Notes under the pieces: model-generated
The model's input: the letters and a program-made list of their open reading frames with translations, nothing else
What the model was told of the DNA's origin: nothing
Database searches by the model: none
Origin: Orenia marismortui DSM 5156
Lineage (GTDB): Bacteria; Bacillota; Halanaerobiia; Halobacteroidales; Halobacteroidaceae
Direction: 5' to 3'
Length of the DNA: 64,000 nucleotides
Assembly (NCBI RefSeq): GCF_000379025.1
Contig: NZ_KB900618.1
Coordinates: 300,640 to 364,639 of the forward strand
In this document: piece by piece, positions 1-64,000 of the stretch
How the letters are laid out: each line of letters begins with the position of its first letter
Position numbering within the stretch: the stretch's first letter is position 1
Translations under genes and position numbers: made by a program

Positions 1-520
1 TATTCTGTTCTAATAAACTTTCAGTCAATTCTAATCCTATATATCCTCCACCAATAACTACAGCTTTCTTAGGGTTATTTACTTCTATAAAATCAACAAT
101 TTTATCGGCATCATGTACATTACGCAAAGAAAAAATATTATCTAACCCTACTCCCGGTAATGGTGGAATAATTGAACTTGCTCCTGTAGCAATTAATAAC
201 TTATCATACTTTAGCTTCTTCTCTTTATTTTTAAGTAAATCTTTAACTATAACCTCTTTGCTATCTACTAATATATCTTCAACAGAATGTTGTGCTTTTA
301 CTTTTGCACCTTTCTTAGCTTCAAATCGCTCTGGGGTATAAATAATAATATCATCACGTTCTTCAACAATATTAGAAATATAATATGGCAATCCACATCC
401 TGAATAAGAAATATCACTGTCTCTTTCAAAAATGATAATTTCTGCATCTGGATTTAATCTTTTAGCACGTGCAGCTGCACTGGTTCCAGCTGCAACTCCA
501 CCAATCACAACTATTTTCAT
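1..520 (-). CDS. CoA-disulfide reductase / NADH oxidase family flavoprotein (3' end outside window)
   Basis: The first 173 codons of a class I pyridine-nucleotide-disulfide oxidoreductase; the rest lies beyond the left edge. An FAD-binding GGVAAG loop is at residues 7-12 and a second Rossmann loop, GGGYIG, for NAD(P)H at 157-162. The motif SYSGCGLPYY places a single redox cysteine at residue 42. This is the arrangement of CoA-disulfide reductase, water-forming NADH oxidase and NADH polysulfide reductase, not the CxxxxC pair of lipoamide or glutathione reductases. The ATG follows a GGAGGAGAT ribosome site. Inferred role: cytoplasmic thiol or oxygen detoxification. The three activities cannot be told apart without the C-terminal half. 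Confidence 0.85.
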   Translation of the reverse strand, partial: MKIVVIGGVAAGTSAAARAKRLNPDAEIIIFERDSDISYSGCGLPYYISNIVEERDDIIIYTPERFEAKKGAKVKAQHSVEDILVDSKEVIVKDLLKNKEKKLKYDKLLIATGASSIIPPLPGVGLDNIFSLRNVHDADKIVDFIEVNNPKKAVVIGGGYIGLELTESLLEQN

Positions 521-847
521 CTTATCTCCTCCTTATATTTATTATATCCAGAGCTGAGCACTCTAAAAATTAATCATAAAATTTATCATAGTCCAATTCG
601 ATATTCTAAACAAGAAATGTCTAACTTTCTTTATTCTTTTAATTTCACTAAAGATTTGATTTTTCCTGCATCTTTTAATAATACCCAAATTCTCTAATCT
701 AATTTTGAAGAGAATAATTGATTTTCTGTATAAGACGATAGTCACTTGTAACTCTTACCTAACAATTTGTTATAATATAAGTATAAGAATCTCTCTTTTA
801 AAGAAAACTGATTAATATTCTCAAAAATTCTGCAATAAAGAAATAAT
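521..847. other. intergenic, no gene seen
   Basis: AT-rich spacer upstream of the flavoprotein. A 60-codon open frame on the minus strand here is rich in K, I and N, lacks a ribosome site and matches no family I know, so it is not called. The flavoprotein promoter must lie here, but no convincing -35/-10 pair was found. Confidence 0.4.
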
Positions 848-871
848 AAAAGCACTCAGCTGAGTGCTTTT
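848..871 (-). terminator. intrinsic terminator of the DUF4912 gene
   Basis: A perfect 24-bp palindrome (arms AAAAGCACTCAG / CTGAGTGCTTTT) lies 38 nt past the stop codon at 910. The flanking A and T runs would make it work on either strand. Confidence 0.7.
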
Positions 872-909
872 ATCTTAATCCTTAATCTATAGTTATTTAT
901 TCTATAAGA

Positions 910-1374
910 CTATAAGTCAATCTGATTAGATTTAATTATAGGAAAGAACTTCTCTTCTGAGTTTAATATTCCTAATTCAACTGTATAACTATGGTCTACT
1001 TTTAAATCATCTAAATAAAGATTACTATCATCTAATTCAACTCTAATATCATTATATTTTTCAACCTTATTATTTCTATCTATACTATAAACTCTTAATA
1101 ATAAAACTACTTCTCTAATATCTTCATAACCAGCTTTAAATAAAGTTTTATTAATTCTATCAAAAGTATACTCCCAATAAATATAAGCTGTCATAGGGTT
1201 CTTTAATCCTAGATGAATATTATTTACATTATATTTATCAGGGATTGAATATTTACTTTCAATATTTTTTACTAAATTGTTAGTTATCCTCTTTTTTTGG
1301 GCTAAACTACTACTTCTAAAAAAATTAGTAGATAAATCATTTTGATTTAAGTACTTCTGCAAACTTTCTATCAT
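910..1374 (-). CDS. DUF4912 domain protein
   Basis: A 154-aa soluble protein whose residues ~45-150 look like DUF4912. The diagnostic part is MTAYIYWEYT at 61-70, the aromatic YxYWE strand of this beta-sandwich domain, followed by alternating strands to the C terminus. The N-terminal ~40 residues are polar and probably flexible. The ATG has an AGGAGG site 10 nt upstream. In Firmicutes, DUF4912 proteins often sit near glycogen or alpha-glucan genes; a GH13 enzyme lies 3.3 kb away here. A carbohydrate-binding or regulatory role is inference, and no catalytic residues can be pointed to. Confidence 0.75.
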   Translation of the reverse strand: MIESLQKYLNQNDLSTNFFRSSSLAQKKRITNNLVKNIESKYSIPDKYNVNNIHLGLKNPMTAYIYWEYTFDRINKTLFKAGYEDIREVVLLLRVYSIDRNNKVEKYNDIRVELDDSNLYLDDLKVDHSYTVELGILNSEEKFFPIIKSNQIDL

Positions 1375-1530
1375 TTTATTCTAACCTCCTAATATACTGA
1401 AATAATTATAGATAATTAATCTGAAAACCTTTATCTTGAAGACTATCTATAATCTACTAAACAAATAAAAAACTAAAAGCATCTAATTTGGAAGAAAATT
1501 TAAATATGAAGTTATGGAGTATAAAGTTAG

Positions 1531-1632
1531 ATTTTTAGGTGATAGGTCATAGGTTAGTAGGTGGTAGTAAAATCTTCCTAACACCTAACTCCCAAACTGT
1601 AGCATTATCTATCTTAAATTCCACTTTGAAAT
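1531..1632 (+). repeat. mosaic TTAGG-type intergenic repeat, copy A
   Basis: Starts with AGGTGATAGGTCATAGG and ends with CACCTAACTCCCAAACTG, then TATCTATCTTAAATT and a CACTTT end. The inner part is a degenerate inverted repeat of TAGG/CCTA units with AATCTTCCTA near the centre. Related copies occur at 4460-4573, 49758-49840, 55811-55924 and 58128-58217. Confidence 0.65.
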
Positions 1633-1827
1633 TGGCTATCTAGAATAGAGTAACTAACTTCATAAGACATCTCCACCATGTATGAAGAAATATAATTATA
1701 CAACTTTTATCTAAATAACTAATATTAGTTATGGTTTTCTATATAAGTTTACTCTTAACTGTTTAAAAATATTACTTTTTGCAGTAAAAATAACTCTATC
1801 TTTAATCATAAGCCTTTCATACTTTAT

Positions 1828-1857
1828 GAGAATAGTAATATTAATATTACTATTCTC
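1828..1857 (-). terminator. perfect palindrome, probable terminator of the Gfo/Idh gene
   Basis: A 30-bp perfect inverted repeat with no loop (arms start GAGAATAGTAATATT), 58 nt past the stop at 1916. It lacks an obvious U-run on the minus strand, so terminator function is likely but not certain. Confidence 0.5.
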
Positions 1858-1915
1858 CCAATTGATTTACTTACTCTGATTTCTACTTATATCTATTTCT
1901 ATACTTCTATCACAA

Positions 1916-2968
1916 TTATAATACCTTAATCTTTTCTAATAAGTTGTCATCTACTTTTACTACTTTCTTTTCTTCAATAGATTTTAAAATAGCTAATATT
2001 GTCTTTAAATCCCATAGTTCTACATCTGGAGTTACAGAAATATCCTCCTGATTAACAAAAGCTTTATAAAAGTTTAATAATTCATTATAAAAACCTTGAT
2101 TAGCTTTGTAGGATATCTGTTCTGAACCTCCATTATTATAAAATACATTAACAACTTCACAGCTTCTTTCTTCTAAATAAATCATACCTTTAGTTCCAAA
2201 AATTCTGCTTCCAATTAAAGGTTTTTGAGCTTCAATTCCACTTGGGAAATAAGCAAAATGTCCTATAACTCCACTCTTAAATTGCATATTAATATTAGCT
2301 GAACGATAAGGCATATACTCTTCTTCTTGGGGACTTCCAAAAGCATGTAAACTATCAATTGCTCCAAAGATATGGCGAAGACCTGCTAAATTATGAATAG
2401 CTCCATCTAATAATCTCCCTCCAGGAAAATCAGGGTGCTGTCTCCATTCTTTAGCAGCAAAACTATCAGCTATCATCTCTTGAGGAAAGTTAACTACATA
2501 ATTACTAATAAAATAGATAATATCACCAATCTTTTTTTGCTCGATTAAATTCTTAATTATATTATTCTCCTCATTATATCTAAAATTTTCTGCAATCATA
2601 ATATTATTGCCATATTTTTTAGAGAAATTACTATATTCTCTGGCATCTTCTAGATTAGTAGCCAAAGGTTTTTCACAAATTATATCAATTCCTGTTTTAG
2701 CAATATCCTTCGATACCGAGAAATTATCTGGTATAGGTACTGTAATATCTACAGCATCTAAATTTTCATGATTAATCATTTCACGATAATCTTTGTAAGC
2801 CTTGTCTTGGCTAATATTTACCATCTGGGTTGCTTTAATAGCTTGCTCTAAATTCACATCTGAACAAGATACTATATCATATTTATCCTGAAGTTGTTCA
2901 TAGGCTGGATAATGTAACCTCTCCCAAGCCAATCCACATCCAACTATGCCAATTCGTAATTTCTTCAT
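1916..2968 (-). CDS. Gfo/Idh/MocA family NAD(P)-dependent oxidoreductase
   Basis: A cytoplasmic dehydrogenase of the usual family length (~350 aa). The N-terminal Rossmann domain begins LRIGIVGCGLAWERLHYPA, with the GxGxxG-like dinucleotide loop at residues ~7-13. The hallmark EKP motif (DIICEKPLATNLEDA) is at ~99-101; its lysine contacts cofactor and substrate. A C-terminal alpha/beta substrate domain follows, including GGRLLDGAIH. These enzymes oxidise or reduce sugars, inositols or other polyols; the substrate is not evident. An in-frame TTG lies one codon upstream; the ATG is preferred. GGGAG lies 10 nt before it. Transcribed alone. Confidence 0.85.
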   Translation of the reverse strand: MKKLRIGIVGCGLAWERLHYPAYEQLQDKYDIVSCSDVNLEQAIKATQMVNISQDKAYKDYREMINHENLDAVDITVPIPDNFSVSKDIAKTGIDIICEKPLATNLEDAREYSNFSKKYGNNIMIAENFRYNEENNIIKNLIEQKKIGDIIYFISNYVVNFPQEMIADSFAAKEWRQHPDFPGGRLLDGAIHNLAGLRHIFGAIDSLHAFGSPQEEEYMPYRSANINMQFKSGVIGHFAYFPSGIEAQKPLIGSRIFGTKGMIYLEERSCEVVNVFYNNGGSEQISYKANQGFYNELLNFYKAFVNQEDISVTPDVELWDLKTILAILKSIEEKKVVKVDDNLLEKIKVL

Positions 2969-3070
2969 CAAATATCAACTCCCATAATTATTGTTATTTT
3001 TATTATTAGCTAAATTGCCCTTCCATACTCCATCAAATATATTCTACCCTTAATGCTAAGTTAAAAAAAT

Positions 3071-3096
3071 AAAAAGCTCCTAATTAGGAGCTTTTT
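3071..3096 (-). terminator. intrinsic terminator of the diguanylate cyclase gene
   Basis: A perfect 26-bp palindrome AAAAAGCTCCTAA/TTAGGAGCTTTTT, 12 nt past the stop at 3108, with a U-run. Confidence 0.8.
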
Positions 3097-3107
3097 ATTA
3101 CTATTAT

Positions 3108-4235
3108 TCAGCTAGATACAACTTTATTTTTCCCTCTATTCTTAGCCTGATACAACCTTTGATCTGCAAGGTTTAATATTGTCAATGGATCATTAGTATA
3201 AAAATCTTCAAAACCAGCCAAACCTATACTTACTGTCACATGACCTCTAATACTTTTATCATTAAAATCAAATTCACAGTCTTCAATTCCTACTCTAATA
3301 TCTCTAATAGCCTTTAAGACTCTTCTCCTAGATGACTTCAAAAATAATATTGCAAACTCTTCACCACCATATCTACAAACTAAATCTTTGGAAGAAGTAG
3401 ATTCTTTCATTATTTCAACAACCTTCTTCAATACACTATCTCCAACAATATGGCCATAAATATCATTTATTCTCTTAAAATCATCTATATCAATAATCGC
3501 TATCCCTAAGTTAATTTTTGAGGATGATTTATTTTCTTCTAATATATCCTCTACTAAATCTTTTAGTGATTGATCAAAAAACATTCTATTATATGCACCA
3601 GTAAGACCATCAATTTCAGAAATCTTTCTCAATTCTTCATTAAGTTTTTCAGTCGCCTTATAATATCTATAAATTATAAAAGACATTCCCAAGATACTTA
3701 ATATTATATTAGCCAATCCGATATTAACCACTGTTACTCTACTTAATCTATATAAAATAGAATAATCAGCTGTTATTATATATGATATGCTAAGTGTAAT
3801 TGTAATTAATAAAACTTCAATAATCTTCACTTTTAACTTCAAAAAAGTTGAGAACATTGTGAAGATAATTAGCCCAATTGAATAAAGATAAAAGTTACTT
3901 TCCCATCCAAAACAGACCGTCGCCAAAAATGAATGGGAAATAATTTCGAATATAGTGATATGATAAGCCAAACTAAGCTTAGCTTTACAATTTATTATTA
4001 GATTAAAGATATAAACTAAACAGCTAAATATATTAAAGATTGTCATTATCTTTATATTTAAAAAGGCAAATAACAATATCATCAGAAAATGTATCCCTAA
4101 ACAAAGTAAATATACATAATTTGAAAAAATATAAAATCTAAAATCTTTATCTCTAATATTTTTATTATTAAAGTTATTACCCCCTTTAAATATAAACATT
4201 AAAGATCTTATTTCATCTTTTAATTTTGCTAATAT
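3108..4235 (-). CDS. membrane-anchored diguanylate cyclase (GGDEF)
   Basis: About six hydrophobic segments fill the N-terminal half. A short linker (YKATEKLNEELRKISEIDGL) leads into a complete GGDEF domain: DGLTGAYNR, then DIDDFKRINDIYGH with the metal-binding aspartates, and RYGGEEFAILF as the active-site loop. The active site is intact, so c-di-GMP synthesis from two GTP at the membrane is expected; no RxxD inhibitory site is obvious. No known N-terminal sensor domain is recognised. Start: a strong AAGAAGG site points to ATA at 4235-4233 (8-nt spacing). The upstream ATG codons at 4322 and 4259 lack ribosome sites, and a GTG at 4244 lies inside the site itself. The start is therefore uncertain. 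Confidence 0.85.
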   Translation of the reverse strand: MLAKLKDEIRSLMFIFKGGNNFNNKNIRDKDFRFYIFSNYVYLLCLGIHFLMILLFAFLNIKIMTIFNIFSCLVYIFNLIINCKAKLSLAYHITIFEIISHSFLATVCFGWESNFYLYSIGLIIFTMFSTFLKLKVKIIEVLLITITLSISYIITADYSILYRLSRVTVVNIGLANIILSILGMSFIIYRYYKATEKLNEELRKISEIDGLTGAYNRMFFDQSLKDLVEDILEENKSSSKINLGIAIIDIDDFKRINDIYGHIVGDSVLKKVVEIMKESTSSKDLVCRYGGEEFAILFLKSSRRRVLKAIRDIRVGIEDCEFDFNDKSIRGHVTVSIGLAGFEDFYTNDPLTILNLADQRLYQAKNRGKNKVVSS

Positions 4236-4459
4236 AATAATCACCTTCTTTCTTAGCATATAACAAAATTTTAATTTTAAAGATAATGATTCTAAAATAT
4301 ATAAAATAAAGATAAATTGCAATTTAAAGTCTTATATGACAAAATTTTATTATGATACCATATTTCAATACTCACTAGTAAAAACCTTTTTATATCTCAA
4401 AACTAGTCTATTTATTTTTTAGAGCTTTAAATTAGATCTCTAGCAATAAGCAAGTATCG

Positions 4460-4573
4460 TTTAAGATAGATAAAGTGACATTTTCGGAGTTAGGCGTTAG
4501 GAAATGGGAGGTAGGAAGACCTTACTATCCCCTATGACCTATCACCTAGCACCTAAAAGTGTCTCTTTATCCC
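4460..4573 (-). repeat. mosaic TTAGG-type intergenic repeat, copy B
   Basis: Opposite orientation to copy A. It opens TTAAGATAGATAAAGTGACA then TTTTCGGAGTTAGGCGTTAGG, and closes CACCTAAAAGTGTCTC then TTTATCCC. The ends form a 16-17 bp imperfect inverted repeat (GATAAAGTGACATTTT against AAAAGTGTCTCTTTATC), with TAGG/CCTA units inside. Confidence 0.65.
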
Positions 4574-4594
4574 CATTAAGCAGCACTAGCGTAT

Positions 4595-4634
4595 AAAAAG
4601 ATCTGTGAGAATTTGAATTCTCACAGATCTTTTT
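4595..4634 (-). terminator. intrinsic terminator of the GH13 gene
   Basis: A 19-bp perfect stem beginning AAAAAGATCTGTGAGAATT with a 2-nt centre, ending in TTTTT, just past the stop at 4642. Symmetrical, so it could act on both strands. Confidence 0.85.
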
Positions 4635-4641
4635 ATCTAAT

Positions 4642-5973
4642 TTATAACTCACTTAACATCACTTTATCATCATCTTTATCAACATTTACTTTAAAAATTA
4701 TAGGCTTTACTCCTAACTTTAACTTAGAATCTTTGACTTTAACTATTTTATTATCTAGCAACGATTTATACTTACCATCTGGAATAGCTAAAGTGATATG
4801 ACCAGATTTATGTTCTAAATTGAATACTCCTAAGATCAATTTACTATCTTGTTCATAACTAGCAACTACTACCCCAGGCTTACTTGAATCTAAGATTTCA
4901 TAATATCCTTCAGCAAAGATTTTATCCTCTTTTATCCTTCCTAAAGTTTTTAATAAATCAACATAATCTTCATTTAGTAAATCCCACTCTATTGGATCAT
5001 GATCAAATAAGCTTGGAGTACTATCTTCTTCAGTCTCTTGACCTCCATGAATCAAAGTTAAACCTTGTTGAAAGTAGTAAAAAGCAGTCCAATTAACTAA
5101 ATCTTCTTCCACCATAAACCACTTTCTTGCTCTTGCTTGGTCATGATTTTCGATAAATCTCATCTTTACATAGTTATCTGGATAAATGTATTCTTGTGCT
5201 TTAACTTTATCTATATATTGTCCAAAGGAAATTTTACCTTCCATATATTTTTTAAAATACAAGAAAGTATCATAATCATAACTCACATCAAAGGCTTGAT
5301 AAACTTCTGAATCAGATAATCCTACAAAACCATTCTTTCTTAATGCTTTAAGAAAATCAGGTTCTATACTTTCAGCCAACCATATTATACCTCCTCTTAG
5401 TTGAGCAACCTCTTTTCTAGCCCTTTTCCAAAATTCAAGGGGCAACATTGGTGCTACATCACAGCGAAAACCATCTACTCCAATTTCTACCCAATATTTA
5501 AGCACATCAATTTGATAATCCCATAATTCTTTATTTTTATAATCTAAGTCTATAACATCATACCAATCGCCAACCTTATTTCCAACTTGATCATCAGACC
5601 TTCTATAAAACCATTCAGGGTGATCTTCAAATAATTTAGAATCATGAGAAGTATGATTATATACAACATCAATCATAACCTTCATATCTAGATTATGTGC
5701 TTGATCTATTAAATTCTTAAAATCATCTAAAGTACCATATTCTGGATTAATAGCTTTATAGTCTTTAATAGAATAAGGACAACCCAATTCTCCCTTTTTA
5801 TTCTTCTGACCAATAGGATGAATTGGCATTAACCACAAAATATCTGTTCCTAAATCTTTAATTCTATCTAAATCTGCTATTACATCATTAAAAGTACCAT
5901 TTTCACTGTGATTTCTTACATAAACCTCATAAATAATCTGATTTCTTAACTCAATAGGTGTATCAATCGCCAT
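4642..5973 (-). CDS. intracellular GH13 alpha-amylase family glycosidase
   Basis: 443 aa without a signal peptide, so cytoplasmic. All four GH13 regions are present: DVVYNH (102-107), GFRCDVAP with nucleophile Asp172, WLAESIEP with acid/base Glu201, and FIENHDQ (273-279) with the transition-state Asp278. After the barrel a short C-terminal beta domain (~370-443) follows. It should hydrolyse or rearrange alpha-1,4/1,6 glucans or maltodextrins; exact specificity (amylase, neopullulanase, maltogenic) cannot be read off. Start ATG follows AAGGAGGACT. A LacI-type operator-like palindrome lies upstream (6020-6031). It belongs with malQ, glgC, CBM25 and DUF4912 genes elsewhere in the window. Confidence 0.9.
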   Translation of the reverse strand: MAIDTPIELRNQIIYEVYVRNHSENGTFNDVIADLDRIKDLGTDILWLMPIHPIGQKNKKGELGCPYSIKDYKAINPEYGTLDDFKNLIDQAHNLDMKVMIDVVYNHTSHDSKLFEDHPEWFYRRSDDQVGNKVGDWYDVIDLDYKNKELWDYQIDVLKYWVEIGVDGFRCDVAPMLPLEFWKRARKEVAQLRGGIIWLAESIEPDFLKALRKNGFVGLSDSEVYQAFDVSYDYDTFLYFKKYMEGKISFGQYIDKVKAQEYIYPDNYVKMRFIENHDQARARKWFMVEEDLVNWTAFYYFQQGLTLIHGGQETEEDSTPSLFDHDPIEWDLLNEDYVDLLKTLGRIKEDKIFAEGYYEILDSSKPGVVVASYEQDSKLILGVFNLEHKSGHITLAIPDGKYKSLLDNKIVKVKDSKLKLGVKPIIFKVNVDKDDDKVMLSEL

Positions 5974-6019
5974 TTAAAGTCCTCCTTTTATAATCTATTA
6001 ATAAATTAATTCGACTCAC

Positions 6020-6031
6020 GAAAACGATTTC
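6020..6031. promoter_or_regulatory. candidate LacI/CcpA-type operator upstream of GH13
   Basis: GAAAACGATTTC is palindromic except at its centre, with the central CG of LacI-family and cre sites. It lies ~47 nt upstream of the GH13 start. Compare the stronger site upstream of galT (56972-56985). Inference only. Confidence 0.35.
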
Positions 6032-6343
6032 CTTCATAAAAATAATCCTAAAGTAGGATTAGACAGGTATAAATTTATATTTTAGTAATTTACAATATAT
6101 TATTGATCATTAATAATCAAAACCATATAACCCCAAATATTAAGTAATAATTTATAAATATTGTATCAGTTTTTTTATTAATTAGAGAACTTGGATTTTA
6201 TTCTTTTAATTATACCTACGAGCTTAAAAGATGAATCTTGGTGTAAAGCATTAAATATTTTCAATTATAAATTGATATAAAGGGCATATTTGAATTTTAT
6301 TCTAAGATCAGATATTTATATAAACTGATAACTATAAGTAATA
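6032..6343. other. intergenic, no gene seen
   Basis: AT-rich spacer between the GH13 promoter side and the mntP terminator. No open frame with a ribosome site and no clear repeat. Confidence 0.4.
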
Positions 6344-6379
6344 AAACCCCTGTAGCTTATTAATAAGCTACAGGGGTTT
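6344..6379 (-). terminator. intrinsic terminator of mntP
   Basis: A stem AAACCCCTGTAGCTTAT / ATAAGCTACAGGGGTTT with a 2-nt loop, 15 nt past the stop. Confidence 0.85.
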
Positions 6380-6393
6380 AAATTAATCATTTC

Positions 6394-6948
6394 TTAAATT
6401 ATATCCATCAACATATTAAGTCCAAAGATAACTAAAATAGCTCCTCCTAAATAATTAGCATATCTCTCAACTATTCCAAAATTCTTAATATATTTAACAA
6501 TCATTAATGAAAGAGCAGTTAATATAGCTGTTATTACTGCAATAGTAGTACCATTACTAAGTATAGGAATTATACTTAAATTATATAACACTGAAAAGCC
6601 AATACCTAAAGCATCAATACTTACACTTATCCCCAATATTATATAAGTCCAAGGGCTAAAATCCATATACACACAAGCATCATCACTTTCATAACCTTCT
6701 TTTAAAAATAAGATTCCAATTATTAATATAATAATTCCACCTATGTAATTGCCAAAATCAAAGAGATTACTATTAATATAATTCCCTAATTGAGCCCCAA
6801 TTATAGCAAATAATCCTTGGAAAAATCCAAAAGAAAGTACTATTAAAAACTTTTCTTTGGCTCTTAATTGATTTCCACATCCCAAACCTAACGCCACTGC
6901 AAAAGCATCTAAAGCTAATGCAACAGCAATAAAAATAATATTTGTCAT
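6394..6948 (-). CDS. mntP: MntP-like manganese efflux pump
   Basis: 184 aa, the usual MntP length, with six predicted membrane segments. Two pseudo-repeats each begin with the family's membrane aspartate motif: ALDAFAVALGLGCG near the N terminus and SVSIDALGIGFSV near residue 110. Family knowledge: MntP exports Mn(II) across the cytoplasmic membrane. The ATG has AGGAGTGAT upstream. It lies 54 nt downstream of the Dabb gene and is probably cotranscribed. No yybP-ykoY (manganese) riboswitch is visible upstream. The related YtaF sporulation proteins are an alternative, but the length and motif spacing favour MntP. Confidence 0.8.
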   Translation of the reverse strand: MTNIIFIAVALALDAFAVALGLGCGNQLRAKEKFLIVLSFGFFQGLFAIIGAQLGNYINSNLFDFGNYIGGIIILIIGILFLKEGYESDDACVYMDFSPWTYIILGISVSIDALGIGFSVLYNLSIIPILSNGTTIAVITAILTALSLMIVKYIKNFGIVERYANYLGGAILVIFGLNMLMDII

Positions 6949-7002
6949 TTTATCACTCCTACTTCTTATATTACTGCTTCAAATAAGATCTATCTTAGCA
7001 AT

Positions 7003-7308
7003 TTAAAGCTTATAATCAACTACAGCTCTATCTTTAGTTATTTCTCTTATAAATTCAGCCACCTTCAAATGAGCTGGATCCTTCTGATATTTCTCTAGAT
7101 CTTCTTCACTAGCAAACTCTGAATATAATACTAAATCATAAGCTGCCTCAGAAGAATTAAGATTGACCCCTACTTCAATAAACTTAATTTCTTCTATCTC
7201 TCCCTTTAAACCTTCTAATATCTTTTTAGCCTTCTGAGCATTCTCTGCTTGTTCTGCTCCCATTATTGTAGACTCTTTTAGTTTCCACATTACAATATGC
7301 TTAATCAT
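7003..7308 (-). CDS. Dabb (stress-responsive A/B barrel) family protein
   Basis: A 101-aa ferredoxin-like barrel protein. It starts MIKHIVMWKLKE, the first strand and metal- or substrate-facing histidine typical of Dabb proteins, and contains YDLVLYSEFASEEDLEKYQK and HLKVAEFI in the expected order. The domain dimerises; members range from stress proteins to small-molecule cyclases, and nothing here specifies the reaction. Start: ATG at 7308 is chosen because GGGAGGAAT lies just before it. A TTG five codons earlier is part of that ribosome site. First gene of a probable two-gene unit with mntP. Confidence 0.85.
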   Translation of the reverse strand: MIKHIVMWKLKESTIMGAEQAENAQKAKKILEGLKGEIEEIKFIEVGVNLNSSEAAYDLVLYSEFASEEDLEKYQKDPAHLKVAEFIREITKDRAVVDYKL

Positions 7309-7662
7309 AGTTATTCCTCCCAATAATAAAATTTAATTATTACATAAGTATATTATTTAAGCTTTTTTTATAATTTCCCTTCCTCTCTAAAATATTAATT
7401 CTATAAATTCTTATAAATTATCACTAAACTTATTCTTAAAATAAATTATTAGAGATAAATTCTTTATAATCTTAATTCATTAATTGATAATACCTGGCTA
7501 TTTTTTAAAAATATATTCTATATCTAGTAATATTATTAATTTTTCCAAAATATCTTATTCTAATAAATCAGAAGTTAATAACTTAATATAAAAATAGCTA
7601 AGCTCAAGAAAAGGTTTTAAAAAACTAATCCCTAATATATAATGATAATAGATTCTATTAAT
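7309..7662. other. divergent intergenic region
   Basis: About 350 AT-rich bases between the leftward Dabb/mntP unit and the rightward phosphatase gene. It must carry both promoters, but no good -35/-10 pair or structured RNA was found. Confidence 0.4.
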
Positions 7663-7676
7663 AGGAGCTGATTAAA

Positions 7677-8771
7677 ATCAAAAAAAATATTACTACAGAA
7701 AGCCGAGTAATAGGTTATTATATTGAAAATGAAAAAATCACCTTTATATTTGATCCTAAATTTTATACTAATCAATTACAAGATATCTCTATAGAAAAGA
7801 TATCTATAAATGCTAGTTTTACTGCTTGGAAGACAAACTTAGAATTAACAAAGATAAAAGATGAGTTATGGACTACAGAAGAGAAAATTAAAAATATCAA
7901 TGTCCCTGGTAATTCTGGATATCCTGAATTTAGATTTGTAGTTAATAATAAATACTTTTTAGATGCCAGTAGAAATCTCCAACTATCTAAAAAATTCTAT
8001 GATGGACATAGCGGGGGGTATAAGAATTTAATTTTATTTGAAGATAATAATGAAATAAAAATAAAAATTAAAAATATTAATAAAAAAATATCAGATTATA
8101 AAATAGATTATAGTTCAAATGAAGAATTAGCTAACTTTAGAGAAATTACTATAGGTAATATGGGGAAAAATACTTTATACAGATCTTATCATCCATTTAA
8201 AAAATCACGCCCAAAACACCCTTTAGAAGATCAAAGAATAACTATGGTTCAAGAATTAATTTCTGATAAAAATATAAATTCTATTATTAACCTTTCAGAT
8301 ACTAATGAAAGTATTCCAGCTGAATTCAAATGTTATAAAAATATGCTTGATAATGCTAACATCCTCTTTACAAATAAAGGCTATAATTATGATGTGTTTT
8401 ATTATATTTCAGGTTCTGATGAATTCTCTAATTTAATTCGCAGAATAATAAACTTTATACTTGAACCTAGAAATAAAACACCTTTTCTAATTCATTGTAG
8501 AATTGGAACCGATAGAACTGGAATCATTATAGCAATTTTGGCAGCCTTTATGGGAGCAGAATGGAAAGATATAGTAATAGATTACCAAAAATCTAATCAT
8601 CTTGGAATAGGAGAATATCGTGATGAAAAACTAATTGAATATGCCTTCAAAGAAATGTTAGGAGCAAATTTTAGAGATAAAAACTTAGAAAAATTAATGA
8701 CAGATTATTTTAAGAATAGATTAAACTTAAATAATGATAAGCTTCAAAAACTAAAAGATAAACTATCTTAA
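7677..8771 (+). CDS. glycogen-binding-like domain fused to tyrosine/dual-specificity phosphatase
   Basis: The frame is open from 7665 and encodes ~365 aa. Residues ~1-110 resemble an E-set/CBM48 glycogen-binding module: ASFTAWKTNLELTK, DELWTTEE, then VPGNSGYPEFRFVVNNKYF. A linker follows. The phosphatase domain starts at NFREITIGNMGKNTLYRSYH and has the active-site loop HCRIGTDRTG (Cys ~274, Arg ~280). The first ATG, at 8160, lies inside this domain, so the gene must start upstream. AGGAG (7663-7667) precedes ATT at 7671 and ATC at 7677; an unusual start is inferred. Domain order is that of laforin (CBM then phosphatase). Dephosphorylation of glucan or of a glycogen enzyme is plausible but unproven. 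Confidence 0.7.
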   Translation: MKKNITTESRVIGYYIENEKITFIFDPKFYTNQLQDISIEKISINASFTAWKTNLELTKIKDELWTTEEKIKNINVPGNSGYPEFRFVVNNKYFLDASRNLQLSKKFYDGHSGGYKNLILFEDNNEIKIKIKNINKKISDYKIDYSSNEELANFREITIGNMGKNTLYRSYHPFKKSRPKHPLEDQRITMVQELISDKNINSIINLSDTNESIPAEFKCYKNMLDNANILFTNKGYNYDVFYYISGSDEFSNLIRRIINFILEPRNKTPFLIHCRIGTDRTGIIIAILAAFMGAEWKDIVIDYQKSNHLGIGEYRDEKLIEYAFKEMLGANFRDKNLEKLMTDYFKNRLNLNNDKLQKLKDKLS

Positions 8772-8776
8772 CCCTT

Positions 8777-8816
8777 AAAACTCACTACTTTTATTTAAAT
8801 AAAAGTAGTGAGTTTT
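8777..8816 (+). terminator. intrinsic terminator of the phosphatase gene
   Basis: A 40-bp perfect palindrome with 20-nt arms (AAAACTCACTACTTTTATTT and its complement), 5 nt after the stop; a T-run ends the second arm. Confidence 0.85.
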
Positions 8817-8867
8817 CCTATTAAGCAAAATAGATATTAGCTTTTGATAAATCTACAGATCAATTAA

Positions 8868-9332
8868 TTAAGATTTCTTAGCTTTCAAATTCCTCTTCAC
8901 ATTACTTACCAACTCTACTAACTTTGGATAAGCTTTTAAGACTCCCCTAGTCACTATTGGTCTACCCAAAGAACTTATCCCTAAACCCCTAGATGTAAAA
9001 CCTCCCACCTTCATTAAAAAATTAATAGTTGGCTTAGTATCAATTAATAATAAATCATCTTTCTTTCCTAATAAAGCGTAAGTATCTTGCAGCAAAGGCA
9101 AAGCTATCTTGCTAGAATATTTATAACCTAAAGTATATACCTGATTAGCAAATTCATCTTTACCTTGGTATATTAAATGGCCAATATCTTTCTTTTTTAT
9201 CTTATCAAAAGTAGCTAATGATATTATATCTTCTTTTGTAGGAATATTATTCACAGGTAATTTATTTAAATGAAGAGCAGCAGCCACTGCAACTGAATGT
9301 GCTCCACCAACATCATGATAAATAATATGCAT
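8868..9332 (-). CDS. DUF3189 family protein
   Basis: 154 aa. The N terminus MHIIYHDVGGAHSVAVAAALHL is the family signature (YH...GGAHS), followed by LPVNNIPTKEDI and a strand-helix pattern suggesting an alpha/beta fold. No signal peptide or membrane segment. DUF3189 proteins occur in spore-forming Firmicutes; no biochemical function is known to me. GGGGGAAGG precedes the ATG. It lies 97 nt downstream of cwlD on the same strand, so the two may be cotranscribed. Confidence 0.75.
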   Translation of the reverse strand: MHIIYHDVGGAHSVAVAAALHLNKLPVNNIPTKEDIISLATFDKIKKKDIGHLIYQGKDEFANQVYTLGYKYSSKIALPLLQDTYALLGKKDDLLLIDTKPTINFLMKVGGFTSRGLGISSLGRPIVTRGVLKAYPKLVELVSNVKRNLKAKKS

Positions 9333-9428
9333 TTCCTTCCCCCTAATTCTACAATTTTATATTTATTTAGTTTAACTTATCTTAGCTAAAATATTCTAAA
9401 TAATAATGAGGCTTCACCTTAAATAAGA

Positions 9429-10154
9429 TTACTTTTGATAATAATCTAAAATTCCTTGATAAATGCTATCTACTAAAATGTCTTTAAACTTGGTCTCTGT
9501 TAATAACCAATTATCAATTTTCTTATTCAAAAAACCTACCTCGACCAACACTCCCAATCCCTTAGTATTATTTAAAATATAATAATCACCTACTCTAATA
9601 TTATTCTGAGATATTTGTACCCCTTGATAATTAATTTGATTTATTCTATCCTGTATTTTTTGGGCTAAGAGTTTACTAAGATTTCTTCCCTTCTGATAGA
9701 AAAGGATTGGCCCCCTAATTCGAAATTTACCTGGGAAATAGTTAACATGAATACTAATAAATAAGTCAGATCTCTTATTATTAATTATATCTACTCTAGC
9801 CTTTAAATCTCTCTTATGTCTGCTTTTATAAGCTCTATTATGATGATCTAAAGAGATATCATGATAACGGGTCATTATAACTTTAGCACCTTTTTTACTT
9901 AATAAACTCCTTAACCTTCTGGCTATATCTAAATTAATATCTTTTTCTATTAACCCTTTATAAGATGTACCTCTATCTATTCCACCATGGCCTGGATCAA
10001 TTACAATTGACTTAGCTATTATTAGATCTTTTCTACTAAAAACTGCTATAGGTCTTGCCTTGAAGATATAGTTTATTAAACTTCCTATAATAAAAAATAG
10101 TAGTAACAAAGAACAAAATAGTGATAAAAACTTTTTATTACATAAAATAACCAC
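9429..10154 (-). CDS. cwlD: N-acetylmuramoyl-L-alanine amidase CwlD (spore cortex)
   Basis: 241 aa, close to Bacillus CwlD (237). An N-terminal membrane anchor (~9-28) is followed by an Amidase_3 domain. Zinc ligands are recognisable in IVIDPGHGGIDRG, GLIEKDINLDIA and LFISIHVNYF, and the catalytic glutamate in GVLVEVGFLNK. Family role: removes the peptide from muramic acid so that muramic-delta-lactam can form in spore cortex. Start is GTG at 10154 with GGAGGAGATATA upstream. Other Amidase_3 autolysins remain possible, but single-domain length plus anchor favours CwlD and supports a spore-forming host. Confidence 0.8.
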   Translation of the reverse strand: MVILCNKKFLSLFCSLLLLFFIIGSLINYIFKARPIAVFSRKDLIIAKSIVIDPGHGGIDRGTSYKGLIEKDINLDIARRLRSLLSKKGAKVIMTRYHDISLDHHNRAYKSRHKRDLKARVDIINNKRSDLFISIHVNYFPGKFRIRGPILFYQKGRNLSKLLAQKIQDRINQINYQGVQISQNNIRVGDYYILNNTKGLGVLVEVGFLNKKIDNWLLTETKFKDILVDSIYQGILDYYQK

Positions 10155-10184
10155 TATATCTCCTCCATACTATATAATTATCCA

Positions 10185-10352
10185 ACTTTAGAGTGAGGTT
10201 TTATAGGTATATTGTGATATTTTGGCCGCTAGCTACTAGCTTTTAGCCTCTAGCTATTAGTATTATTTTTATAAGCTCTAAGCCAGCAGCTAATAGCCAA
10301 TAACCAGAAGCTAAAAATGTCGCTTTATCTTTACAACTTCACTACTAAAGTT
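10185..10352. repeat. mosaic intergenic repeat, copy F (GCTAGC variant)
   Basis: A large imperfect inverted repeat. The left inner part reads GGCCGCTAGCTACTAGC and the right CAGCTAATAGCCAATAACC. The outer flank AAATGTCGCTTTATC matches the CACTTTATC flank of copy B. The inner filler is built of TAGC units instead of TAGG, so flanks and filler seem to evolve as separate modules. Confidence 0.6.
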
Positions 10353-10458
10353 AGACTTACACTTATAACTATTCATTAGATAAGACTTTTAAGCGTATAT
10401 GCTTAGCTAATATTTGGAATAATAAATAGTACATAATAAATAATGTGAGGTGATTAAT

Positions 10459-10722
10459 CTGTTCTTTGATAATAAAATGACAGAATGGTCTCTGGGAATG
10501 GTGAATAAAAGCTTAGAAGAGATGAAGGAATCTGATATTGAAGAATATGATCAAACTTTAAAGATGTTCTTATTAGCAACAGAGGCTGCTACTCATTTTT
10601 TAAAGAATGATCAAGAATTTAGAGAAAAATTTGCTCAAATACATGCAGAATTTATCAAATCACCTGAAAGCAAATCAGTAATTGAAGAGTCAATTAAAGC
10701 TTATGAAAAATTGAAAAAGTAG
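10459..10722 (+). CDS. small hypothetical acidic protein
   Basis: About 85 aa, acidic and helical (KSLEEMKESDIEEYDQTLKMF, then AATHFLKNDQEFREKFAQIHA), with no membrane segment. I do not recognise the family. Start choice: GAGG at 10447-10450 is followed by CTG at 10459 (8-nt spacing). The GTG at 10450 is part of the ribosome site, and the first ATG (10477) is 26 nt away. CTG is taken as most likely but is unusual. Single gene; its stop codon is embedded in the terminator hairpin. Confidence 0.55.
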   Translation: MFFDNKMTEWSLGMVNKSLEEMKESDIEEYDQTLKMFLLATEAATHFLKNDQEFREKFAQIHAEFIKSPESKSVIEESIKAYEKLKK

Positions 10723-10741
10723 CCTTTAAAGGCTACTTTTT
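10714..10741. terminator. bidirectional terminator
   Basis: AAAAAGTAGCCTTT/AAAGGCTACTTTTT is a perfect palindrome that includes the TAG stop of the small rightward gene and faces the end of the leftward peptidase gene (stop at 10754). Confidence 0.8.
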
Positions 10742-10753
10742 CACATTAAAAAT

Positions 10754-11869
10754 TTATTTTAAATTTTCAGGATTTAAAAGCTCTAATTCTGGAAGGACAA
10801 ATTTTCCATCTTTTCTTATTAATCTATCATCAAAATATATCTCTCCTCCACCATACTCTGGAGTTTGAATACAGACCAAATCCCAGTGAATAGAAGATTT
10901 ATTACCATTACTAGCTTCATCATAACATTTTCCAGGAGTAAAATGAAAACTACCTTTTATCTTCTCATCAAATAAAGTATCCTTCATTGCTCTTTCAATA
11001 TAAGGATTAACCCCTATGGCAAATTCTCCAATATAACGAGCACCTTCATCAGTATCAAATACTTTATTTATCTTTTCAGTATCATTAGCAGTCGCCTTAA
11101 CTATCTTCCCATCCTTAAACTCTAAAGTAATATTCTCATATGTAAAACCTTGATAAACTGCTGGTGTATTATAACTTAATACTCCATTAACTGAATCTTT
11201 AACTGGAGCAGTAAACACCTCTCCATCGGGAATATTTAACTTACCATCACATTTGATAGCTGGAATGTCCTTGATTGAGAAGGTTAAATTAGTTCCTTCT
11301 CCTATAATCTTAACTCTATCCGTATCTTCCATTAACTTTACTAAGCTATCCATAGCTTTTGACATCTGAGCATAATCTAAATTACATACCTCAAAGTAAA
11401 AATCTTCGAAGGCTTCTGTACTCATACTAGCAGATTGAGACATTGAATGATTGGGATATCTTAAAACACACCATTTGGTATTTGGTACTCTAATTTCTCC
11501 ATGTACAGGCTTAAGAAATTTCTCCATATAAAGTTGCATATTCTCGCTTGGTACATCAGAATTTTGAGTAATATTTTCAGCAGATCTAATAGCAATATAA
11601 GCATCCATCTCTTCCATTCTTAGTTTATGATACTTGGCTTGTGCCTCTAACTGTTCTGAGTTTGCTTTCATTAACAGCTCTCTATTTAACAACTCATCAT
11701 TAACCTCTACAAAAGGTAAGGCCCCTACTTGATAAGCTTCCTTAACTAATTCTCTGGCTAAAGGATTTTCACTACCAAAGACTTCAATCAAAATCTTTTC
11801 TCCCTCTTTTAATTCAACCGAATAATTGATTAGATTTTTAGCTAATTCTTTTACCCTTGGATCTAACAT
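10754..11869 (-). CDS. M29 family metallo-aminopeptidase
   Basis: 371 aa, a full-length M29 (AmpS/PepS/AmpII-type) peptidase. The N-terminal domain (MLDPRVKELAKNLINYSVEL) is typical. The C-terminal metal domain carries NIPDGEVFTAP, GEFAIGVNP, SSIHWDLV and EIYFDD, which hold the Glu, Glu, His, Tyr and Asp ligands of the two-metal site. It removes N-terminal amino acids from peptides in the cytoplasm. No signal peptide. Transcribed alone, ending at the shared terminator 10714-10741. Start ATG follows a weak GGGAGAGA site. Confidence 0.9.
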   Translation of the reverse strand: MLDPRVKELAKNLINYSVELKEGEKILIEVFGSENPLARELVKEAYQVGALPFVEVNDELLNRELLMKANSEQLEAQAKYHKLRMEEMDAYIAIRSAENITQNSDVPSENMQLYMEKFLKPVHGEIRVPNTKWCVLRYPNHSMSQSASMSTEAFEDFYFEVCNLDYAQMSKAMDSLVKLMEDTDRVKIIGEGTNLTFSIKDIPAIKCDGKLNIPDGEVFTAPVKDSVNGVLSYNTPAVYQGFTYENITLEFKDGKIVKATANDTEKINKVFDTDEGARYIGEFAIGVNPYIERAMKDTLFDEKIKGSFHFTPGKCYDEASNGNKSSIHWDLVCIQTPEYGGGEIYFDDRLIRKDGKFVLPELELLNPENLK

Positions 11870-12000
11870 ATTATCTCTCCCTTATCTAATTAATTCTTAT
11901 ATTTTTATTATACTATAACATATATATTCCTATCAACCTACTAAAATAATAGATAATAATTTCTTTTTAAATCTGAATATAAATAACCTATAATAATATC

Positions 12001-13995
12001 TTATAAATCAGCTTTATTATATATATCGGAAAATTCTATATTGGCCCTTTCTATAATTCCAGCTTTATTATATATTTTCTTAGATTGCTTATCTTCAGAT
12101 ATAACCCTTACTGGCAATTCGATAATAAATTCAGTCCATTCTCTATAGTTACTAGCTACCGTTATATAACCATTATGTGCTTCAACAATAGATTTTACCA
12201 AAGCCAATCCTACTCCACTTCCAATCGATTTTGGATCAAAATCAGACTCTACTTGCTCAAAGCGATTAAATAGCTTATCCAGCTCTGCCTCTGGGATTCC
12301 CATTCCTGTATCCTTAACACATACTGCAATACTTTCCTTCTGGTCAATAACCTTTACTTCTATCCTATCCTCTTCCGCTGTAAATTTAAAAGAATTAGAT
12401 AACAGATTTAAAATAACTCTCTCTATCTTACTAGGATCACAAGCAATTAATCTTTCTTCAACATTGGTATCAAAGATTAGATCTATCCCCTGAGACTCTG
12501 CATAAGGTGCTATTGACATGACTATATCTTCAATTAAATAAACTATATTATAATTACTTAGGTTTAATTTCATCGATCCTGCATCAAATCTAGTAATATC
12601 TAGCAGATTATTAAGTAATCTCAAAAGCCTATAACAATTCTGCTTCATCATATTGGTATATTTGGTGAATTGATCATAATAAGGACAATTAACATTATCC
12701 TTATGGCTCTTCATTAATAATTCCACTACTCCCAAAATTATATTTAAAGGTGTCTTGAGGTCATGTGATATATTGGAGAAGAACTCTGTCTTTAATCTAT
12801 CATATTCTTGAGCTTCTTCTAGCTTAATCTGTTCCTTTAAGATCTCTTGTTGTAATCTTTGTGTTTCTTTACGATCACTTATATCTTGGACCACAGTAGT
12901 TATATATCTTTCACCATTATATACTAAAGATGATGAAATTGTTTCAACTTCCATTATTCGCCCATCCTTAAAGTTAACTATATACTCATTAGATCCTAAA
13001 GATAGCTCTTCCTGTTCTAAGTCTTTTAACCTCTCTTCAAAGTCCTTATAATTATCAATCTTAAAATTTAATAATTCGCTAAAGTTTCTACCTATAGCTT
13101 CCTCTAAAGAATCATATCCCATTAATTCTAAAGCTGCTTCATTAGCATATAAACACTGCCTATTCCTATGTACAAAAACTGCACTTGGTAACAGTTTTAT
13201 TAACTTTTGATATAGTTGCTTGCTTTTTATTCTTTCCCTTTCTGCCTCTTTTCTTGGACTAATGTCTATAAAGGTAGCTGATAACAAAATAGGGTTTCCT
13301 TTGTCATCCCTTATTAGATTACTAAAAACTTCTACTTCAAATTTAGAGCCATCACTTCTTCTTGCAACTGCTTCTCCATACCAGCTTCCCTGATTAACTA
13401 TTGTTCTTATTCTATCTTTTAACTGTTCTCTATCATCCCAAAAATAAATTGAGTTCTTACCTAATATCTGATCTAACTCATAACCCCACATCTCTAAACA
13501 GCGTTTATTAGCATAAAGAATATTTCCTCCCAGATCTATAAATGAAAAGGCATTAAGGGAATTCTCTATTGCTTGATCTTTAATTTCTATATCTAATTTT
13601 AAATTCTCACAATCACTAATATCTCTAAAATTCAAAATCTGACCTTTCTGCTGATTATTCACTAGCAGTGGATAAAAGTTAACCTCCCAGGTCCTACCAT
13701 CTTTAAAATGAAGATAGTCTCTATACTCTGTAGAAAGTTCTAATCTATTTTCAATATTAGATATAAATTTATCACAATTATTAACCTTTTCTTTTAATTC
13801 TTTTGCCAGTTTATAGGCATCATCTTGATCTGAAATATCTTCAAGAAAAGAGTACATTTCTATAAAACGCTGATTTTTATAAATAATCTTTGCACTAGAG
13901 TCTAGTATTATAATTCCATCACGAGATGATTCTAATAAGCCAGTTATAATTTCTTTATCTATTAGTAACTCTTCTTGACTTGATATAACCAACAA
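12001..13995 (-). CDS. multi-PAS sensor histidine kinase
   Basis: 664 aa, no membrane segment. Three PAS domains (about 20-125, 140-245 and 265-375; GIIILDSSAKIIYKN, AFSFIDLGGNILYANKRCL, AVFVHRNRQCLYANEA) precede a short coiled coil. The dimerisation box FFSNISHDLKTPLN has its phospho-acceptor His near residue 410. The ATPase has N box (LLSNSFKF), G1 (DTGMGIPEA) and G2 (GSGVGLALV). An intact cytoplasmic kinase that probably senses a redox or small-molecule signal. No response regulator is adjacent, so it is an orphan. Start is TTG behind GAAGGGGG. Confidence 0.9.
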   Translation of the reverse strand: MLVISSQEELLIDKEIITGLLESSRDGIIILDSSAKIIYKNQRFIEMYSFLEDISDQDDAYKLAKELKEKVNNCDKFISNIENRLELSTEYRDYLHFKDGRTWEVNFYPLLVNNQQKGQILNFRDISDCENLKLDIEIKDQAIENSLNAFSFIDLGGNILYANKRCLEMWGYELDQILGKNSIYFWDDREQLKDRIRTIVNQGSWYGEAVARRSDGSKFEVEVFSNLIRDDKGNPILLSATFIDISPRKEAERERIKSKQLYQKLIKLLPSAVFVHRNRQCLYANEAALELMGYDSLEEAIGRNFSELLNFKIDNYKDFEERLKDLEQEELSLGSNEYIVNFKDGRIMEVETISSSLVYNGERYITTVVQDISDRKETQRLQQEILKEQIKLEEAQEYDRLKTEFFSNISHDLKTPLNIILGVVELLMKSHKDNVNCPYYDQFTKYTNMMKQNCYRLLRLLNNLLDITRFDAGSMKLNLSNYNIVYLIEDIVMSIAPYAESQGIDLIFDTNVEERLIACDPSKIERVILNLLSNSFKFTAEEDRIEVKVIDQKESIAVCVKDTGMGIPEAELDKLFNRFEQVESDFDPKSIGSGVGLALVKSIVEAHNGYITVASNYREWTEFIIELPVRVISEDKQSKKIYNKAGIIERANIEFSDIYNKADL

Positions 13996-14561
13996 CCCCC
14001 TTCAAATCTTTTAGTCTATAATTTCATATTCTTATTTAGTAAATCTACTAGTACTACTTCTATAACATGTCGGAATATCCTTCATCAAATGGAAAAATAT
14101 ATTAAATTAAGACAATTATATATAAAGTGGTTTAGTAATTATTAATTCATAGGTTAATTTATAAACTTATAATAGTATTAATAAAAATAATTTTAAGGTT
14201 GATTTTTTCTTTAATCCTCAAATCTCTTATCTTATTTTTAATCAATAAAAACAAGTACTTATCAAATATAGGTAATAACAAAAATAAACTTTAAATATTA
14301 CAGCTCTAGATCAGATATAATTCATCTTCATCTAATCAAACTATATTTTTGATCATCTTTATTGAAACAAATTCTAAAAAAAGTACTATTTACCTAATAA
14401 AATTAATAAAATATAAATATCTAGGGCTATAAAATTTCTACAATCAATTATTAGAACTTATTCTAATCATTTCTATAAGAAAAATAAAATAATATCTATT
14501 TAATGATAATAGTTTTGACCTTCAAAATTAAAAATTACCTAAAGAGAAAGGAGCAATAATT
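13996..14561. other. long intergenic gap, nothing recognised
   Basis: About 565 very AT-rich bases between the histidine kinase start and a small membrane-protein gene. No open frame with a ribosome site, hairpin terminator or repeat copy was found. Confidence 0.4.
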
Positions 14562-14741
14562 GTGAATTATATTCTTATTATTATCATAGTTTTACCTATA
14601 TTAGCCTTGGTAATATGGATGGATAGTATTAATAAAAAATATGAAGAAGAGATCAAAGATGTTAAACGCTTAATATATAAAGTTCATGATGAAGTTAGTG
14701 AAATAAAAAGAGTAAAAGATAAAAAGAATAGAAAACGCTAA
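14562..14741 (+). CDS. 59-aa single-pass membrane protein with coiled-coil tail
   Basis: A GTG start at 14562 lies 9 nt after AAAGGAG. The product begins NYILIIIIVLPILALVIWMD, one transmembrane segment, then a charged heptad-rich tail (EEEIKDVKRLIYKVHDEVSE) ending KDKKNRKR. The layout resembles the short anchored helices of divisome or secretion accessory proteins, but I do not recognise the family. It stands alone, with no terminator except the hairpin shared with the CBM25 gene. Confidence 0.65.
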   Translation: MNYILIIIIVLPILALVIWMDSINKKYEEEIKDVKRLIYKVHDEVSEIKRVKDKKNRKR

Positions 14742-14805
14742 TTCTATTTCATTTAGAATCAAATTATAGTTTTTTAAAGATAATATTATTATATAAATAA
14801 CAAAA

Positions 14806-14826
14806 ACCTCCGATTATAATCGAAGG
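14806..14826. terminator. weak hairpin between converging genes
   Basis: CCTCCGATTATAATCGAAGG forms a short stem with one mismatch, located between the rightward 59-aa gene and the leftward CBM25 gene, with an A-run on its left side. Confidence 0.5.
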
Positions 14827-14839
14827 CTATCTAAACATT

Positions 14840-15130
14840 TTATAATATTCTATAACTCCAGTCATTACCACTATTATTATCCCAATGATCAGCAGAATCT
14901 CTAAAACAAAAATTAAATTTATTAATTCTATCCTCTACCCTTATATCTGCCACCCACTCACCATTAATATCTTTCATTGCAATATCTTTGATAGCTGCCC
15001 AAGAACCATTATACCCTAAACCTGCATGTAGATAGACCTGTTCAGCTCCATTTTTACTAAGTATTCCATTGTATTTTACTCTAAATTTATTTCCTTTATT
15101 ATCTGCTAAGGGATGGACAAGTACTCTCAT
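14840..15130 (-). CDS. stand-alone CBM25-like starch/glycogen-binding protein
   Basis: 96 aa consisting of one carbohydrate-binding domain of the CBM25/26 type. Aromatic ligand residues are visible in VYLHAGLGYNGSW (32-44), FNFCFRDSADHWDNNSG (72-88) and the closing DWSYRIL. No signal peptide and no catalytic domain, so it should bind alpha-glucan in the cytoplasm. CBM25 is usually attached to secreted amylases; a free intracellular copy suggests a glycogen-associated adaptor (inference). ATG preceded by GGAGTGG. Confidence 0.8.
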   Translation of the reverse strand: MRVLVHPLADNKGNKFRVKYNGILSKNGAEQVYLHAGLGYNGSWAAIKDIAMKDINGEWVADIRVEDRINKFNFCFRDSADHWDNNSGNDWSYRIL

Positions 15131-15269
15131 AATAAACCACTCCTTAATCTATACTTTTATCTTAATTTGTACAATTAAATCTTTTTTATGAATTGTTTTT
15201 AAATTATATGATTTTAAAAATACCTTATCCCTCTAAGTTTAATAAAAGAAATTTATCCTCATAAAGCAA

Positions 15270-15293
15270 AAAAGACCACTACTGTGGTCTTTT
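15270..15293 (-). terminator. intrinsic terminator of xpt-pbuX
   Basis: AAAAGACCAC-TACT-GTGGTCTTTT lies 9 nt past the pbuX stop. U-run on the minus strand. Confidence 0.8.
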
Positions 15294-15301
15294 AAAAGTT
15301 T

Positions 15302-16654
15302 TTACTCTTCCATCTTAGGTAAAATAATATTCAATAGTAAGGCTGTAATAGTCCCTGTAGTAATACCTGATTGGAAGAAAGTCTTCAGCGCTTTTGGTAA
15401 ATGACTTAAAATATCTGGTCTTACTACTACTCCTAAACCTAATCCTAAAGAGATAGCAATAATTAATAAATTTCTTCTAGTTAAATCAGCATCGTGTAAT
15501 ACTTTAATTCCACTAGCAGCAATCATTCCAAACATAACAATTCCTGCTCCTCCTAATACAGGATTAGGCATAATTGCAATTAAAGCACCTAACTTAGGAA
15601 AAACACCTAAAAACATTAAAATAATACCGGCCAAAATAACAACAAACCTACTCCCTACTCCTGTTAAAGGAATGATTCCAACATTCTGACTAAAAGAAGT
15701 ATTAGGACCAGCCCCAAAAACTCCTGCTAACATACTCCCAACTCCATCAGCCATTAATCCTTTAGAAATATCTTCACTTTCTAATTCTTTATTACAGGCT
15801 TCACCAACTGCTAATAAATCACCAACAGTCTCAATACTAGTTACTAAATAAGCAGGTATAAAAGCAAAAAATCCAGTTAAACTAAAAGCGATTCCATACT
15901 TAAAAGGCATAGGTAAATTAATTAAAGCAGCCTCTCTTACAGCAGAAAATTCTAACATTCCCAAAGGATACGCTATAATATATCCAAAGATAGTACCAAT
16001 TAAAATTGAAGCTGAACTCCAAAAACCTTTTGCAAATTGATTTAAGGAGACAATCACTGTTAATACTGCTAAGGTAACACCTATATTCTTTAAACTACCA
16101 TAATCCGCAGCTCCATAACCTCCTGCCGCCCAATCAATTGCTACTGGCAAAACTGTTAATCCAATCAAAGTCACTACACAACCGGTTACAACTGGTGGGA
16201 ATAATCTCCTGATTTTAGGAAAGAACTTACTGATTATCATTTCAATTGGTGCAGCTAGCAAAGTAGCTCCAAAGATACCTGCTAATCCCATAGTGCTTCC
16301 AACTGCTATAGATGGTCCTACAAAAGTAAAATCTGTTCCCATAATACAAGGTAACTTAGCACCTACTTTTCCAAATCCCTTAGCTTGAATAAAAGTAGCT
16401 AAACCAGCCATAAATAAGGCTGTACTAACCAAATATCCCATCTCAACTGCAGATAATCCTAAAACTCCTCCAACTACTAATGGCACAGCAACTATCCCAC
16501 TAAATGCAGCAACAATATGCTGAATAGCCAAAGGAATAGCAAGTTTTAATTCAGGCTTATCATTAATACCATAAGTTAATTTATTATCTTCATATAAATC
16601 TTTATTTCCTTCACTAACAAAATCCTCTTGATAACTTAATGCTTCTTGACCCAT
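15302..16654 (-). CDS. pbuX: NCS2 family uracil/xanthine permease
   Basis: 450 aa with a dozen or more hydrophobic segments. Family motifs include QHIVAAFSGIVAVPLVVGG, IMGTDFTFVGPSIAVGS, the substrate-site SIETVGDLLAVGEA and GAGPNTSFSQNVGII. It is a proton-coupled nucleobase importer of the cytoplasmic membrane. Coupling to xpt and control by the purine riboswitch point to xanthine or guanine as substrate rather than uracil. Start: ATG 16654, directly after GGGAGGAATTAAG; an in-frame TTG 15 nt earlier belongs to the ribosome site. It follows xpt by 69 nt in one operon. Confidence 0.88.
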   Translation of the reverse strand: MGQEALSYQEDFVSEGNKDLYEDNKLTYGINDKPELKLAIPLAIQHIVAAFSGIVAVPLVVGGVLGLSAVEMGYLVSTALFMAGLATFIQAKGFGKVGAKLPCIMGTDFTFVGPSIAVGSTMGLAGIFGATLLAAPIEMIISKFFPKIRRLFPPVVTGCVVTLIGLTVLPVAIDWAAGGYGAADYGSLKNIGVTLAVLTVIVSLNQFAKGFWSSASILIGTIFGYIIAYPLGMLEFSAVREAALINLPMPFKYGIAFSLTGFFAFIPAYLVTSIETVGDLLAVGEACNKELESEDISKGLMADGVGSMLAGVFGAGPNTSFSQNVGIIPLTGVGSRFVVILAGIILMFLGVFPKLGALIAIMPNPVLGGAGIVMFGMIAASGIKVLHDADLTRRNLLIIAISLGLGLGVVVRPDILSHLPKALKTFFQSGITTGTITALLLNIILPKMEE

Positions 16655-16723
16655 CTTAATTCCTCCCATTTTTTGAATAATTAATTTTTAATTAGATTTA
16701 TTAGCTTTAAAACAAAGTTACAA

Positions 16724-17293
16724 TTATAAAAAATTAATTTCATTATCAGCTAAACTATCAATAATAGCTAAAGATTCAACCTTAATCCCCTGTTGGCGTA
16801 ATAATTTTCCTCCAGGCTGAAATCCTTTTTCAATTACAATTCCTATACCAGCTAATTCAGCTTTTGCCTTGTTCACAATTTCTAATAGACCTTGGGAAGC
16901 ATTTCCCATTGCTAGAAAATCATCAATAATTAGTATTTTATCCTCGTTATTTATATAAGTAGAATCTACACTAATATTATAAACCTTATTTTTAGTAAAA
17001 GACTTTACTTCACCTGTATAAACTTTGCTATCCATTGTAGAGGCTTTCTTCTTTTTAGCAAATACTACTGGTACATCTAATTCCAGACCTACCATCAAAG
17101 CCACTGCAATCCCTGATGCCTCAATAGTTAAAATCTTGCTAATCTCTTCTTCTTTAAATCGCTTAGCAAATTCTCTTCCGATCTCCTGCATTAGTCTAGG
17201 ATCTATTTGATGGTTTAAAAAAGAGTCCACTTTTAAAATCTCTTTAGAAACTAACTTCCCATCATCCTTAATTCTTTCTTTCAATAATTCCAT
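16724..17293 (-). CDS. xpt: xanthine phosphoribosyltransferase
   Basis: 189 aa, the standard Xpt length. N terminus MELLKERIKDDGKLVSKEIL, the purine-binding LTIEASGIAVALMVGLELDVPVVFAKK region, and the PRPP loop ILIIDDFLAMGNA are all typical. It converts xanthine and PRPP to XMP in purine salvage. ATG with GGGGAGGG upstream. First gene of xpt-pbuX, preceded by a tandem riboswitch and terminator (17332-17647), so transcription should respond both to guanine and to PRPP, the cosubstrate of this enzyme. Confidence 0.93.
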   Translation of the reverse strand: MELLKERIKDDGKLVSKEILKVDSFLNHQIDPRLMQEIGREFAKRFKEEEISKILTIEASGIAVALMVGLELDVPVVFAKKKKASTMDSKVYTGEVKSFTKNKVYNISVDSTYINNEDKILIIDDFLAMGNASQGLLEIVNKAKAELAGIGIVIEKGFQPGGKLLRQQGIKVESLAIIDSLADNEINFL

Positions 17294-17331
17294 ATCCTTA
17301 CCCTCCCCTTAATATAAAATGCTCATAATAT

Positions 17332-17385
17332 AAAAAACCCAGATAGATAGACTTCACTATAACAAGTGAAACCTATCCATCTGGG
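17332..17385 (-). terminator. riboswitch-controlled terminator upstream of xpt
   Basis: On the minus strand, CCCAGATGGATAG pairs with CTATCTATCTGGG, followed by TTTTTT. An inner extension TTTCACT/AGTGAA uses the same TTTCACT segment (17365-17371) that closes P1 of the PRPP aptamer. Aptamer P1 and terminator are therefore mutually exclusive. Confidence 0.85.
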
Positions 17386-17581
17386 CTTTTCTCCCTCTGG
17401 TGTAATACATTAATGTATTTGTACCGCTTGGACCAGACAACTTAAAAACAATTGATAATTAACAATTTAGAATTGATAATTAAAACCTTAAAAATTTAAA
17501 AATATTATATCTTTATATCTAAATTATCAATTATAGGTTTTCAATTGCTCTTTAGTACGGAACCCTAGGTACACTTTCACT
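17365..17581 (-). ncRNA. PRPP riboswitch aptamer (ykkC class 2b) with large insertion
   Basis: Conserved ykkC blocks are present in order on the minus strand: CTAGGGTTCCG (17558-17568), CTGGTCCAAGCGG (17424-17436), a hairpin around TACATTAATGTA, then CCAGAGGGAGAAAAGCCC (17383-17400). P1 is AGTGAAA (17575-17581) with TTTCACT (17365-17371). The CAAG after TGGTCC and the link to a PRPP-using enzyme fit the PRPP subclass rather than guanidine or ppGpp. About 119 nt (17439-17557) separate the first two blocks where a short hairpin tip is normal. The insert is an AT-rich inverted repeat with three ATTGATAATT-type segments. Confidence 0.82.
17439..17557. repeat. AT-rich inverted repeat inserted in the PRPP aptamer
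   Basis: On the plus strand it contains CAATTGATAATTAACAATTT, then GAATTGATAATTAAAACC, and later AAATTATCAATTATAGG and TTCAATTG. The halves are complementary (AAAACCT with AGGTTTT, GATAATT with AATTATC), so it can fold into one long arm that extends the aptamer hairpin without breaking it. Confidence 0.65.
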
Positions 17582-17647
17582 CGTAGTCAGATAGTTTACG
17601 GCTATCTGGTAGAAACGTCCGAGCCTTATTCTCGACATTATACGAGT
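17579..17647 (-). ncRNA. guanine-class purine riboswitch aptamer
   Basis: P1 is ACTCGTA/TACGAGT. The core includes GTTTCTACC, hairpin P3 AGATAG-CCGTAAA-CTATCT, and GACTA just before the 3' P1 strand. The C in GACTA (not GATTA) is the specificity base for guanine or hypoxanthine over adenine. Its 3' P1 strand shares 3 nt (17579-17581) with the 5' P1 strand of the downstream PRPP aptamer, so folding one should disfavour the other. Ligand-bound guanine aptamer is predicted to favour termination. Confidence 0.9.
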
Positions 17648-17854
17648 ACTAATTCGATATTTATTTTCTTATTAATAAAATAACATACATAAGTTTCTTT
17701 TTCAAGTAAAAGATGATCATTTATAAGATTTTTTGATTTCTAAAAAAAATTCAATACCTTGCTGAACAATTTCGCAAAATTATCATTTTAGCCGTACTTA
17801 TCCATAATCAAGTTCAAAAACCACATAAATAATGCATTCAATCTAAATTTTCTA

Positions 17855-17883
17855 TTGACATGGTTACATATACCATATATAAT
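17855..17883 (+). promoter_or_regulatory. strong sigma-A promoter of the ABC transporter genes
   Basis: TTGACA (17855-17860), 17-bp spacer, TATAAT (17878-17883): both hexamers are consensus. Transcription would begin ~70 nt before the ATP-binding protein gene. Confidence 0.85.
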
Positions 17884-17902
17884 CTACTTAAAGATTGTAG
17901 TT

Positions 17903-17917
17903 AATTCCTATCGGAAA
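17903..17917. promoter_or_regulatory. candidate Rrf2/CymR-type operator
   Basis: ATTCCTATCGGAAAA just downstream of the promoter contains the half-sites TTCC/GGAA. Position and motif resemble cysteine-metabolism repressor (CymR) sites, which would fit a sulfur-source transporter followed by cysteine synthase. Inference from motif similarity only. Confidence 0.3.
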
Positions 17918-17961
17918 ACCCTGAATTAAAATATATTAAGCTTAGAATTAGGAGGTTCACA

Positions 17962-18801
17962 ATGATAACAATAAAAAATATTAATAAAAAATTCAGACAA
18001 AAAGATGGATCTGATCTAACTGTATTAAAAAATATAAATTTTAAAATAAAAGAAGGAGAATTTATCTCTTTACTAGGCCCTTCTGGATGTGGTAAATCAA
18101 CTCTACTTAATATTATAGCTGGATTAGAAACTACTAACTCAGGAAAGATCTTGGTAGAAAATAAAGAAATTAATGGCCCTGGTTCAGATCGAGGTGTTGT
18201 ATTCCAAGAAGCTGCCCTCTTTCCTTGGCTTAGTGTATTAGATAATGTAAAGTTTGGACTGAAGAATGCAAATATTAAAGAAAATCAAATTGAAAAACAA
18301 GCATTAAAATATATTAGCAAAGTCCATTTAAGTAAATTCCAAGATTCGTACCCTCATCAATTGTCTGGTGGAATGAGACAAAGAGCAGCTATTGCTAGAG
18401 CATTAGCTATGAATCCCAAAATATTATTGATGGATGAGCCTTTTGGTGCTTTAGATGAACAGACTAGAATGATGTTACAATATGAATTACAGAAAATTTG
18501 GCTAGAGAGCAAAAAAACTATTCTTTTTGTTACCCATAATATTAGAGAAGCTGTACAATTATCAGATAGAATAGTTGTCTTTGGTACACAACCAGGAAGA
18601 ATCAAAGAAGTATTTGAAGTTAAAGCAGCTAGACCTCGTAAAGAAAATAAAGGTTACCTTTTAGAATTAGAAAATAGAATCTTAGCTGTACTTAAAGAAG
18701 AAATAGAAAAAGTAATGAAGGAGGAAATGGGCGATGCATACAACTTTGAAGAAGGTTCTCTTCCTTGGGATCCTAATCGCAATATGGGAAGTCATATATA
18801 A
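17962..18801 (+). CDS. ABC transporter ATP-binding protein (sulfonate/nitrate/taurine type)
   Basis: 279 aa. Walker A GPSGCGKST (~38-46), Q-loop VVFQEAALFPW, signature LSGGMRQRAAIARAL, Walker B ILLMDEPFGALD and switch histidine FVTHNIREA are intact. The FPW after the Q-loop and the EAVQLSDRIVV ending are typical of the SsuB/TauB/NrtD group. It energises import of an organic sulfonate or a similar small anion. Start ATG follows AGGAGGTTCAC behind a consensus promoter. The C-terminal 23 codons overlap the permease gene by 68 nt. Substrate inferred from the nearby cysteine synthase. Confidence 0.88.
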   Translation: MITIKNINKKFRQKDGSDLTVLKNINFKIKEGEFISLLGPSGCGKSTLLNIIAGLETTNSGKILVENKEINGPGSDRGVVFQEAALFPWLSVLDNVKFGLKNANIKENQIEKQALKYISKVHLSKFQDSYPHQLSGGMRQRAAIARALAMNPKILLMDEPFGALDEQTRMMLQYELQKIWLESKKTILFVTHNIREAVQLSDRIVVFGTQPGRIKEVFEVKAARPRKENKGYLLELENRILAVLKEEIEKVMKEEMGDAYNFEEGSLPWDPNRNMGSHI

Positions 18802-19492
18802 ATTACAAATTTGGCCATCAATCCTCTTCCCTTCTCCTATACAGGTAGGAGAGACTTTATATACAGGCATTATTGATGGCTCTTTTATTATAGCTTTGGG
18901 ACATAGTTTTAAAAGGTTATTAATCGGTTATGGTCTTGCTTTAATTATTGGTACAATTTTAGGCTTAATTATAGCTTCATCAAAACTGATGGATGAGACC
19001 TTAGGAGCATTGGTCTTGGCTTTACAAAGTGTCCCTTCTATTGTTTGGCTTCCATTAGCTATCTTATGGTTTGGTATGGGAGAATCCGCAATTATCTTTG
19101 TAGTAATCTTAGGTGGTACTTGGAATATGGTAATTAATGCATCTACTGGTATTAAAAATGTTCAACCATTACTTATTAAGGCTGCTAAAACTATGGGAGT
19201 TAAAGGATATAACCTATTCTTTAAAGTTACCATCCCAGCAGCAATCCCCCACCTAATTACTGGAATGAGACTATCTTGGGCCTTCTGTTGGCGAGCCTTA
19301 ATGGCTGGAGAGCTATTAGGCAGTGGTAATGGATTGGGACAGATTCTGATGTGGGGCAGAGAGATGGGGAATATGAGTATGGTAATCTCAATTATGATTA
19401 TCATAGCTAGTTTAGGAAGTTTAACTGACAGCATTATCTTCAAGCCACTAGAAGATAAAGTTCTAGAGCGTTGGGGACTATCAAGTAAATAG
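18734..19492 (+). CDS. ABC transporter permease (SsuC/TauC type)
   Basis: 252 aa with about six transmembrane helices. The C-terminal half holds the BPD permease EAA-like loop (KAAKTMGVKGYNLFFKVTIP, then AAIPHLITGMRLSWAFCW). It forms the membrane channel with the ATP-binding protein encoded just upstream. The start at 18734 is supported by AAGGAGG 10-15 nt earlier, within the end of the preceding gene, giving an unusually long 68-nt overlap and probable translational coupling. A long repeat region separates it from the binding-protein gene. Confidence 0.88.
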   Translation: MHTTLKKVLFLGILIAIWEVIYKLQIWPSILFPSPIQVGETLYTGIIDGSFIIALGHSFKRLLIGYGLALIIGTILGLIIASSKLMDETLGALVLALQSVPSIVWLPLAILWFGMGESAIIFVVILGGTWNMVINASTGIKNVQPLLIKAAKTMGVKGYNLFFKVTIPAAIPHLITGMRLSWAFCWRALMAGELLGSGNGLGQILMWGREMGNMSMVISIMIIIASLGSLTDSIIFKPLEDKVLERWGLSSK

Positions 19493-20185
19493 TAAAGGAT
19501 AACGAGTGACTAGTTAAAGTCAAAAATATAAAAATAAAACAATTATTAACCACAGATTAACACAGATAGACACCTATAAGAAAATTTAATTAAAGAATTT
19601 AAAGCCTTATTTTTACCACGCCCCCTGAGAGGAACCATAAAAATTAAAATCCACGAAGGGTTATGTTTCTAAACCCAAAGGGTGTTCTTCCACGAGGAAG
19701 TACTCTTGGGGTGAATGAACAAGACTTAGCACTAATAAAAGATTCAAAAAATCTTTCAGACCTTAAATCTTTATAAATATTTTAAGTTTTTATCTTTCTA
19801 TTGCTCTTATTCGTGTGTATTAGTGATCATTAGTAGTTTCAAAGTTTTTAGTTTATCTTTATTTCACTTATGGTTGGAGATCTATATAAGTTGAACTAAT
19901 GATTCTCACAAATATAAATCAAAACCTTTTTGATACAGACTAAAATCTAACTAAGTAGCAACTTAAACTCCTAATTTATTTAATTTTTAAGTCTATGTTT
20001 GTCTGTGTAAATCTACGTCTAAATATTCTTTTTATTAATTTTAATATGAAGAACTTTAATTAAATCTATATATAACTACTACTTATAGAATTTAAATATC
20101 ACACTAAGGTTTTAAATATTTTTAAATTTTACTGATCACTCGTCATTCATCACTTATTACTGAATTAAAAAAGGAGGAAATAAAA
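19493..20185. repeat. mosaic repeat region (copy H) between permease and binding-protein genes
   Basis: About 690 nt with no open frame. It contains AACCACAGATTAACACAGAT-type sequence, a block from CCACGCCCCCTGAGAGG through AATCCACGAAGGG to GAGGAAGTACTCTTGG, and later ATTCGTGTGTATTAGTG and GTCTGTGTAAATCTACG. The central block (~19615-19730) is clearly related to 37390-37510. Looks like accumulated palindromic repeat modules inserted in a transporter operon. Confidence 0.65.
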
Positions 20186-21187
20186 ATGAACAAAAAAACT
20201 ATGTTATTGTCAATCTTATTAATCACTATTTTGGTGATTACTGGTTGTGGAGATAAAGGAACAAAGACAACTACTAAAGTAAAGGAGATTACTATTGGCT
20301 ACTTCCCTAATCTAACTCATGCTCCTGGAATTGTAGGTGTAGCTAATGGTAGCTTTACAAAGGAGTTTGATGGAATTAAGCTTAATGTTAAGACCTTTCC
20401 CAAAGGTTCACTATTTATGGATGCTATGGCTACTGGCCAAGTTGACATCGGTTATGTAGGTCCAGGTCCAGTATTAAATCGTTATTTACAAGGTGCTAAA
20501 GTTAAAGTCTTAGCCAGTGCTAGTGTAGCAGGTAATGTAATTATTGGCAATGGAACTAGTAATATCTCTTCTGCTAATGATTTAGCAAATAAGACTATTG
20601 CTACTCCTGGTTTTGCTTGTAGCCATGATCTATTATTAAGAAGATTCCTATGGGATAATGAGCTGAAGATGGAGAAGCGTGGAGGAAATATCAAACACAT
20701 TCTACAAAAACCAGCTACTATGATGGGACTATTCAAACAAGGACAGATTGATGCTGCTGCTGTTTCTGAGCCCTGGGCAGCTGTAATGGAAGAAAAGATT
20801 GGAGCTAAAGTCTTAGTTAATTGGGATGAAATGCCTTGGGAGGGTCAAATGCCAGCTACTGTAATCGCTACTACTACTGATTTTGCAGAAAATCACCCTG
20901 AATTAGTTAAAAAATTCTTAAAAGTTAATGAAGAAGTTATTGATTTTATTGCTAATAATCGAGAAGATAGCTTAAAATTAATGCAAGAGGAGATTAAAAG
21001 AATTACTAAACAAGAACTATCTATTGATATCTTAGATCGAGCATTAACAAGAACTAAACTTACTTCTAATATCGATCCTAAAATTATCCAAGAATTTGCT
21101 AATATTTCTGGTGAATTAGGAGCAATCAAAGGAAGCACTGATATTACAGGGTTAGTAGATACATCTTTCTTAGAGGTAATAAAATAA
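20186..21187 (+). CDS. ABC transporter substrate-binding lipoprotein (SsuA/NMT1 type)
   Basis: 333 aa. A lipoprotein signal peptide ends in VITGC, so Cys21 should be lipidated. The mature part begins KEITIGYFPNLTHAPGIVG, typical of the aliphatic-sulfonate/nitrate/NMT1 binding proteins, with GQVDIGYVGPGPVLNRYLQGA and AAAVSEPWAAVMEEK in the usual places. It delivers the ligand to the permease encoded 690 nt upstream. AAAGGAGG precedes the ATG. The gap suggests the operon was split by repeats or that this gene has its own promoter. Confidence 0.88.
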   Translation: MNKKTMLLSILLITILVITGCGDKGTKTTTKVKEITIGYFPNLTHAPGIVGVANGSFTKEFDGIKLNVKTFPKGSLFMDAMATGQVDIGYVGPGPVLNRYLQGAKVKVLASASVAGNVIIGNGTSNISSANDLANKTIATPGFACSHDLLLRRFLWDNELKMEKRGGNIKHILQKPATMMGLFKQGQIDAAAVSEPWAAVMEEKIGAKVLVNWDEMPWEGQMPATVIATTTDFAENHPELVKKFLKVNEEVIDFIANNREDSLKLMQEEIKRITKQELSIDILDRALTRTKLTSNIDPKIIQEFANISGELGAIKGSTDITGLVDTSFLEVIK

Positions 21188-21573
21188 AGATTAATAGTAG
21201 ATAACGGGTAGTTGATACTGCTCGTTATTCCTTTGTTATATATGACGAATTAAAAAAACACTTTCTTAAAATTAAAATTTGAGAATTTGACTTTAAAGAA
21301 ACATAAGCAACTTTTAATTCATATACTGATTAATTTATTAAATCAAAGATTGATTATTAACTAAAAAATTTATTAAAATATTCTAGTCCTTTTAGTAAAG
21401 TACGAGTGTTTTCCTTGAACTTCAAATGATTTTTTGCTTACTTTTTTATCTATGAAAAAAAGTAACCCGCCTATAGGCGGAATCTATATTCTGTCTTAGC
21501 AGAATTTGAATAAAAAATTCAAAGATTAAGATACCTCTCAAGTAAAATAAGAAAGAAAGGATGGTAAAAAAAT
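21188..21573. other. intergenic region with two hairpins upstream of cysK
   Basis: Contains a stem ATAACGGGTAG/CTGCTCGTTAT (~21201-21228), probably the terminator of the transporter unit, and a small GC-rich hairpin CCGCCTATAGGCGG (~21466-21480). No T-box or SAM riboswitch core was found upstream of cysK. Confidence 0.5.
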
Positions 21574-22488
21574 ATGAAAATTGCTAATAATATTACAGAA
21601 TTAATCGGCAATACTCCTATTGTTAAACTAAATAAAATAGTACCTGAAAGCTCTGCAGATATTTATGTCAAATTAGAGTACTTCAATCCTACTAGAAGTG
21701 TTAAGGCTCGCCCTGCCTATAATATGATTAAGCAAGCTGAGATAGATGGAACTCTCAAAACAGGTGGTACTATTATCGAACCTACCAGTGGAAATACGGG
21801 AATTGGTTTATCTATGGTAGCTGCAGTTAAGGGGTATCGAGCTATCTTAGTTATGCCTGAATCAGCTTCACAAGAGAGAATCAATATGATGAGAGCCTAC
21901 GGTGCTGAGGTTAGACTCACCCCTGCAGATCAAGGGATGTCAGGTGCTGTAAAGGAAGCAGAAGATTTATTAGCAGTGATTAAGAATAGTTTTATGCCCA
22001 ATCAATTCACTAACCCTGCTAATCCTGATGCCCATCGAAGTACTACAGCCAAAGAGATAATTGAAGCCTTTGGTAATGATCTAGATATCTTTGTAAGTAC
22101 TGCTGGAACTGGAGGAACTGTCTCTGGTACTGGAGAAGAACTAAAAGAAGAGCTTTCTAATCTTAAAATCTATATTGTAGAATCTGAAAATTCACCTGTT
22201 ATTTCTGGAGGTGAATCAGGAAAACATAAAATACCTGGTACTGGTCCTGGATTTATACCAGACACCTTAAATAGAAATATCTATAATCGAATCTATAGGA
22301 TCAATGATGAAGATGCTTTAGATATAACTCGTCAATTAGCTGCTAAAGAGGGAATATTTGTAGGTCCATCATCAGGAGCAGCAGTCTGGACCGCCCTTCA
22401 AGCAGCTAAAGAGCTTGGTAAAGGTAAAAAAATCCTAGCAATGGCTCCTGATACTGGAGAACGATATTTAAGTACAGATTTATTTTAA
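21574..22488 (+). CDS. cysK: cysteine synthase family PLP enzyme
   Basis: 304 aa, fold type II PLP enzyme. PLP-lysine Lys44 is in FNPTRSVKARPAYNMI; the asparagine loop TSGNTGIG (71-78), the phosphate loop STAGTGGTVSGTGE and the C-terminal PSSGAAVW are intact. It makes L-cysteine from O-acetylserine and sulfide (or thiosulfate). The residue after the lysine is Ala where most O-acetylserine sulfhydrylases have Asp (SVKDR), so CysM-like or other beta-replacement specificity is possible. AAAGGATGG lies before the ATG. Proximity to a sulfonate-type ABC transporter supports a sulfur-assimilation role. Confidence 0.83.
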   Translation: MKIANNITELIGNTPIVKLNKIVPESSADIYVKLEYFNPTRSVKARPAYNMIKQAEIDGTLKTGGTIIEPTSGNTGIGLSMVAAVKGYRAILVMPESASQERINMMRAYGAEVRLTPADQGMSGAVKEAEDLLAVIKNSFMPNQFTNPANPDAHRSTTAKEIIEAFGNDLDIFVSTAGTGGTVSGTGEELKEELSNLKIYIVESENSPVISGGESGKHKIPGTGPGFIPDTLNRNIYNRIYRINDEDALDITRQLAAKEGIFVGPSSGAAVWTALQAAKELGKGKKILAMAPDTGERYLSTDLF

Positions 22489-22507
22489 ATAGTTTTTTAT
22501 AGCTTAA

Positions 22508-22550
22508 ATCAAATAAGAGAGAAACAATAATTATTCCTCTCTTATTTGAT
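22508..22550 (+). terminator. intrinsic terminator of cysK
   Basis: A 14-bp perfect stem (ATCAAATAAGAGAG and its complement) with a 15-nt loop, 20 nt after the stop. Confidence 0.75.
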
Positions 22551-22750
22551 CTTTACTATAAAAATTTAATCAGCACTAGTACTATAAAACTTATAAATCA
22601 AAAATATCTAATTGACCTCCTGTCAAAATACTTATCTATAAGTAATTAAGTAGAATATTAGACTAATATAATTAAGATTAAAATCATTCCAATTTATTGC
22701 TTTAATACATATCATATAGAAAAGTCTAATATGAAAGGAGGATTTAAAAG

Positions 22751-23455
22751 ATGGCCAATCAATCAGATAATCCTAATTGTCCTAATGCTTCAATATATAC
22801 TATTCGACCTGGAGATACATTATATAACTTATCTCGTCGCTTTGAAATAACTCTAGATGAGATATTAAATGCCAACCCTGATATAGACCCAAATAATCTA
22901 AAGGCTGGACAAAAGATATGTATTCCTGTAGAAGAAATTTCCGGTAAATGCCCTACTGGATTTCTTTATACAGTTATCTTAGGTGATACTTTTTTTAGCA
23001 TAGCACGCCGCTTTAATGTCTCAATTGATGCTTTAACTTCAGCAAATCCAGGAGTAAATCCTAATCAGTTACAAATAGGACAGGAATTATGTATTCCAGC
23101 TGCAACGCCACCAGTCAGACCCTGTCCAGGTCGCTTTTACACAGTCCAAGCAGGCGAAACTTTTACTAGTATAGCTAAAAAATTCGGTTATACCCTTGAT
23201 GCTCTCTTAATCGCTAACCCCGGAATTGAATCAAAAGAGCTTAGGGCAGGACAAGAAATATGCTTACCACCAGCTCCTGGAGCAGGGCCAGTATCATGTC
23301 CTGGAGGATCAATTTATATTGTAAAACCAGGTGAAACTTTATTTATTATCTCTCAAAAATATGGTACTCCACTCAATGAACTAATAGCAGCTAACCCTCA
23401 AATTGAAGATCCTAACCAGCTAGAAGCAGGGCTTCCTATATGTATACCTGGCTAA
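22751..23455 (+). CDS. four-LysM peptidoglycan-binding protein
   Basis: 234 aa made of four LysM domains starting near residues 16, 74, 131 and 191 (YTIRPGDTLY, YTVILGDTFF, YTVQAGETFT, YIVKPGETLF), each ending in a GQ/GLP-ICIP motif. Short Cys-Pro linkers precede each repeat (NCPN, KCPTG, PCPG, SCPGG), giving a regular cysteine pattern. No signal peptide or catalytic domain. Soluble LysM proteins without export signals in spore formers are often spore-coat or spore-cortex proteins made in the mother cell. AAAGGAGG precedes the ATG. Assignment to the spore is inference. Confidence 0.85.
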   Translation: MANQSDNPNCPNASIYTIRPGDTLYNLSRRFEITLDEILNANPDIDPNNLKAGQKICIPVEEISGKCPTGFLYTVILGDTFFSIARRFNVSIDALTSANPGVNPNQLQIGQELCIPAATPPVRPCPGRFYTVQAGETFTSIAKKFGYTLDALLIANPGIESKELRAGQEICLPPAPGAGPVSCPGGSIYIVKPGETLFIISQKYGTPLNELIAANPQIEDPNQLEAGLPICIPG

Positions 23456-23493
23456 ATATATTTTTTTAGCACTTTAAAAAATCAAATAGTAAT

Positions 23494-23534
23494 AAAAGCA
23501 AAGAAAGTCCCAGGAAGGGACTTTCTTTGCTTTT
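23494..23534. terminator. bidirectional terminator
   Basis: Perfect 18-bp stem (AAAAGCAAAGAAAGTCCC and complement) with AGGAA loop, shared by the LysM gene and the convergent 26-aa gene. Confidence 0.85.
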
Positions 23535-23539
23535 AAAAA

Positions 23540-23620
23540 TTAATAGCTGAATAAAGGTAAAAATAAAATGATTATAATAAATATCCATAACCAAACATAG
23601 TTATCACCATAATGACCCAT
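23540..23620 (-). CDS. 26-aa hydrophobic peptide (YjcZ-like)
   Basis: ATG at 23620 follows AAGGAGGATC with good spacing. The product is MGHYGDNYVWLWIFIIIILF then LPLFSY: a polar Gly/Tyr-rich head and one short membrane helix. Length and layout are those of the YjcZ-type small sporulation membrane peptides of Firmicutes, though similarity is by composition only. It ends directly in the bidirectional terminator, supporting a real gene too short for routine calling. Confidence 0.6.
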   Translation of the reverse strand: MGHYGDNYVWLWIFIIIILFLPLFSY

Positions 23621-23856
23621 TTTTTAGATCCTCCTTCCTACTTTATCTAATACATATTATGATTCATAACAATAATTTGTCAACTCCAGATAAACTTACT
23701 TATTATGTAGTTCAAAGAGTAACCTAAGTAATTGAATATAAAAAAATAGAATAGAGATAATATAAAATGATTATAACTAATAAACCCAAAACAAATAAAG
23801 CTATATTAAAAGAAGTTAATAATTAATACTAAAATCTAGGTTGGAGTGAACTTAAA

Positions 23857-24912
23857 TTGTACACATACAAAAAAACTTTTAGATTCATTGCTCTATCTCT
23901 TATCTTAATAAGCATTTTAGGATGTACAACTAAAAACTATAACAATAATTTCAAATCTAAAAAAGATAGCCCTCAAAGAAAAAAGCAAGAAAAAACAAAT
24001 CCAGAAAATCTACCTAAAGATCCAATTATCACAGCAACTTCTGATTATACTTATAGCAAAATGAAAGAACAGATCAATCAGCTAAATAAACGTTATAAAA
24101 AAATAAAGACATCATCAATTGGCAATTCTGTAGCAAATCGCAACCTATACCTATTAAGACTAGGTAATGGTAAGAAGAAAATTGCAGTAGTTGGAGGCTT
24201 TCATGGAAGAGAAAGTATAACATCACTTTTAGTTCTTAAATTAATCGAAGACTATAGCAAAAATAAGAGCATAAATAACTACAACCTCAAAAAAATCTTA
24301 AATCAAACAAGCTTTTATTTTATTCCTATGATAAATCCAGATGGAGTAGAGATTGCAGTCAATGGTATCAAAAATTTAAAAGATAAGAACTTCTATATTA
24401 AAGCAAATGAAGGTAGTTCTAATTTTAAAAGATGGAAGGCCAATGCTAGAGGAGTAGATTTAAATAAACAGTTTAACGCAGACTGGGAAGAAGTAAAAGC
24501 AGAAGACCAGCCTCATTTCGCTCATTATAAAGGTTCTAAAGCTGAGAGTGAACCTGAGAGCAAAGCTTTAGCCGACCTAAGTAGAAAAGAAAGATTTGAT
24601 GCTATTATAGCATTCCATAATAGCGGAAACGTGATTTATTGGTATTATAATCAAAATACTGACACCTATAAACGAGACTACCTTTTAGCTAAAAAGATCA
24701 GTTCTGTAAATCACTATAAACTCATAACTCCTGATGAAAGTAATAAGAAAGCAGCAGGCTATAAAGACTGGTTTATTAAAAAATTTAATAAGCCAGGATT
24801 CACAATTGAAATTGGCAATACAAAATCAGAAGAACAATTACCTGCTTTTAACTTAAATAAGTACTTTAAAGAAAATAGAACAGTCTTATTAGAGCTTGCT
24901 CAAAATATATAG
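23857..24912 (+). CDS. M14 family zinc carboxypeptidase, lipoprotein
   Basis: 351 aa; TTG start behind TTGGAGTGA. The signal peptide ends in SILGC, so it should be a lipoprotein. A polar linker (24-50) is followed by the M14 domain: zinc ligands in GGFHGRES (His ~115, Glu ~118) and IAFHNSG (His ~252), substrate Arg in NARGVDLNKQF, catalytic Glu in FTIEIGN (~318). These features fit the gamma-D-glutamyl-diamino acid peptidase branch that trims peptidoglycan peptides, but digestive carboxypeptidase activity is also possible. Monocistronic. Confidence 0.85.
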   Translation: MYTYKKTFRFIALSLILISILGCTTKNYNNNFKSKKDSPQRKKQEKTNPENLPKDPIITATSDYTYSKMKEQINQLNKRYKKIKTSSIGNSVANRNLYLLRLGNGKKKIAVVGGFHGRESITSLLVLKLIEDYSKNKSINNYNLKKILNQTSFYFIPMINPDGVEIAVNGIKNLKDKNFYIKANEGSSNFKRWKANARGVDLNKQFNADWEEVKAEDQPHFAHYKGSKAESEPESKALADLSRKERFDAIIAFHNSGNVIYWYYNQNTDTYKRDYLLAKKISSVNHYKLITPDESNKKAAGYKDWFIKKFNKPGFTIEIGNTKSEEQLPAFNLNKYFKENRTVLLELAQNI

Positions 24913-24969
24913 ATATATATTAAACTGATATTATAGAAAATCCCTCTTGCGAAATTACAATATATAAAC

Positions 24970-25007
24970 AAAAATCAACCTTGATAATATTATCAAGGTT
25001 GATTTTT
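24970..25007. terminator. bidirectional terminator
   Basis: Perfect palindrome of 38 nt (arm AAAAATCAACCTTGATAAT) between the M14 gene and the leftward ParB-like gene. Confidence 0.8.
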
Positions 25008-25064
25008 AGCTCTTATTCAATATCAATTTATCTTAATTACTTTAAACTAAGAATTAAAACAATT

Positions 25065-25577
25065 TCAATAAGGTAAATAGGATTTATCTCTTGAATTTCT
25101 TTCACTACATGTAGTACATTCCTCTTCTCTTTCTTCATATCTAGCATAGACATTAATACCAGTCTTTCTAGCTATACATAACCTATGCCTACCGTCTAAC
25201 ACACTATAATGACCACATCTAAACTCTTTTATAACTATAGGCTCTTCTTCAAATACTTCTACTAAATTCTCTAAATCCTTATTCCTACTAAATTCTAGTT
25301 CACCTTTAAGATAACTATCATAATCCTCCATTGCTTCTTTTAATCCAATACAATAATCAATTTCAAAATCAGCACTTGAATTATAACTATTATTCTTATT
25401 TCTTATCTTATCTAAATCATCTTCTACATTAGAAAGAGGTTCATCTTCATCAAAAAAACAGAATCCATATGCAAATTGAGCACAACGATTATCAAGGGTA
25501 CTTTTTCTATCATGCCTTTCTAGAATTCTTTCAACTAATCTATTGTCTAGAATTCTAAGACTACAGATTTGATTCAT
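25065..25577 (-). CDS. ParB/sulfiredoxin-fold protein of unknown role
   Basis: 170 aa. Residues ~105-150 contain EPIVIKEFRCGHYSVLDGRH and RLCIARKTGI, the GxxxVLDGRHRLxAA core of ParB/Srx nucleotide-binding folds. The N-terminal half is acidic and unassigned (FCFFDEDEPLSNVEDDLDKI). The C terminus holds EECTTCSERN, a possible redox or metal Cys pair. No HTH domain follows, so it is not a chromosome-partition ParB; free-standing ParB-like folds can be CTPases, nucleases or phosphotransferases. GGGGAGG precedes the ATG. No neighbour explains it. Confidence 0.6.
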   Translation of the reverse strand: MNQICSLRILDNRLVERILERHDRKSTLDNRCAQFAYGFCFFDEDEPLSNVEDDLDKIRNKNNSYNSSADFEIDYCIGLKEAMEDYDSYLKGELEFSRNKDLENLVEVFEEEPIVIKEFRCGHYSVLDGRHRLCIARKTGINVYARYEEREEECTTCSERNSRDKSYLPY

Positions 25578-25922
25578 ATAAATCCTCCCCTCTTAATTAT
25601 AGCTTTTTACATTATCAGCTTATAAGATAATCTCCTTAGCAAGATAACACATAGAACTTAGTAATAATTATTATCATATCTATCTTATTATTACACTTAT
25701 TATTAATTTAATAACCATAAAATATTTTTTTATCAATCTATCAATCTTTATCCTTATATTTGAATAAAAAAATAATTTTACCTGCTAAATTATAAATATA
25801 AATTTAATTTAAACAATATCTAGCTTTAAACCTTTATTATTCTTTTTATCCAGCTATAATAGCTAAAAAAGTAATTCTCTACTTTAAATATTAACTTTGT
25901 CAAAGTATTATAAGTAATAAAA
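25578..25922. other. intergenic, nothing recognised
   Basis: AT-rich spacer upstream of the ParB-like gene and downstream of copA. No open frame with a ribosome site and no repeat copy. Confidence 0.4.
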
Positions 25923-25946
25923 AGGATAGGGATTTCTCCCTATCCT
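25923..25946 (-). terminator. intrinsic terminator of copA
   Basis: AGGATAGGGA-TTTC-TCCCTATCCT followed by U-rich sequence on the minus strand, 13 nt past the stop at 25960. Confidence 0.8.
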
Positions 25947-25959
25947 CAAAGATAAACTT

Positions 25960-26169
25960 CTATTTAATTCCTACTACTTCATATCCAGCCTCTTCTACAG
26001 CAGCTGTTAACTTAACATTATCTACATCTGAAGAGAGCTCAACGATAGCTCTATTCTCATCAGCACTAACATCAGCTGATTTGACCTCAGCCATTGCTTC
26101 TAATTCTTTTTGAACACGACCTGAACAATGTCCACAACTCATTCCTTCAATTTTAATTGTTTTTTTCAT
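25960..26169 (-). CDS. copZ: internal CopZ-like copper chaperone reading frame
   Basis: The last 69 codons of copA encode a complete CopZ-like domain, [20 protein letters not shown] and onward, with the copper-binding CGHC (GMSCxxC loop). An ATG at 26169 lies 8 nt after GGAGG, an ideal internal ribosome site inside the acidic linker (DLEEEKL). Free CopZ could therefore be made from the same message as well as fused to the pump. Internal initiation is inference; the domain itself is clear. Confidence 0.55.
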
Positions 26170-28698
26170 CAATTTTTCCTCCTCCAAATCACTTTCTTTA
26201 ATCTTATTAGCTTTAACAGTATCAACTCTAGATTGAGGTTTAAAACCTTTTAACCTCAAAGCATTAGTCAATACAGATACTGAACTCATTGACATTGCTG
26301 CTGCTGCAATCATTGGATTAAGTAATGGCCCTCCAAAGAGATGTAATAAACCAGCAGCAATTGGAATCCCTGCAGTATTATAGGCAAAGGCCCAGAATAG
26401 ATTCTGCTTGATATTCCTAATAGTTGCTTTACTTAATTGAATCGCTGTTACTACATCCATAATATCATCTTTCATCAAGACAATATCAGCACTTTCCATA
26501 GCTACATCAGTACCAGAACCGATTGCCATCCCTACATCTGCTTGTGCCAAAGCTGGTGCATCATTGATACCATCACCAACCATTGCTACCTTCTTACCAC
26601 TATCCTGTAACTTCTTAACCTCACTAGCTTTATCCTCTGGCAATACCTCAGCACGGACTATATCGATACCAACCTCTTTAGCAATAGCATTAGCTGTTCT
26701 CTTATTATCTCCTGTAATCATAGCAACCTCAATTCCCATCTGATGAAGAGTCTTAACTGCTGCTGCACTACTTTTTTTAACTGTATCAGCAACGGCAATA
26801 ATCCCTGCTAACTCTTTATCAATTGCCATAAACATCGGTGTCTTACCTTCATTAGCAAGTCTATCAGAATCCTCTTGTAAGCTTACGTTTATTTCTTTAT
26901 CATCCATTAACTTTCTATTTCCAAGTAGGATTGACTTTTCTTCTATCTCTACTTCAATTCCATGGCCTGGAATCGCCATAAAGTTATCCAATTTCTTAAA
27001 CTCTACTCCTACTTCTTCAGCACCTTTAACAATAGCTTCTCCTAGTGGATGTTCAGACCCCTTCTCTGCTGAACCTGCCAATGATAATAACTCCTCTTTA
27101 GAGTAATCATTAACTGTTACCACATCAGTAACCTTTGGCTTTCCTTCAGTAATAGTTCCTGTCTTATCAAAGACAATAGTCTCTATCTTATGAGCTGTCT
27201 CTAATGGAACTCCACCTTTGATTAATACTCCATTCTCTGCCCCTTTACCAGTACCAACCATAATTGCTGTTGGTGTTGCTAAACCTAAGGCACAAGGACA
27301 GGCAATTACTAATACTGAGATGAAGATTGTTAAAGCAAAAACTGAACCTGCTCCTGTTAAATACCAAGCAATTCCTGACAGAACAGCAATTCCAATTACT
27401 ACAGGAACAAAGTATCCGGCAATTATATCTGCCATTTTGGCAATTGGAGCTTTAGAACCTTGGGCCTCTTCTACTAGCTTGATAATCTGAGCTAAAGCAG
27501 TATCCTTACCAACCTTAGTAGCCTTGAATTTAATAGTTCCATTCTTATTAAGAGCAGCACCGATCACCTTGTCGCCAACCTTCTTCTCAACTGGTATACT
27601 TTCCCCTGTTAACATTGATTCATCAACAGCAGTATGACCTTCAACAATAGTACCATCAACTGGAATCTTCTCTCCTGGCTTAACTAAGATGATATCTCCT
27701 ACCTCCACCTCTTCAATAGGGATAGTCATCTCTTCGCCATCATGGATTACTGTAGCAGTTTTGACTTGTAAATCCATCAGCTTCTTAATCGCTTCTGATG
27801 TCTTACCTTTAGAGACTGCTTCTAAGTACTTACCTAATAAGATTAAAGTAATGATTACTCCTGCGCTTTCAAAGTACAAATTCATAGCATATCCAACATC
27901 TCCAATAGATATTCTAAATATAGCATAAATACCATAAAGAATAGCTGCTGATGTACCAATAGCTATCAATGAATCCATATTAGGATTACCTCTAAATAAT
28001 GACTTAAAACCAACAGTATAGAACTTATAACCAGCTATCATCACTGGAATAGTTAATAGTAACTGCACTAAGGCGAAATTCATTGGATGAGCTGATGGCT
28101 CTATAATATCAGGAATTGCTAATCCTACCATATGACCCATAGAAATATAGAATAATGGTAATGTAAAGATAGCAGCAGCAATGAATTTCTTCCAAAGAGT
28201 CTCTATCTCTTTATTCTTTCTCTCCTTATCGGCATCAATTCTTTCTCCTGCTTCAATCTCTAAGGCTTCATATCCCGCTTTAGTAATAGCATTCTTAATC
28301 TCTGAAATTCTATTTTCATGGGGATTGTACTTAACCATAGCCTTCTCTGTAGCAAAATTAACATTTACCTCTTCAATTCCCTCTAATTTATTAACTTCTT
28401 TTTCTACAGCAGCAGCACAGCTGGCACAAGTCATACCACCTATCGGTATATTTATCTCTCGTAATTCAACCTCATCTTCAACACCATAACCAGCATCTTT
28501 AACCGCTGCTTTAATGTCTTCTAATGTATTTGTGGAAGCATCAAATTCTACATTTAATTTCTCCGTAGCAAAGTTAACATTTGCTTCTTTAACACCAGCT
28601 AATTTATTTACATTCTTCTCAACTGCAGCTGAACAACTAGCACAACTCATTCCTGTTACTTGAATTGTTTCTTTCTGCAGTGCTTTTGCATCTCCCAT
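25960..28698 (-). CDS. copA: Cu(I)-exporting P1B-type ATPase with C-terminal CopZ domain
   Basis: 912 aa, longer than usual CopA (~800). Two N-terminal metal-binding domains (GMSCASC at 16-22, GMTCASC at 88-94), eight membrane helices with the ion-site CPC at 467-469, phosphorylation site DKTGT (Asp511), SEHP motif, TGDN and VGDGINDAP. These define a copper pump. Residues 844-912 add a third metal-binding domain that looks like the chaperone CopZ joined by a charged linker. It exports Cu(I) to the periplasm. GAGGAGGGATAAGG precedes the ATG; a CsoR-type operator abuts the promoter (28753-28769). Confidence 0.93.
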
Positions 28699-28752
28699 CC
28701 TTATCCCTCCTCTTATTTTATTATTCCTTATCTATAATAAAATATTTCTATT

Positions 28753-28769
28753 ATACCCCCTCTGGGTAT
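28753..28769. promoter_or_regulatory. CsoR-type copper operator overlapping the copA promoter
   Basis: ATACCC-CCTCT-GGGTAT is a near-perfect inverted repeat of the form bound by CsoR repressors. On the minus strand it immediately precedes and overlaps a TATAAT -10 element upstream of copA. Copper binding to CsoR would release it. No csoR gene is in the window. Confidence 0.7.
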
Positions 28770-28981
28770 CTTTGATTAATGCAATAATATCATAGATAAG
28801 AGATTATGTCAAGAACTTTGAAAATTAGCACTCCTTGTAATGAGTCCGATTATCAAAACCATTCATTAGTGGACTTATCTATAAACTCCCTAATTCCTTC
28901 TATATATATTAATTATTTAAATTATACTAATAACACTTTAGCAATAGATATAGCTTTATTAACATATTTCAATTATATCTG

Positions 28982-28999
28982 TATACCCCACCAAGGTAT
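28982..28999. promoter_or_regulatory. second, weaker CsoR-like site
   Basis: ATACCCCACCAAGGTAT resembles the site at 28753 but has a shorter right half. It lies 280 nt further upstream of copA, with no gene of its own nearby. Confidence 0.3.
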
Positions 29000-29099
29000 C
29001 TTTAGATTTTAAAAGTATTTATTCTTCTCTAGCCAAACATGGAATATTAGACATAATAAATACCTTAAAGCAAAGATATGCTTAAAAATAAAAATATCA

Positions 29100-29127
29100 A
29101 AAAGGGCATTCAACAGAATGCCCTTTT
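29100..29127 (-). terminator. intrinsic terminator of the RND/OMP operon
   Basis: AAAGGGCATTC-AACA-GAATGCCCTTT, 30 nt past the stop at 29157, with U-rich sequence on the minus strand. Confidence 0.85.
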
Positions 29128-29156
29128 CTTCTTTCAATTAATCTTCTTAAATATTC

Positions 29157-31745
29157 CTATCTGTCTTTAAATAAATATTTCTTTAAAACAGTAATTAAAG
29201 CTGGTAATATAAATAAAGTAGCTAGTGATGAAACCCCTAAAATAGTTGCTAATAAAATTCCAACAGTTTGATAAGGCACCAATGGAGCAAATAATAATGG
29301 TAAGAATCCAATAGCAACAACCAAAGCATTTCTCGTAATGGCTCTTGCAGGCTCATCAAACATTTTTGCTATAGTTTCTTTCCATGATCCTAGTTCTTCA
29401 TATAACTCTCGACTACGCTCAATAAAGTGGATAGCAAAGTCAACTGCTAATCCTAAGGTCAAGGATGAAAGAACTGCTACTGGCATATCATAACTCTTAC
29501 CAACCAAACCGATCATTCCATAAGAGAAAGCTACTGTAACTGTTAATGGAATCATACTCAATAATCCCCAGAATGGTGAACGGAATAGAATACTCATAAT
29601 TATTAATACAATTACAAAAGAACCAAGTAACGACTTCAACATTCCCATTACCATCTTATTCTGCCACACTACATTTACATAAGTCAACCCGGCCCAATTA
29701 TACTCTAATCCAACTGGTGGAGGATTTTCTGCTATCCAAGCATCAACCTTCTCTACCACCTTCTGCATATTTTGATTGTCACCTTTTTTAAGCTGAACCC
29801 AGATATTTGCACTACTATAATCTGGTTCAACAAAATGCCATAATTGATTTGGATTATGACTATTTTGGAAGGAGATTAAGCTTTGTCCTATTCCACCTGC
29901 AGAATCAGGAATTTGATAATATTCTTCTTTTCCTTCTCTTAATTCTTTATAAACCTTTTTGACCACATCTGGCAAAGAACTGGTCTTTCCTACATCTTCA
30001 GTACTTTCTAGCATCTTTTGAACTTCAGCTATATACTCCAATACTTCTGGTTGTTTAAAAGTTTGATATTTTACCTCTAAATCATCTAAAGCATAACTTA
30101 AATCTTCAATGGCCCAATCTAAATTCTCTTGCTCCTTTGTCTTAATTTGATTAATATAAGTTTTAAGCTCTTGCAGCAATTTCTTCTTATTAAATTCTTC
30201 GGCTTTAATAGCTTTGTCATATCTATTATTAATCACTTCTCTTATCTTATTCATTTGGGTATTAAATTCTAGATAGATCTCTTGGATAGCATCGACTTCC
30301 ATTAAGATTTCATCTTTAGCAGTTTTTAGTCCTTCAGCACTATCTTTACTATCCCAGACCATATATGCCATATAAGTTCCACCAAAGTGTTCATTTAATA
30401 CTCTATCAGCTTCACGTAAAGGGTGATCTGCTTCAAACCATTTTACCGGGTTATCATTGACCACAATTTTAGTAATACCATATCCTGCAATAGTAATAAC
30501 AAGCAAAGTAATTAACAGAATAACCTTAGACCTTTTATAAGTCATATTACCCAAAAACTTAAGAGAATTATCTAAGATTCCACCTTCACCTTCATCTGCT
30601 GCACCAAAGTTCTTCAAAGATTCTTCTTTAATGAACATTGTATAAGCTGGTACAAAAGTAATTGTTAAGATCCATGCCATCATAACCCCTACAGCTACAA
30701 AAATTCCAAAGACCTGAACTGGCGGAATTGGTGTTAAGGCTAAAGAAGCAAACCCTACACTAGTAGTTAATGAAGTATAAAGCATAGGAACAAAAAGCTC
30801 ATCCATTACCTTAATAATCGTCTTACGCTTATCCTTAATATGCTGATACCTATCATAAAATTCACTTAGAATATGGACTGAATCTACTACAGCAATTGGC
30901 ATTAAAAAGATTGGTATCATCGAACTCATAATATGTACTTTAAATCCTAATCCAATCAATAACCCCATAGTAGTAATCACACTGATCATAGCAACAATCA
31001 TTGGTGAAATAATCACAGATATCTTCTTAAAGAAGAACCATAATAATAAGAATATAATTAACATCGCTAAAGGTGCAGAAATAGCCATCTGCTTAAACAT
31101 CTGCACTCCAAAAGTATCCTCAGCTACAGGCAGACCACTGATATAATAATTATCTGCTGAATTCTCAAATCTATCAATATAAGATTGAACTTCACTAGCA
31201 ACTTCATAACTTAAATCTTTACTTTCAATTGGGATATAAATAGCTAAAGCTTTTCCATCTTCAGAGACCATAGTTCCTTTCAAAATAGGGTTATCCATAG
31301 ACTCATCTCTGATCTTCTCAGCTTCCGCTCTTGTTTTAGGTGGCTGATCCATCAACCAGTTAAAGTTTACTACACCTAATCCACCTTGCTCAATATTATC
31401 TTGGGTAGATGGTGCAATGATATCTGAATCAATTACCCCTTCTATCCCTTTAATCTTATTGGTTATTTTATATACCTTCTCCAAAGTATCAGGATTAAAG
31501 ACACCATTAGGATCTTTATCATTGACTATCCCTACTACTACCATATCATATAGCTCAAATCTTTCTTTGACCTGATCATTAAATACCCTAACAAATTGCT
31601 TTTCACTTAACATATTTTCAGGATCGGTATCCACCTGAATTTTAGGAAGCTGTATTGCTAAAGCAATTGTTAAAATTAAAAAGAATATTACAACTGTTTT
31701 GGGTCTATTAACAGCAAATTTCGTTACTTTCTCTTTAAAGTTCAT
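29157..31745 (-). CDS. RND/MMPL superfamily exporter (HAE3-like)
   Basis: 862 aa. Two homologous halves, each with a first membrane helix, a large extracytoplasmic domain and a five-helix bundle (12 helices in total). N terminus FAVNRPKTVVIFFLILTIAL; the helix-4 motifs VVDSVHILSEFYDRYQ and LAVDFAIHFIERSRELYEEL are typical of HAE3/hopanoid-type lipid exporters with proton-relay Asp. It lacks the periplasmic adaptor needed for tripartite drug pumps. The start overlaps the preceding gene by 4 nt (ATGA). Last gene of the LolA-like/barrel/DUF2892/RND operon; lipid transfer toward an outer membrane is inferred. Confidence 0.85.
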   Translation of the reverse strand: MNFKEKVTKFAVNRPKTVVIFFLILTIALAIQLPKIQVDTDPENMLSEKQFVRVFNDQVKERFELYDMVVVGIVNDKDPNGVFNPDTLEKVYKITNKIKGIEGVIDSDIIAPSTQDNIEQGGLGVVNFNWLMDQPPKTRAEAEKIRDESMDNPILKGTMVSEDGKALAIYIPIESKDLSYEVASEVQSYIDRFENSADNYYISGLPVAEDTFGVQMFKQMAISAPLAMLIIFLLLWFFFKKISVIISPMIVAMISVITTMGLLIGLGFKVHIMSSMIPIFLMPIAVVDSVHILSEFYDRYQHIKDKRKTIIKVMDELFVPMLYTSLTTSVGFASLALTPIPPVQVFGIFVAVGVMMAWILTITFVPAYTMFIKEESLKNFGAADEGEGGILDNSLKFLGNMTYKRSKVILLITLLVITIAGYGITKIVVNDNPVKWFEADHPLREADRVLNEHFGGTYMAYMVWDSKDSAEGLKTAKDEILMEVDAIQEIYLEFNTQMNKIREVINNRYDKAIKAEEFNKKKLLQELKTYINQIKTKEQENLDWAIEDLSYALDDLEVKYQTFKQPEVLEYIAEVQKMLESTEDVGKTSSLPDVVKKVYKELREGKEEYYQIPDSAGGIGQSLISFQNSHNPNQLWHFVEPDYSSANIWVQLKKGDNQNMQKVVEKVDAWIAENPPPVGLEYNWAGLTYVNVVWQNKMVMGMLKSLLGSFVIVLIIMSILFRSPFWGLLSMIPLTVTVAFSYGMIGLVGKSYDMPVAVLSSLTLGLAVDFAIHFIERSRELYEELGSWKETIAKMFDEPARAITRNALVVAIGFLPLLFAPLVPYQTVGILLATILGVSSLATLFILPALITVLKKYLFKDR

Positions 31746-31969
31746 TCTTTATCCTCCTCTCTTATAACAGTTTTACAATTATATTCTGGCAATCCTAATG
31801 CTCTTAATAGAGTAATCATTGGACATTTTTTAGTAAATGCTGACTGAAGAAGATTTAGTCCTATAAAAACTGTAAAATAAAACCAATAAGGACTATAAAA
31901 AACCCCTAATAAAACTGAAATCAATACAAAAGCTCCTGCAATAGCACGCAAAGCATCATTAATAGTCAT
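31742..31969 (-). CDS. DUF2892 (YgaP-like) small membrane protein
   Basis: 75 aa: MTINDALRAIAGAFVLISVL, two adjacent membrane helices, then NLLQSAFTKKCPMITLLRALG, the conserved C-P motif of the YgaP transmembrane domain (DUF2892). The rhodanese part of YgaP is absent. AGAGAGG precedes the ATG, and the stop overlaps the exporter start, so the two are translationally coupled. It presumably assists or stabilises the exporter; function otherwise unknown. Confidence 0.8.
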   Translation of the reverse strand: MTINDALRAIAGAFVLISVLLGVFYSPYWFYFTVFIGLNLLQSAFTKKCPMITLLRALGLPEYNCKTVIREEDKE

Positions 31970-32034
31970 TGTTAGATCAACCTCTCTTAATTATAGTAAT
32001 ATAGGAGGTAGAAATGCCTCCTACCCATTTAAAA

Positions 32035-33306
32035 TTAATAGCTATACCTCATTCTCATATAAAGATTAGAATTATCTTCCAATTGACCAAAGAAGGTGTA
32101 GTCCTGCTCACCTAAGAAGATATTTGCTCCTGCACTAAAATTGATATTATCTGTCCAATCATAGCTAAACTGTGGTCGTAAATAAGCATCTTTATCACTT
32201 AAAGAATAAAAAGTAAACAAGTCAGTACGTATTGTCTGTTTATTAAATAACTTAGTGAAGCGTAAGGTTATTTGCTCATTATTCTCTTCACTTAAGTATG
32301 GATAATTAGCTCCTAAGCTACTTACATAAGCATCATAATCCTCCATATGTTCTAGATTGTATTGCACACCTACACTAAAATCATTACCCAAATCTCTACT
32401 ATAACCAATCAAAGCTTTGATTGAAGAGTTTGGAATATTCCATTTATCCCCAGCTTGATCATCAGCAGAATCATAATATCCAAGCTCTAGATTAGCTACT
32501 CCACCCATAACATTATTTCTCCAGCTAGCACCATATACATTCAAAGGAGCAAACTCTAAACCATTCCCGGCTTGATTAGCATTAGGCTCTTTATAAAAAC
32601 CTTTATAAGCATAAAAGGCTAATTCATTTCCTTGGTAATTCTTCTTTACTCTTAAGGCTAATTCTCCATTCTCCCAATCCTTCTCAGGTAACTTAGCAGA
32701 AAATTGAGGATTCTCCAAATTTGCTTCAATATTTCCTCCTTGGCCAGGATCAAAGAAGGTTAAACGTTCACCTTTAAGATAATTATCGGCTGTAAAACTT
32801 GGGCTCCAAACTACATCAACAATTGCCCCTCCTTGAGGAAAGAAGGAAAATTTAATTGAATCTGATGGTGCCTTTAGATACTCTTGATCTCTTCCTAGGA
32901 AGAAAGATTGATAATCTTTAGGAAATAGATCATTGATAAAGATTAAATCTCCTGTTCCCCAAGTTAAGACTTGACGTCCAGCTTTTATTTCAAAATTAGC
33001 TGATGGATAAGCCCAAATATATCCCTCTCTTAACTTAATATCAGCTTGATCTGTAATATTATCTTTAATAATATCTGCTTTAACTTGAAATTCTCCATTA
33101 TAACCTAAAGCACCCCAATAACTTAACTGTGCTCTAGTCTCATATAAGAGTAAGTCATCATTAATATAATCAGGACTATCATATCTACCACCGATTGAAC
33201 TTTCTACAAACCCATGGAAAGGCAAACTTTCTGCCGATACAGTTCCTATATTTAATACTAACATTACTAGTAATAATAAGAATGTATAATTTACTACTCT
33301 CTTCAT
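32035..33306 (-). CDS. outer-membrane beta-barrel protein (DUF1302-like)
   Basis: About 423 aa. A cleavable signal peptide (MKRVVNYTFLLLLVMLVLNI then GTVSA) is followed by SLPFHGFVESSIGGRYDS and a long series of amphipathic strands with aromatic girdles. The chain ends YMRMRYSY, the terminal aromatic signature recognised by the Bam machinery. GRQVLTWGTGD recalls DUF1302/alginate-export barrels. ATG 33306 is chosen because GGGGG lies 9 nt before; upstream in-frame starts lack sites. A clear marker for a diderm cell. Its exporter partner is encoded downstream. Confidence 0.8.
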   Translation of the reverse strand: MKRVVNYTFLLLLVMLVLNIGTVSAESLPFHGFVESSIGGRYDSPDYINDDLLLYETRAQLSYWGALGYNGEFQVKADIIKDNITDQADIKLREGYIWAYPSANFEIKAGRQVLTWGTGDLIFINDLFPKDYQSFFLGRDQEYLKAPSDSIKFSFFPQGGAIVDVVWSPSFTADNYLKGERLTFFDPGQGGNIEANLENPQFSAKLPEKDWENGELALRVKKNYQGNELAFYAYKGFYKEPNANQAGNGLEFAPLNVYGASWRNNVMGGVANLELGYYDSADDQAGDKWNIPNSSIKALIGYSRDLGNDFSVGVQYNLEHMEDYDAYVSSLGANYPYLSEENNEQITLRFTKLFNKQTIRTDLFTFYSLSDKDAYLRPQFSYDWTDNINFSAGANIFLGEQDYTFFGQLEDNSNLYMRMRYSY

Positions 33307-33337
33307 ATCATAAATCCCCCTTCCTGTCATCAAATAC

Positions 33338-34144
33338 TCATCTCAATAATCTACGTGGTGGACGTCGTAAATAACGTTCTGTAAAGATGTTCTCAGAAAT
33401 ACCTAAATTATACTGAATATTACTAAATCGATTAATAGTATAAGCTCCAGTCTTTACATCTTCAGCTTTCATAGTCATAATAGTAGGATAACCTTCAATA
33501 TTCTCTACCTTTTCTGCTGTAATAACTCGATATAACTCTTCTTGTTGATTATAATATTCAGACCTAACTGGAATGAAGTTATCCTTATTAATCCACATCT
33601 TATAATAAGCAAATTCTACATTATTCTTATCCTTTGGTATCAATTTTAAAATATATTTTCCATTCTCTTCTCCAATTAGCATATGTTTATCATCAGTTAG
33701 ATTTCTACCAGAGATATCTTCATAGGTAAAGTGAGAACCCACAAAACTAGAACGCTTATCTGCAGCTGAAACTCTACGTACCAGATCTAAAGCAGGCAGA
33801 TACAACCATCTATTATCCTCTGTACTTGGCCTCTTATCTACCATAAAGACCATCTTTCTTACATCAGCTGGTTCTTTAAAATAGGCATAATATTTTTGTT
33901 GACCATTATCCTCAATATCCTTTCTTAACATAGTCAATCTTCTAACCCTTTTTCTCCCTTGAGCATCAACAATAGTCATCTCTACAGTGGCCTTGCCATC
34001 TTCACCTTGATAATAAGCTGCTGTATAAGTCTTGTTTACAATTTCTTCTACACTTAAATCTTTAGCTGAAACCCTTTCTTCACTCAGCACTAGACCTGTA
34101 AATAATGTTATGATCAATAATCCCCATGATATTTTTTTAAACAT
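33338..34144 (-). CDS. LolA-like outer-membrane lipoprotein-sorting protein
   Basis: 268 aa with an N-terminal signal peptide (FKKISWGLLIITLFTGLVLS) then DLSVEEIVNKTYTAAYYQGEDGKA, typical of LolA/LppX-fold periplasmic carriers. Conserved features include RKRVRRLTMLRK, WLYLPALDLVRRVSAADKRSSFVGSHFTYED and YRVITAEKVENIEGYPTIMTM. The half-open barrel binds acyl chains and could carry lipid between membranes. It ends with a basic RRPPRRLLR. First gene of the operon, 31 nt before the barrel gene; AGGAGGAG lies before the ATG. Upstream is a Fur-box promoter at ~540 nt. Confidence 0.8.
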   Translation of the reverse strand: MFKKISWGLLIITLFTGLVLSEERVSAKDLSVEEIVNKTYTAAYYQGEDGKATVEMTIVDAQGRKRVRRLTMLRKDIEDNGQQKYYAYFKEPADVRKMVFMVDKRPSTEDNRWLYLPALDLVRRVSAADKRSSFVGSHFTYEDISGRNLTDDKHMLIGEENGKYILKLIPKDKNNVEFAYYKMWINKDNFIPVRSEYYNQQEELYRVITAEKVENIEGYPTIMTMKAEDVKTGAYTINRFSNIQYNLGISENIFTERYLRRPPRRLLR

Positions 34145-34688
34145 TTTTTTCTCCTCCTCTATTCATTCATTTATTTATGTATGATATTTTTAAATTTAAC
34201 ATCAAAGTTTCATTATCCTAATATTACAAAAGTCTATTCCACCTTTTATCTCTCTTTTTTGCTAAGATTTTATTTATTAAAACTCCATAATATTTCACAC
34301 TCCTCCTTTCCTATAAGATTTACGATCTATTCCCGATTCAAACTTTTCATACAAAGATTAAAAGCGAAAATCTTTTCTATTAATTTAAAATGTCTTAAAG
34401 TATCTAATATTTACTGTCCTATATTAATATTAACATTTACTTATCACCATTAACTAACATATCAATTACACAATAGTTACAAATTCTTTTATCTGATGAG
34501 TTAAGCAGATATGATTAATTAACATAGTTCAATTTTTGCTTTGTTTAAACAATAATTTTTTACTCTAAAATTCTAAAATCAAAAGAAAAGACTATCCATG
34601 ATCTCTAAAAGACATAATTAGTTAATAAGAGCGTTTATATCCTTCTATCGTTATATCTAGATTAATGAATATATTTTTTAAAAAAATA
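34145..34688. other. long leader region of the lipid-export operon
   Basis: About 540 nt between the Fur-box promoter and the LolA-like gene, transcribed leftward. It includes an AAAGGAGGAG ribosome site (~34297-34308, minus strand) followed by a possible 24-codon frame starting GTG (KYYGVLINKILAKKRDKRWN). No recognised riboswitch. An 83-90 codon plus-strand frame here is K/I/F-rich without a ribosome site and is not called. Confidence 0.4.
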
Positions 34689-34703
34689 TGATAATGATTA
34701 TCA
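34689..34703. promoter_or_regulatory. Fur box
   Basis: TGATAATGATTATCA matches the classical 7-1-7 Fur motif (TGATAAT-N-ATTATCA) exactly. It sits just downstream of the -10 element of the leftward promoter 34715-34743, so iron-loaded Fur would block it. Confidence 0.8.
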
Positions 34704-34714
34704 TTTGTACTAAT

Positions 34715-34743
34715 AGTATACATAATAAAACCACTAATGTCAA
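34715..34743 (-). promoter_or_regulatory. sigma-A promoter of the lipid-export operon
   Basis: On the minus strand TTGACA (34738-34743), a 17-bp spacer and TATACT (34715-34720). Leftward transcription would run through the leader into the LolA-like gene. Confidence 0.75.
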
Positions 34744-34769
34744 TAAATAATTTTAATGATTTAAATCTT

Positions 34770-36021
34770 GAGAATTGCAATATAAAATGCACGTTTTTTT
34801 GTGAAACACTTATACCCCATATAATATAAACTTTTAAGCTACTTTTAATTTATTTTCAAAAACTTCATTCGAAGTTTTAAAATCAAACATCTTTCTTGGG
34901 TAGTTATTCATCCATTGTTGAATATTTTTAACCTCACTCGTACTAATATCTTTAAAACTGCTTCCTTTTGGCAAAAACCTTCTAATCATCTTATTTAAAT
35001 TTTCATTACTACCTCTTTGCCAAGAACAATAGGCATCAGCATAGTAATGATTAGTTCTTGGTATATTACTTCCTGTAAATGAAGTCTCTATTCCTTCATA
35101 ATCATAAAATTCCCGCCCGTTGTCTGTTGTTATCGTCTTAAATAACTCTCTAAACCTTCTTACACCTATTCTTCTTTCAATTCGATCTAATCCATTTATA
35201 ACTGCTTCTTGAGTCTTATTAGATATTTTTTCTATTATCTCTTTTCGACTATATCTTTCTGTTAAAACTAGTAAGAATGGCTCTCCTTTTCCTTTTTTAC
35301 CTTCTACTAAGTCCATTTCCCAATGACCTAACTCTGTTCTTTTATTAGCTTCCTCAGGTCTATCTGATATCCTTCTGCCATCTTTTCTCCTCTTAGTTGA
35401 TTCCTTTTCTTGTCTTTTAGTACCTTTAGATTTTTTATAATTACCATAGACTAACTCATCTCTATTTACCATCAAGATACCTTTGTCTATATAATTGTAT
35501 ATTGTTTTCCAATGTAGCTTAATTTCAAATCTTTCATCTTCCTGTATTTGATTAGCAATTACTTCTGGAGACCATTTATCTTGTTTTATTTTTCTTTCTA
35601 TAAATCTTGCTAACTCATGTTCCTTAGCTATTTTTATCTTAGTTCCTTTAGCTGTAGCATTTTTATCATAGACTTTTTGCGCTATTTCAGCATCATATTC
35701 TATTCTTGTCGTATAATCAGAATTTAATAATTTTAATTCACCTTTCTTAAGCTCTCTACTTATTGTTGTTCTATGTTTTCCTAACTCTTTTGCGATCTCC
35801 TTATCTTTCTTACCTTGAATATTATATAAATGCTCTATTATTTTCCTATCTTCCAAAGTTAGGTGTTTTCCTTTTTTACTTTTTCTGTTATAATTATTTT
35901 GACACATATTTTAATACCTCACTTTATGTTATTTGTGGTTATTTAACATTATATATGAGGTATTTCTATGTGTCACTTTTTATTTTTTGATCTACCTGTG
36001 CATTTAATTATACAATGCTCC
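34770..36021. mobile_element. IS30-family insertion sequence
   Basis: A 1252-bp element with imperfect ~23-24 bp terminal inverted repeats (both ends share TTG and AAATGCAC), carrying one transposase gene. It is flanked by a 15-bp direct repeat AATGATTTAAATCTT (34755-34769 and 36022-36036) whose core GATTTAAATC is palindromic. Confidence 0.75.
34834..35907 (-). CDS. IS30-family transposase
   Basis: 357 aa. An N-terminal HTH (HLTLEDRKIIEHLYNIQGKK, then EIAKELGKHRTTISRELK) is followed by the DDE integrase core: HWEMDLVEG, TTDNGREF, and WQRGSNENLNKMIRRFLPKG, which supply Asp, Asp and Glu. The frame is intact, so the element may be active. It differs strongly from the other IS30 transposase at 46926, so they are separate lineages. 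The IS lies upstream of the Fur-box promoter without interrupting a visible gene. Confidence 0.93.
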   Translation of the reverse strand: MCQNNYNRKSKKGKHLTLEDRKIIEHLYNIQGKKDKEIAKELGKHRTTISRELKKGELKLLNSDYTTRIEYDAEIAQKVYDKNATAKGTKIKIAKEHELARFIERKIKQDKWSPEVIANQIQEDERFEIKLHWKTIYNYIDKGILMVNRDELVYGNYKKSKGTKRQEKESTKRRKDGRRISDRPEEANKRTELGHWEMDLVEGKKGKGEPFLLVLTERYSRKEIIEKISNKTQEAVINGLDRIERRIGVRRFRELFKTITTDNGREFYDYEGIETSFTGSNIPRTNHYYADAYCSWQRGSNENLNKMIRRFLPKGSSFKDISTSEVKNIQQWMNNYPRKMFDFKTSNEVFENKLKVA

Positions 36022-36089
36022 AATGATTTAAATCTTAATACTAATCACTGTTACAATATCTAAATCACAATAGGATTTCAGATATGTAT

Positions 36090-36123
36090 CTTAGCCTATT
36101 GTTTATATAAACAATAGGCTAAG
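36090..36123. terminator. palindrome downstream of the SHOCT gene
   Basis: A perfect 34-bp palindrome with arm CTTAGCCTATTGTTTAT, 88 nt past the SHOCT stop. No clear U-run, so a terminator or an IS30 target relic. Confidence 0.45.
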
Positions 36124-36210
36124 TATAAATTTAATATTCTAATTATATTAATATACCTTATTGTGTTATTCATAAATAAAAAACAAACTTTCAACTATAT
36201 AACCTACAAA

Positions 36211-36462
36211 TTAACTCTTTATTTCCTCTTTAATCTCTTGAAACTCCTCTTTACTAATCTCTCCTTTTGCATATCTCTTTTTTGCAATCTCCAAAGGATC
36301 CTCTTTTACATCTCTTCTATAAGTTTCAACTCTATTTGTAGACTTATTAGAATTTCTTAAAAAATAGATTACTATAGCAATTATTGCTATCCAAAATATC
36401 CCCATCATTAACATTCCACCTCCAAAAAAACCTCTCATTCCATAACCCCAGCCATGCATCAT
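36211..36462 (-). CDS. small membrane protein with SHOCT domain
   Basis: 83 aa: a Met/Gly/His-rich start (MMHGWGYGMRGFFGGGMLMM), one membrane helix, then a C-terminal SHOCT motif (DPLEIAKKRYAKGEISKEEF). SHOCT helps oligomerisation and small membrane-anchored versions are common. The Met/His-rich head, shared in style with the preceding Spy-like protein, suggests metal binding. It lies 70 nt downstream of that gene, probably in the same operon. Confidence 0.8.
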   Translation of the reverse strand: MMHGWGYGMRGFFGGGMLMMGIFWIAIIAIVIYFLRNSNKSTNRVETYRRDVKEDPLEIAKKRYAKGEISKEEFQEIKEEIKS

Positions 36463-36486
36463 AATCTATCACTCCCTTTAGAAAAT

Positions 36487-36516
36487 AAATTAGAGGTTTA
36501 ATTAAACCCCTAATTT
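36487..36516 (-). terminator. hairpin between Spy-like and SHOCT genes
   Basis: AAATTAGAGGTTTAA pairs with TTAAACCCCTAATTT with one mismatch. Located in the 70-nt intergenic space; may attenuate SHOCT expression. Confidence 0.4.
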
Positions 36517-36532
36517 ATTAATTATTTTTTTA

Positions 36533-37072
36533 TTACCATCCCATCATACCATTATTACCATGCATCATATGACCGCCCATCATACCACGACCACCCATAT
36601 GACCTCTAAATCCTCTTCCACCCATCATGCCAAATCCATTCATCATACCAAAGCCCATCATTCCATAATCCTCTATAAGATCTAACTGTTCATTAGTTAA
36701 TATATCTCTCATCTCTAAACGCATCTCTGTCATTAAAATAGACATCTGATTTCTAAGCTGATTAACCTCTGCTTGTAATTCTAATATCTCATTACGCTTA
36801 GCATCTTTATCAAAATATAGATCTCTCAAATCTCTTCCTTTATCCCCTAAGTCATCCATTAAATCATCCATTTGATCATAATATTTATCTTGTAACTCTT
36901 CGATCTTATCCTCTTGTTCCCTTGATAGATTTAAGTCATCATGATAATTATTATTTCTATAAGTATTTCTAGGCCCTTGATTAAATCCATTTCCTCCACC
37001 ATGGGCAAAAGCATAGACTGAAATTCCCAATACCATCGTCATCACTAATACAAAGCTTAAACTTCTTCTCAT
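36533..37072 (-). CDS. Spy/CpxP-like periplasmic protein with Met/His-rich tail
   Basis: 179 aa. A signal peptide (MRRSLSFVLVMTMVLGISVY then AFA) is followed by a helical segment (LNLSREQEDKIEELQDKYYD ... LTNEQLDLIEDYGMM) typical of Spy/CpxP LTxxQ hairpins. The tail has MMNGFGMMGG, GHMGGRGMMGGHMMHG, a likely copper or other soft-metal site. Spy proteins are periplasmic chaperones induced by envelope or metal stress. ATG 37072 is chosen because GGAGGAGAT lies before it. Promoter with phased repeats at 37159-37206. Confidence 0.8.
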   Translation of the reverse strand: MRRSLSFVLVMTMVLGISVYAFAHGGGNGFNQGPRNTYRNNNYHDDLNLSREQEDKIEELQDKYYDQMDDLMDDLGDKGRDLRDLYFDKDAKRNEILELQAEVNQLRNQMSILMTEMRLEMRDILTNEQLDLIEDYGMMGFGMMNGFGMMGGRGFRGHMGGRGMMGGHMMHGNNGMMGW

Positions 37073-37158
37073 ATTTATCTCCTCCTTATTTTTTAGCGAA
37101 TATTTAACATTAAAAAGTAACTGTTTACTTGTTAATGTTCCCTTCACTCTTTAATCAT

Positions 37159-37206
37159 ATTATAGACTACAAATATTAAGAAAGTATTAAGAAAATATCA
37201 AGATTA
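37159..37206 (-). promoter_or_regulatory. promoter with three 11-bp operator repeats (Spy-like gene)
   Basis: TATAAT (37159-37164, minus strand) with TATTAAGAAAG, TATTAAGAAAA and TATCAAGATTA in tandem at 37174-37206. An 11-bp period occupying the -35 region is typical of activation by OmpR/PhoB-type response regulators. A copy with the same geometry lies at 40960-40996. Confidence 0.6.
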
Positions 37207-37349
37207 TTTAAAGCTTTTAAAAATATAACCATATTAAAGAGTATTTCTTAAGAAATTTAATTTTAATTTATAAACGATCAAATTTTAAACCAATTAATAC
37301 AAATGATCAATTTTAAATTATTTTCTACTAATGATATAGCAATCCAACC

Positions 37350-37690
37350 TTAAAGTGAAATAAAAATAAACTAAAAACTTTGAAAACACGAATGGTCACA
37401 CGCCCTGAAGAAGGACCTTAGAAATTAAAATCCCGCGAAGGGTTGTGTTTTTAAACCTGAAGAATTTATTTTATTTTCTAAGGAAGTACTCTTGGAGTAA
37501 ATCCATCACTGGCTAATTCTCTAGCTCTTTAAAAAAGACCATTAGCAATAAATTTGCTACTAGCCAATAGCCGCTAGCTAAGTACTATTCGTGTTCATTC
37601 CCATCCCAAGAGTATTTCCTCGGAAAAATCATCCTCGGGGCATGGTAAAAATAAGGTTTTAATTTACTTTAGAGTTGTTTCTCTATATGT
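37350..37690. repeat. mosaic intergenic repeat, copy G
   Basis: Large inverted-repeat module. The left end has AACACGAATGGTCACACGCCC and AATCCCGCGAAGGGTTGTG; the right end, inverted, has ATTCGTGTTCATTCCCATCC and CCCAAGAGTATTTCCTCGG. GAAGTACTCTTGGAGT near the left matches copy H (19615-19730). The middle holds TAGC-type filler (GCTACTAGCCAATAGCCGC) as in copy F. The gap has no gene. Confidence 0.6.
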
Positions 37691-37902
37691 CTTAAACCAG
37701 AAAGAATATTAACCTGAATAAACAGGTTAATTATAGCATCTGTAAATTAATCTAATCATTTTTGCTCATTTATAATTTCAATGATATTAGGTGAATTGAA
37801 GTCAAAAAAGTTTTAAATCTCAATTAATAGTATCTAGAATATAATAAATTGTGAATAAATTCAAAACTTATTTCAATTAATTTGACAATCTAACATAAAT
37901 AA

Positions 37903-37926
37903 AAAGACCTCCATCATGGAAGCCTT
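37903..37926 (-). terminator. terminator of the 149-aa membrane protein gene
   Basis: AAGACCTCCAT/ATGGAAGCCTT imperfect hairpin followed by TTTATTTATG on the minus strand. Confidence 0.5.
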
Positions 37927-37937
37927 ATACTTATCTA

Positions 37938-38387
37938 TTAATTAGAAAAAACCCTTTTTAAAAGATATCTTGCAATTATAAATCCTAGTGGCAAAAGTAC
38001 TAATAATTGAATTACAGGTAATAAACCTATGTTAGTTGCAGGAAATAAAGGCATGTCAATGCTATAGCCCCAACGATTATTATATAAGGCATGAACTTCA
38101 AAGAAGAAGCTAACAAATAAAGCATATAAAATACTTATAACAATATCTTTCCTCTCCCACCTCTTCATAAGCCAATTCTTATCATTATTTACAAAGGATA
38201 ATAACAGAAATAATACCAAAGCAATATTAACATCACCAATAGTAGCACTAACCATTAATTCTGTATGCTCAAAAGAACTCTGCCCCTCCATTGTATAAAA
38301 GATACCACATTGTACATATTCCCAAATCCCATGTAAAATCAATTGTACAATAGCTACTATAACTAAATTTTTAGCAAATTTTTTCAT
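37938..38387 (-). CDS. hypothetical four-helix membrane protein
   Basis: 149 aa with four predicted membrane segments. Distinctive residues are HGIWEYVQCGIFY in helix 1, a buried GDVNIA in helix 2, EVHALYNNRWGYS before PLFPATNIGLLPVIQLL. I do not recognise the family. AGGGAGG precedes the ATG. It is followed 130 nt upstream on the same strand by the methyltransferase gene, so the two may be cotranscribed within the metal-response cluster. Confidence 0.6.
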   Translation of the reverse strand: MKKFAKNLVIVAIVQLILHGIWEYVQCGIFYTMEGQSSFEHTELMVSATIGDVNIALVLFLLLSFVNNDKNWLMKRWERKDIVISILYALFVSFFFEVHALYNNRWGYSIDMPLFPATNIGLLPVIQLLVLLPLGFIIARYLLKRVFSN

Positions 38388-38516
38388 ATCTTCCTCCCTA
38401 CGATAAAATAATTAACCTTCATATATAAGTTATAGAAAGATATACTTAATACCTTTATGAACATATTCCAAAATAAGCTATAATTTTTTATAATTAATAT
38501 ACAACTCCTAACTAAT

Positions 38517-39155
38517 TTAAGGACACAGAATTAACTCTTTAACTACATCCAATAATAAATTCTCCTCCTTAATAATTTCTAACCCTGCCTTATTTATATT
38601 TTTTATAGTCTCACGATTAATATTTGCTCCCCAAGTTAATAAACTAATCCAATTCATACTATCCATCAGATATCCTAAAGGCTCTTTTTGACTACGCATA
38701 TGCTCTAACATTAGAATCCTACCATTATCTTTACAGACTCTTTTTAACTCCTTTAAACCCTGTACTGGGGCAGGTACAGAACAGAAAACACAACTAGTCA
38801 CGATTATATCAAAATAATTGTCTGGAAAGTCTAACTGCTGTATATCCATCTCTTGTAACTTAATCTCAACATTTAATTCTTCTGCTCGTTTTTTAGCCTC
38901 TGCTAACATTTTATCACTAAAATCTACACCGTAGACTTCAATATCTTCAGGATAATAGGGAATATTTTTGCCAGTACCAATCCCTGCTTCTAATAACCTA
39001 ACCCCTTCTTTTTCTTTGGCTATAGCTTCAACTTGTTGCCATAATTTTTGACGCCAATCTCCCATTCTTCCTTTTTCCATCATTGCTTCTAACTTATCAT
39101 AAATTGGTGCAATCCGATTATATCTATGTTTGATTTTATCTGTTTTTTTAGACAT
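38517..39155 (-). CDS. class I SAM-dependent methyltransferase (UbiE-like)
   Basis: 212 aa. Motif I LLEAGIGTGKN (~55-65), acidic end of strand 2 YGVDFSDKM, and post-motifs FDIIVTSCVFCSVPAPVQGL and GRILMLEHMRS identify a Rossmann methyltransferase of the UbiE/COQ5-like or phospholipid N-methyltransferase group. The substrate is not clear; arsenite methyltransferases have extra conserved Cys not seen here. AAAGGAGG before the ATG. It follows the permease gene by about 140 nt and its terminator, in a metal/envelope cluster. Confidence 0.85.
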   Translation of the reverse strand: MSKKTDKIKHRYNRIAPIYDKLEAMMEKGRMGDWRQKLWQQVEAIAKEKEGVRLLEAGIGTGKNIPYYPEDIEVYGVDFSDKMLAEAKKRAEELNVEIKLQEMDIQQLDFPDNYFDIIVTSCVFCSVPAPVQGLKELKRVCKDNGRILMLEHMRSQKEPLGYLMDSMNWISLLTWGANINRETIKNINKAGLEIIKEENLLLDVVKELILCP

Positions 39156-39244
39156 AACTAATCTTCCTCCTTTAAAGGTATCCTTATTTATAGTTTGCAG
39201 AATTCAATTTCATTATTAACTCTAATCACCTATATAATAAAGAA

Positions 39245-39283
39245 ATCCTCAGCTGATTATTCATAATAGTATCAGCTAAGGAT
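39245..39283 (-). terminator. intrinsic terminator of the permease gene
   Basis: ATCCTCAGCTGAT and ATCAGCTAAGGAT pair with one mismatch; TTTCTTTATT follows on the minus strand. Confidence 0.65.
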
Positions 39284-39296
39284 GATTATAAATTTA

Positions 39297-40529
39297 TTAA
39301 ATTGCGATATAAGAGGCCAAGCCTCCTATTAAAATTAGAATAAATGCTTTAGTAAATAGACCTTTAATATCTAAACTATTATTTTCTTCTCCATGGTCCA
39401 TATCTCCATGACTATTTTTCTCCTTCAGCTGTTTTTTATAAAGATAAATCAAAGCTCCTGCTAAAGCTACAAATAAAATATTCATCCAGAAAGTATAATC
39501 TATCTTAAATTGAGTCATTTCAGTAATTACCTTATTACTATCTGGAACAATCCCAATCACAGAAAATATCCCATTTAGAATTAATGCAGTTAGAATAATA
39601 CTTAAATACATAATTCCAGCTATATAAAAAGCTATCTTCTTACCATAATACTTAGCATTGACTGCAACTAAAGGCGGTACCATCAAATCAGAATAGATAA
39701 AGCCCATAATTCCAGCAAAAAATACCCCGTTAGCATTTAAGACTGTTGCCAGTGGAATATTTCCCATAGAACCAATAAAGGTCAATGCTGCTACAAAGGG
39801 AGCTACTAAAGCATTCTCAATGGCAATTACCCAAGATGGTAATAAATTAGTATAGTCCATTAAAAATATTTTAGACCAGATATCATCCGGGATAAACACA
39901 GCTACAAAACCAGCAATAGTAAATCCAATTAATATCTCTTGCCAGACCATCTTCCACTCCATCACAAAGTTCTTAGCAACTAAATTCCAACCTTCTTTAC
40001 TGGTGATTCTTTTCTTCCAATCAAAATCATCCTCTGCTAAATCTGTCTCACGATCTACCTTCCTTTTAGCAGCTTCAATTAAACTACCAGGATAAGTAAG
40101 CTTAATTAAGATACTACTAATTGCTATTAAAAGAAATCCACCAATAATCTCGGCAGCTAAAAACTCCCATCCTAAAAAGATTAAGATTAAAATTCCCAAC
40201 TCTATTACCAAATTAGTTGAGGCAAACATAAAAGCTACTACAGTAATAAAATGAGCCCCTTTCTGAAGTAATGCTCGTGCTGCTGACAAGGCTGCAAAAG
40301 AACAAGATGATGAAACACCACCAAAGATAGTAGATAGTGAGATACTTTTAAAATTAGCTTCACCCATATATTTAGTTAACTTCTTCTTAGGAACAAAGCT
40401 TTGAATCATACTACTGATAAAATAACCCAAGATAAAAGCCCACCCAGCCTTCCAGAAGAAACCAAATGCAGTTATAGTTGCTTTTCCATAAAGCTTCCAA
40501 AAGTTATTAATAAGTATCTCCTCCTTCAT
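39297..40529 (-). CDS. DUF318/ArsP-type permease
   Basis: 410 aa, about ten membrane helices in two groups. The family's cysteine motif (FGGVSSSCSFAALSAARALL) and the repeated GSMGNIPLATVLNANGVFFAG are both present. The C-terminal loop is His/Asp-rich (SHGDMDHGEE). UPF0718/DUF318 permeases include organoarsenical and selenite or metal-related exporters; the substrate is unknown. The ATG at 40529 has no ribosome site. A strong AAGGAGG at 40518-40525 points to ATT at 40511-40509 (codon 7), 8 nt downstream, as a likely alternative start. Confidence 0.82.
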   Translation of the reverse strand: MKEEILINNFWKLYGKATITAFGFFWKAGWAFILGYFISSMIQSFVPKKKLTKYMGEANFKSISLSTIFGGVSSSCSFAALSAARALLQKGAHFITVVAFMFASTNLVIELGILILIFLGWEFLAAEIIGGFLLIAISSILIKLTYPGSLIEAAKRKVDRETDLAEDDFDWKKRITSKEGWNLVAKNFVMEWKMVWQEILIGFTIAGFVAVFIPDDIWSKIFLMDYTNLLPSWVIAIENALVAPFVAALTFIGSMGNIPLATVLNANGVFFAGIMGFIYSDLMVPPLVAVNAKYYGKKIAFYIAGIMYLSIILTALILNGIFSVIGIVPDSNKVITEMTQFKIDYTFWMNILFVALAGALIYLYKKQLKEKNSHGDMDHGEENNSLDIKGLFTKAFILILIGGLASYIAI

Positions 40530-40719
40530 CTAGTAAAATAAGTAGTAATAGTTACTATTATAATATTTGAAGAAAGAGATAATTTTTCCTGCAAAGAAAT
40601 AAAAGCTTATACCTCAAATTCTTTAATATTATCTTCTAAATTCTGAGCAAATTTTATTAACTTTCTGTTAACCTCCTTATTAAAATAATGTAATTATTAT
40701 TGACTTATTTGTTAGGGGT

Positions 40720-40872
40720 ATGTCAGATTTAACTACTAGAAAAAGAATTACCACTACTTTAGATAAAGGTTTAATTGATAAATTAGATAATCTTTCTAAA
40801 GAAACTAGAATACCTAAATCAAAATTATTTGATGAAGCTATTAAGGATTTACTTAAAAAACATAAAAAATAA
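40720..40872 (+). CDS. ribbon-helix-helix (CopG/Arc-type) small DNA-binding protein
   Basis: 50 aa: MSDLTTRKRITTTLDKGLID then KLDNLSKETRIPKSKLFDEA, ending KKHKK. The beta strand KRITTTLD and the two helices with the SKETRIPKSKLFDEA turn are diagnostic of RHH regulators. Weak ribosome site (AGGGG too close to the ATG). It faces opposite to its neighbours and lies between the promoter at 40960 and the permease gene. A GC-rich structured tail follows at once (40873-40933), suggesting a mobile-element remnant or an inserted module. Confidence 0.7.
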   Translation: MSDLTTRKRITTTLDKGLIDKLDNLSKETRIPKSKLFDEAIKDLLKKHKK

Positions 40873-40933
40873 GGTCAAGACCGTCCACTCTTACCACAGG
40901 GCAAGCCACAGTGCTTTGCGACTGGACTTTAAC
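40873..40933. other. GC-rich structured segment after the RHH gene
   Basis: Contains GTCCACTC ... GACTGGAC (8 bp, one mismatch) around GCAAGC-CACAGT-GCTTTGC. The region is far more GC-rich than its surroundings. It may be an RNA or the end of an IS200/IS605-like element. No match to a named RNA family is recognised. Confidence 0.4.
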
Positions 40934-40959
40934 TTCTATCACTCTCAACTATTGAGTAT

Positions 40960-40996
40960 ATTATAAAAACTAAATATTAAGAAAGTATCAAGATTA
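40960..40996 (-). promoter_or_regulatory. promoter with 11-bp operator repeats (permease gene)
   Basis: TATAAT (40960-40965, minus strand), a 9-bp gap, then TATTAAGAAAG and TATCAAGATTA at 40975-40996. The 9-bp gap and 11-bp period equal those of the Spy promoter, so both are probably controlled by the same regulator. The permease start is ~430 nt downstream. Confidence 0.55.
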
Positions 40997-41062
40997 TTTA
41001 AATCTTTTAAAAATAAAAAAAGAGCAGACTGAAATAGCCTACTCTTCTCTATAATAACATAA

Positions 41063-41413
41063 TTACCCTTGTACCATATTACGACACTCTGTAGCACAAT
41101 CACGACAAACCTGAGCACAAGTCTGACAATGATTATCTTTAAACTTCTCACATTCAACTGCACAAGCATCACAAATTTCAGCACATAAACCACAGATCTG
41201 TTTGGCAAATCTACTATTACCTGCCATATATTTAGCTGATAATGCACAAATATCAATACAATCTAATAGTAATCCTATACAATCTACTCTAGCATTTACA
41301 TCTGGTTCATGTAAGCAGGCATCTAAACAAAATTCGCACTCAGTCATACATTTGTTGCAGATATCAATACATTTTTGATATCTATCCATATGGGTTTGCA
41401 TTGCTGTTGTCAT
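41063..41413 (-). CDS. Cys-rich four-helix-bundle copper-binding protein (DUF326)
   Basis: 116 aa with ~19 Cys, many as CxxxC: KCIDICNKCMTECEFCLDAC, DCIGLLLDCIDIC, QICGLCAEICDACAVECEKF, HCQTCAQVCRDCATEC. This is the DUF326/Csp-like four-helix bundle that stores Cu(I) between Cys pairs. No signal peptide, so cytosolic. GGGGGATT lies before the ATG. It accords with the copA-CopZ locus. A weak promoter with TTAATACCA repeated at 10-bp spacing lies upstream (~41482-41501). Confidence 0.88.
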   Translation of the reverse strand: MTTAMQTHMDRYQKCIDICNKCMTECEFCLDACLHEPDVNARVDCIGLLLDCIDICALSAKYMAGNSRFAKQICGLCAEICDACAVECEKFKDNHCQTCAQVCRDCATECRNMVQG

Positions 41414-41846
41414 ATTTAATCCCCCTTAGTTATTTAATTCATAGATATTATCTGATTAGCCAACACTATTTATACTGTAATTTAATACCACTTAATACCA
41501 AAGGTAAATAACTTTAAAAATAATCATGAATTATTAACTTATCTACATTCTATTCTTTTCTTAAATCTATCCCATAAAAACTACTTAATAGAACATACTA
41601 GTCTAAATCAACAATTTTCACAAATAATCTAATAATAAAAAGATTAAGATTATAACAAAAACAAAGTTGTAATCACATACTTCTTAACCAGGTAACTAAG
41701 CCCTCCTTATCAACTTTTACTCTAATATATATACTTCTTCATTATCTTGTTCATTTTATTCTTTAATTCTATAAGTTAACTAGTATAATATTAAGATCTA
41801 TTCAACAAACTAAATTTTAACTAGTAATTTAGAAAGGAAATGATCT
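41414..41846. other. divergent intergenic region
   Basis: Between the leftward copper-protein gene and the rightward YIEGIA gene. AT-rich; TTAATACCAC-TTAATACCAA at 41482-41501 is the only notable motif. No gene seen. Confidence 0.4.
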
Positions 41847-42758
41847 ATGAATAATGAACTACTCTCCCAAAAGTATATTATTTTAATAATAACATCAATT
41901 ATAATGGGAACTTTAGCCCGAATAATTACCATCAAAGAAGATTATCGCCAATATCCAAGCTACCCTAATGGCTATCTAATCCATCTTATCACTGCCTTTG
42001 TTGCCGCTGCATTAGGTGCAGTAGCTATCCCTGCTCTACTCACTAAAAACTTTGTAGCAGTTACCTTTCTGACTCTAGCTATCCAACAGTTTCGTGATAT
42101 CAGAAAGATGGAGCGTAATAGCCTTAAAGATTTAGAAGAGACTGAATATACATATAGAGGTTCGGCTTATATTGATGGAATTGCTAAGACCTTTGAAGCA
42201 AGAAATTACTTTGCTTTAGTTATCTCCTTTGTTACAGCACTAACTATTCAGTTACTAAATCATAGCTTAGCTTTGGTCAATATCATCAGTGGTATCAGTG
42301 CAGGATTGATTACAATGATAATTTTAAAGAGATTCTCTAAAGGAAAGACTGTTGGGGATATAGCTGAGGTAAAGAAAGGAAAGGTAGAAGTAAGGGGCTC
42401 AGAACTATATGTAGATAATATTTATATCTCTAATGTTCTAGGTAGTGAAAATGCCCGTAAGATGTATCAAAATGAAGGAGTAGCAGCAATTATCTATCCT
42501 AAGGAAGAGCATTTTAGAATTACTCTAGATAACTTTGGTCAGCGTCAAGCTATACTTTTTGAAGCTACTCGTACCTTAGGAGTAAAACGCTATCACTTCA
42601 CTAGAAAAGAGTATCAACAGGGACGAGTAATTATCTCATTAGTCCCTATCATTCAAGATACTGATGCTTTAATTGAAGCTATTAAAAAAGCTCCTCTATT
42701 GGAAAACGTTAAAAAGAGTCATAAAGTTATGGATACCAACTTAATAGGGAGGAAATAA
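41847..42758 (+). CDS. YIEGIA domain membrane protein
   Basis: 303 aa. The family name motif appears as AYIDGIAKTFEARNYFAL (~110-127). About five membrane helices in the N-terminal half are followed by a soluble C-terminal domain (EVKKGKVEVRGSELYVDNIY ... RYHFTRKEYQQGRVIISLVP). YIEGIA proteins occur in spore-forming Firmicutes and form a complex with a small capping subunit, encoded directly downstream. GAAAGGAAATG precedes the ATG. A sporulation role is inferred from family distribution. Confidence 0.85.
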   Translation: MNNELLSQKYIILIITSIIMGTLARIITIKEDYRQYPSYPNGYLIHLITAFVAAALGAVAIPALLTKNFVAVTFLTLAIQQFRDIRKMERNSLKDLEETEYTYRGSAYIDGIAKTFEARNYFALVISFVTALTIQLLNHSLALVNIISGISAGLITMIILKRFSKGKTVGDIAEVKKGKVEVRGSELYVDNIYISNVLGSENARKMYQNEGVAAIIYPKEEHFRITLDNFGQRQAILFEATRTLGVKRYHFTRKEYQQGRVIISLVPIIQDTDALIEAIKKAPLLENVKKSHKVMDTNLIGRK

Positions 42759-42761
42759 AAG

Positions 42762-42968
42762 ATGGGTAGAGAAGCCAGCATGCGACCAACTTATCAAATC
42801 TTAGCCTATATTACCACCGATAAAGAGAGAATATTAACTGGAGGAACCTTAAACTTATTTGCTAAAAATAAAGAAGAACAACAAGAACTAACTAAAGATA
42901 TAGCCAAAGCCATGAAAGCAGATGTAGTAGAACTACATTGTGGAGATTATATGGTAATTAAAGTTTAA
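42762..42968 (+). CDS. capping complex subunit for YIEGIA
   Basis: 68 aa, starting 4 nt after the YIEGIA stop with GGGAGGAAAT overlapping the end of that gene. Sequence ILAYITTDKERILTGGTLNLFAK and ELHCGDYMVIKV matches the small partner family found next to YIEGIA genes. No membrane segment. Partnership is established for the gene pair in annotation practice; the molecular role is unknown. Confidence 0.75.
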   Translation: MGREASMRPTYQILAYITTDKERILTGGTLNLFAKNKEEQQELTKDIAKAMKADVVELHCGDYMVIKV

Positions 42969-43077
42969 AAATAGTAACATAAAAAATTAGCCACAGAATT
43001 TAGTCTGTAATTGCTTAATTTAATATAATTAAATATAATAGCAAGTTAAGATTTATCTTCTATTTATAAATATCCAA

Positions 43078-44181
43078 CTAAAAATTATCTATAGTAACTT
43101 CCATCCCTAACTCTTTTAATCTTTCTAAATAACCTCTTGATGCTACAACATAGCCCATAAAACTACTTCCTACTTTCTTAATTTCACCATCAAAAATCTG
43201 TAATACTGCAGCAACCACTGGAATAGCTGTTGCTAAATACATATCAGTTTGTTCTAATAATATTGAAGAATTTTCTAAAGATCCGTTTTTCTCTCCAAGA
43301 GCCTCAATTTTTAGAGCTAATCCAAAAGGAGGTCTAGTGAAATATTTATTAGCCCATGAAAAGAGTCTTACACCTAAATTTAGAGTACTTTCCAAATGGC
43401 TTAAGTTTAATGTTTTCCAGATGAAATAAATTCCATCAGCAAAAGGATTTATTCCTGCTTGATATGTACTTAACTCTTCAAGATTCAATTTATTTGGAAT
43501 TTCCTCTAATTCTGAAAGATAAACAGGTACTGCTATTCTTGTTTTAAATTTATTACTAAACTTTATCTTTTTCATTGCAAAGGGTGATGCTTTTTGCCAA
43601 GCATTATTTTTATAAATAAGTGCTGTTTTCCCAGCGTGTGAAATGATATCATAGACTCCACCATAAGGTATATTTTTATCGCGATACAAAGAACTAATCT
43701 TCATCTTCTTTATCGAATCATAATAACTTCCTACAAGGTGAGCTAACATTGCTGGACAACCTGGAATAATGCCTGCTCCAGTTAAAAATATTAGTTTTTC
43801 TTCTTCTATCTTTTTTGAATATTCTTGCAATACCTGATATTTTTCAGTATCCGCATTTAAATCAATATAATTAATTCCTGCCTCTAGCGCTGATTCTATC
43901 ACAATTCTTTCTTGACCATCTCTATAAGGAAAAGAAACTATAACTAAATCACAAAATTTAAATGCCTCCCTTAATTCTTCAAAATTTCCAGCATCAACCT
44001 TAAGAGCAGATACTCTATTCTTATGAAATTTATTATTTAATTTCTTAGTTTCTGCTTCTGCTTTAATTAAATTTCTTCCAGCAATTATAATTTCAATTCT
44101 ACTTGTATTGGCTAATAATAGTTCTGCTATATAACTCCCTGCTTTACCGTATCCACCTAATATAAGTGCTTTTTTCCCCAT
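43078..44181 (-). CDS. saccharopine dehydrogenase-like NAD(P)-binding protein
   Basis: 367 aa. Rossmann loop ALILGGYGKAGSYIAELLLA (5-24) and VIVSFPYRDGQERIVIESAL, GINYIDLNADTEKY, TGAGIIPGCPAMLAH identify the saccharopine-dehydrogenase/trans-enoyl-reductase-like family. The C-terminal half (substrate domain) is divergent, with KYFTRPPFGLALKIEALGEK. Known relatives act on lysine or polyamine intermediates or lipids; here the substrate is unknown. AGGAGGAG precedes the ATG. It lies just downstream of the cadmium/zinc ATPase but has a terminator between. Confidence 0.8.
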   Translation of the reverse strand: MGKKALILGGYGKAGSYIAELLLANTSRIEIIIAGRNLIKAEAETKKLNNKFHKNRVSALKVDAGNFEELREAFKFCDLVIVSFPYRDGQERIVIESALEAGINYIDLNADTEKYQVLQEYSKKIEEEKLIFLTGAGIIPGCPAMLAHLVGSYYDSIKKMKISSLYRDKNIPYGGVYDIISHAGKTALIYKNNAWQKASPFAMKKIKFSNKFKTRIAVPVYLSELEEIPNKLNLEELSTYQAGINPFADGIYFIWKTLNLSHLESTLNLGVRLFSWANKYFTRPPFGLALKIEALGEKNGSLENSSILLEQTDMYLATAIPVVAAVLQIFDGEIKKVGSSFMGYVVASRGYLERLKELGMEVTIDNF

Positions 44182-44224
44182 ATATAACTCCTCCTAACTT
44201 TTATTAACCTTTCAAAAAAATATA

Positions 44225-44248
44225 GGATGCAGTAATATTTCTGCATCC
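44225..44248 (-). terminator. intrinsic terminator of the CadA/ZntA gene
   Basis: GGATGCAG-TAATATTT-CTGCATCC followed on the minus strand by TATATTTTTTT. Confidence 0.8.
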
Positions 44249-44282
44249 CATAACCGGTACATTTAGTCATCATAAAACATAT

Positions 44283-46643
44283 TTAAACTTTCATCCTAGT
44301 AATTCTCATTGCATTCAATACAGCTAATAATGCTACACCTACATCGGCAAATACTGCAAACCACATATTAGCTAGCCCTAAAGCCCCCAGTAAAAGCACA
44401 ATACCTTTAATTCCTAAAGCAAAGATAATATTTTGCCAAACTACACTTCTAGTAAACTTAGCTACATTAATTGCATCAACTAGATTACTTGGTTTATCCT
44501 TCATTAAGACCACATCAGCAGCCTCAATTGCTGCATCAGAACCTAATCCCCCCATAGCAACTCCAATATCTGCTCTAGCCAAGACAGGAGCATCATTGAT
44601 ACCATCACCAACAAAAATTAACTTATCATCTTCATTAGTTAATAACTTCTCTACCTCACTGACCTTATCTTGAGGTAACAATTCAGCTCGATAATCATCT
44701 AATCCTAAATTACCAGCTACACTTTTAGCAACCTTCTCATTATCTCCTGTTAACATCACTATCTGTTCTATACCAAGCTCTCTTAAACCTTTGATTGCTT
44801 CTTTAGCATCTTCTTTGATACTATCAGAGATTAAGATATAACCTAAATATTTATTAGATACAGCTACATGAACTACTGTTCCAGCCTTATCAGGCTTAAT
44901 ATATTCAACCTCTTCTCTTTCCATAAGTTTATGATTCCCTGCTAATACCTCTTTATCATCAACAATTACCTTTAATCCATGACCAGCAATCTCTTGATAA
45001 TTGCTAAATTGACTATTATCAATTTCACCATCATAAGCCTCTAAAATAGATTTAGCAATTGGGTGATTAGAATTACTTTCAGCTTTAGCTGCGACTTCCA
45101 AAAGTTCTTCTTGATCAATGCCCTCTGCTGAAATAATATCTGTCACCTTAAAAGTACCCTCAGTTAAGGTACCAGTCTTATCCATCACTACTGTTTTAAC
45201 ACTATTTAACGCCTCTAAATAATTACCACCTTTAACCAAAACACCTCTTTTTGAAGCTGCTCCAATCCCCCCAAAAAAGCCTAAAGGAATAGAAACCACC
45301 AAAGCACAAGGACAAGAAACAACTAAGAATACTAATGCTCGATATAACCAATCACTGAAGCTAGCATCTGTAATAAATAAAGGTGGTAATAAAGCCAAAG
45401 CTAAAGCAGAAAATACAACAACTGGTGTATAATAACGAGCAAACTTAGTAATAAAATTCTCCGTAGGAGCCTTTTCACTGGCAGCATTCTCTACCAACTC
45501 TAAGATCTTATTAACGGTAGATTCACCAAAGTTTGAACTTACCTTAACGATTAATAAACCTTCCTTATTAATAAATCCACTTAAAAGTTCCTCACCTTCT
45601 TTAACCTTACGAGGAACAGATTCTCCTGTTAAAGCAGAAGTATCCACCATAGACTCTCCTTCAATAACCTCACCATCTAAAGGAACCTTCTCCCCAGGTC
45701 TAACTACAATTATATCTCCAACCTCAACCTGATTTGGATCAACCTTCTTAACCTCACCATCAAACTTTAAATTAGCATAATCAGGTCTGATATCCATCAA
45801 AGACTTAATAGAACGGCGAGAACGATTAACAGCTATATCTTGAAATAACTCTCCAACCTCATAAAATAGCATTACTGCTACCCCTTCAGGAAACTCCTTA
45901 ATTGCAAAAGCCCCAATAGTGGCGACACTCATTAAGAAATTTTCATCAAAAATCTGCCCTCTAGAAATATTCTTAGCAGATCTAGCTAATACCTTCCCTC
46001 CAATAGTTAAATAGGCTATTCCATATAGAGCTAGTTCGCCCCAAAGATTCAACTTTAATAATAAAGCAGCTATAAAGAAGATCGATCCAATCCCTAATCT
46101 AATAAATTCAGCTTTCAAATTACCATTATCACCGTGTGAATGACTATTAGACTGATCATGACTACCACTTATCTCTTCTTCAACTCCTACACCAGGCTCT
46201 ACCTGCTGAATTATTCTTTTAGTTTCTGCAACAGCAGACTCTAGCTGACTAGAATAATGTACTTTTATTTTTAATTTTTGAGCTGCAAAATTTAACTGAG
46301 CTTGACTAATCTCTTCTAATTTATTAAGCTTTCTCTCAATTTTAGCTGCACAATCAGCACAACCTAAGCCTTGTAAAACTAATGTCTTTTCATTCTTACT
46401 ACTTTGACCTTTAATCTTAGCCTTAACTCCTGGTTCTATCTCATCAACTAATTTAGCTATCTTTGTGGCAACCTTATCTATATCACCACTAATTTCAACT
46501 TCTAAAGTCTTCATAGCAAAATTCATCTTACTGCCCTTTACCTCTGCTAATTCTCCAACCTGTTTTTCTATCTTATTAGCACAGCTAGCACAGTTTAGTC
46601 CTTCTAATATAAATTTTTCTTTACTTAAAGCTCTTGCTTCCAT
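44283..46643 (-). CDS. Zn/Cd/Pb-exporting P1B-type ATPase (CadA/ZntA group)
   Basis: 786 aa. Two N-terminal metal-binding domains (GLNCASCANKIE ~19-30 and GLGCADCAAKIE ~97-108), a His-rich linker (SHDQSNSHSHGD), membrane CPC in SCPCALVVSIPLG, DKTGTLTEG and VGDGINDAP. The helix signature CPCALVVSIP and AAIEAADVVLM assign it to the divalent CadA/ZntA group, unlike the copper [10 protein letters not shown] of copA. It exports Zn2+/Cd2+/Pb2+ from the cytoplasm. GGGGGAGTGAT precedes the ATG. Expression is probably controlled by an ArsR/SmtB repressor through the two operators upstream. Confidence 0.92.
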   Translation of the reverse strand: MEARALSKEKFILEGLNCASCANKIEKQVGELAEVKGSKMNFAMKTLEVEISGDIDKVATKIAKLVDEIEPGVKAKIKGQSSKNEKTLVLQGLGCADCAAKIERKLNKLEEISQAQLNFAAQKLKIKVHYSSQLESAVAETKRIIQQVEPGVGVEEEISGSHDQSNSHSHGDNGNLKAEFIRLGIGSIFFIAALLLKLNLWGELALYGIAYLTIGGKVLARSAKNISRGQIFDENFLMSVATIGAFAIKEFPEGVAVMLFYEVGELFQDIAVNRSRRSIKSLMDIRPDYANLKFDGEVKKVDPNQVEVGDIIVVRPGEKVPLDGEVIEGESMVDTSALTGESVPRKVKEGEELLSGFINKEGLLIVKVSSNFGESTVNKILELVENAASEKAPTENFITKFARYYTPVVVFSALALALLPPLFITDASFSDWLYRALVFLVVSCPCALVVSIPLGFFGGIGAASKRGVLVKGGNYLEALNSVKTVVMDKTGTLTEGTFKVTDIISAEGIDQEELLEVAAKAESNSNHPIAKSILEAYDGEIDNSQFSNYQEIAGHGLKVIVDDKEVLAGNHKLMEREEVEYIKPDKAGTVVHVAVSNKYLGYILISDSIKEDAKEAIKGLRELGIEQIVMLTGDNEKVAKSVAGNLGLDDYRAELLPQDKVSEVEKLLTNEDDKLIFVGDGINDAPVLARADIGVAMGGLGSDAAIEAADVVLMKDKPSNLVDAINVAKFTRSVVWQNIIFALGIKGIVLLLGALGLANMWFAVFADVGVALLAVLNAMRITRMKV

Positions 46644-46667
46644 CGCCTAATCACTCCCCCTACAAAA

Positions 46668-46689
46668 ATATCTGAGTAACCACTCATAT
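46668..46689. promoter_or_regulatory. ArsR/SmtB-type operator 2
   Basis: ATATCTGAGT-AACC-ACTCATAT, near-palindromic (one extra base on the left), in the 5' leader of the CadA/ZntA gene. Same core as operator 1. Confidence 0.6.
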
Positions 46690-46731
46690 ATTAAATAAAA
46701 ATATATAACACTCTTCTATATTCTTAATAAA

Positions 46732-46753
46732 ATATCTGAGTGTTTGTTCATAT
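46732..46753. promoter_or_regulatory. ArsR/SmtB-type operator 1
   Basis: ATATCTGAGTGTTTGTTCATAT (22 bp, written as half-sites ATATCTGAGTG / TTTGTTCATAT) directly downstream of the -10 element. It resembles CadC/CzrA boxes (ATATGAACA...). Confidence 0.65.
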
Positions 46754-46757
46754 TTAT

Positions 46758-46786
46758 ATTATATTCTTATTTGCTTATAATGTCAA
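46758..46786 (-). promoter_or_regulatory. sigma-A promoter of the CadA/ZntA gene
   Basis: Minus strand TTGACA (46781-46786), 17-bp spacer, TATAAT (46758-46763): consensus on both hexamers. Confidence 0.85.
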
Positions 46787-46819
46787 CTTAATAATATTTA
46801 ATTTAAATTTTTATATTAT

Positions 46820-48027
46820 GCTTCATTGTAAAATCAAATTGAACAAAATAAAAATAGCCATAGGGCACCAACCTGTAATATAATTAAATCACCACAAAAT
46901 AACCAGTTACAGGAGGGTGCACACTATGACTTACTTAAATGATACACCAAAATCCCGAAAAAATAAACACCTAAATGCTTATGAACGTGGTCAAATTGCA
47001 TTATTACATTCCGAAGGAATGAATCCAAATGCTATTGCAAAACGTTTAGGTAGAGCTTCTAATACCATTAGAAACGAACTAAAACGTGGTACAGTTTCTC
47101 AAATTAAAGCTAATAAAAAGATTATGGTCTATTACCCTGACACTGGTCAAAGAGTTTATGAATCTAATCGCAAGAATTGTGGTCCTAAATTTAAACTTTT
47201 GCAATGTGAAGAGTTCATTGATTATGTTATAGAACAGTTCTACGAAAAAGGACATTCTCTTGATGCTATATGTGGTGCAGCAAAACTTCATAATAAATTT
47301 CCAAAGCCAGAGATGGTATCTACTAAAACGCTTTATAACTACGTCAACGCTGGATTATTGACAATTAAAAACATTGATTTACCTTTGAAGCTTAAGCGTT
47401 CTTCAAAAAGAAAGCACACTAAAAATAATAAAAAGAAGCTTGGTACAAGTATAGATCAACGCCCTGAAAGTATTAATAATCGTAGTGAGTTTGGTCACTG
47501 GGAAATTGACACTATGATAGGCAAAAAGACTAAAAATGAATCAGTTTTACTTACTATGACAGAACGTATGACTCGTAAAGAAATTATTCGTAAAATCCCT
47601 GCCAAGACTGCTCAAGCAGTTCAAGATGCTATTTTAAAGCTCGTTAATGAAGCAGGAGATTGTTTTCCAAAAGTATTTAAAAGCTTCACTTGTGATAATG
47701 GCTCTGAGTTTGCTCAAATGTCATTTTTAGAGCAAATTAGTGATACTAAAGTATACTTTGCACATCCATATTCATCATGGGAAAGAGGAACTAATGAGCG
47801 TCATAATGGTCTTATAAGACGCTTTATCCCTAAAGGTAATAGTCTAAACCAATTCTCTATTGAATCTATTGCTAGAGTCCAAAACTGGTGCAATACTTTA
47901 CCAAGAAAAATCTTAGATTACCTAACCCCTGATGAAATATTTGAAGATAAATTAAAACAAATTCTTTATGACTAAATAACCAAATTATTACAGTTTGAAA
48001 ATGTTCAATTTATTATTGCAATTTAAG
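46820..48027. mobile_element. second IS30-family insertion sequence
   Basis: A ~1208-bp element with imperfect inverted ends (both contain ATTG and AAATTGAACA) and one transposase gene. It is flanked by a 13-bp direct repeat ATTTTTATATTAT (46807-46819 and 48028-48040). Inserted just beyond the CadA/ZntA promoter. Confidence 0.7.
46926..47975 (+). CDS. IS30-family transposase
   Basis: 349 aa. HTH region LNAYERGQIALLHSEGMNPN, then AIAKRLGRASNTIRNELKRG; DDE core FGHWEIDTMIGKK, FTCDNGSEFA and WERGTNERHNGLIRRFIPKG. All catalytic acids are present. ATG 46926 is used; a GTG three codons upstream is inside the AGGAGGG ribosome site. TTACAGG (46907-46913), which includes part of that site, is complementary to CCTGTAA (46872-46878), a possible translational brake. 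Distinct from the IS30 at 34770. Confidence 0.92.
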   Translation: MTYLNDTPKSRKNKHLNAYERGQIALLHSEGMNPNAIAKRLGRASNTIRNELKRGTVSQIKANKKIMVYYPDTGQRVYESNRKNCGPKFKLLQCEEFIDYVIEQFYEKGHSLDAICGAAKLHNKFPKPEMVSTKTLYNYVNAGLLTIKNIDLPLKLKRSSKRKHTKNNKKKLGTSIDQRPESINNRSEFGHWEIDTMIGKKTKNESVLLTMTERMTRKEIIRKIPAKTAQAVQDAILKLVNEAGDCFPKVFKSFTCDNGSEFAQMSFLEQISDTKVYFAHPYSSWERGTNERHNGLIRRFIPKGNSLNQFSIESIARVQNWCNTLPRKILDYLTPDEIFEDKLKQILYD

Positions 48028-48083
48028 ATTTTTATATTATTATCATATCACTCCCTTAATGAATAAGTACAAAATCATAACAG

Positions 48084-48113
48084 AAAAAGACTACTTAATA
48101 GAAGTAGCCTTTT
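48084..48113 (-). terminator. intrinsic terminator of glgC
   Basis: AAAAAGACTACTT-AATA-GAAGTAGCCTTTT with one mismatch, 47 nt past the stop. Confidence 0.65.
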
Positions 48114-48159
48114 AAAAGACTTAATTTAAAATTCATTTAATAAATTTAAGTTCATTTGC

Positions 48160-49452
48160 CTATCCAACATCAACTAGATGTAATCCTTTATCATTTCGAG
48201 GTTTTACACTACTACCACTTGTTATTAATACTTCATCACCAAAGTCGCTTTCACCTATATAAGGGCAGACTCTACAATTAAGTCCAATCTTAATATTACT
48301 AGGAATTTTAGCCCCTTTTCCTATTACAGTTAAACCTGATTTATATAAATTAGGTTTATCGTGATTAGAAGTTAATTCTTGGCTATAACCAATATATGAA
48401 TTAGGACCTATTACTACATTTTTATCCACTATCACTTTATTTAGAGTTGCATCCGCTTTTATACGTGTATTATTAAAGATAATTGAGTCTTTTACTTTGG
48501 CTCCTTCTTCAATAAACACTCCAGAAGCAATTACTGAATTTTCTACTTCCCCATTAATAATTGAACCATTTGCAATAATACTCTGCTTGGCACTACCACT
48601 ACCTCCAAATTTAACTGGGGGTTCTTCTTGGCTTCTAGTATGAATCCTCCAATTCTGGTCATATAAATTCAACTCTGGCATAGTAGAAGCTAAAGCTAGA
48701 TTTGTCTCCCAAAAAGATTGTACTGTTCCTACATCTCTCCAATATCCCTTATATTCATAGCAATAGGAAGGTGCTTTTTCAATCATCTGTGGAATAATAT
48801 GATGACCAAAATCTGAATTTTCTTGATTACAGTGTTCTTCTAGAATATCGATCAAAGCTGCTGTATTAAATACATAAATACCCATAGAAGCTAGATTATT
48901 TGGAGGACTCTCAGGCTTCTCAATGAAATTTCTAATTTCCATATCCTTATCTGTTTCCAAAATTCCAAATCTATTTGCTTCTTCTAGTGGTACAGCTTGA
49001 GCTGCAATTGTTAATTCTCCCTTTTTTTCTTTATGGTAGTCTATCATCTGACTATAATCCATTTTATAAACATGGTCTCCAGATAAAATAATGACATATT
49101 TAGGATTACTTTCTTTAATATAATTAATATTTTGACAGACAGCATGGGCTGTTCCTTGATACCAACCATATTTTTTGTCCTTGCCTGTATATGGTTGTAA
49201 TAATTTAATTCCACCTATCTTACGATCTAAATCCCAAGGCTTGCCTATCCCAATATGATCATGTAAAGACATTGGTAAATATTGTGTTAAAACTCCTACA
49301 TTATAAATCCCAGAATTAACACAATTACTTAAAGCAAAATCTATTAACCTAAATTTACCAGCAAAAGGAACACTTGGTTTAGAACGATGATCTGTTAATA
49401 GATCTAACCTTGTACCTCTACCTCCTGCTAAAATTAGTGCTAAGGTCTCCAC
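48160..49452 (-). CDS. glgC: glucose-1-phosphate adenylyltransferase
   Basis: 430 aa. Nucleotide-binding LALILAGGRGTRL (4-16), PSVPFAGKFRLIDFALSNC, GTAHAVCQN, IILSGDHVYKMDY and FIEKPESPP are typical; the C-terminal half is a left-handed beta helix with hexapeptide-type repeats (SIIANGSIINGEVENSVIAS). It makes ADP-glucose from glucose-1-phosphate and ATP for glycogen. Start is GTG behind AAGGAGGAATATA. No glycogen synthase gene is adjacent. It complements malQ, GH13, CBM25 and the CBM-phosphatase in this window. Confidence 0.95.
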   Translation of the reverse strand: METLALILAGGRGTRLDLLTDHRSKPSVPFAGKFRLIDFALSNCVNSGIYNVGVLTQYLPMSLHDHIGIGKPWDLDRKIGGIKLLQPYTGKDKKYGWYQGTAHAVCQNINYIKESNPKYVIILSGDHVYKMDYSQMIDYHKEKKGELTIAAQAVPLEEANRFGILETDKDMEIRNFIEKPESPPNNLASMGIYVFNTAALIDILEEHCNQENSDFGHHIIPQMIEKAPSYCYEYKGYWRDVGTVQSFWETNLALASTMPELNLYDQNWRIHTRSQEEPPVKFGGSGSAKQSIIANGSIINGEVENSVIASGVFIEEGAKVKDSIIFNNTRIKADATLNKVIVDKNVVIGPNSYIGYSQELTSNHDKPNLYKSGLTVIGKGAKIPSNIKIGLNCRVCPYIGESDFGDEVLITSGSSVKPRNDKGLHLVDVG

Positions 49453-49618
49453 TATATTCCTCCTTAGAATTTAAACTTTAGATTATCTTATGCTTCAACA
49501 AATACATTCTTTAGTCTAATCATAAACATCTTAAAATATTATAGTAATCTATATTTTTATTTAATTTTCTAAAATATAAAAGACAAAATTAATATATGTT
49601 TTAGGAATGGTATGTATA
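49453..49618. other. intergenic upstream of glgC
   Basis: AT-rich, no gene; the glgC promoter must lie here but was not pinned down. Confidence 0.35.
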
Positions 49619-49640
49619 GGGAATGGTCGCGACCATTCCC
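49619..49640. repeat. GC-rich palindrome
   Basis: GGGAATGGTCG/CGACCATTCCC, a perfect 22-bp inverted repeat, followed by two TTCCCTGCAAAAT-like units. Unusual GC content for this region. Confidence 0.5.
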
Positions 49641-49757
49641 TGCAAAATCATTCCCTGCAAAATGATCACTTCTTATAAAGATGGTCACCTCTATAATTAA
49701 ATAACCTAGAAATCGTACTGTTTTGTAGTACTTTATTTCAATAAATTTTTTTAAGAT

Positions 49758-49840
49758 TTGGTTATTAGTAAGATCTTCCTATCCCCTAATAACTATCTCC
49801 TAACCCCAAAACTGTCGCAATATCTACTTAATTTATCTTT
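49758..49840 (+). repeat. mosaic TTAGG-type intergenic repeat, copy C
   Basis: Truncated relative to the other copies. It has TTAGTAAGATCTTCCTATCC in the middle and CTCCTAACCCCAAAACTGTC at the right, followed by GCAATATCTACTTAATTTATC. Confidence 0.6.
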
Positions 49841-49889
49841 TTTTCTATCAGCAGATAAAAAATTCCCTCTTTTTTATACCTCTAAAAAC

Positions 49890-49935
49890 AAAAGAAGCTA
49901 GGCTTATAAAATATTTTATAAGCCTAGCTTCTTTT
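49890..49935 (-). terminator. intrinsic terminator of deoD
   Basis: 46-bp perfect palindrome (arm starts AAAAGAAGCTAGGCTTATAA) 34 nt past the stop at 49969. Confidence 0.85.
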
Positions 49936-49968
49936 GATTAAATTTTAGAATTATTATCTAAGACTTAC

Positions 49969-50688
49969 TTATCCATACAACTTAGTAACAGTATCTAAAA
50001 CCATTTCTGTCATTCTATCTACACCTTCTGCAATCTTTGACTTATCTGCTCTAGTCTTCTTAAATACATGATCTGATACTGTAAGTACTGTAGCTGCTCT
50101 TAATCCATATTTAGCTGCAATATTATATAATGCAGCAGTTTCCATTTCCACTGACAATACTCCTAAGCTAGCTAATTTTTTCAACTCTTCAGTATACTCT
50201 TCAGACTTGCCATAAAAATAATCAGATGTTGCTATCTGTCCTACATGAACTGGCATCTCTAAATCAATAGCACTATCATATAAATTTTTAATCAACTCAA
50301 AATCTGCTGGTGGAGCTAAGCTAATATCTGGATTTATCTGATTAATGGTAGTTCCAATTGTAGCTGTAGACTGAGCAATTATCAAATCTGCTTCTTCCAT
50401 ATCATCTGATAAAGCCCCACAGGTTCCTACCCTAATCAAAGTCTTAGCCCCTAGCATCTTTAGTTCTTCTAAGACAATAGAGATAGATGGTACCCCCATT
50501 CCAGTAGTTTGAATTGATACATCTACTCCTTTAAACTTTCCAGTATATCCATACATCTTTCTATAATCTGTATATAATTTTGGATCATCCAAGAACTTTT
50601 CTGCCATATATTTAGCACGCTCTGGATTTCCCGGTAATAATACAATATCTGCTACTTGTCCTTTCTCTGCTTCTACATGAATTGGCAT
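49969..50688 (-). CDS. deoD: purine-nucleoside phosphorylase
   Basis: 239 aa, usual DeoD length. VLLPGNPERAKYMAEKFL, RVGTCGALSDDMEEADLIIA, VEMETAALYNIAAKYGLRA and LTVSDHVF (catalytic Asp) are hallmarks of the hexameric bacterial PNP. It splits purine (deoxy)nucleosides with phosphate into base and (deoxy)ribose-1-phosphate, feeding xpt-type salvage. AGGGGGATT precedes the ATG. Single gene, no riboswitch found upstream. Confidence 0.93.
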   Translation of the reverse strand: MPIHVEAEKGQVADIVLLPGNPERAKYMAEKFLDDPKLYTDYRKMYGYTGKFKGVDVSIQTTGMGVPSISIVLEELKMLGAKTLIRVGTCGALSDDMEEADLIIAQSTATIGTTINQINPDISLAPPADFELIKNLYDSAIDLEMPVHVGQIATSDYFYGKSEEYTEELKKLASLGVLSVEMETAALYNIAAKYGLRAATVLTVSDHVFKKTRADKSKIAEGVDRMTEMVLDTVTKLYG

Positions 50689-50958
50689 AGTGTAAATCCC
50701 CCTTATATAGTTTTAATAACATTAATAGCTTAACTAATTTAGGCTATTTTAAACTTATTTTTGCTAAAGACCAGAAAATATATCATTAGACGTCAGACAA
50801 CTTCCAAATATATAATTCTTGACCCAGAAAAAAATTCCTTCTTTTTATTAAAAATTAAATTAATATCACCCTAAACTTATCTGATTAAATGTTTTTTATG
50901 TATAATATAGTTTTTATTTTATCCACTTAGAACAAATTTAATCAATAAGTTTATATTC
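50689..50958. other. intergenic, nothing recognised
   Basis: AT-rich spacer upstream of deoD and after the peroxiredoxin terminator; no gene or purine aptamer seen. Confidence 0.35.
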
Positions 50959-51012
50959 TTAATAAATAAAGATATCAACTGTGAATTCACAGTTGATATC
51001 TTTATTTATTAA
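50959..51012 (-). terminator. long perfect palindrome, peroxiredoxin terminator
   Basis: 54 bp, arms of 27 nt (starting TTAATAAATAAAGATATCAA) with no loop, 78 nt past the peroxiredoxin stop (51090). A strong terminator with A/U-rich ends, possibly bidirectional. Confidence 0.75.
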
Positions 51013-51089
51013 TCTATAATTTTGTCTAAAGCTAAATAATATATCCTATTATGCTTGATAGAAAATCTAAATATATTACAATTGTAGAA

Positions 51090-51554
51090 TTATTGATTTT
51101 CTATTACTTCTAAAAGTTCATCAACATCAGGCAAAGTTCCTATCTCATAAACTTTAGCAAAGATTACCTTACCTTCTTCATCTAATATAATATTTGCTCT
51201 TTCAGAAAATCCATCATTTTCTCTAAAAATACCTAATTTTTTAGCAAATCCACCATGAGGCCAAAAATCTTCAGCTAATAAAACTCTCTCTACACCTAAT
51301 TGCTCACCCCAAGCTTTTTTGCTCGGCATAGCATCAACACTAATGCCTAAAACTTCAGTATTTAACTCCTCAAATTTATCATAATTAGCTTCTAAATCCT
51401 TCATTTGAGTTGCACAGACTGATGTAAATGCAAGTGGATGAAAGGAGAGTACTACATTCTTTCCCCTAAGATCACTTAACTTTAACTCTTCATCAGTTGT
51501 TATTTTAAAGGCATAATCCTCAATGCTTGTTCCAACTTCTACTAATTGATCCAC
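51090..51554 (-). CDS. AhpC/Bcp-like peroxiredoxin
   Basis: 154 aa with the peroxidatic site HPLAFTSVCATQMKD (PxxxTxxC; Cys ~47), followed by EVLGISVDAMPSKKAW and the catalytic arginine region FSERANIILDEEGKV. Thioredoxin fold. No second conserved Cys is evident, so a 1-Cys or partner-resolved mechanism is likely. It reduces peroxides. Start is GTG after AAGGAGGGG. A consensus promoter (51628-51656) with a Fur/PerR-like site just downstream suggests peroxide or iron control. Confidence 0.88.
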   Translation of the reverse strand: MDQLVEVGTSIEDYAFKITTDEELKLSDLRGKNVVLSFHPLAFTSVCATQMKDLEANYDKFEELNTEVLGISVDAMPSKKAWGEQLGVERVLLAEDFWPHGGFAKKLGIFRENDGFSERANIILDEEGKVIFAKVYEIGTLPDVDELLEVIENQ

Positions 51555-51604
51555 CTTTACCCCTCCTTAATAATTAAGATATTATTAATTGTTATTAATG
51601 GTAA

Positions 51605-51619
51605 TGGTTATTATTATCT
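51605..51619. promoter_or_regulatory. Fur/PerR-like operator
   Basis: On the minus strand AGATAATAATAACCA matches 12 of 14 defined positions of the 7-1-7 Fur motif. It lies just downstream of the -10 element of the peroxiredoxin promoter. PerR versus Fur cannot be decided. Confidence 0.5.
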
Positions 51620-51627
51620 TTATTGCT

Positions 51628-51656
51628 ATTATACTAATTTATACCAATTATGTCAA
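51628..51656 (-). promoter_or_regulatory. sigma-A promoter of the peroxiredoxin gene
   Basis: TTGACA (51651-51656), 17-bp spacer, TATAAT (51628-51633) on the minus strand. Confidence 0.85.
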
Positions 51657-51813
51657 GTAAGTCGATGATATAATCTCTATCTTATTATAATCGAAACTCT
51701 AATCTATTATTAATTTAAAAATCATTAAGAGTTAATACCCTAAAAATTATATTCACTAACTTCAGACCTAAACTCAAAAAATTCAATTAAGTAAAAGTAA
51801 TTAAAATAAAAAT

Positions 51814-53823
51814 TTAATAAACTATTGAAGATGTATTGCCTTCTTTGTCTATCTTAACTATATATCCATCCCTTTCACCTTTACCAAAGGAACTTGTATA
51901 GCCTATTAATAAATAACCTCCATCATCAGTTTTAGAAGCATCCATAAACTCATCATGGTCAATCCCCCCATAACGAGAAGACCATTCTTTTTTAGCTTTA
52001 GAATTTATCTTGACTACATATCCATCATAATCTCCTTTGCCAGCTGAATTCGTATAGCCAACTAAGAGATATCCTCCATCTTCAGTTGCTATTACAGACC
52101 TAAAACCATCATCACTCTTTTTATTACCATAAGAATGAGAAAAGATTTGATTCCCTTGGCTATCTATCTTAACTATATACCCATCATAAACCCAACTTTC
52201 AGTAGATCCTATTGATCCTACTAATAGATATCCCCCATCTTCTGTCTGACAGACATCCTGAAACCTTTCGTCTAAATCATCTTCACCATATGTATACTCA
52301 GCAAGTTTATTAAGTTTTTCATCTAATTTAACTACTAATCCATCGCCACTACTTTTATCAAAACGACTAGTATATCCAACTAATAAGTAAGAGTTATCAC
52401 CCTCTACAACTGATTCAAAATAATCATTACTACCAGATTTAGTATCATGATCATAAGTATATTCTAGTTCTTGTTTACCTTTAGCATTAATTTTGACTAA
52501 ATAGCCATCATTACTACTATCATTAATATAGCCAATTCCTAAATTATCTTTAGTAGATGATTGATACAAATTATATAATTCTTGGTTCTTATAGTTAGAG
52601 CCTATTATTTCAGACATTTTATTTCCATTATTCTTGTTAATCTTAACTAAATAAGAATCTTTACTAAGATTATTTTCATTACTCTTATAACCACTTAATA
52701 AATAATTTCCATCATCAATAATGGTAGCCCCAAAAAAAGAATCTTCTCCACCAAGATAATAATCATAATTATACCATTCTTCTTTTCCTTGGCGATTTAT
52801 CTTAACCACATAACCAGCCGGATAAGACCAATCTCTTGTAAAAGAATTACTGTAACCTACAAGTAAATATCCATCTTCTGTTCTAACTACTCTTTCAAAG
52901 CCATCATTACTAATTCCACCATAACTTTTCTGCCAAACTTCTATTATCTTAATATCAGCCTCTTGACTAATTTCTTGACCATAATCATCTGAAATTACTA
53001 CTTTTATAGTATCAGTTGTACTATAAGTTGGTGACAGATAAGTAACTTTACTTCCTTCACCTATAATCTTCCCTTTATTTACTTGCCAATTGTAATTTAA
53101 TTTGTCCCCATTTAAGTCTCTAGCATTTACACTAAATATAGCCTTGCCTCTTTTTTGATCTTGGTTAATAGCAATTGAACTGAAGTTACTTGATAAATTA
53201 TCAAGAATTTCAGGAGCATAATCCTTGACATTAACTTCTATACTATCCTCTAACTCTATTCCTTCACTATTTCTAACTCTAAGCTTAATTTTATACTTGC
53301 CTTCTTCTTTAGGGCAGATATAATTTACTCTATTAGTTTTTCCAATAATCTCTCCTCCATCAGCTTCCCATGAATAAACTATACCTTTAGTTTCCATATT
53401 TGTCTTAGCATAGATCTTAATACTATCACCTGGATGGAGATTATTTCTTTCACGTTCTATTCCTATTTTGAAATCTTTAACAGTAACTTCTTGATTAGCA
53501 ATTACTTGATGACCCTTACTATCTGATATAAGTACTCGAACCTGATAAATCCCTTCCTTTTCAGGCGGAAGATAAATTATATCCTTCCCCTTTCCTGTAA
53601 TAATTCCTTGATCTACTACCCATTTATAATTCAGCTGGTCTTGATCAATATCACTAGCTTCAACACTTAACCTTAGTTTTTCACCTAAAGGTACCACATT
53701 TTTATCTAGCTTAATTAAGTTAATTACCGGTGCGTGATTAGCTTTTTCTTTTACATTACAACCACCTACTAATATTGATATTATAATAACTAAACATAAT
53801 AACAATGGCTTCTTCCTTATCAT
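51814..53823 (-). CDS. lipoprotein with PKD/Ig-like domains and seven-bladed propeller
   Basis: About 669 aa. Signal peptide ends ILVGGC, so it is a lipoprotein. Three PKD/Ig-like domains (about 30-115, 118-205, 207-300; LNYKWVVDQGIITG, GIVYSWEADGGEIIGK, LNYNWQVNKGKIIGE) precede seven repeats ending DGGYLLVGYTSS-like strands (~300-660), which should close a seven-bladed beta-propeller. Surface-exposed binding or adhesion is likely; no enzyme motif is seen. ATG 53823 is chosen; a GTG four codons upstream is part of the ribosome region. Confidence 0.75.
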   Translation of the reverse strand: MIRKKPLLLCLVIIISILVGGCNVKEKANHAPVINLIKLDKNVVPLGEKLRLSVEASDIDQDQLNYKWVVDQGIITGKGKDIIYLPPEKEGIYQVRVLISDSKGHQVIANQEVTVKDFKIGIERERNNLHPGDSIKIYAKTNMETKGIVYSWEADGGEIIGKTNRVNYICPKEEGKYKIKLRVRNSEGIELEDSIEVNVKDYAPEILDNLSSNFSSIAINQDQKRGKAIFSVNARDLNGDKLNYNWQVNKGKIIGEGSKVTYLSPTYSTTDTIKVVISDDYGQEISQEADIKIIEVWQKSYGGISNDGFERVVRTEDGYLLVGYSNSFTRDWSYPAGYVVKINRQGKEEWYNYDYYLGGEDSFFGATIIDDGNYLLSGYKSNENNLSKDSYLVKINKNNGNKMSEIIGSNYKNQELYNLYQSSTKDNLGIGYINDSSNDGYLVKINAKGKQELEYTYDHDTKSGSNDYFESVVEGDNSYLLVGYTSRFDKSSGDGLVVKLDEKLNKLAEYTYGEDDLDERFQDVCQTEDGGYLLVGSIGSTESWVYDGYIVKIDSQGNQIFSHSYGNKKSDDGFRSVIATEDGGYLLVGYTNSAGKGDYDGYVVKINSKAKKEWSSRYGGIDHDEFMDASKTDDGGYLLIGYTSSFGKGERDGYIVKIDKEGNTSSIVY

Positions 53824-54159
53824 TCTGCCTTTCACCCCTATATCTACATTTGTTTTATATAATTTTTTTAAACTATCTGAAAATTTTAAATTATATTTTT
53901 ATAAATCATATATATTTTTCTTTAATATTGTGCTAATACCTTTTATTTTGCAAAATAAAGAGATTATAACATCTTATAATCCTATTTTATCAGCACCTTA
54001 AATAAGTAATTTCCAATAATATAATCAAAAATCTAATTAATTTCCCTCATCAAAATTTATAAACTCTGTCTATTTTAATCGAAAGCCACAGGCCTTTTAG
54101 TTATTATATCAAATTATAGAATTTTTTTCTATAAAGATCATAGCTTTTTAAATTTAAAA
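53824..54159. other. intergenic, nothing recognised
   Basis: AT-rich spacer upstream of the propeller lipoprotein gene. No gene or repeat copy seen. Confidence 0.4.
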
Positions 54160-54185
54160 AGGTGTCACGAATATTCGTGACACCT
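54160..54185 (-). terminator. intrinsic terminator of malQ
   Basis: AGGTGTCACGAAT/ATTCGTGACACCT, a perfect 26-bp palindrome 16 nt past the stop at 54202. Confidence 0.85.
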
Positions 54186-54201
54186 GAGAATTATAATTAT
54201 T

Positions 54202-55701
54202 TTAAAGTCTATTATGCCTTTTTGTCATCTCTTTAAGTGTAGTTGCCCTCTTTTCTGTTAACATCTCTACTCTATATTTCCAATCCCAGTTACCTCCCAA
54301 TACTCCCGGAGTATTAAATCTTGCATCACTATCCAAACTAAAGACATCTTGTAAAGGAGCTAAAGATATTATAGCCCTAGATTTCCAAGCCAATTCCATC
54401 AAGTCCCAAGAAATATCATCATGTCTATGGCTAAGATGCTGATTTAAATATTGACACAAATCTGCTTTATCCTGCTCAGTAGCATCCTCATTATACCAAC
54501 CTAAAGTTGTATTGTTATCATGTGTTCCTGTATAAACAACACAATTATCAGTAGTAAACTCATTTGGAGGTAGATTATTATCTTCATTAGCATCAAAAGC
54601 AAATTGTAAGATTTCCATACCTGGGAAATCAAAACATTCTTTTAATTCTTCTACATCCTTAGTAATAGTACCTAAATCTTCAACAATAATAGGTAGCTCA
54701 CCAAGTTCATCTTTAATAGTCTTGAATAGTTCCATACCTGGAGCCTTCTTCCATTCCCCATTAATTGCAGTCTTATCTCCATAAGGAACAGCCCAATAAG
54801 CTGCAAATCCTCTAAAATGATCAATTCTAACAATATCTGCAACTTCCAACAAAGCTTCTATTCTCTTAACCCACCAGCTATAGTTAGTCTCTTTTAATTT
54901 ATCCCAATCATAAAGTGGATTTCCCCATAATTGACCAGTTTCACTAAAGTAATCAGGTGGTACTCCTGCTACTTTAGTAGGCTTCATATCTTCATCAAAT
55001 AAGAATACCTCTGGATTAGCCCAGGCATCTGCACTATCCATAGCTACAAAGATCGGAATATCCCCAATAATCTTAATTCCTTTATCATTGGCATACTCTT
55101 TTACTTTCGTCCATTGTTTAAAGAATATATATTGGATAAATTGTTGAAACTCTATATCTGTAGATAACTCTACTTTATATCTATCCATAGCTTCTTTATT
55201 TCTTAGCTTAATATCTTCATCCCATTCATGCCATGGTCTTTCATCAAAGCTAGATTTAACAGCCCTAAATAATGCATAATCTTCTAACCACTCTGAATTA
55301 TTTTCGCAAAAAGAATTATACTCTCCCTTATCTGCCTTAGCTTTAAATCTGCTAAATGCTTTTTTTAGTAAGGGTAGCTTAAAATCAATTACTTTACCAT
55401 ATTCTACTTTATCTTGATCAAAATCAAGATCATTATCTAAATCTTCTTGACTTAAAAGTTTATCTTCAACTAAGCTTTCTAAGCTAACTAACATATGATT
55501 TCCTGCAAAAGCTGAAAAACATTGATATGGTGAATCTCCATAACCTGTCGGTCCTAAAGGACATATTTGCCATAAATTTTGTCCAGCTTCAGCTAGAAAA
55601 TCTATAAATTGATAAGCCTCATTTCCTAAAGATCCTATACCATATTTTCCTGGTAAAGAAGTTGGATGTAAGAATAAACCACTCTGTCTTTTAAATTTCA
55701 T
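54202..55701 (-). CDS. malQ: 4-alpha-glucanotransferase (amylomaltase)
   Basis: 499 aa, full-length GH77. N terminus RQSGLFLHPTSLPGKYGIGS, then PLGPTGYGDSPYQCFSAFAG, DIPIFVAMDSADAW, the nucleophile region VRIDHFRGFAAYWAVP, acid/base region IIVEDLGTI and YTGTHDNNTTLGW are all present. It transfers maltooligosaccharide segments between glucans in the cytoplasm. ATG with TAAGGAGG upstream. Works with glgC and the GH13 enzyme in glycogen or maltodextrin turnover. Confidence 0.95.
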   Translation of the reverse strand: MKFKRQSGLFLHPTSLPGKYGIGSLGNEAYQFIDFLAEAGQNLWQICPLGPTGYGDSPYQCFSAFAGNHMLVSLESLVEDKLLSQEDLDNDLDFDQDKVEYGKVIDFKLPLLKKAFSRFKAKADKGEYNSFCENNSEWLEDYALFRAVKSSFDERPWHEWDEDIKLRNKEAMDRYKVELSTDIEFQQFIQYIFFKQWTKVKEYANDKGIKIIGDIPIFVAMDSADAWANPEVFLFDEDMKPTKVAGVPPDYFSETGQLWGNPLYDWDKLKETNYSWWVKRIEALLEVADIVRIDHFRGFAAYWAVPYGDKTAINGEWKKAPGMELFKTIKDELGELPIIVEDLGTITKDVEELKECFDFPGMEILQFAFDANEDNNLPPNEFTTDNCVVYTGTHDNNTTLGWYNEDATEQDKADLCQYLNQHLSHRHDDISWDLMELAWKSRAIISLAPLQDVFSLDSDARFNTPGVLGGNWDWKYRVEMLTEKRATTLKEMTKRHNRL

Positions 55702-55810
55702 TTCATAACTCCTCCTTAATTTTCAATATAAAAGCTAAGCATATATACATAAATATCAATATCCCATTTTAAAATAAAATCAACATGAAATACTATGAAT
55801 ATATTATAAA

Positions 55811-55924
55811 ATTTTCAGGTGATAGGAGTTAGGTCTTAGGGGTTAGTAAGATCTTCCTACCTCCTATTTCCTAACGCCTAACTCCAAAACTATCGTAATT
55901 TCTATCTTAAATTTCACTTTATAG
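55811..55924 (+). repeat. mosaic TTAGG-type intergenic repeat, copy D
   Basis: The most complete copy. It runs TTTTCAGGTGATAGGAGTTA, TTAGTAAGATCTTCCTACC, then CCTAACGCCTAACTCCAAAA and TATCTTAAATTTCACTTTA. The TAGG units of the left half are the complement of the CCTA units of the right half. Confidence 0.7.
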
Positions 55925-55957
55925 TGATAGATAATATAAAAATAATTTAAAATATAA

Positions 55958-56950
55958 CTAATCAACTTTAAACTCTCTTAATCTCTTAGCAGCTACTTCT
56001 GGTGATATAGTAGTAACACTCATACCTGTTCCCAATTCAAAGCCTCCGCAAATTGAAAGCCTAGGTATAATTTTTAGATACCAATGATAAAAAGCTTCTT
56101 TATCTTTGTTAAAAGGTACTGTATGAATGATAATATTAAAGGATAAATCATTAAAATATCTTTTAAATTTTCTCATTATCTTCCTTAATATTTGAGCCAG
56201 AGCTTGAATTTCATTATCCTTAATATTAGCAAAACTGCTTCTATGATCTTTAGGAATAATCCAAGTTTCATAAGCAAAATGAGCAGCATAAGGAATAAAA
56301 GATACAAAATTTTCATCTTCACTGATAATTCTTTTATTAACTACTAATTCAGATTCAATTAGATCACAATAAATACAGCTATGATGATCAGTATAATAGC
56401 TCTCTACTTTTTTTAATTCTTGCTTGATCTTTGATGGAATGATAGGCGTAGCTATAATCTGCCAATGTGGATGTTCTAAAGAAGCTCCTGATTTTTCACC
56501 AGAATTCTTAAAGATTTGTACATATTTTAATTCATTATCACTAGCTAGATCATTATATCTTTGCTTTAAAACTTTTATTAGATCAATAATATGATTTATA
56601 GAATAATTAGATAGACTACCTTGATGTTTATTTGATTCTATAACGACTTCTGCAACCCCTAAACCCTTCATCTTTTCAAAAAAGACTTGACTCTGTTCAA
56701 CAAATTCACCAACTCGGTCTAATATAGGAAATTTATTAGGTACAACTCTAATCTTCCAATGATTTTCACTTTGCTTATCGCTATCAGCTATTGATAAAAT
56801 TGCTAATGAGTCATCTTCTTTATTCCCATTGCAAAATGGACAAGCTCTGTTAAATTTTTGATTGTTATCAAAATCATTAGGGCGTTTGCCCCTTGAAGTT
56901 GCAACAATAACATCTTCTCCTCTTAATAAATCTTTTCTTATTTCAGACAC
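55958..56950 (-). CDS. galT: galactose-1-phosphate uridylyltransferase (HIT superfamily)
   Basis: 330 aa. Zinc-type CPFCNG near residue 38, then SLEHPHWQIIATP: the active-site HPHxQ with the histidine that becomes uridylylated (normally HxHxQ), and HSCIYCDLIE in the second half, plus CGGFELGTGMSVTTISPEVAA at the end. It converts galactose-1-phosphate and UDP-glucose to glucose-1-phosphate and UDP-galactose. GTG at 56950 is chosen because GGAGG lies 6 nt before. Upstream in-frame ATG codons would run through the operator region. ADP-sugar phosphorylase-like activity is an alternative. Confidence 0.85.
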   Translation of the reverse strand: MSEIRKDLLRGEDVIVATSRGKRPNDFDNNQKFNRACPFCNGNKEDDSLAILSIADSDKQSENHWKIRVVPNKFPILDRVGEFVEQSQVFFEKMKGLGVAEVVIESNKHQGSLSNYSINHIIDLIKVLKQRYNDLASDNELKYVQIFKNSGEKSGASLEHPHWQIIATPIIPSKIKQELKKVESYYTDHHSCIYCDLIESELVVNKRIISEDENFVSFIPYAAHFAYETWIIPKDHRSSFANIKDNEIQALAQILRKIMRKFKRYFNDLSFNIIIHTVPFNKDKEAFYHWYLKIIPRLSICGGFELGTGMSVTTISPEVAAKRLREFKVD

Positions 56951-56971
56951 TATTAGCCTCCATTTTATTTG

Positions 56972-56985
56972 TGCTAACGTTTGCA
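56972..56985. promoter_or_regulatory. LacI/CcpA-type operator upstream of galT
   Basis: TGCTAACGTTTGCA is a near-perfect palindrome with the central CG typical of LacI-family regulators, close to a cre site. It sits 22 nt before the GTG start. Confidence 0.55.
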
Positions 56986-56996
56986 TAAGTAATAAA

Positions 56997-57028
56997 AATA
57001 ATTTATTAGCAATTGCTAATAAATTATT
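56997..57028. promoter_or_regulatory. perfect palindrome upstream of galT
   Basis: A 32-bp perfect inverted repeat (arm AATAATTTATTAGCAA), 12 nt from the LacI-type site. Either a terminator of the upstream 300-aa gene or a second regulator site. Confidence 0.45.
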
Positions 57029-57138
57029 TAATATATATTTTAGTTTCAATATATTATATCATTATATCTATTTTTTTTCAATGAATTCACTTTAAAACAC
57101 TTATAAATTCCAAGTTTTTTATAAAATTTCAGAGATAA

Positions 57139-58038
57139 CTAAACTCCATATATTCTTCTTTCTTTTTCCTGCTGATAATATCTTACCCAGTCATCATCAA
57201 TAATATCTTCTAATTCATAATTTATCTTATTAGCTAATTGCTCAATTACTACTCCCAATTTAATAGCTTTTTGATCAGTAAATATTTTTCTTAATCCTTC
57301 TTTCTCTATTAGCTTATTTAATTTACTCTGACGTTTATTAATCTCCTTTTCTACCTTCTCTCTAAACACAGGAAACCAGATTTCTCTATCTATACCACGT
57401 TCTTCAGATAAAGCCTCTAGATTAAAAGCAGTTATATTTCTAGCAACTAACTCCTTCTTAAATAGTTTGTTCTTCTTCTCCTCCGATAATTCAAGATCAC
57501 AAAAATCTCCTAAGAATAAATAGGGAGCAGAATCTGGATCTCTATTTAAAAAACTTCCCTGCTTACTATTTAAAACTTCAATAATTTCCTCAATACTAAA
57601 CTCCTTCTTTTTATCTTTATATTGACTAAATTTATTGCTATTATTGAAGTAGATAATCTCTTCTGCATAGCTTTTGATTTTAGGATCATAAGCTACTATA
57701 ACACCTTCATACTCTTCCAATAATTCAAAGGCTTTATCTGTTAAGATCATATATATATAATCTTTTGCTTCATGTAACATTACTGCATATTTCATCAATC
57801 CTCTACGAGGTTTAAATTTACTAATTCTATACAATCTATTTAATAAACCTTCTCCTTTTATAATCTCTATATCTTGAAAAACCTCTTCTACTCTAGATAA
57901 GACATCCTCACTAAACTCTATTCTCCAAGTCTTTTTATTATATTTCACCCCTTCTATACTTAACAAAGTTCTAAAAACTTTTTTACCCAATCTTTCCTTA
58001 ATACAATATTCATCCTCATTTAATTTCCATAGCTTCAT
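57139..58038 (-). CDS. hypothetical protein, ~299 aa, unknown family
   Basis: Highly charged and soluble (MKLWKLNEDEYCIKERLGKK, then FRPRRG-like KPRRGLMKYAVML). There is a mixed alpha/beta first half and an acidic, helical second half (EIWFPVFREKVEKEINKRQS). I do not recognise a domain. ATG 58038 is chosen because AGGTGAT lies just before it; a GTG three codons earlier is in that site. Cotranscription with galT is possible; the 190 nt between them hold a palindrome that may terminate. Confidence 0.55.
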   Translation of the reverse strand: MKLWKLNEDEYCIKERLGKKVFRTLLSIEGVKYNKKTWRIEFSEDVLSRVEEVFQDIEIIKGEGLLNRLYRISKFKPRRGLMKYAVMLHEAKDYIYMILTDKAFELLEEYEGVIVAYDPKIKSYAEEIIYFNNSNKFSQYKDKKKEFSIEEIIEVLNSKQGSFLNRDPDSAPYLFLGDFCDLELSEEKKNKLFKKELVARNITAFNLEALSEERGIDREIWFPVFREKVEKEINKRQSKLNKLIEKEGLRKIFTDQKAIKLGVVIEQLANKINYELEDIIDDDWVRYYQQEKERRIYGV

Positions 58039-58127
58039 ACTTATCACCTATCTTCTACATTATATCCATTATATATCATATCTAATTGAAGTTCAGTTAT
58101 CAACTATTCAACTTATAATTTAATTAA

Positions 58128-58217
58128 TTGGAGTTAGGATATAGGTTCTAGGAGCTCGTTAAACCCTACTTCCTAACACCAAAATTGTCGCAGCATATTC
58201 ATTGAATTTCACTTTAG
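58128..58217 (+). repeat. mosaic TTAGG-type intergenic repeat, copy E
   Basis: GGAGTTAGGATATAGGTTCT at the left, CTTCCTAACACCAAAATTG in the right half, then CAGCATATTCATTGAATTTC and ACTTTAGAC. It lies just upstream of the degV promoter. Confidence 0.65.
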
Positions 58218-58277
58218 ACTTGGACACCTGAACTCAAATCCAACATTTTATTTTTTTTACAAAATAAAACATGCAGA

Positions 58278-58306
58278 TTGTAAGCATACTAAATCTATGA
58301 TATAAT
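58278..58306 (+). promoter_or_regulatory. sigma-A promoter of the degV gene
   Basis: TTGTAA (58278-58283), a 17-bp spacer and TATAAT (58301-58306), 45 nt before the ATG. Confidence 0.6.
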
Positions 58307-58350
58307 CAAATAATAAAAATAAATTATTTTAAAGAAGGTGAATAAATTAA

Positions 58351-59202
58351 ATGACTCAAAAAATAGCATTATTAACTGATAGCACATCTGATATTCCTAC
58401 AGAACTATTAAAAGAAAAAAACATCCACAGTCTTCCCCTCAAAATAATTTATAGTGACAAACAATATAATGATAGAATAGATATTCAACCTGAGGAAGTC
58501 TATAAGAAATTCGATGAAGAAATACCTACTACCTCAATGCCAACTCCTCACGATACAAAAGAAAAGCTCCTAGAACTAAAAGCTCAGGGTTTTACACATG
58601 TAATTGCTATTCATATCTCTAGTGGTTTAAGTGGAACTTATAACATGGTAAATATGATAAGCAAACAGATTGATGATATTACTGTCGAAGTAATAGATTC
58701 TAAAGCATTATCTATGGGATTGGGTAGATTAGTACTATATGCTGCAGAATTGATTGAACAAGGATTAAATTTTAAAAATATAATCTCTCAAGTAAAGGAT
58801 AAGATGGAAAATGTAGATGTCTTCTTTGTAGTTAAAAGCTTAAAATATTTAATTGAAGGAGGAAGAATTGGTAAGGTATCAGGAACTATTGGAGAGTTTC
58901 TAAACATCAAACCAATTATCTCTATAGACAAAGAAGGAGAATACTATAACTTTAAAAAGACTCGTGGTCGTAAAAGATCTATTAATACATTATATAAATT
59001 AATTAAAGAAAAAGTTAAAGAAGGAATAAGTACTGTTGATGTAGTACATGGAGCAGCTTATGAAGAAGCAAAAGAACTACTTGATAAAGTAAAGAATTTA
59101 GACAATGTTAAAGATAGTTTCTTTGGACAGATTGGACCTTCTATGGTAGTTCATACAGGTCCAGGATTAATCGGAGTAGTAATCAACAGAATAAATGAAT
59201 AA
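58351..59202 (+). CDS. DegV family fatty-acid-binding protein
   Basis: 283 aa. N-terminal IALLTDSTSDIPTELL, TSMPTPHD, HISSGLSGTYN and VVKSLKYLIEGGRIGKVSG are the DegV signatures. The fold holds one fatty acid between two domains; members such as FakB deliver fatty acids to the kinase FakA for phospholipid synthesis. No fakA gene is nearby. AAGAAGG precedes the ATG at a somewhat long spacing. Confidence 0.9.
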   Translation: MTQKIALLTDSTSDIPTELLKEKNIHSLPLKIIYSDKQYNDRIDIQPEEVYKKFDEEIPTTSMPTPHDTKEKLLELKAQGFTHVIAIHISSGLSGTYNMVNMISKQIDDITVEVIDSKALSMGLGRLVLYAAELIEQGLNFKNIISQVKDKMENVDVFFVVKSLKYLIEGGRIGKVSGTIGEFLNIKPIISIDKEGEYYNFKKTRGRKRSINTLYKLIKEKVKEGISTVDVVHGAAYEEAKELLDKVKNLDNVKDSFFGQIGPSMVVHTGPGLIGVVINRINE

Positions 59203-59232
59203 AAAAGTTGGGGGATTCCCCAACCTTTTTTA
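59201..59232. terminator. bidirectional terminator
   Basis: AAAAGTTGGGG and CCCCAACCTTTT around GATT-like centre, starting at the degV stop and ending over the stop of the leftward aminotransferase. Confidence 0.8.
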
Positions 59233-60393
59233 TAATTTATTTACAAATCTCTCTATTCTAGTTAACGCTTCATAGATATTATCTAATGAAGAGGCATAAG
59301 AACAACGAATAAATCCTTCTCCACTGATTCCAAAAACATTCCCTGGGATTACTACAACCCCTTCTTCTTTTAACAACCTTTCTGCAAATTCTTCTGAACT
59401 TAAGCCAGTACTTTTAATCGATGGAAAGACATAAAAAGATCCTTTAGGCTTAAAACATTTTAAACCTAAATCATTAAACCCTTTAACAATCACCCTTCTT
59501 CTCTGGTTATATGACTTAACCATCTTCTCTACTTCAACTTCACCATTGCGTAAAGCTTCTAAGGCAGCCTTTTGACTTACAATTGGAGCACATAACATTG
59601 AATATTGATGAATCTTCATCATTGCTTTAATTACAGGTTCTGGAGCTGCTGCATAGCCAACTCTCCAACCAGTCATCGCATAGGCTTTAGAAAATCCATT
59701 AAATACAATCGTTCTCTCTTTCATTCCAGGCAAAGTGGCAAAACTAGTATGTTCTCCTTCATAAGTTAATCTGCTATAAATCTCATCTGACAATACAATT
59801 AGATCATTTTTCTTTACAACTTCAGCAATCTCTAATAAATCATCTTTATCCATAGTAGCACCAGTTGGATTATTTGGATAACATAAGACTAAAACCTTAG
59901 TCTTAGCAGTAATTGCCTTTTTCACATCTTCTGCTCTTAACTTAAAGTTATCTTCTTCTTTGGTAGGTATTCTAACCACCTTACCTCCTGCTAAAAGAGT
60001 AGATGGTTCATATGAAACATAGGAAGGTTCAGGTAATAACACCTCTTCACCATCCTTCAATAAAGTCCGCAAAGCTAAATCTAAGGCTTCACTAACACCA
60101 ACAGTTACTAAAATCTCATTATCTGGATTATAATTCAAATGATAATCTTTACTTAATAAGTTAGCTATCTCCCTTCTAAGCTGTAGCAAACCATAATTGG
60201 AAGTATACATAGTATCTCCCTGCTCTAATGAATAAAAAGCAGCTTCTCTAATATGCCATGGTGTAACAAAATCGGGTTCCCCTACCCCTAAAGAGATCAC
60301 ATCCTCTACACCTGATGCTAAATCGAAGAACTTTCTAATCCCTGAAGGCGGAATTGATTTTACTTTTGGTGATATTATCTCAGACCAATTCAT
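59230..60393 (-). CDS. class I/II PLP-dependent aminotransferase
   Basis: 387 aa. VISLGVGEPDFVTPWHI near the N terminus, YPNNPTGATMD with Asn for PLP, LSDEIYSRLTYEG, the PLP-lysine in GFSKAYAMTGWRVGYAA and RCSYASSLDNIYEAL. A fold-type I AspC/AraT-like enzyme. The substrate amino acid is not clear (alanine, aspartate or aromatic). It overlaps the upstream Lrp regulator gene by 4 nt (ATGA), so translation is coupled and control by that regulator or by amino acid supply is likely. Confidence 0.9.
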   Translation of the reverse strand: MNWSEIISPKVKSIPPSGIRKFFDLASGVEDVISLGVGEPDFVTPWHIREAAFYSLEQGDTMYTSNYGLLQLRREIANLLSKDYHLNYNPDNEILVTVGVSEALDLALRTLLKDGEEVLLPEPSYVSYEPSTLLAGGKVVRIPTKEEDNFKLRAEDVKKAITAKTKVLVLCYPNNPTGATMDKDDLLEIAEVVKKNDLIVLSDEIYSRLTYEGEHTSFATLPGMKERTIVFNGFSKAYAMTGWRVGYAAAPEPVIKAMMKIHQYSMLCAPIVSQKAALEALRNGEVEVEKMVKSYNQRRRVIVKGFNDLGLKCFKPKGSFYVFPSIKSTGLSSEEFAERLLKEEGVVVIPGNVFGISGEGFIRCSYASSLDNIYEALTRIERFVNKL

Positions 60394-60875
60394 GGTGATA
60401 CCACTAACCTTTCTGATGCTTTACTCCCCTCTTTAAAGATTACCCCATCCTTCTTATAAGTCTTTAACATAAAATGAGTACCAGTACTCTGTACATGGTC
60501 AATAGTTGCTAATTTTTCAGCTACAAATAAAGCCACTTCTTTCATTGTTCTACCTTCAACTTTAACAGATAAATCATAACCACCTGACATTAAATAAACT
60601 GAACTTACTTCAGGAAATTTATAGATTCTTTTAGCTACTGAATCAAAGCCAAAATCCCTTTCTGGTGTAACTTTAACATCTATTAAGGCAGATACAAGCT
60701 CTTTATCTGTCTTATCCCAATCAATTAGAGTAGAGTACTTAACAATAATATTCTCTTTTTCTAATTGAACAATTTCCTTTTTTAACTCATTAACATCCAT
60801 ATCAAGCATAGTAGCCATCTTTTCTGGAGCTAGCTTACTATTAGATTGTAATAACTCTAAAATATCTTCTCTCAT
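60390..60875 (-). CDS. Lrp/AsnC family transcriptional regulator
   Basis: 161 aa. An N-terminal winged HTH (ILELLQSNSKLAPEKMATML) and a C-terminal RAM/ACT-like domain (ALIDVKVTPERDFGFDSVAKRI, then VSSVYLMSGGYDLSVKVEG). It binds an amino acid and probably controls itself and the aminotransferase in the same operon. AGAAGGAGATG precedes the ATG. The HTH is less canonical than Lrp, but the RAM domain is clear. Confidence 0.88.
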   Translation of the reverse strand: MREDILELLQSNSKLAPEKMATMLDMDVNELKKEIVQLEKENIIVKYSTLIDWDKTDKELVSALIDVKVTPERDFGFDSVAKRIYKFPEVSSVYLMSGGYDLSVKVEGRTMKEVALFVAEKLATIDHVQSTGTHFMLKTYKKDGVIFKEGSKASERLVVSP

Positions 60876-61411
60876 TTTAACATCTCCTTCTCTACTACTT
60901 CTTCTTTATTAAATATACTCATCTAAAGAATATCTAAAACTATCTTAATTCATAACTTTTATTTAATAAAATTTATTGTTAATAATTCATTATATTTGAT
61001 TAATCTCCTCTTTTATAGCTAAAAATTACGTAACTATCTTCTATTCTAGCATAGAATAACAAGCCTAATCTACAATCATAATTTATAGTTCCTTATTGAT
61101 TACTTATTAATTTCAACTTATTAGTGAATTATTATAATCTACCTTAGATCTAAACTCTTATGAAATATATTGGATCAAGCAAAAAATATCATTAGCATTA
61201 GTTTAGCATAAATTGATACTAAATACAATATGACTATTGGACTAAATTCTTATTTTATCTTAACAATAAAATTATAATTTCTCAACTAATAATATCTTCT
61301 TCTACTAAAATATTTATTAATTAAAACAGGAAATTAGAAAATAAAAATGAAATGATATTATAAATAGAATATTATTTTTTAGACACTTATTATTTTTTAG
61401 GAGGAGAGATT
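60876..61411. other. divergent intergenic region, no gene seen
   Basis: About 535 AT-rich bases between the Lrp operon and the SH3/FxLYD gene. Both promoters must lie here, but no consensus pair was found. Confidence 0.4.
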
Positions 61412-62005
61412 ATGAGAAAAAAATATCTGATTTATTTATTTTTATGTTTGTTAGTAGCTAGTGTTACTGCCTTTGCTCAAAGTTTCTTAGTCATCAAATT
61501 TGATAAAACTAAACTTATGACTAAACCCCAAGGGCAAACTATAACAGAATTAGCTAAAGGAACTAAAGTTAAAATACTAGAATCTAAGGGGAATTGGAGT
61601 AAAATACAGCTAGAAGGATGGGTCTTAAAGGATTCAATTACAGATAATAGACCTCCAAAAAAAGAAAATTTAGTTAAAGAAAAGAATAAGAATAAAGCAA
61701 ATAAAGATAGTAAAAATAAGAAGAAAGATACTAAAGTAACTAATAGTAGCTTTATCTATGGAAATGTTACACTAACTAGATCTTTTGGCTATACTAGAGT
61801 TAAGGGAAAAATAACTAATTACTCTGGTAAATATTTAGACCACGCTAAATTTAAAATAACCTTATATGATTCTAATAATAATCTAATTGGAACTGGATAT
61901 ACTACAATGAAAGAACTAAAACCTAATAAAACATATTCTTTTGCTACTTCTATTAGTTGTAATCCAGTTGAAGTTGAAAATTATAATATAGAGTTTCAAG
62001 AATAA
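61412..62005 (+). CDS. secreted SH3b and FxLYD domain protein
   Basis: 197 aa. Signal peptide (MRKKYLIYLFLCLLVASVTA then FAQ), an SH3b-like domain (LMTKPQGQTITELAKGTKVK, ending WVLKDSI), a lysine-rich linker and a C-terminal FxLYD-like beta domain (VKGKITNYSGKYLDHAKFKI, then TLYDSNNNLIGTG). SH3b domains bind peptidoglycan; FxLYD is common in secreted Firmicutes proteins of unknown role. GGAGGAGAG precedes the ATG. Envelope-associated. Confidence 0.85.
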   Translation: MRKKYLIYLFLCLLVASVTAFAQSFLVIKFDKTKLMTKPQGQTITELAKGTKVKILESKGNWSKIQLEGWVLKDSITDNRPPKKENLVKEKNKNKANKDSKNKKKDTKVTNSSFIYGNVTLTRSFGYTRVKGKITNYSGKYLDHAKFKITLYDSNNNLIGTGYTTMKELKPNKTYSFATSISCNPVEVENYNIEFQE

Positions 62006-62025
62006 AAATATAGCCCTTTAATACT

Positions 62026-62058
62026 AAAAAGATGTGTAGTTTTTTCTACACATCTTTT
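62026..62058. terminator. bidirectional terminator
   Basis: AAAAGATGTGTAG-TTTTTT-CTACACATCTTTT between the converging SH3/FxLYD and Bax-like genes. Confidence 0.85.
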
Positions 62059-62065
62059 CTTTTTT

Positions 62066-62998
62066 CTATTTGATTTTTAATAATTTATCTATTTTCTTTA
62101 AATTATTATATTCAATAATATCCTTAACCTGTTCAACATAATCCTCTCTACGCTCAGAATAATTAATCAATCCTGCTGCTAACTTTAGGCTATCTAAATT
62201 CTGATTATTATTTCTTAAAGTAGATCTAATATCCCATAGTTTCTCATAAGCATAATGACTATTTAAATTATTTAGATAGCTAGCAATCGCTTCTTCAATA
62301 GTATCAAATTTTCTAATCTTATAAGTAGCATTTGCCGGTCTTGCTTTAGGAACTACTCCCGCAACATTTTCACTAAAAGTCCACTCACCAAAAATATTAT
62401 TGGCCACCTTTGTAAAACGAGATGTTCCCCAGCCAGATTCACAAGCTGCTTGTGATAACACGAGGGATAAAGGAATAATATCTACTTTATAAAGCAATTC
62501 ATCTAATTCATCTTTCACCGAATTGGCCTCTACATTATACTTATCAATCATCAGATTTAGCCATTGATTATCTTCTTTTTGCAATTTGCGATCAATATTA
62601 TACTGTTTGACCAAAGAATTCAATTTAGCTCTATCCTTTAATATCTCTTGATTAGCATGATATGCTCCAATTAACATAATACTTAAAAATAACTCTTTTC
62701 GCTTTTTAGCATCTCTAATCTGATTAATATCTTCAGGAAACTTTTTTACTGCTATCTGTGGAACATCGATAATATCTTTATTTAAATCATAATCATATTC
62801 TAAAAATATCTTCTCCCAGTCCTTATAGCTTTTATAAGATATACTCTTAAATTCATTATTGCTACCACTAGCAGAAATACTTCCTTCTGTAAAATTATTT
62901 TCACTTTGATGCTCTCTAATAATATAAACTTCTAAACCAACAAGAGTAAGCAATATAAATAATATAAGTATTTTAAAAAACTTTCTTTTATTTATCAT
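62066..62998 (-). CDS. Bax-like glucosaminidase (peptidoglycan hydrolase)
   Basis: 310 aa. A single N-terminal anchor (FFKILILFILLTLVGLEVYI) precedes a helical region and a glucosaminidase domain: PLSLVLSQAACESGWGTSRF with catalytic Glu near residue 186, NNIFGEWTF and SYLNNLNSHYAYEKLWDIR. This is the FlgJ/Bax branch of the lysozyme fold (GH73-like). It cleaves peptidoglycan glycan strands at the outer face of the cytoplasmic membrane. GGAGTAGAT precedes the ATG. Confidence 0.88.
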   Translation of the reverse strand: MINKRKFFKILILFILLTLVGLEVYIIREHQSENNFTEGSISASGSNNEFKSISYKSYKDWEKIFLEYDYDLNKDIIDVPQIAVKKFPEDINQIRDAKKRKELFLSIMLIGAYHANQEILKDRAKLNSLVKQYNIDRKLQKEDNQWLNLMIDKYNVEANSVKDELDELLYKVDIIPLSLVLSQAACESGWGTSRFTKVANNIFGEWTFSENVAGVVPKARPANATYKIRKFDTIEEAIASYLNNLNSHYAYEKLWDIRSTLRNNNQNLDSLKLAAGLINYSERREDYVEQVKDIIEYNNLKKIDKLLKIK

Positions 62999-63113
62999 AC
63001 TTTATCTACTCCTTGCTTTAAATAATCTAGAATAATTACTCAACTACTTATTAGTAACTATTCTAAATTAATTATACCATAGCCATCAAGCATTTTAAAC
63101 TTATTATCTAGCT

Positions 63114-64000
63114 AGGATAGTGTCAAGTTTCTGTAGGTAAAAGTTTAAAACTCCTCTTTTGATAATTAAAGCAATGACTTTACTGCTTTAAACAGTCTAG
63201 TTCTTACTCCTTTATTTATACTTGGGATATTATTGCTTGGTTCAGCAAATTTCTTTTTCAAATTATTTTTCACTACTTTTGATTCTATTTCCACTATTTT
63301 TTCTTCTTTTTGCTCTTTTCTTGCTTTCTCTAGAATAATTTCTTTTAATTCGTATTCTGTTCCTCCATTAAATTTAAAAGACCTTAATCTTGCCATCTGA
63401 TCTACTCCTACTTCAGACCAACCCATTGGTCTTGAACTTAATCTATCTGATAATATATGACTAACATGACCTTCAGCACTACAACCAATAGCATTTTCAT
63501 CTTTATAATAGTTTACTATTCCAGCCCAGTTATTATAAATATAGCTTCTACTTTGTCTTATCGCTTTCTTCTTAGATTCCTTTTCAGCTTGAGATATCAA
63601 TTCACTAAATATCTCTTTTATCTGTACTTTATCTAAATTATTTATTCCTTGCCAAAGATCAAATCTAAGCTTTTGGGCATGTCCTGTAGCCTTTAAAACA
63701 TACTTATTTAAATGATATCTATCTAGTATCTGCTTACTTTTAGGCAACCACTTTAAACCCTCTTTAATCCAAAGTGCCCCATCTCCTGCAATATAAATCT
63801 GCTTTATGCTATCAAAGTCGTAATTATCCTCTATATAGTCCATAATTTCTAGCCACAAGTCTTCCGACTTGTTATACATACCTGAAAAGGAATAACTGTT
63901 CTTTAACTTATTTCTACCATTTTCTTTAATAATTCCTTCATGAACATAAACTAATCTTGGTACAGCATTCTTCCCGTTTTGCAAAGAAACATGGTCTTCA
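63114..64000 (-). mobile_element. ISLre2-family element, partial (right edge of window)
   Basis: The transposase gene and its 3' flank; the other end is outside. The terminal region near 63114-63145 (GATAGTGTCAAGTTTCTG) resembles the TGTCAA ends of ISLre2-type elements. Confidence 0.6.
63166..64000 (-). CDS. ISLre2-family transposase (UPF0236), 5' end outside window
   Basis: The frame stays open to the right edge, reading EDHVSLQNGKN at its start here, the EADEDH-type acidic catalytic motif of ISLre2 transposases. Further features: IAGDGALWIKEGLKWLPKSK, ILDRYHLNKY, GCSAEGHVSHILSDRLSSRP (metal or catalytic region) and the C-terminal GWSEVGVDQMARLRSF. At least 278 codons are present. A TTG inside (63984) is not the true start. 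Apparently intact as far as visible. Confidence 0.88.
   Translation of the reverse strand, partial: EDHVSLQNGKNAVPRLVYVHEGIIKENGRNKLKNSYSFSGMYNKSEDLWLEIMDYIEDNYDFDSIKQIYIAGDGALWIKEGLKWLPKSKQILDRYHLNKYVLKATGHAQKLRFDLWQGINNLDKVQIKEIFSELISQAEKESKKKAIRQSRSYIYNNWAGIVNYYKDENAIGCSAEGHVSHILSDRLSSRPMGWSEVGVDQMARLRSFKFNGGTEYELKEIILEKARKEQKEEKIVEIESKVVKNNLKKKFAEPSNNIPSINKGVRTRLFKAVKSLL

Follow-up and report, generated by a model that had tools for sequence, protein, structure and literature searches.

Which signals reach the xanthine salvage operon xpt-pbuX in Orenia marismortui, and by what route do they enter? In Bacillus subtilis, xpt-pbuX responds to guanine via a riboswitch. The response of the B. 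subtilis operon to PRPP passes through PurR (PMC8789054, PMC4223553). In the stretch of O. marismortui DNA analysed here (64 kb, the window), an earlier note had placed ahead of xpt-pbuX, on the minus strand, a guanine aptamer directly followed by a ykkC-class aptamer of the PRPP type and one terminator, as in a two-input gate. Guanine-PRPP tandems acting as an IMPLY gate were described by Sherlock et al. (2018; PMC5912903), and their targets, as given in the main texts of that paper and of a later review (PMC9481103), are the steps up to IMP, plus codA. We consider it very likely that a guanine-PRPP tandem riboswitch with a single shared terminator controls xpt-pbuX in this organism.

The leader and its operon

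On the minus strand, from 17665 to 17332 and read 5' to 3', the leader holds first a guanine aptamer, then one of the ykkC type and finally a single intrinsic terminator, with xpt and then pbuX behind it. The xanthine phosphoribosyltransferase gene (xpt, 16724-17293, minus strand) scored 266 bits with TIGR01744 (cut-off 164) and 281 bits with NF006671, and the xanthine permease gene (pbuX, 15302-16669, minus strand) scored 499.7 bits with TIGR03173 (cut-off 414); with both genes above their NCBIfam cut-offs, the target operon is by sequence the one that had been proposed. The order xpt-pbuX is the same in two sister genomes, and the closest xpt among the named species genomes is that of Orenia metallireducens (77% identical). 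A pattern scan gave a probable promoter at 17677-17705 on the minus strand (TTGAAA, 17 nt, TATTTT, with an extended -10 TG), and a CTTG(A/C)AAAAGAAACTTATGTATGTTATTTTATT-like block of the promoter region upstream of xpt is kept in all three Orenia genomes. On the plus strand, a perfect TTGACA-17-TATAAT promoter at 17855-17883 precedes a sulfonate/taurine-type ABC transporter operon.

The guanine aptamer (17579-17647, minus strand) was recovered by the Purine covariance model RF00167 at 17564-17665 with 88 bits (E 1e-16, cut-off 37), the sole gathering-level RNA family match that Rfam gave in the window. It has the three-way junction of RF00167, a P1 stem formed by ACUCGUA (17647-17641) and UACGAGU (17585-17579), and a C as specificity base (17586), which is the guanine type. 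The genome has four more single guanine aptamers, which lie ahead of guaA, guaB and two pbuG-type permease genes (G000:C4:285890-292648, G000:C1:1264773-1264873).

Class of the second aptamer

The earlier note had named Rfam models as the check for both aptamers, and that check succeeded for the purine half and failed for the ykkC half: Rfam 15 returned no PRPP family on the window and only a sub-threshold match to Guanidine-I (RF00442; 22.6 bits, cut-off 63, E 0.08). The low ykkC score is explained by the lack of a PRPP family from Rfam 15 and by an AT-rich insert of about 120 nt in P1b. Weak Rfam matches to trpB, mir-743, mir-880 and SNORA55 at 17309-17418 lie on the terminator hairpin and were taken as chance. 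Our own covariance model, R1, was made from 19 tandem aptamers of genomes outside Orenia only, with the published fold imposed. R1 matched 17364-17581 (minus strand) with 67.6 bits (E 2.7e-16, E-values being rough by the tool's own statement) as its sole match in the window, and the P0/P1/P2/P3 fold and the conserved boxes are present there. The fold of the model is borne out by its alignment, in which 97.7% of cells are paired vs 30-49% in shifted versions and six pairs are altered on both sides, a covariation that none of 500 shuffles equalled. The R1 score is lower at xpt than at the purD copy (87.3 bits), in part from the correction for AT-rich composition.

The PRPP aptamer (ykkC subtype 2b) spans 17365-17581 on the minus strand and comprises P0, P1 (17572-17568 with 17425-17421), P1a, P1b, P2 and P3, the last pairing 17400-17398 with 17379-17377 and 17395-17393 with 17385-17383. 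The helix that the earlier note called the PRPP P1 is P0 in the nomenclature of PMC6031431, with AGUGAAA (17581-17575) as the 5' strand and UUUCACU (17371-17365) as the 3' strand. The T. mathranii numbering was transferred via the primers printed in PMC6031431 (5' GTGAAAGTGTACC, 3' CGGGAGGATAGGTTTCACTCGTA), and A5 (17575), G6 (17574), G48, C49, C75, C77, C78, G96, A101, A103, G104 and G105 land on the correct letters. The window agrees with the invariant set at A5, G6, G48, C75, C77, C78, G96, A103, G104 and G105, and position 49 is a pyrimidine (C49, 17426) and position 101 a purine. In the column table, 17381 corresponds to G96, by which PRPP aptamers are told apart from ppGpp aptamers; among 93 aligned R1 matches, all 85 purine-gene relatives have G in this column, and all 5 ilvE-linked ones, which are of the ppGpp type, have A.

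A sensor of ppGpp or of guanidine in this place is highly improbable. The sole Rfam match is indeed to Guanidine-I, and ppGpp aptamers have nearly the same consensus (PMC6031431), but the ppGpp riboswitch (ykkC 2a) has no G at 96, the base found here at 17381, and guanidine-I has A where the window has C at 17426, apart from the score of 22.6 bits vs the 63 needed. The guanine aptamer in tandem and the purine target also speak against both. As G96, C49 and all the other contact bases are present, the class by sequence is PRPP, not ppGpp and not guanidine, in line with the earlier note, and by homology the aptamer would bind PRPP. Its 5' tail GUGAAAGUGUACC and 3' GGAUAGGUUUCACU are the same as those of the T. 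mathranii PRPP aptamer 6CK5 (PMC6031431), with which it also shares every contact base and a P0 exclusive with the guanine P1, whereas its P1b is much longer and it has A97 instead of G97 (A97 occurs in 21/85 relatives). As to labels, PRPP-type aptamers at L304 6045-6150, L306 6597-6701, L307 6250-6357, L159, L161 and L230 exceed the RF00442 gathering score, and such aptamers would be labelled Guanidine-I.

Shared strands and proposed logic

The intrinsic terminator (17332-17385, minus strand) consists of a 21-bp hairpin at 17385-17338 and a U run at 17337-17332, and the pattern scan for terminator-like elements gave two matches, both on this one stem, vs 0.4 expected. No terminator stands between the aptamers, so that this single hairpin with its TTTTTT serves both, as had been claimed. 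Sequence and folding place UUUCACU (17365-17371), the 3' strand of P0, within the 5' arm of the terminator, which also takes up 17383-17385 of P3; at the other end of the aptamer, 17579-17581 are common to the guanine P1 and the 5' strand of P0, and these two helices are mutually exclusive. Both overlaps, the 3 nt between the stems and TTTCACT, are exactly those that the earlier note had described, and all of its coordinates that we checked stand. The two P1 stems are separated by 6 nt (17573-17578), within the 5-7 nt published for the tandems (PMC5912903). Adjacency, spacing, shared strands and a single terminator thus make up by sequence the layout of a guanine-PRPP tandem and of a two-input gate. 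Exclusion of P0 and the guanine P1 was already proposed in PMC6031431, and the stem overlap is that published mechanism, with nothing peculiar to the window site. Like the tandem of Sherlock et al., the leader has the guanine aptamer directly upstream of ykkC-2b, the 6 nt between the P1 stems and one terminator overlapping the PRPP aptamer; unlike it, it has a repeat hairpin of about 120 nt in P1b, an A79-U98 pair instead of G-C in P3, and xpt-pbuX as target in place of the IMP-synthesis gene that is usual, though not essential, for a tandem.

Folding energies were computed with ViennaRNA, whose simple energy models take no account of tertiary contacts or ligands. For the full leader, the guanine P1 with the terminator gave -98.4 kcal/mol, and -77.7 kcal/mol was obtained with P0 and P3 enforced; before the second arm of the terminator is made, the respective values are -72.0 for the guanine P1 and -68.6 for P0 with P3, and the gap of 3.4 kcal/mol would be small enough for a ligand to tip the choice.

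The anatomy of the leader, its conserved ligand-contact nucleotides, the exclusive pairings and the target genes are direct observations, and ligand binding, the direction of control and the IMPLY logic would be those of the homologous RNAs tested from B. megaterium, H. modesticaldum, F. ignava and T. mathranii. With guanine bound and no PRPP, the guanine P1 would be locked and 17579-17581 held, such that P0 would be hindered, the 3' strands of P0 and P3 would enter the terminator and transcription would end ahead of xpt. With PRPP bound, P0 and P3 would be locked and the guanine P1 broken, withholding the strands from the terminator, and xanthine uptake and PRPP-consuming salvage would be on despite guanine. 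The off state would thus be reached only with guanine and without PRPP. Both ligands might instead act with another logic, as stems of 7 bp that overlap by 3 nt could coexist in part and let the two ligands work almost independently; a fold with P0 and the inner four pairs of the guanine P1 comes to -67.2 kcal/mol, only 1.4 above the best P0 fold. We hold this unlikely, as the tested tandems with 5-7 nt showed antagonistic structural changes (PMC5912903) and the spacing here is 6.

The xpt leaders of Orenia

The tandem layout before xpt, with pbuX next, is found in all three Orenia genomes compared, and R1 gave 67.6 bits in the window, 86.2 in a sister genome (G001), where the aptamer is intact, and 17.5 in O. 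metallireducens. In the leader of the latter (L040 2630-2940, the same locus as L121), the guanine aptamer and the terminator are intact and the PRPP half is decayed, with C49A, C75U, the loss of A76, G105C and GGG15-17 changed to AAA. This leader looks like a two-input gate cut to one input, and the decay implies that at least one species can do without a PRPP input at xpt. The pair A79-U98 is present in the three xpt leaders, vs G79 in 81/85 and C98 in 83/85 relatives, and reads as a compensatory switch of one P3 pair from G-C to A-U, inherited within the genus.

We considered whether only the guanine half works in the window, the PRPP aptamer being an inactive relic that came with a copied purD leader and is now being lost. 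The broken PRPP half of O. metallireducens, next to a retained guanine aptamer and terminator, points in this direction, as do the purB leaders of the three genomes, which retain only a PRPP-like 5' box after the guanine aptamer. Nevertheless, in the window and in G001 all ligand-contact bases are intact, P3 has been maintained by the compensatory change and the pairs of P1a, P1 and P0 are all in place, which makes a relic quite unlikely. In the purB leaders themselves (L137 from 6074, L130 from 4968, and L131 from 4943 on the reverse strand), the guanine aptamer is followed by the lone 5' box (GGGGAAGTTTACTTAGGGAAC in G001), probably what remains of an older tandem, and then by a terminator.

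Probable exchange with the purD tandem

A second tandem stands before purD in each of the three Orenia genomes, and the only intact tandems of the window genome are those before purD and xpt. The guanine aptamers of the xpt leaders are 89-96% identical to one another and 72-78% to those of the purD leaders, and the region from P2 through P3 to the terminator is 90% identical between the two intact xpt leaders and 66-70% to the purD leaders. In the middle, which comprises the 5' PRPP box, P1b and the 3' strand of P1, the window xpt leader has 93% identity with the purD leader found in the same genome vs 70% with its orthologue in G001. At the informative sites of the four leaders, 20 in the flanks group by orthology and 0 by genome, and in the middle 1 and 12 do so, respectively (Fisher p 4e-8, a value that shows the mosaic and not the number of exchanges, as sites in one tract are not independent events). 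The simplest reading is that the middle segment, about 150 nt long (window 17421-17576, minus strand, vs purD tandem L137 2417-2565), was copied between the xpt and purD gates by gene conversion or an equivalent process. The xpt and purD gates of this genome are related, and the middle part of the xpt gate would have been exchanged with the purD one in the window lineage.

Most of this segment is the extended P1b hairpin (17435-17558, minus strand), an AT-rich palindromic insert of a dispersed repeat (AATTGATAATT...AATTATCAATTGTTAATTATCAATTG) that folds into one long hairpin at -26.7 kcal/mol. The insert has 54 matching stretches in the genome, the best after itself being the nearly identical insert of the purD tandem, and the roughly 50 other copies of the repeat may have helped the exchange. 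Independent insertion of the repeat at each locus was rejected as the sole account, since grouping by genome extends to the short stretches at the edges of the insert that are not part of the repeat. In other genomes of the family, this spot in P1b is occupied by different repeat hairpins (L133, L135, L136).

Targets of the tandems in Bacillota

R1 matches occurred in 237 of 398 sampled Bacillota genomes, and the downstream genes were examined for 110 of the best matches, a choice biased towards aptamers resembling the model; gene names were assigned from similarity to Orenia proteins or from inspection of the translation. Taking the nearest match, these 110 comprised de novo purine targets (purE 49, purD 12, purB 8, purQ/purL 3, purK 1, purC 1), fhs (1), pbuG-type purine permeases (26), BMP-type transporters of the purine nucleoside family (4) and ilvE (5). 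Purine-uptake genes thus stand behind 30 of the 105 PRPP loci in the survey, and 4 of these 30 are in operons ending in xpt. The permease loci are the 26 among L152-L261 (e.g., L155, L162, L164, L177), where the PRPP aptamers are mostly in tandem with guanine aptamers. The BMP-type operons headed by a tandem, with xpt as the fifth gene, come from four genomes of two families (G140 and G279; G174 and G205; L304-L307), their xpt genes being above the xpt cut-off in the genome search and one of them rechecked.

None of the 110 best R1 matches has xpt directly behind the aptamer, and among 80 xpt loci of named species genomes the Orenia one alone has an R1 match; a purine aptamer precedes xpt at 11 of 20 tested loci, including that of O. 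metallireducens. The sister Orenia xpt leaders and the four xpt-ending operons elsewhere show that the window genome is not alone in having a tandem ahead of xpt. The earlier note had set this salvage target against tandems known from purine biosynthesis genes; xpt-pbuX stood as the target, and the contrast did not hold in full, as tandems also precede permeases, nucleoside-type ABC transporters and xpt-ending operons elsewhere. The main texts of PMC5912903 and of the 2022 review PMC9481103 do not name xpt, pbuX or pbuG as tandem targets. The leader is a well-supported new member of a known tandem class, with an unusually clear record of exchange and decay. The use of such a tandem on the xpt-pbuX salvage operon, together with its partial copying and decay among sisters, is not described in the literature searched, as far as main texts give the targets.

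Implications for purine control in Orenia

The operon is the same as in B. subtilis and so are the two signals, guanine and PRPP; unlike in B. subtilis, the PRPP signal in Orenia would enter via RNA. A PurR homologue is encoded in Orenia (365 bits, cut-off 259), and paired TTCG/CGAA PurBox-like motifs precede purD and purB in the three Orenia genomes. Before xpt, a crude test for four letters at the conserved position found no such pair in the three genomes. Given the homologue and the absence of the motif pair, we hypothesise that the PRPP input, provided by PurR in B. subtilis, may come from the tandem RNA in Orenia.

In the published account, as far as its main text goes, guanine-PRPP gates serve de novo synthesis to IMP, and AMP is favoured over GMP under stress. 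The product of the xpt-pbuX route is XMP, from which GMP is made, and the route consumes PRPP. Together with the permease and transporter cases, this operon calls for a wider rule in which PRPP supply licenses both synthesis and salvage. For Orenia we tentatively suggest, as a possibility short of an even chance, that an RNA sensor of PRPP replaces PurR on xpt-pbuX and that such gates are born and lost by lineage, their PRPP half being renewed from purD or left to decay. With one input kept, exchanged or lost depending on the sister species, the genus offers a ready natural experiment on the evolution of a two-input RNA gate.
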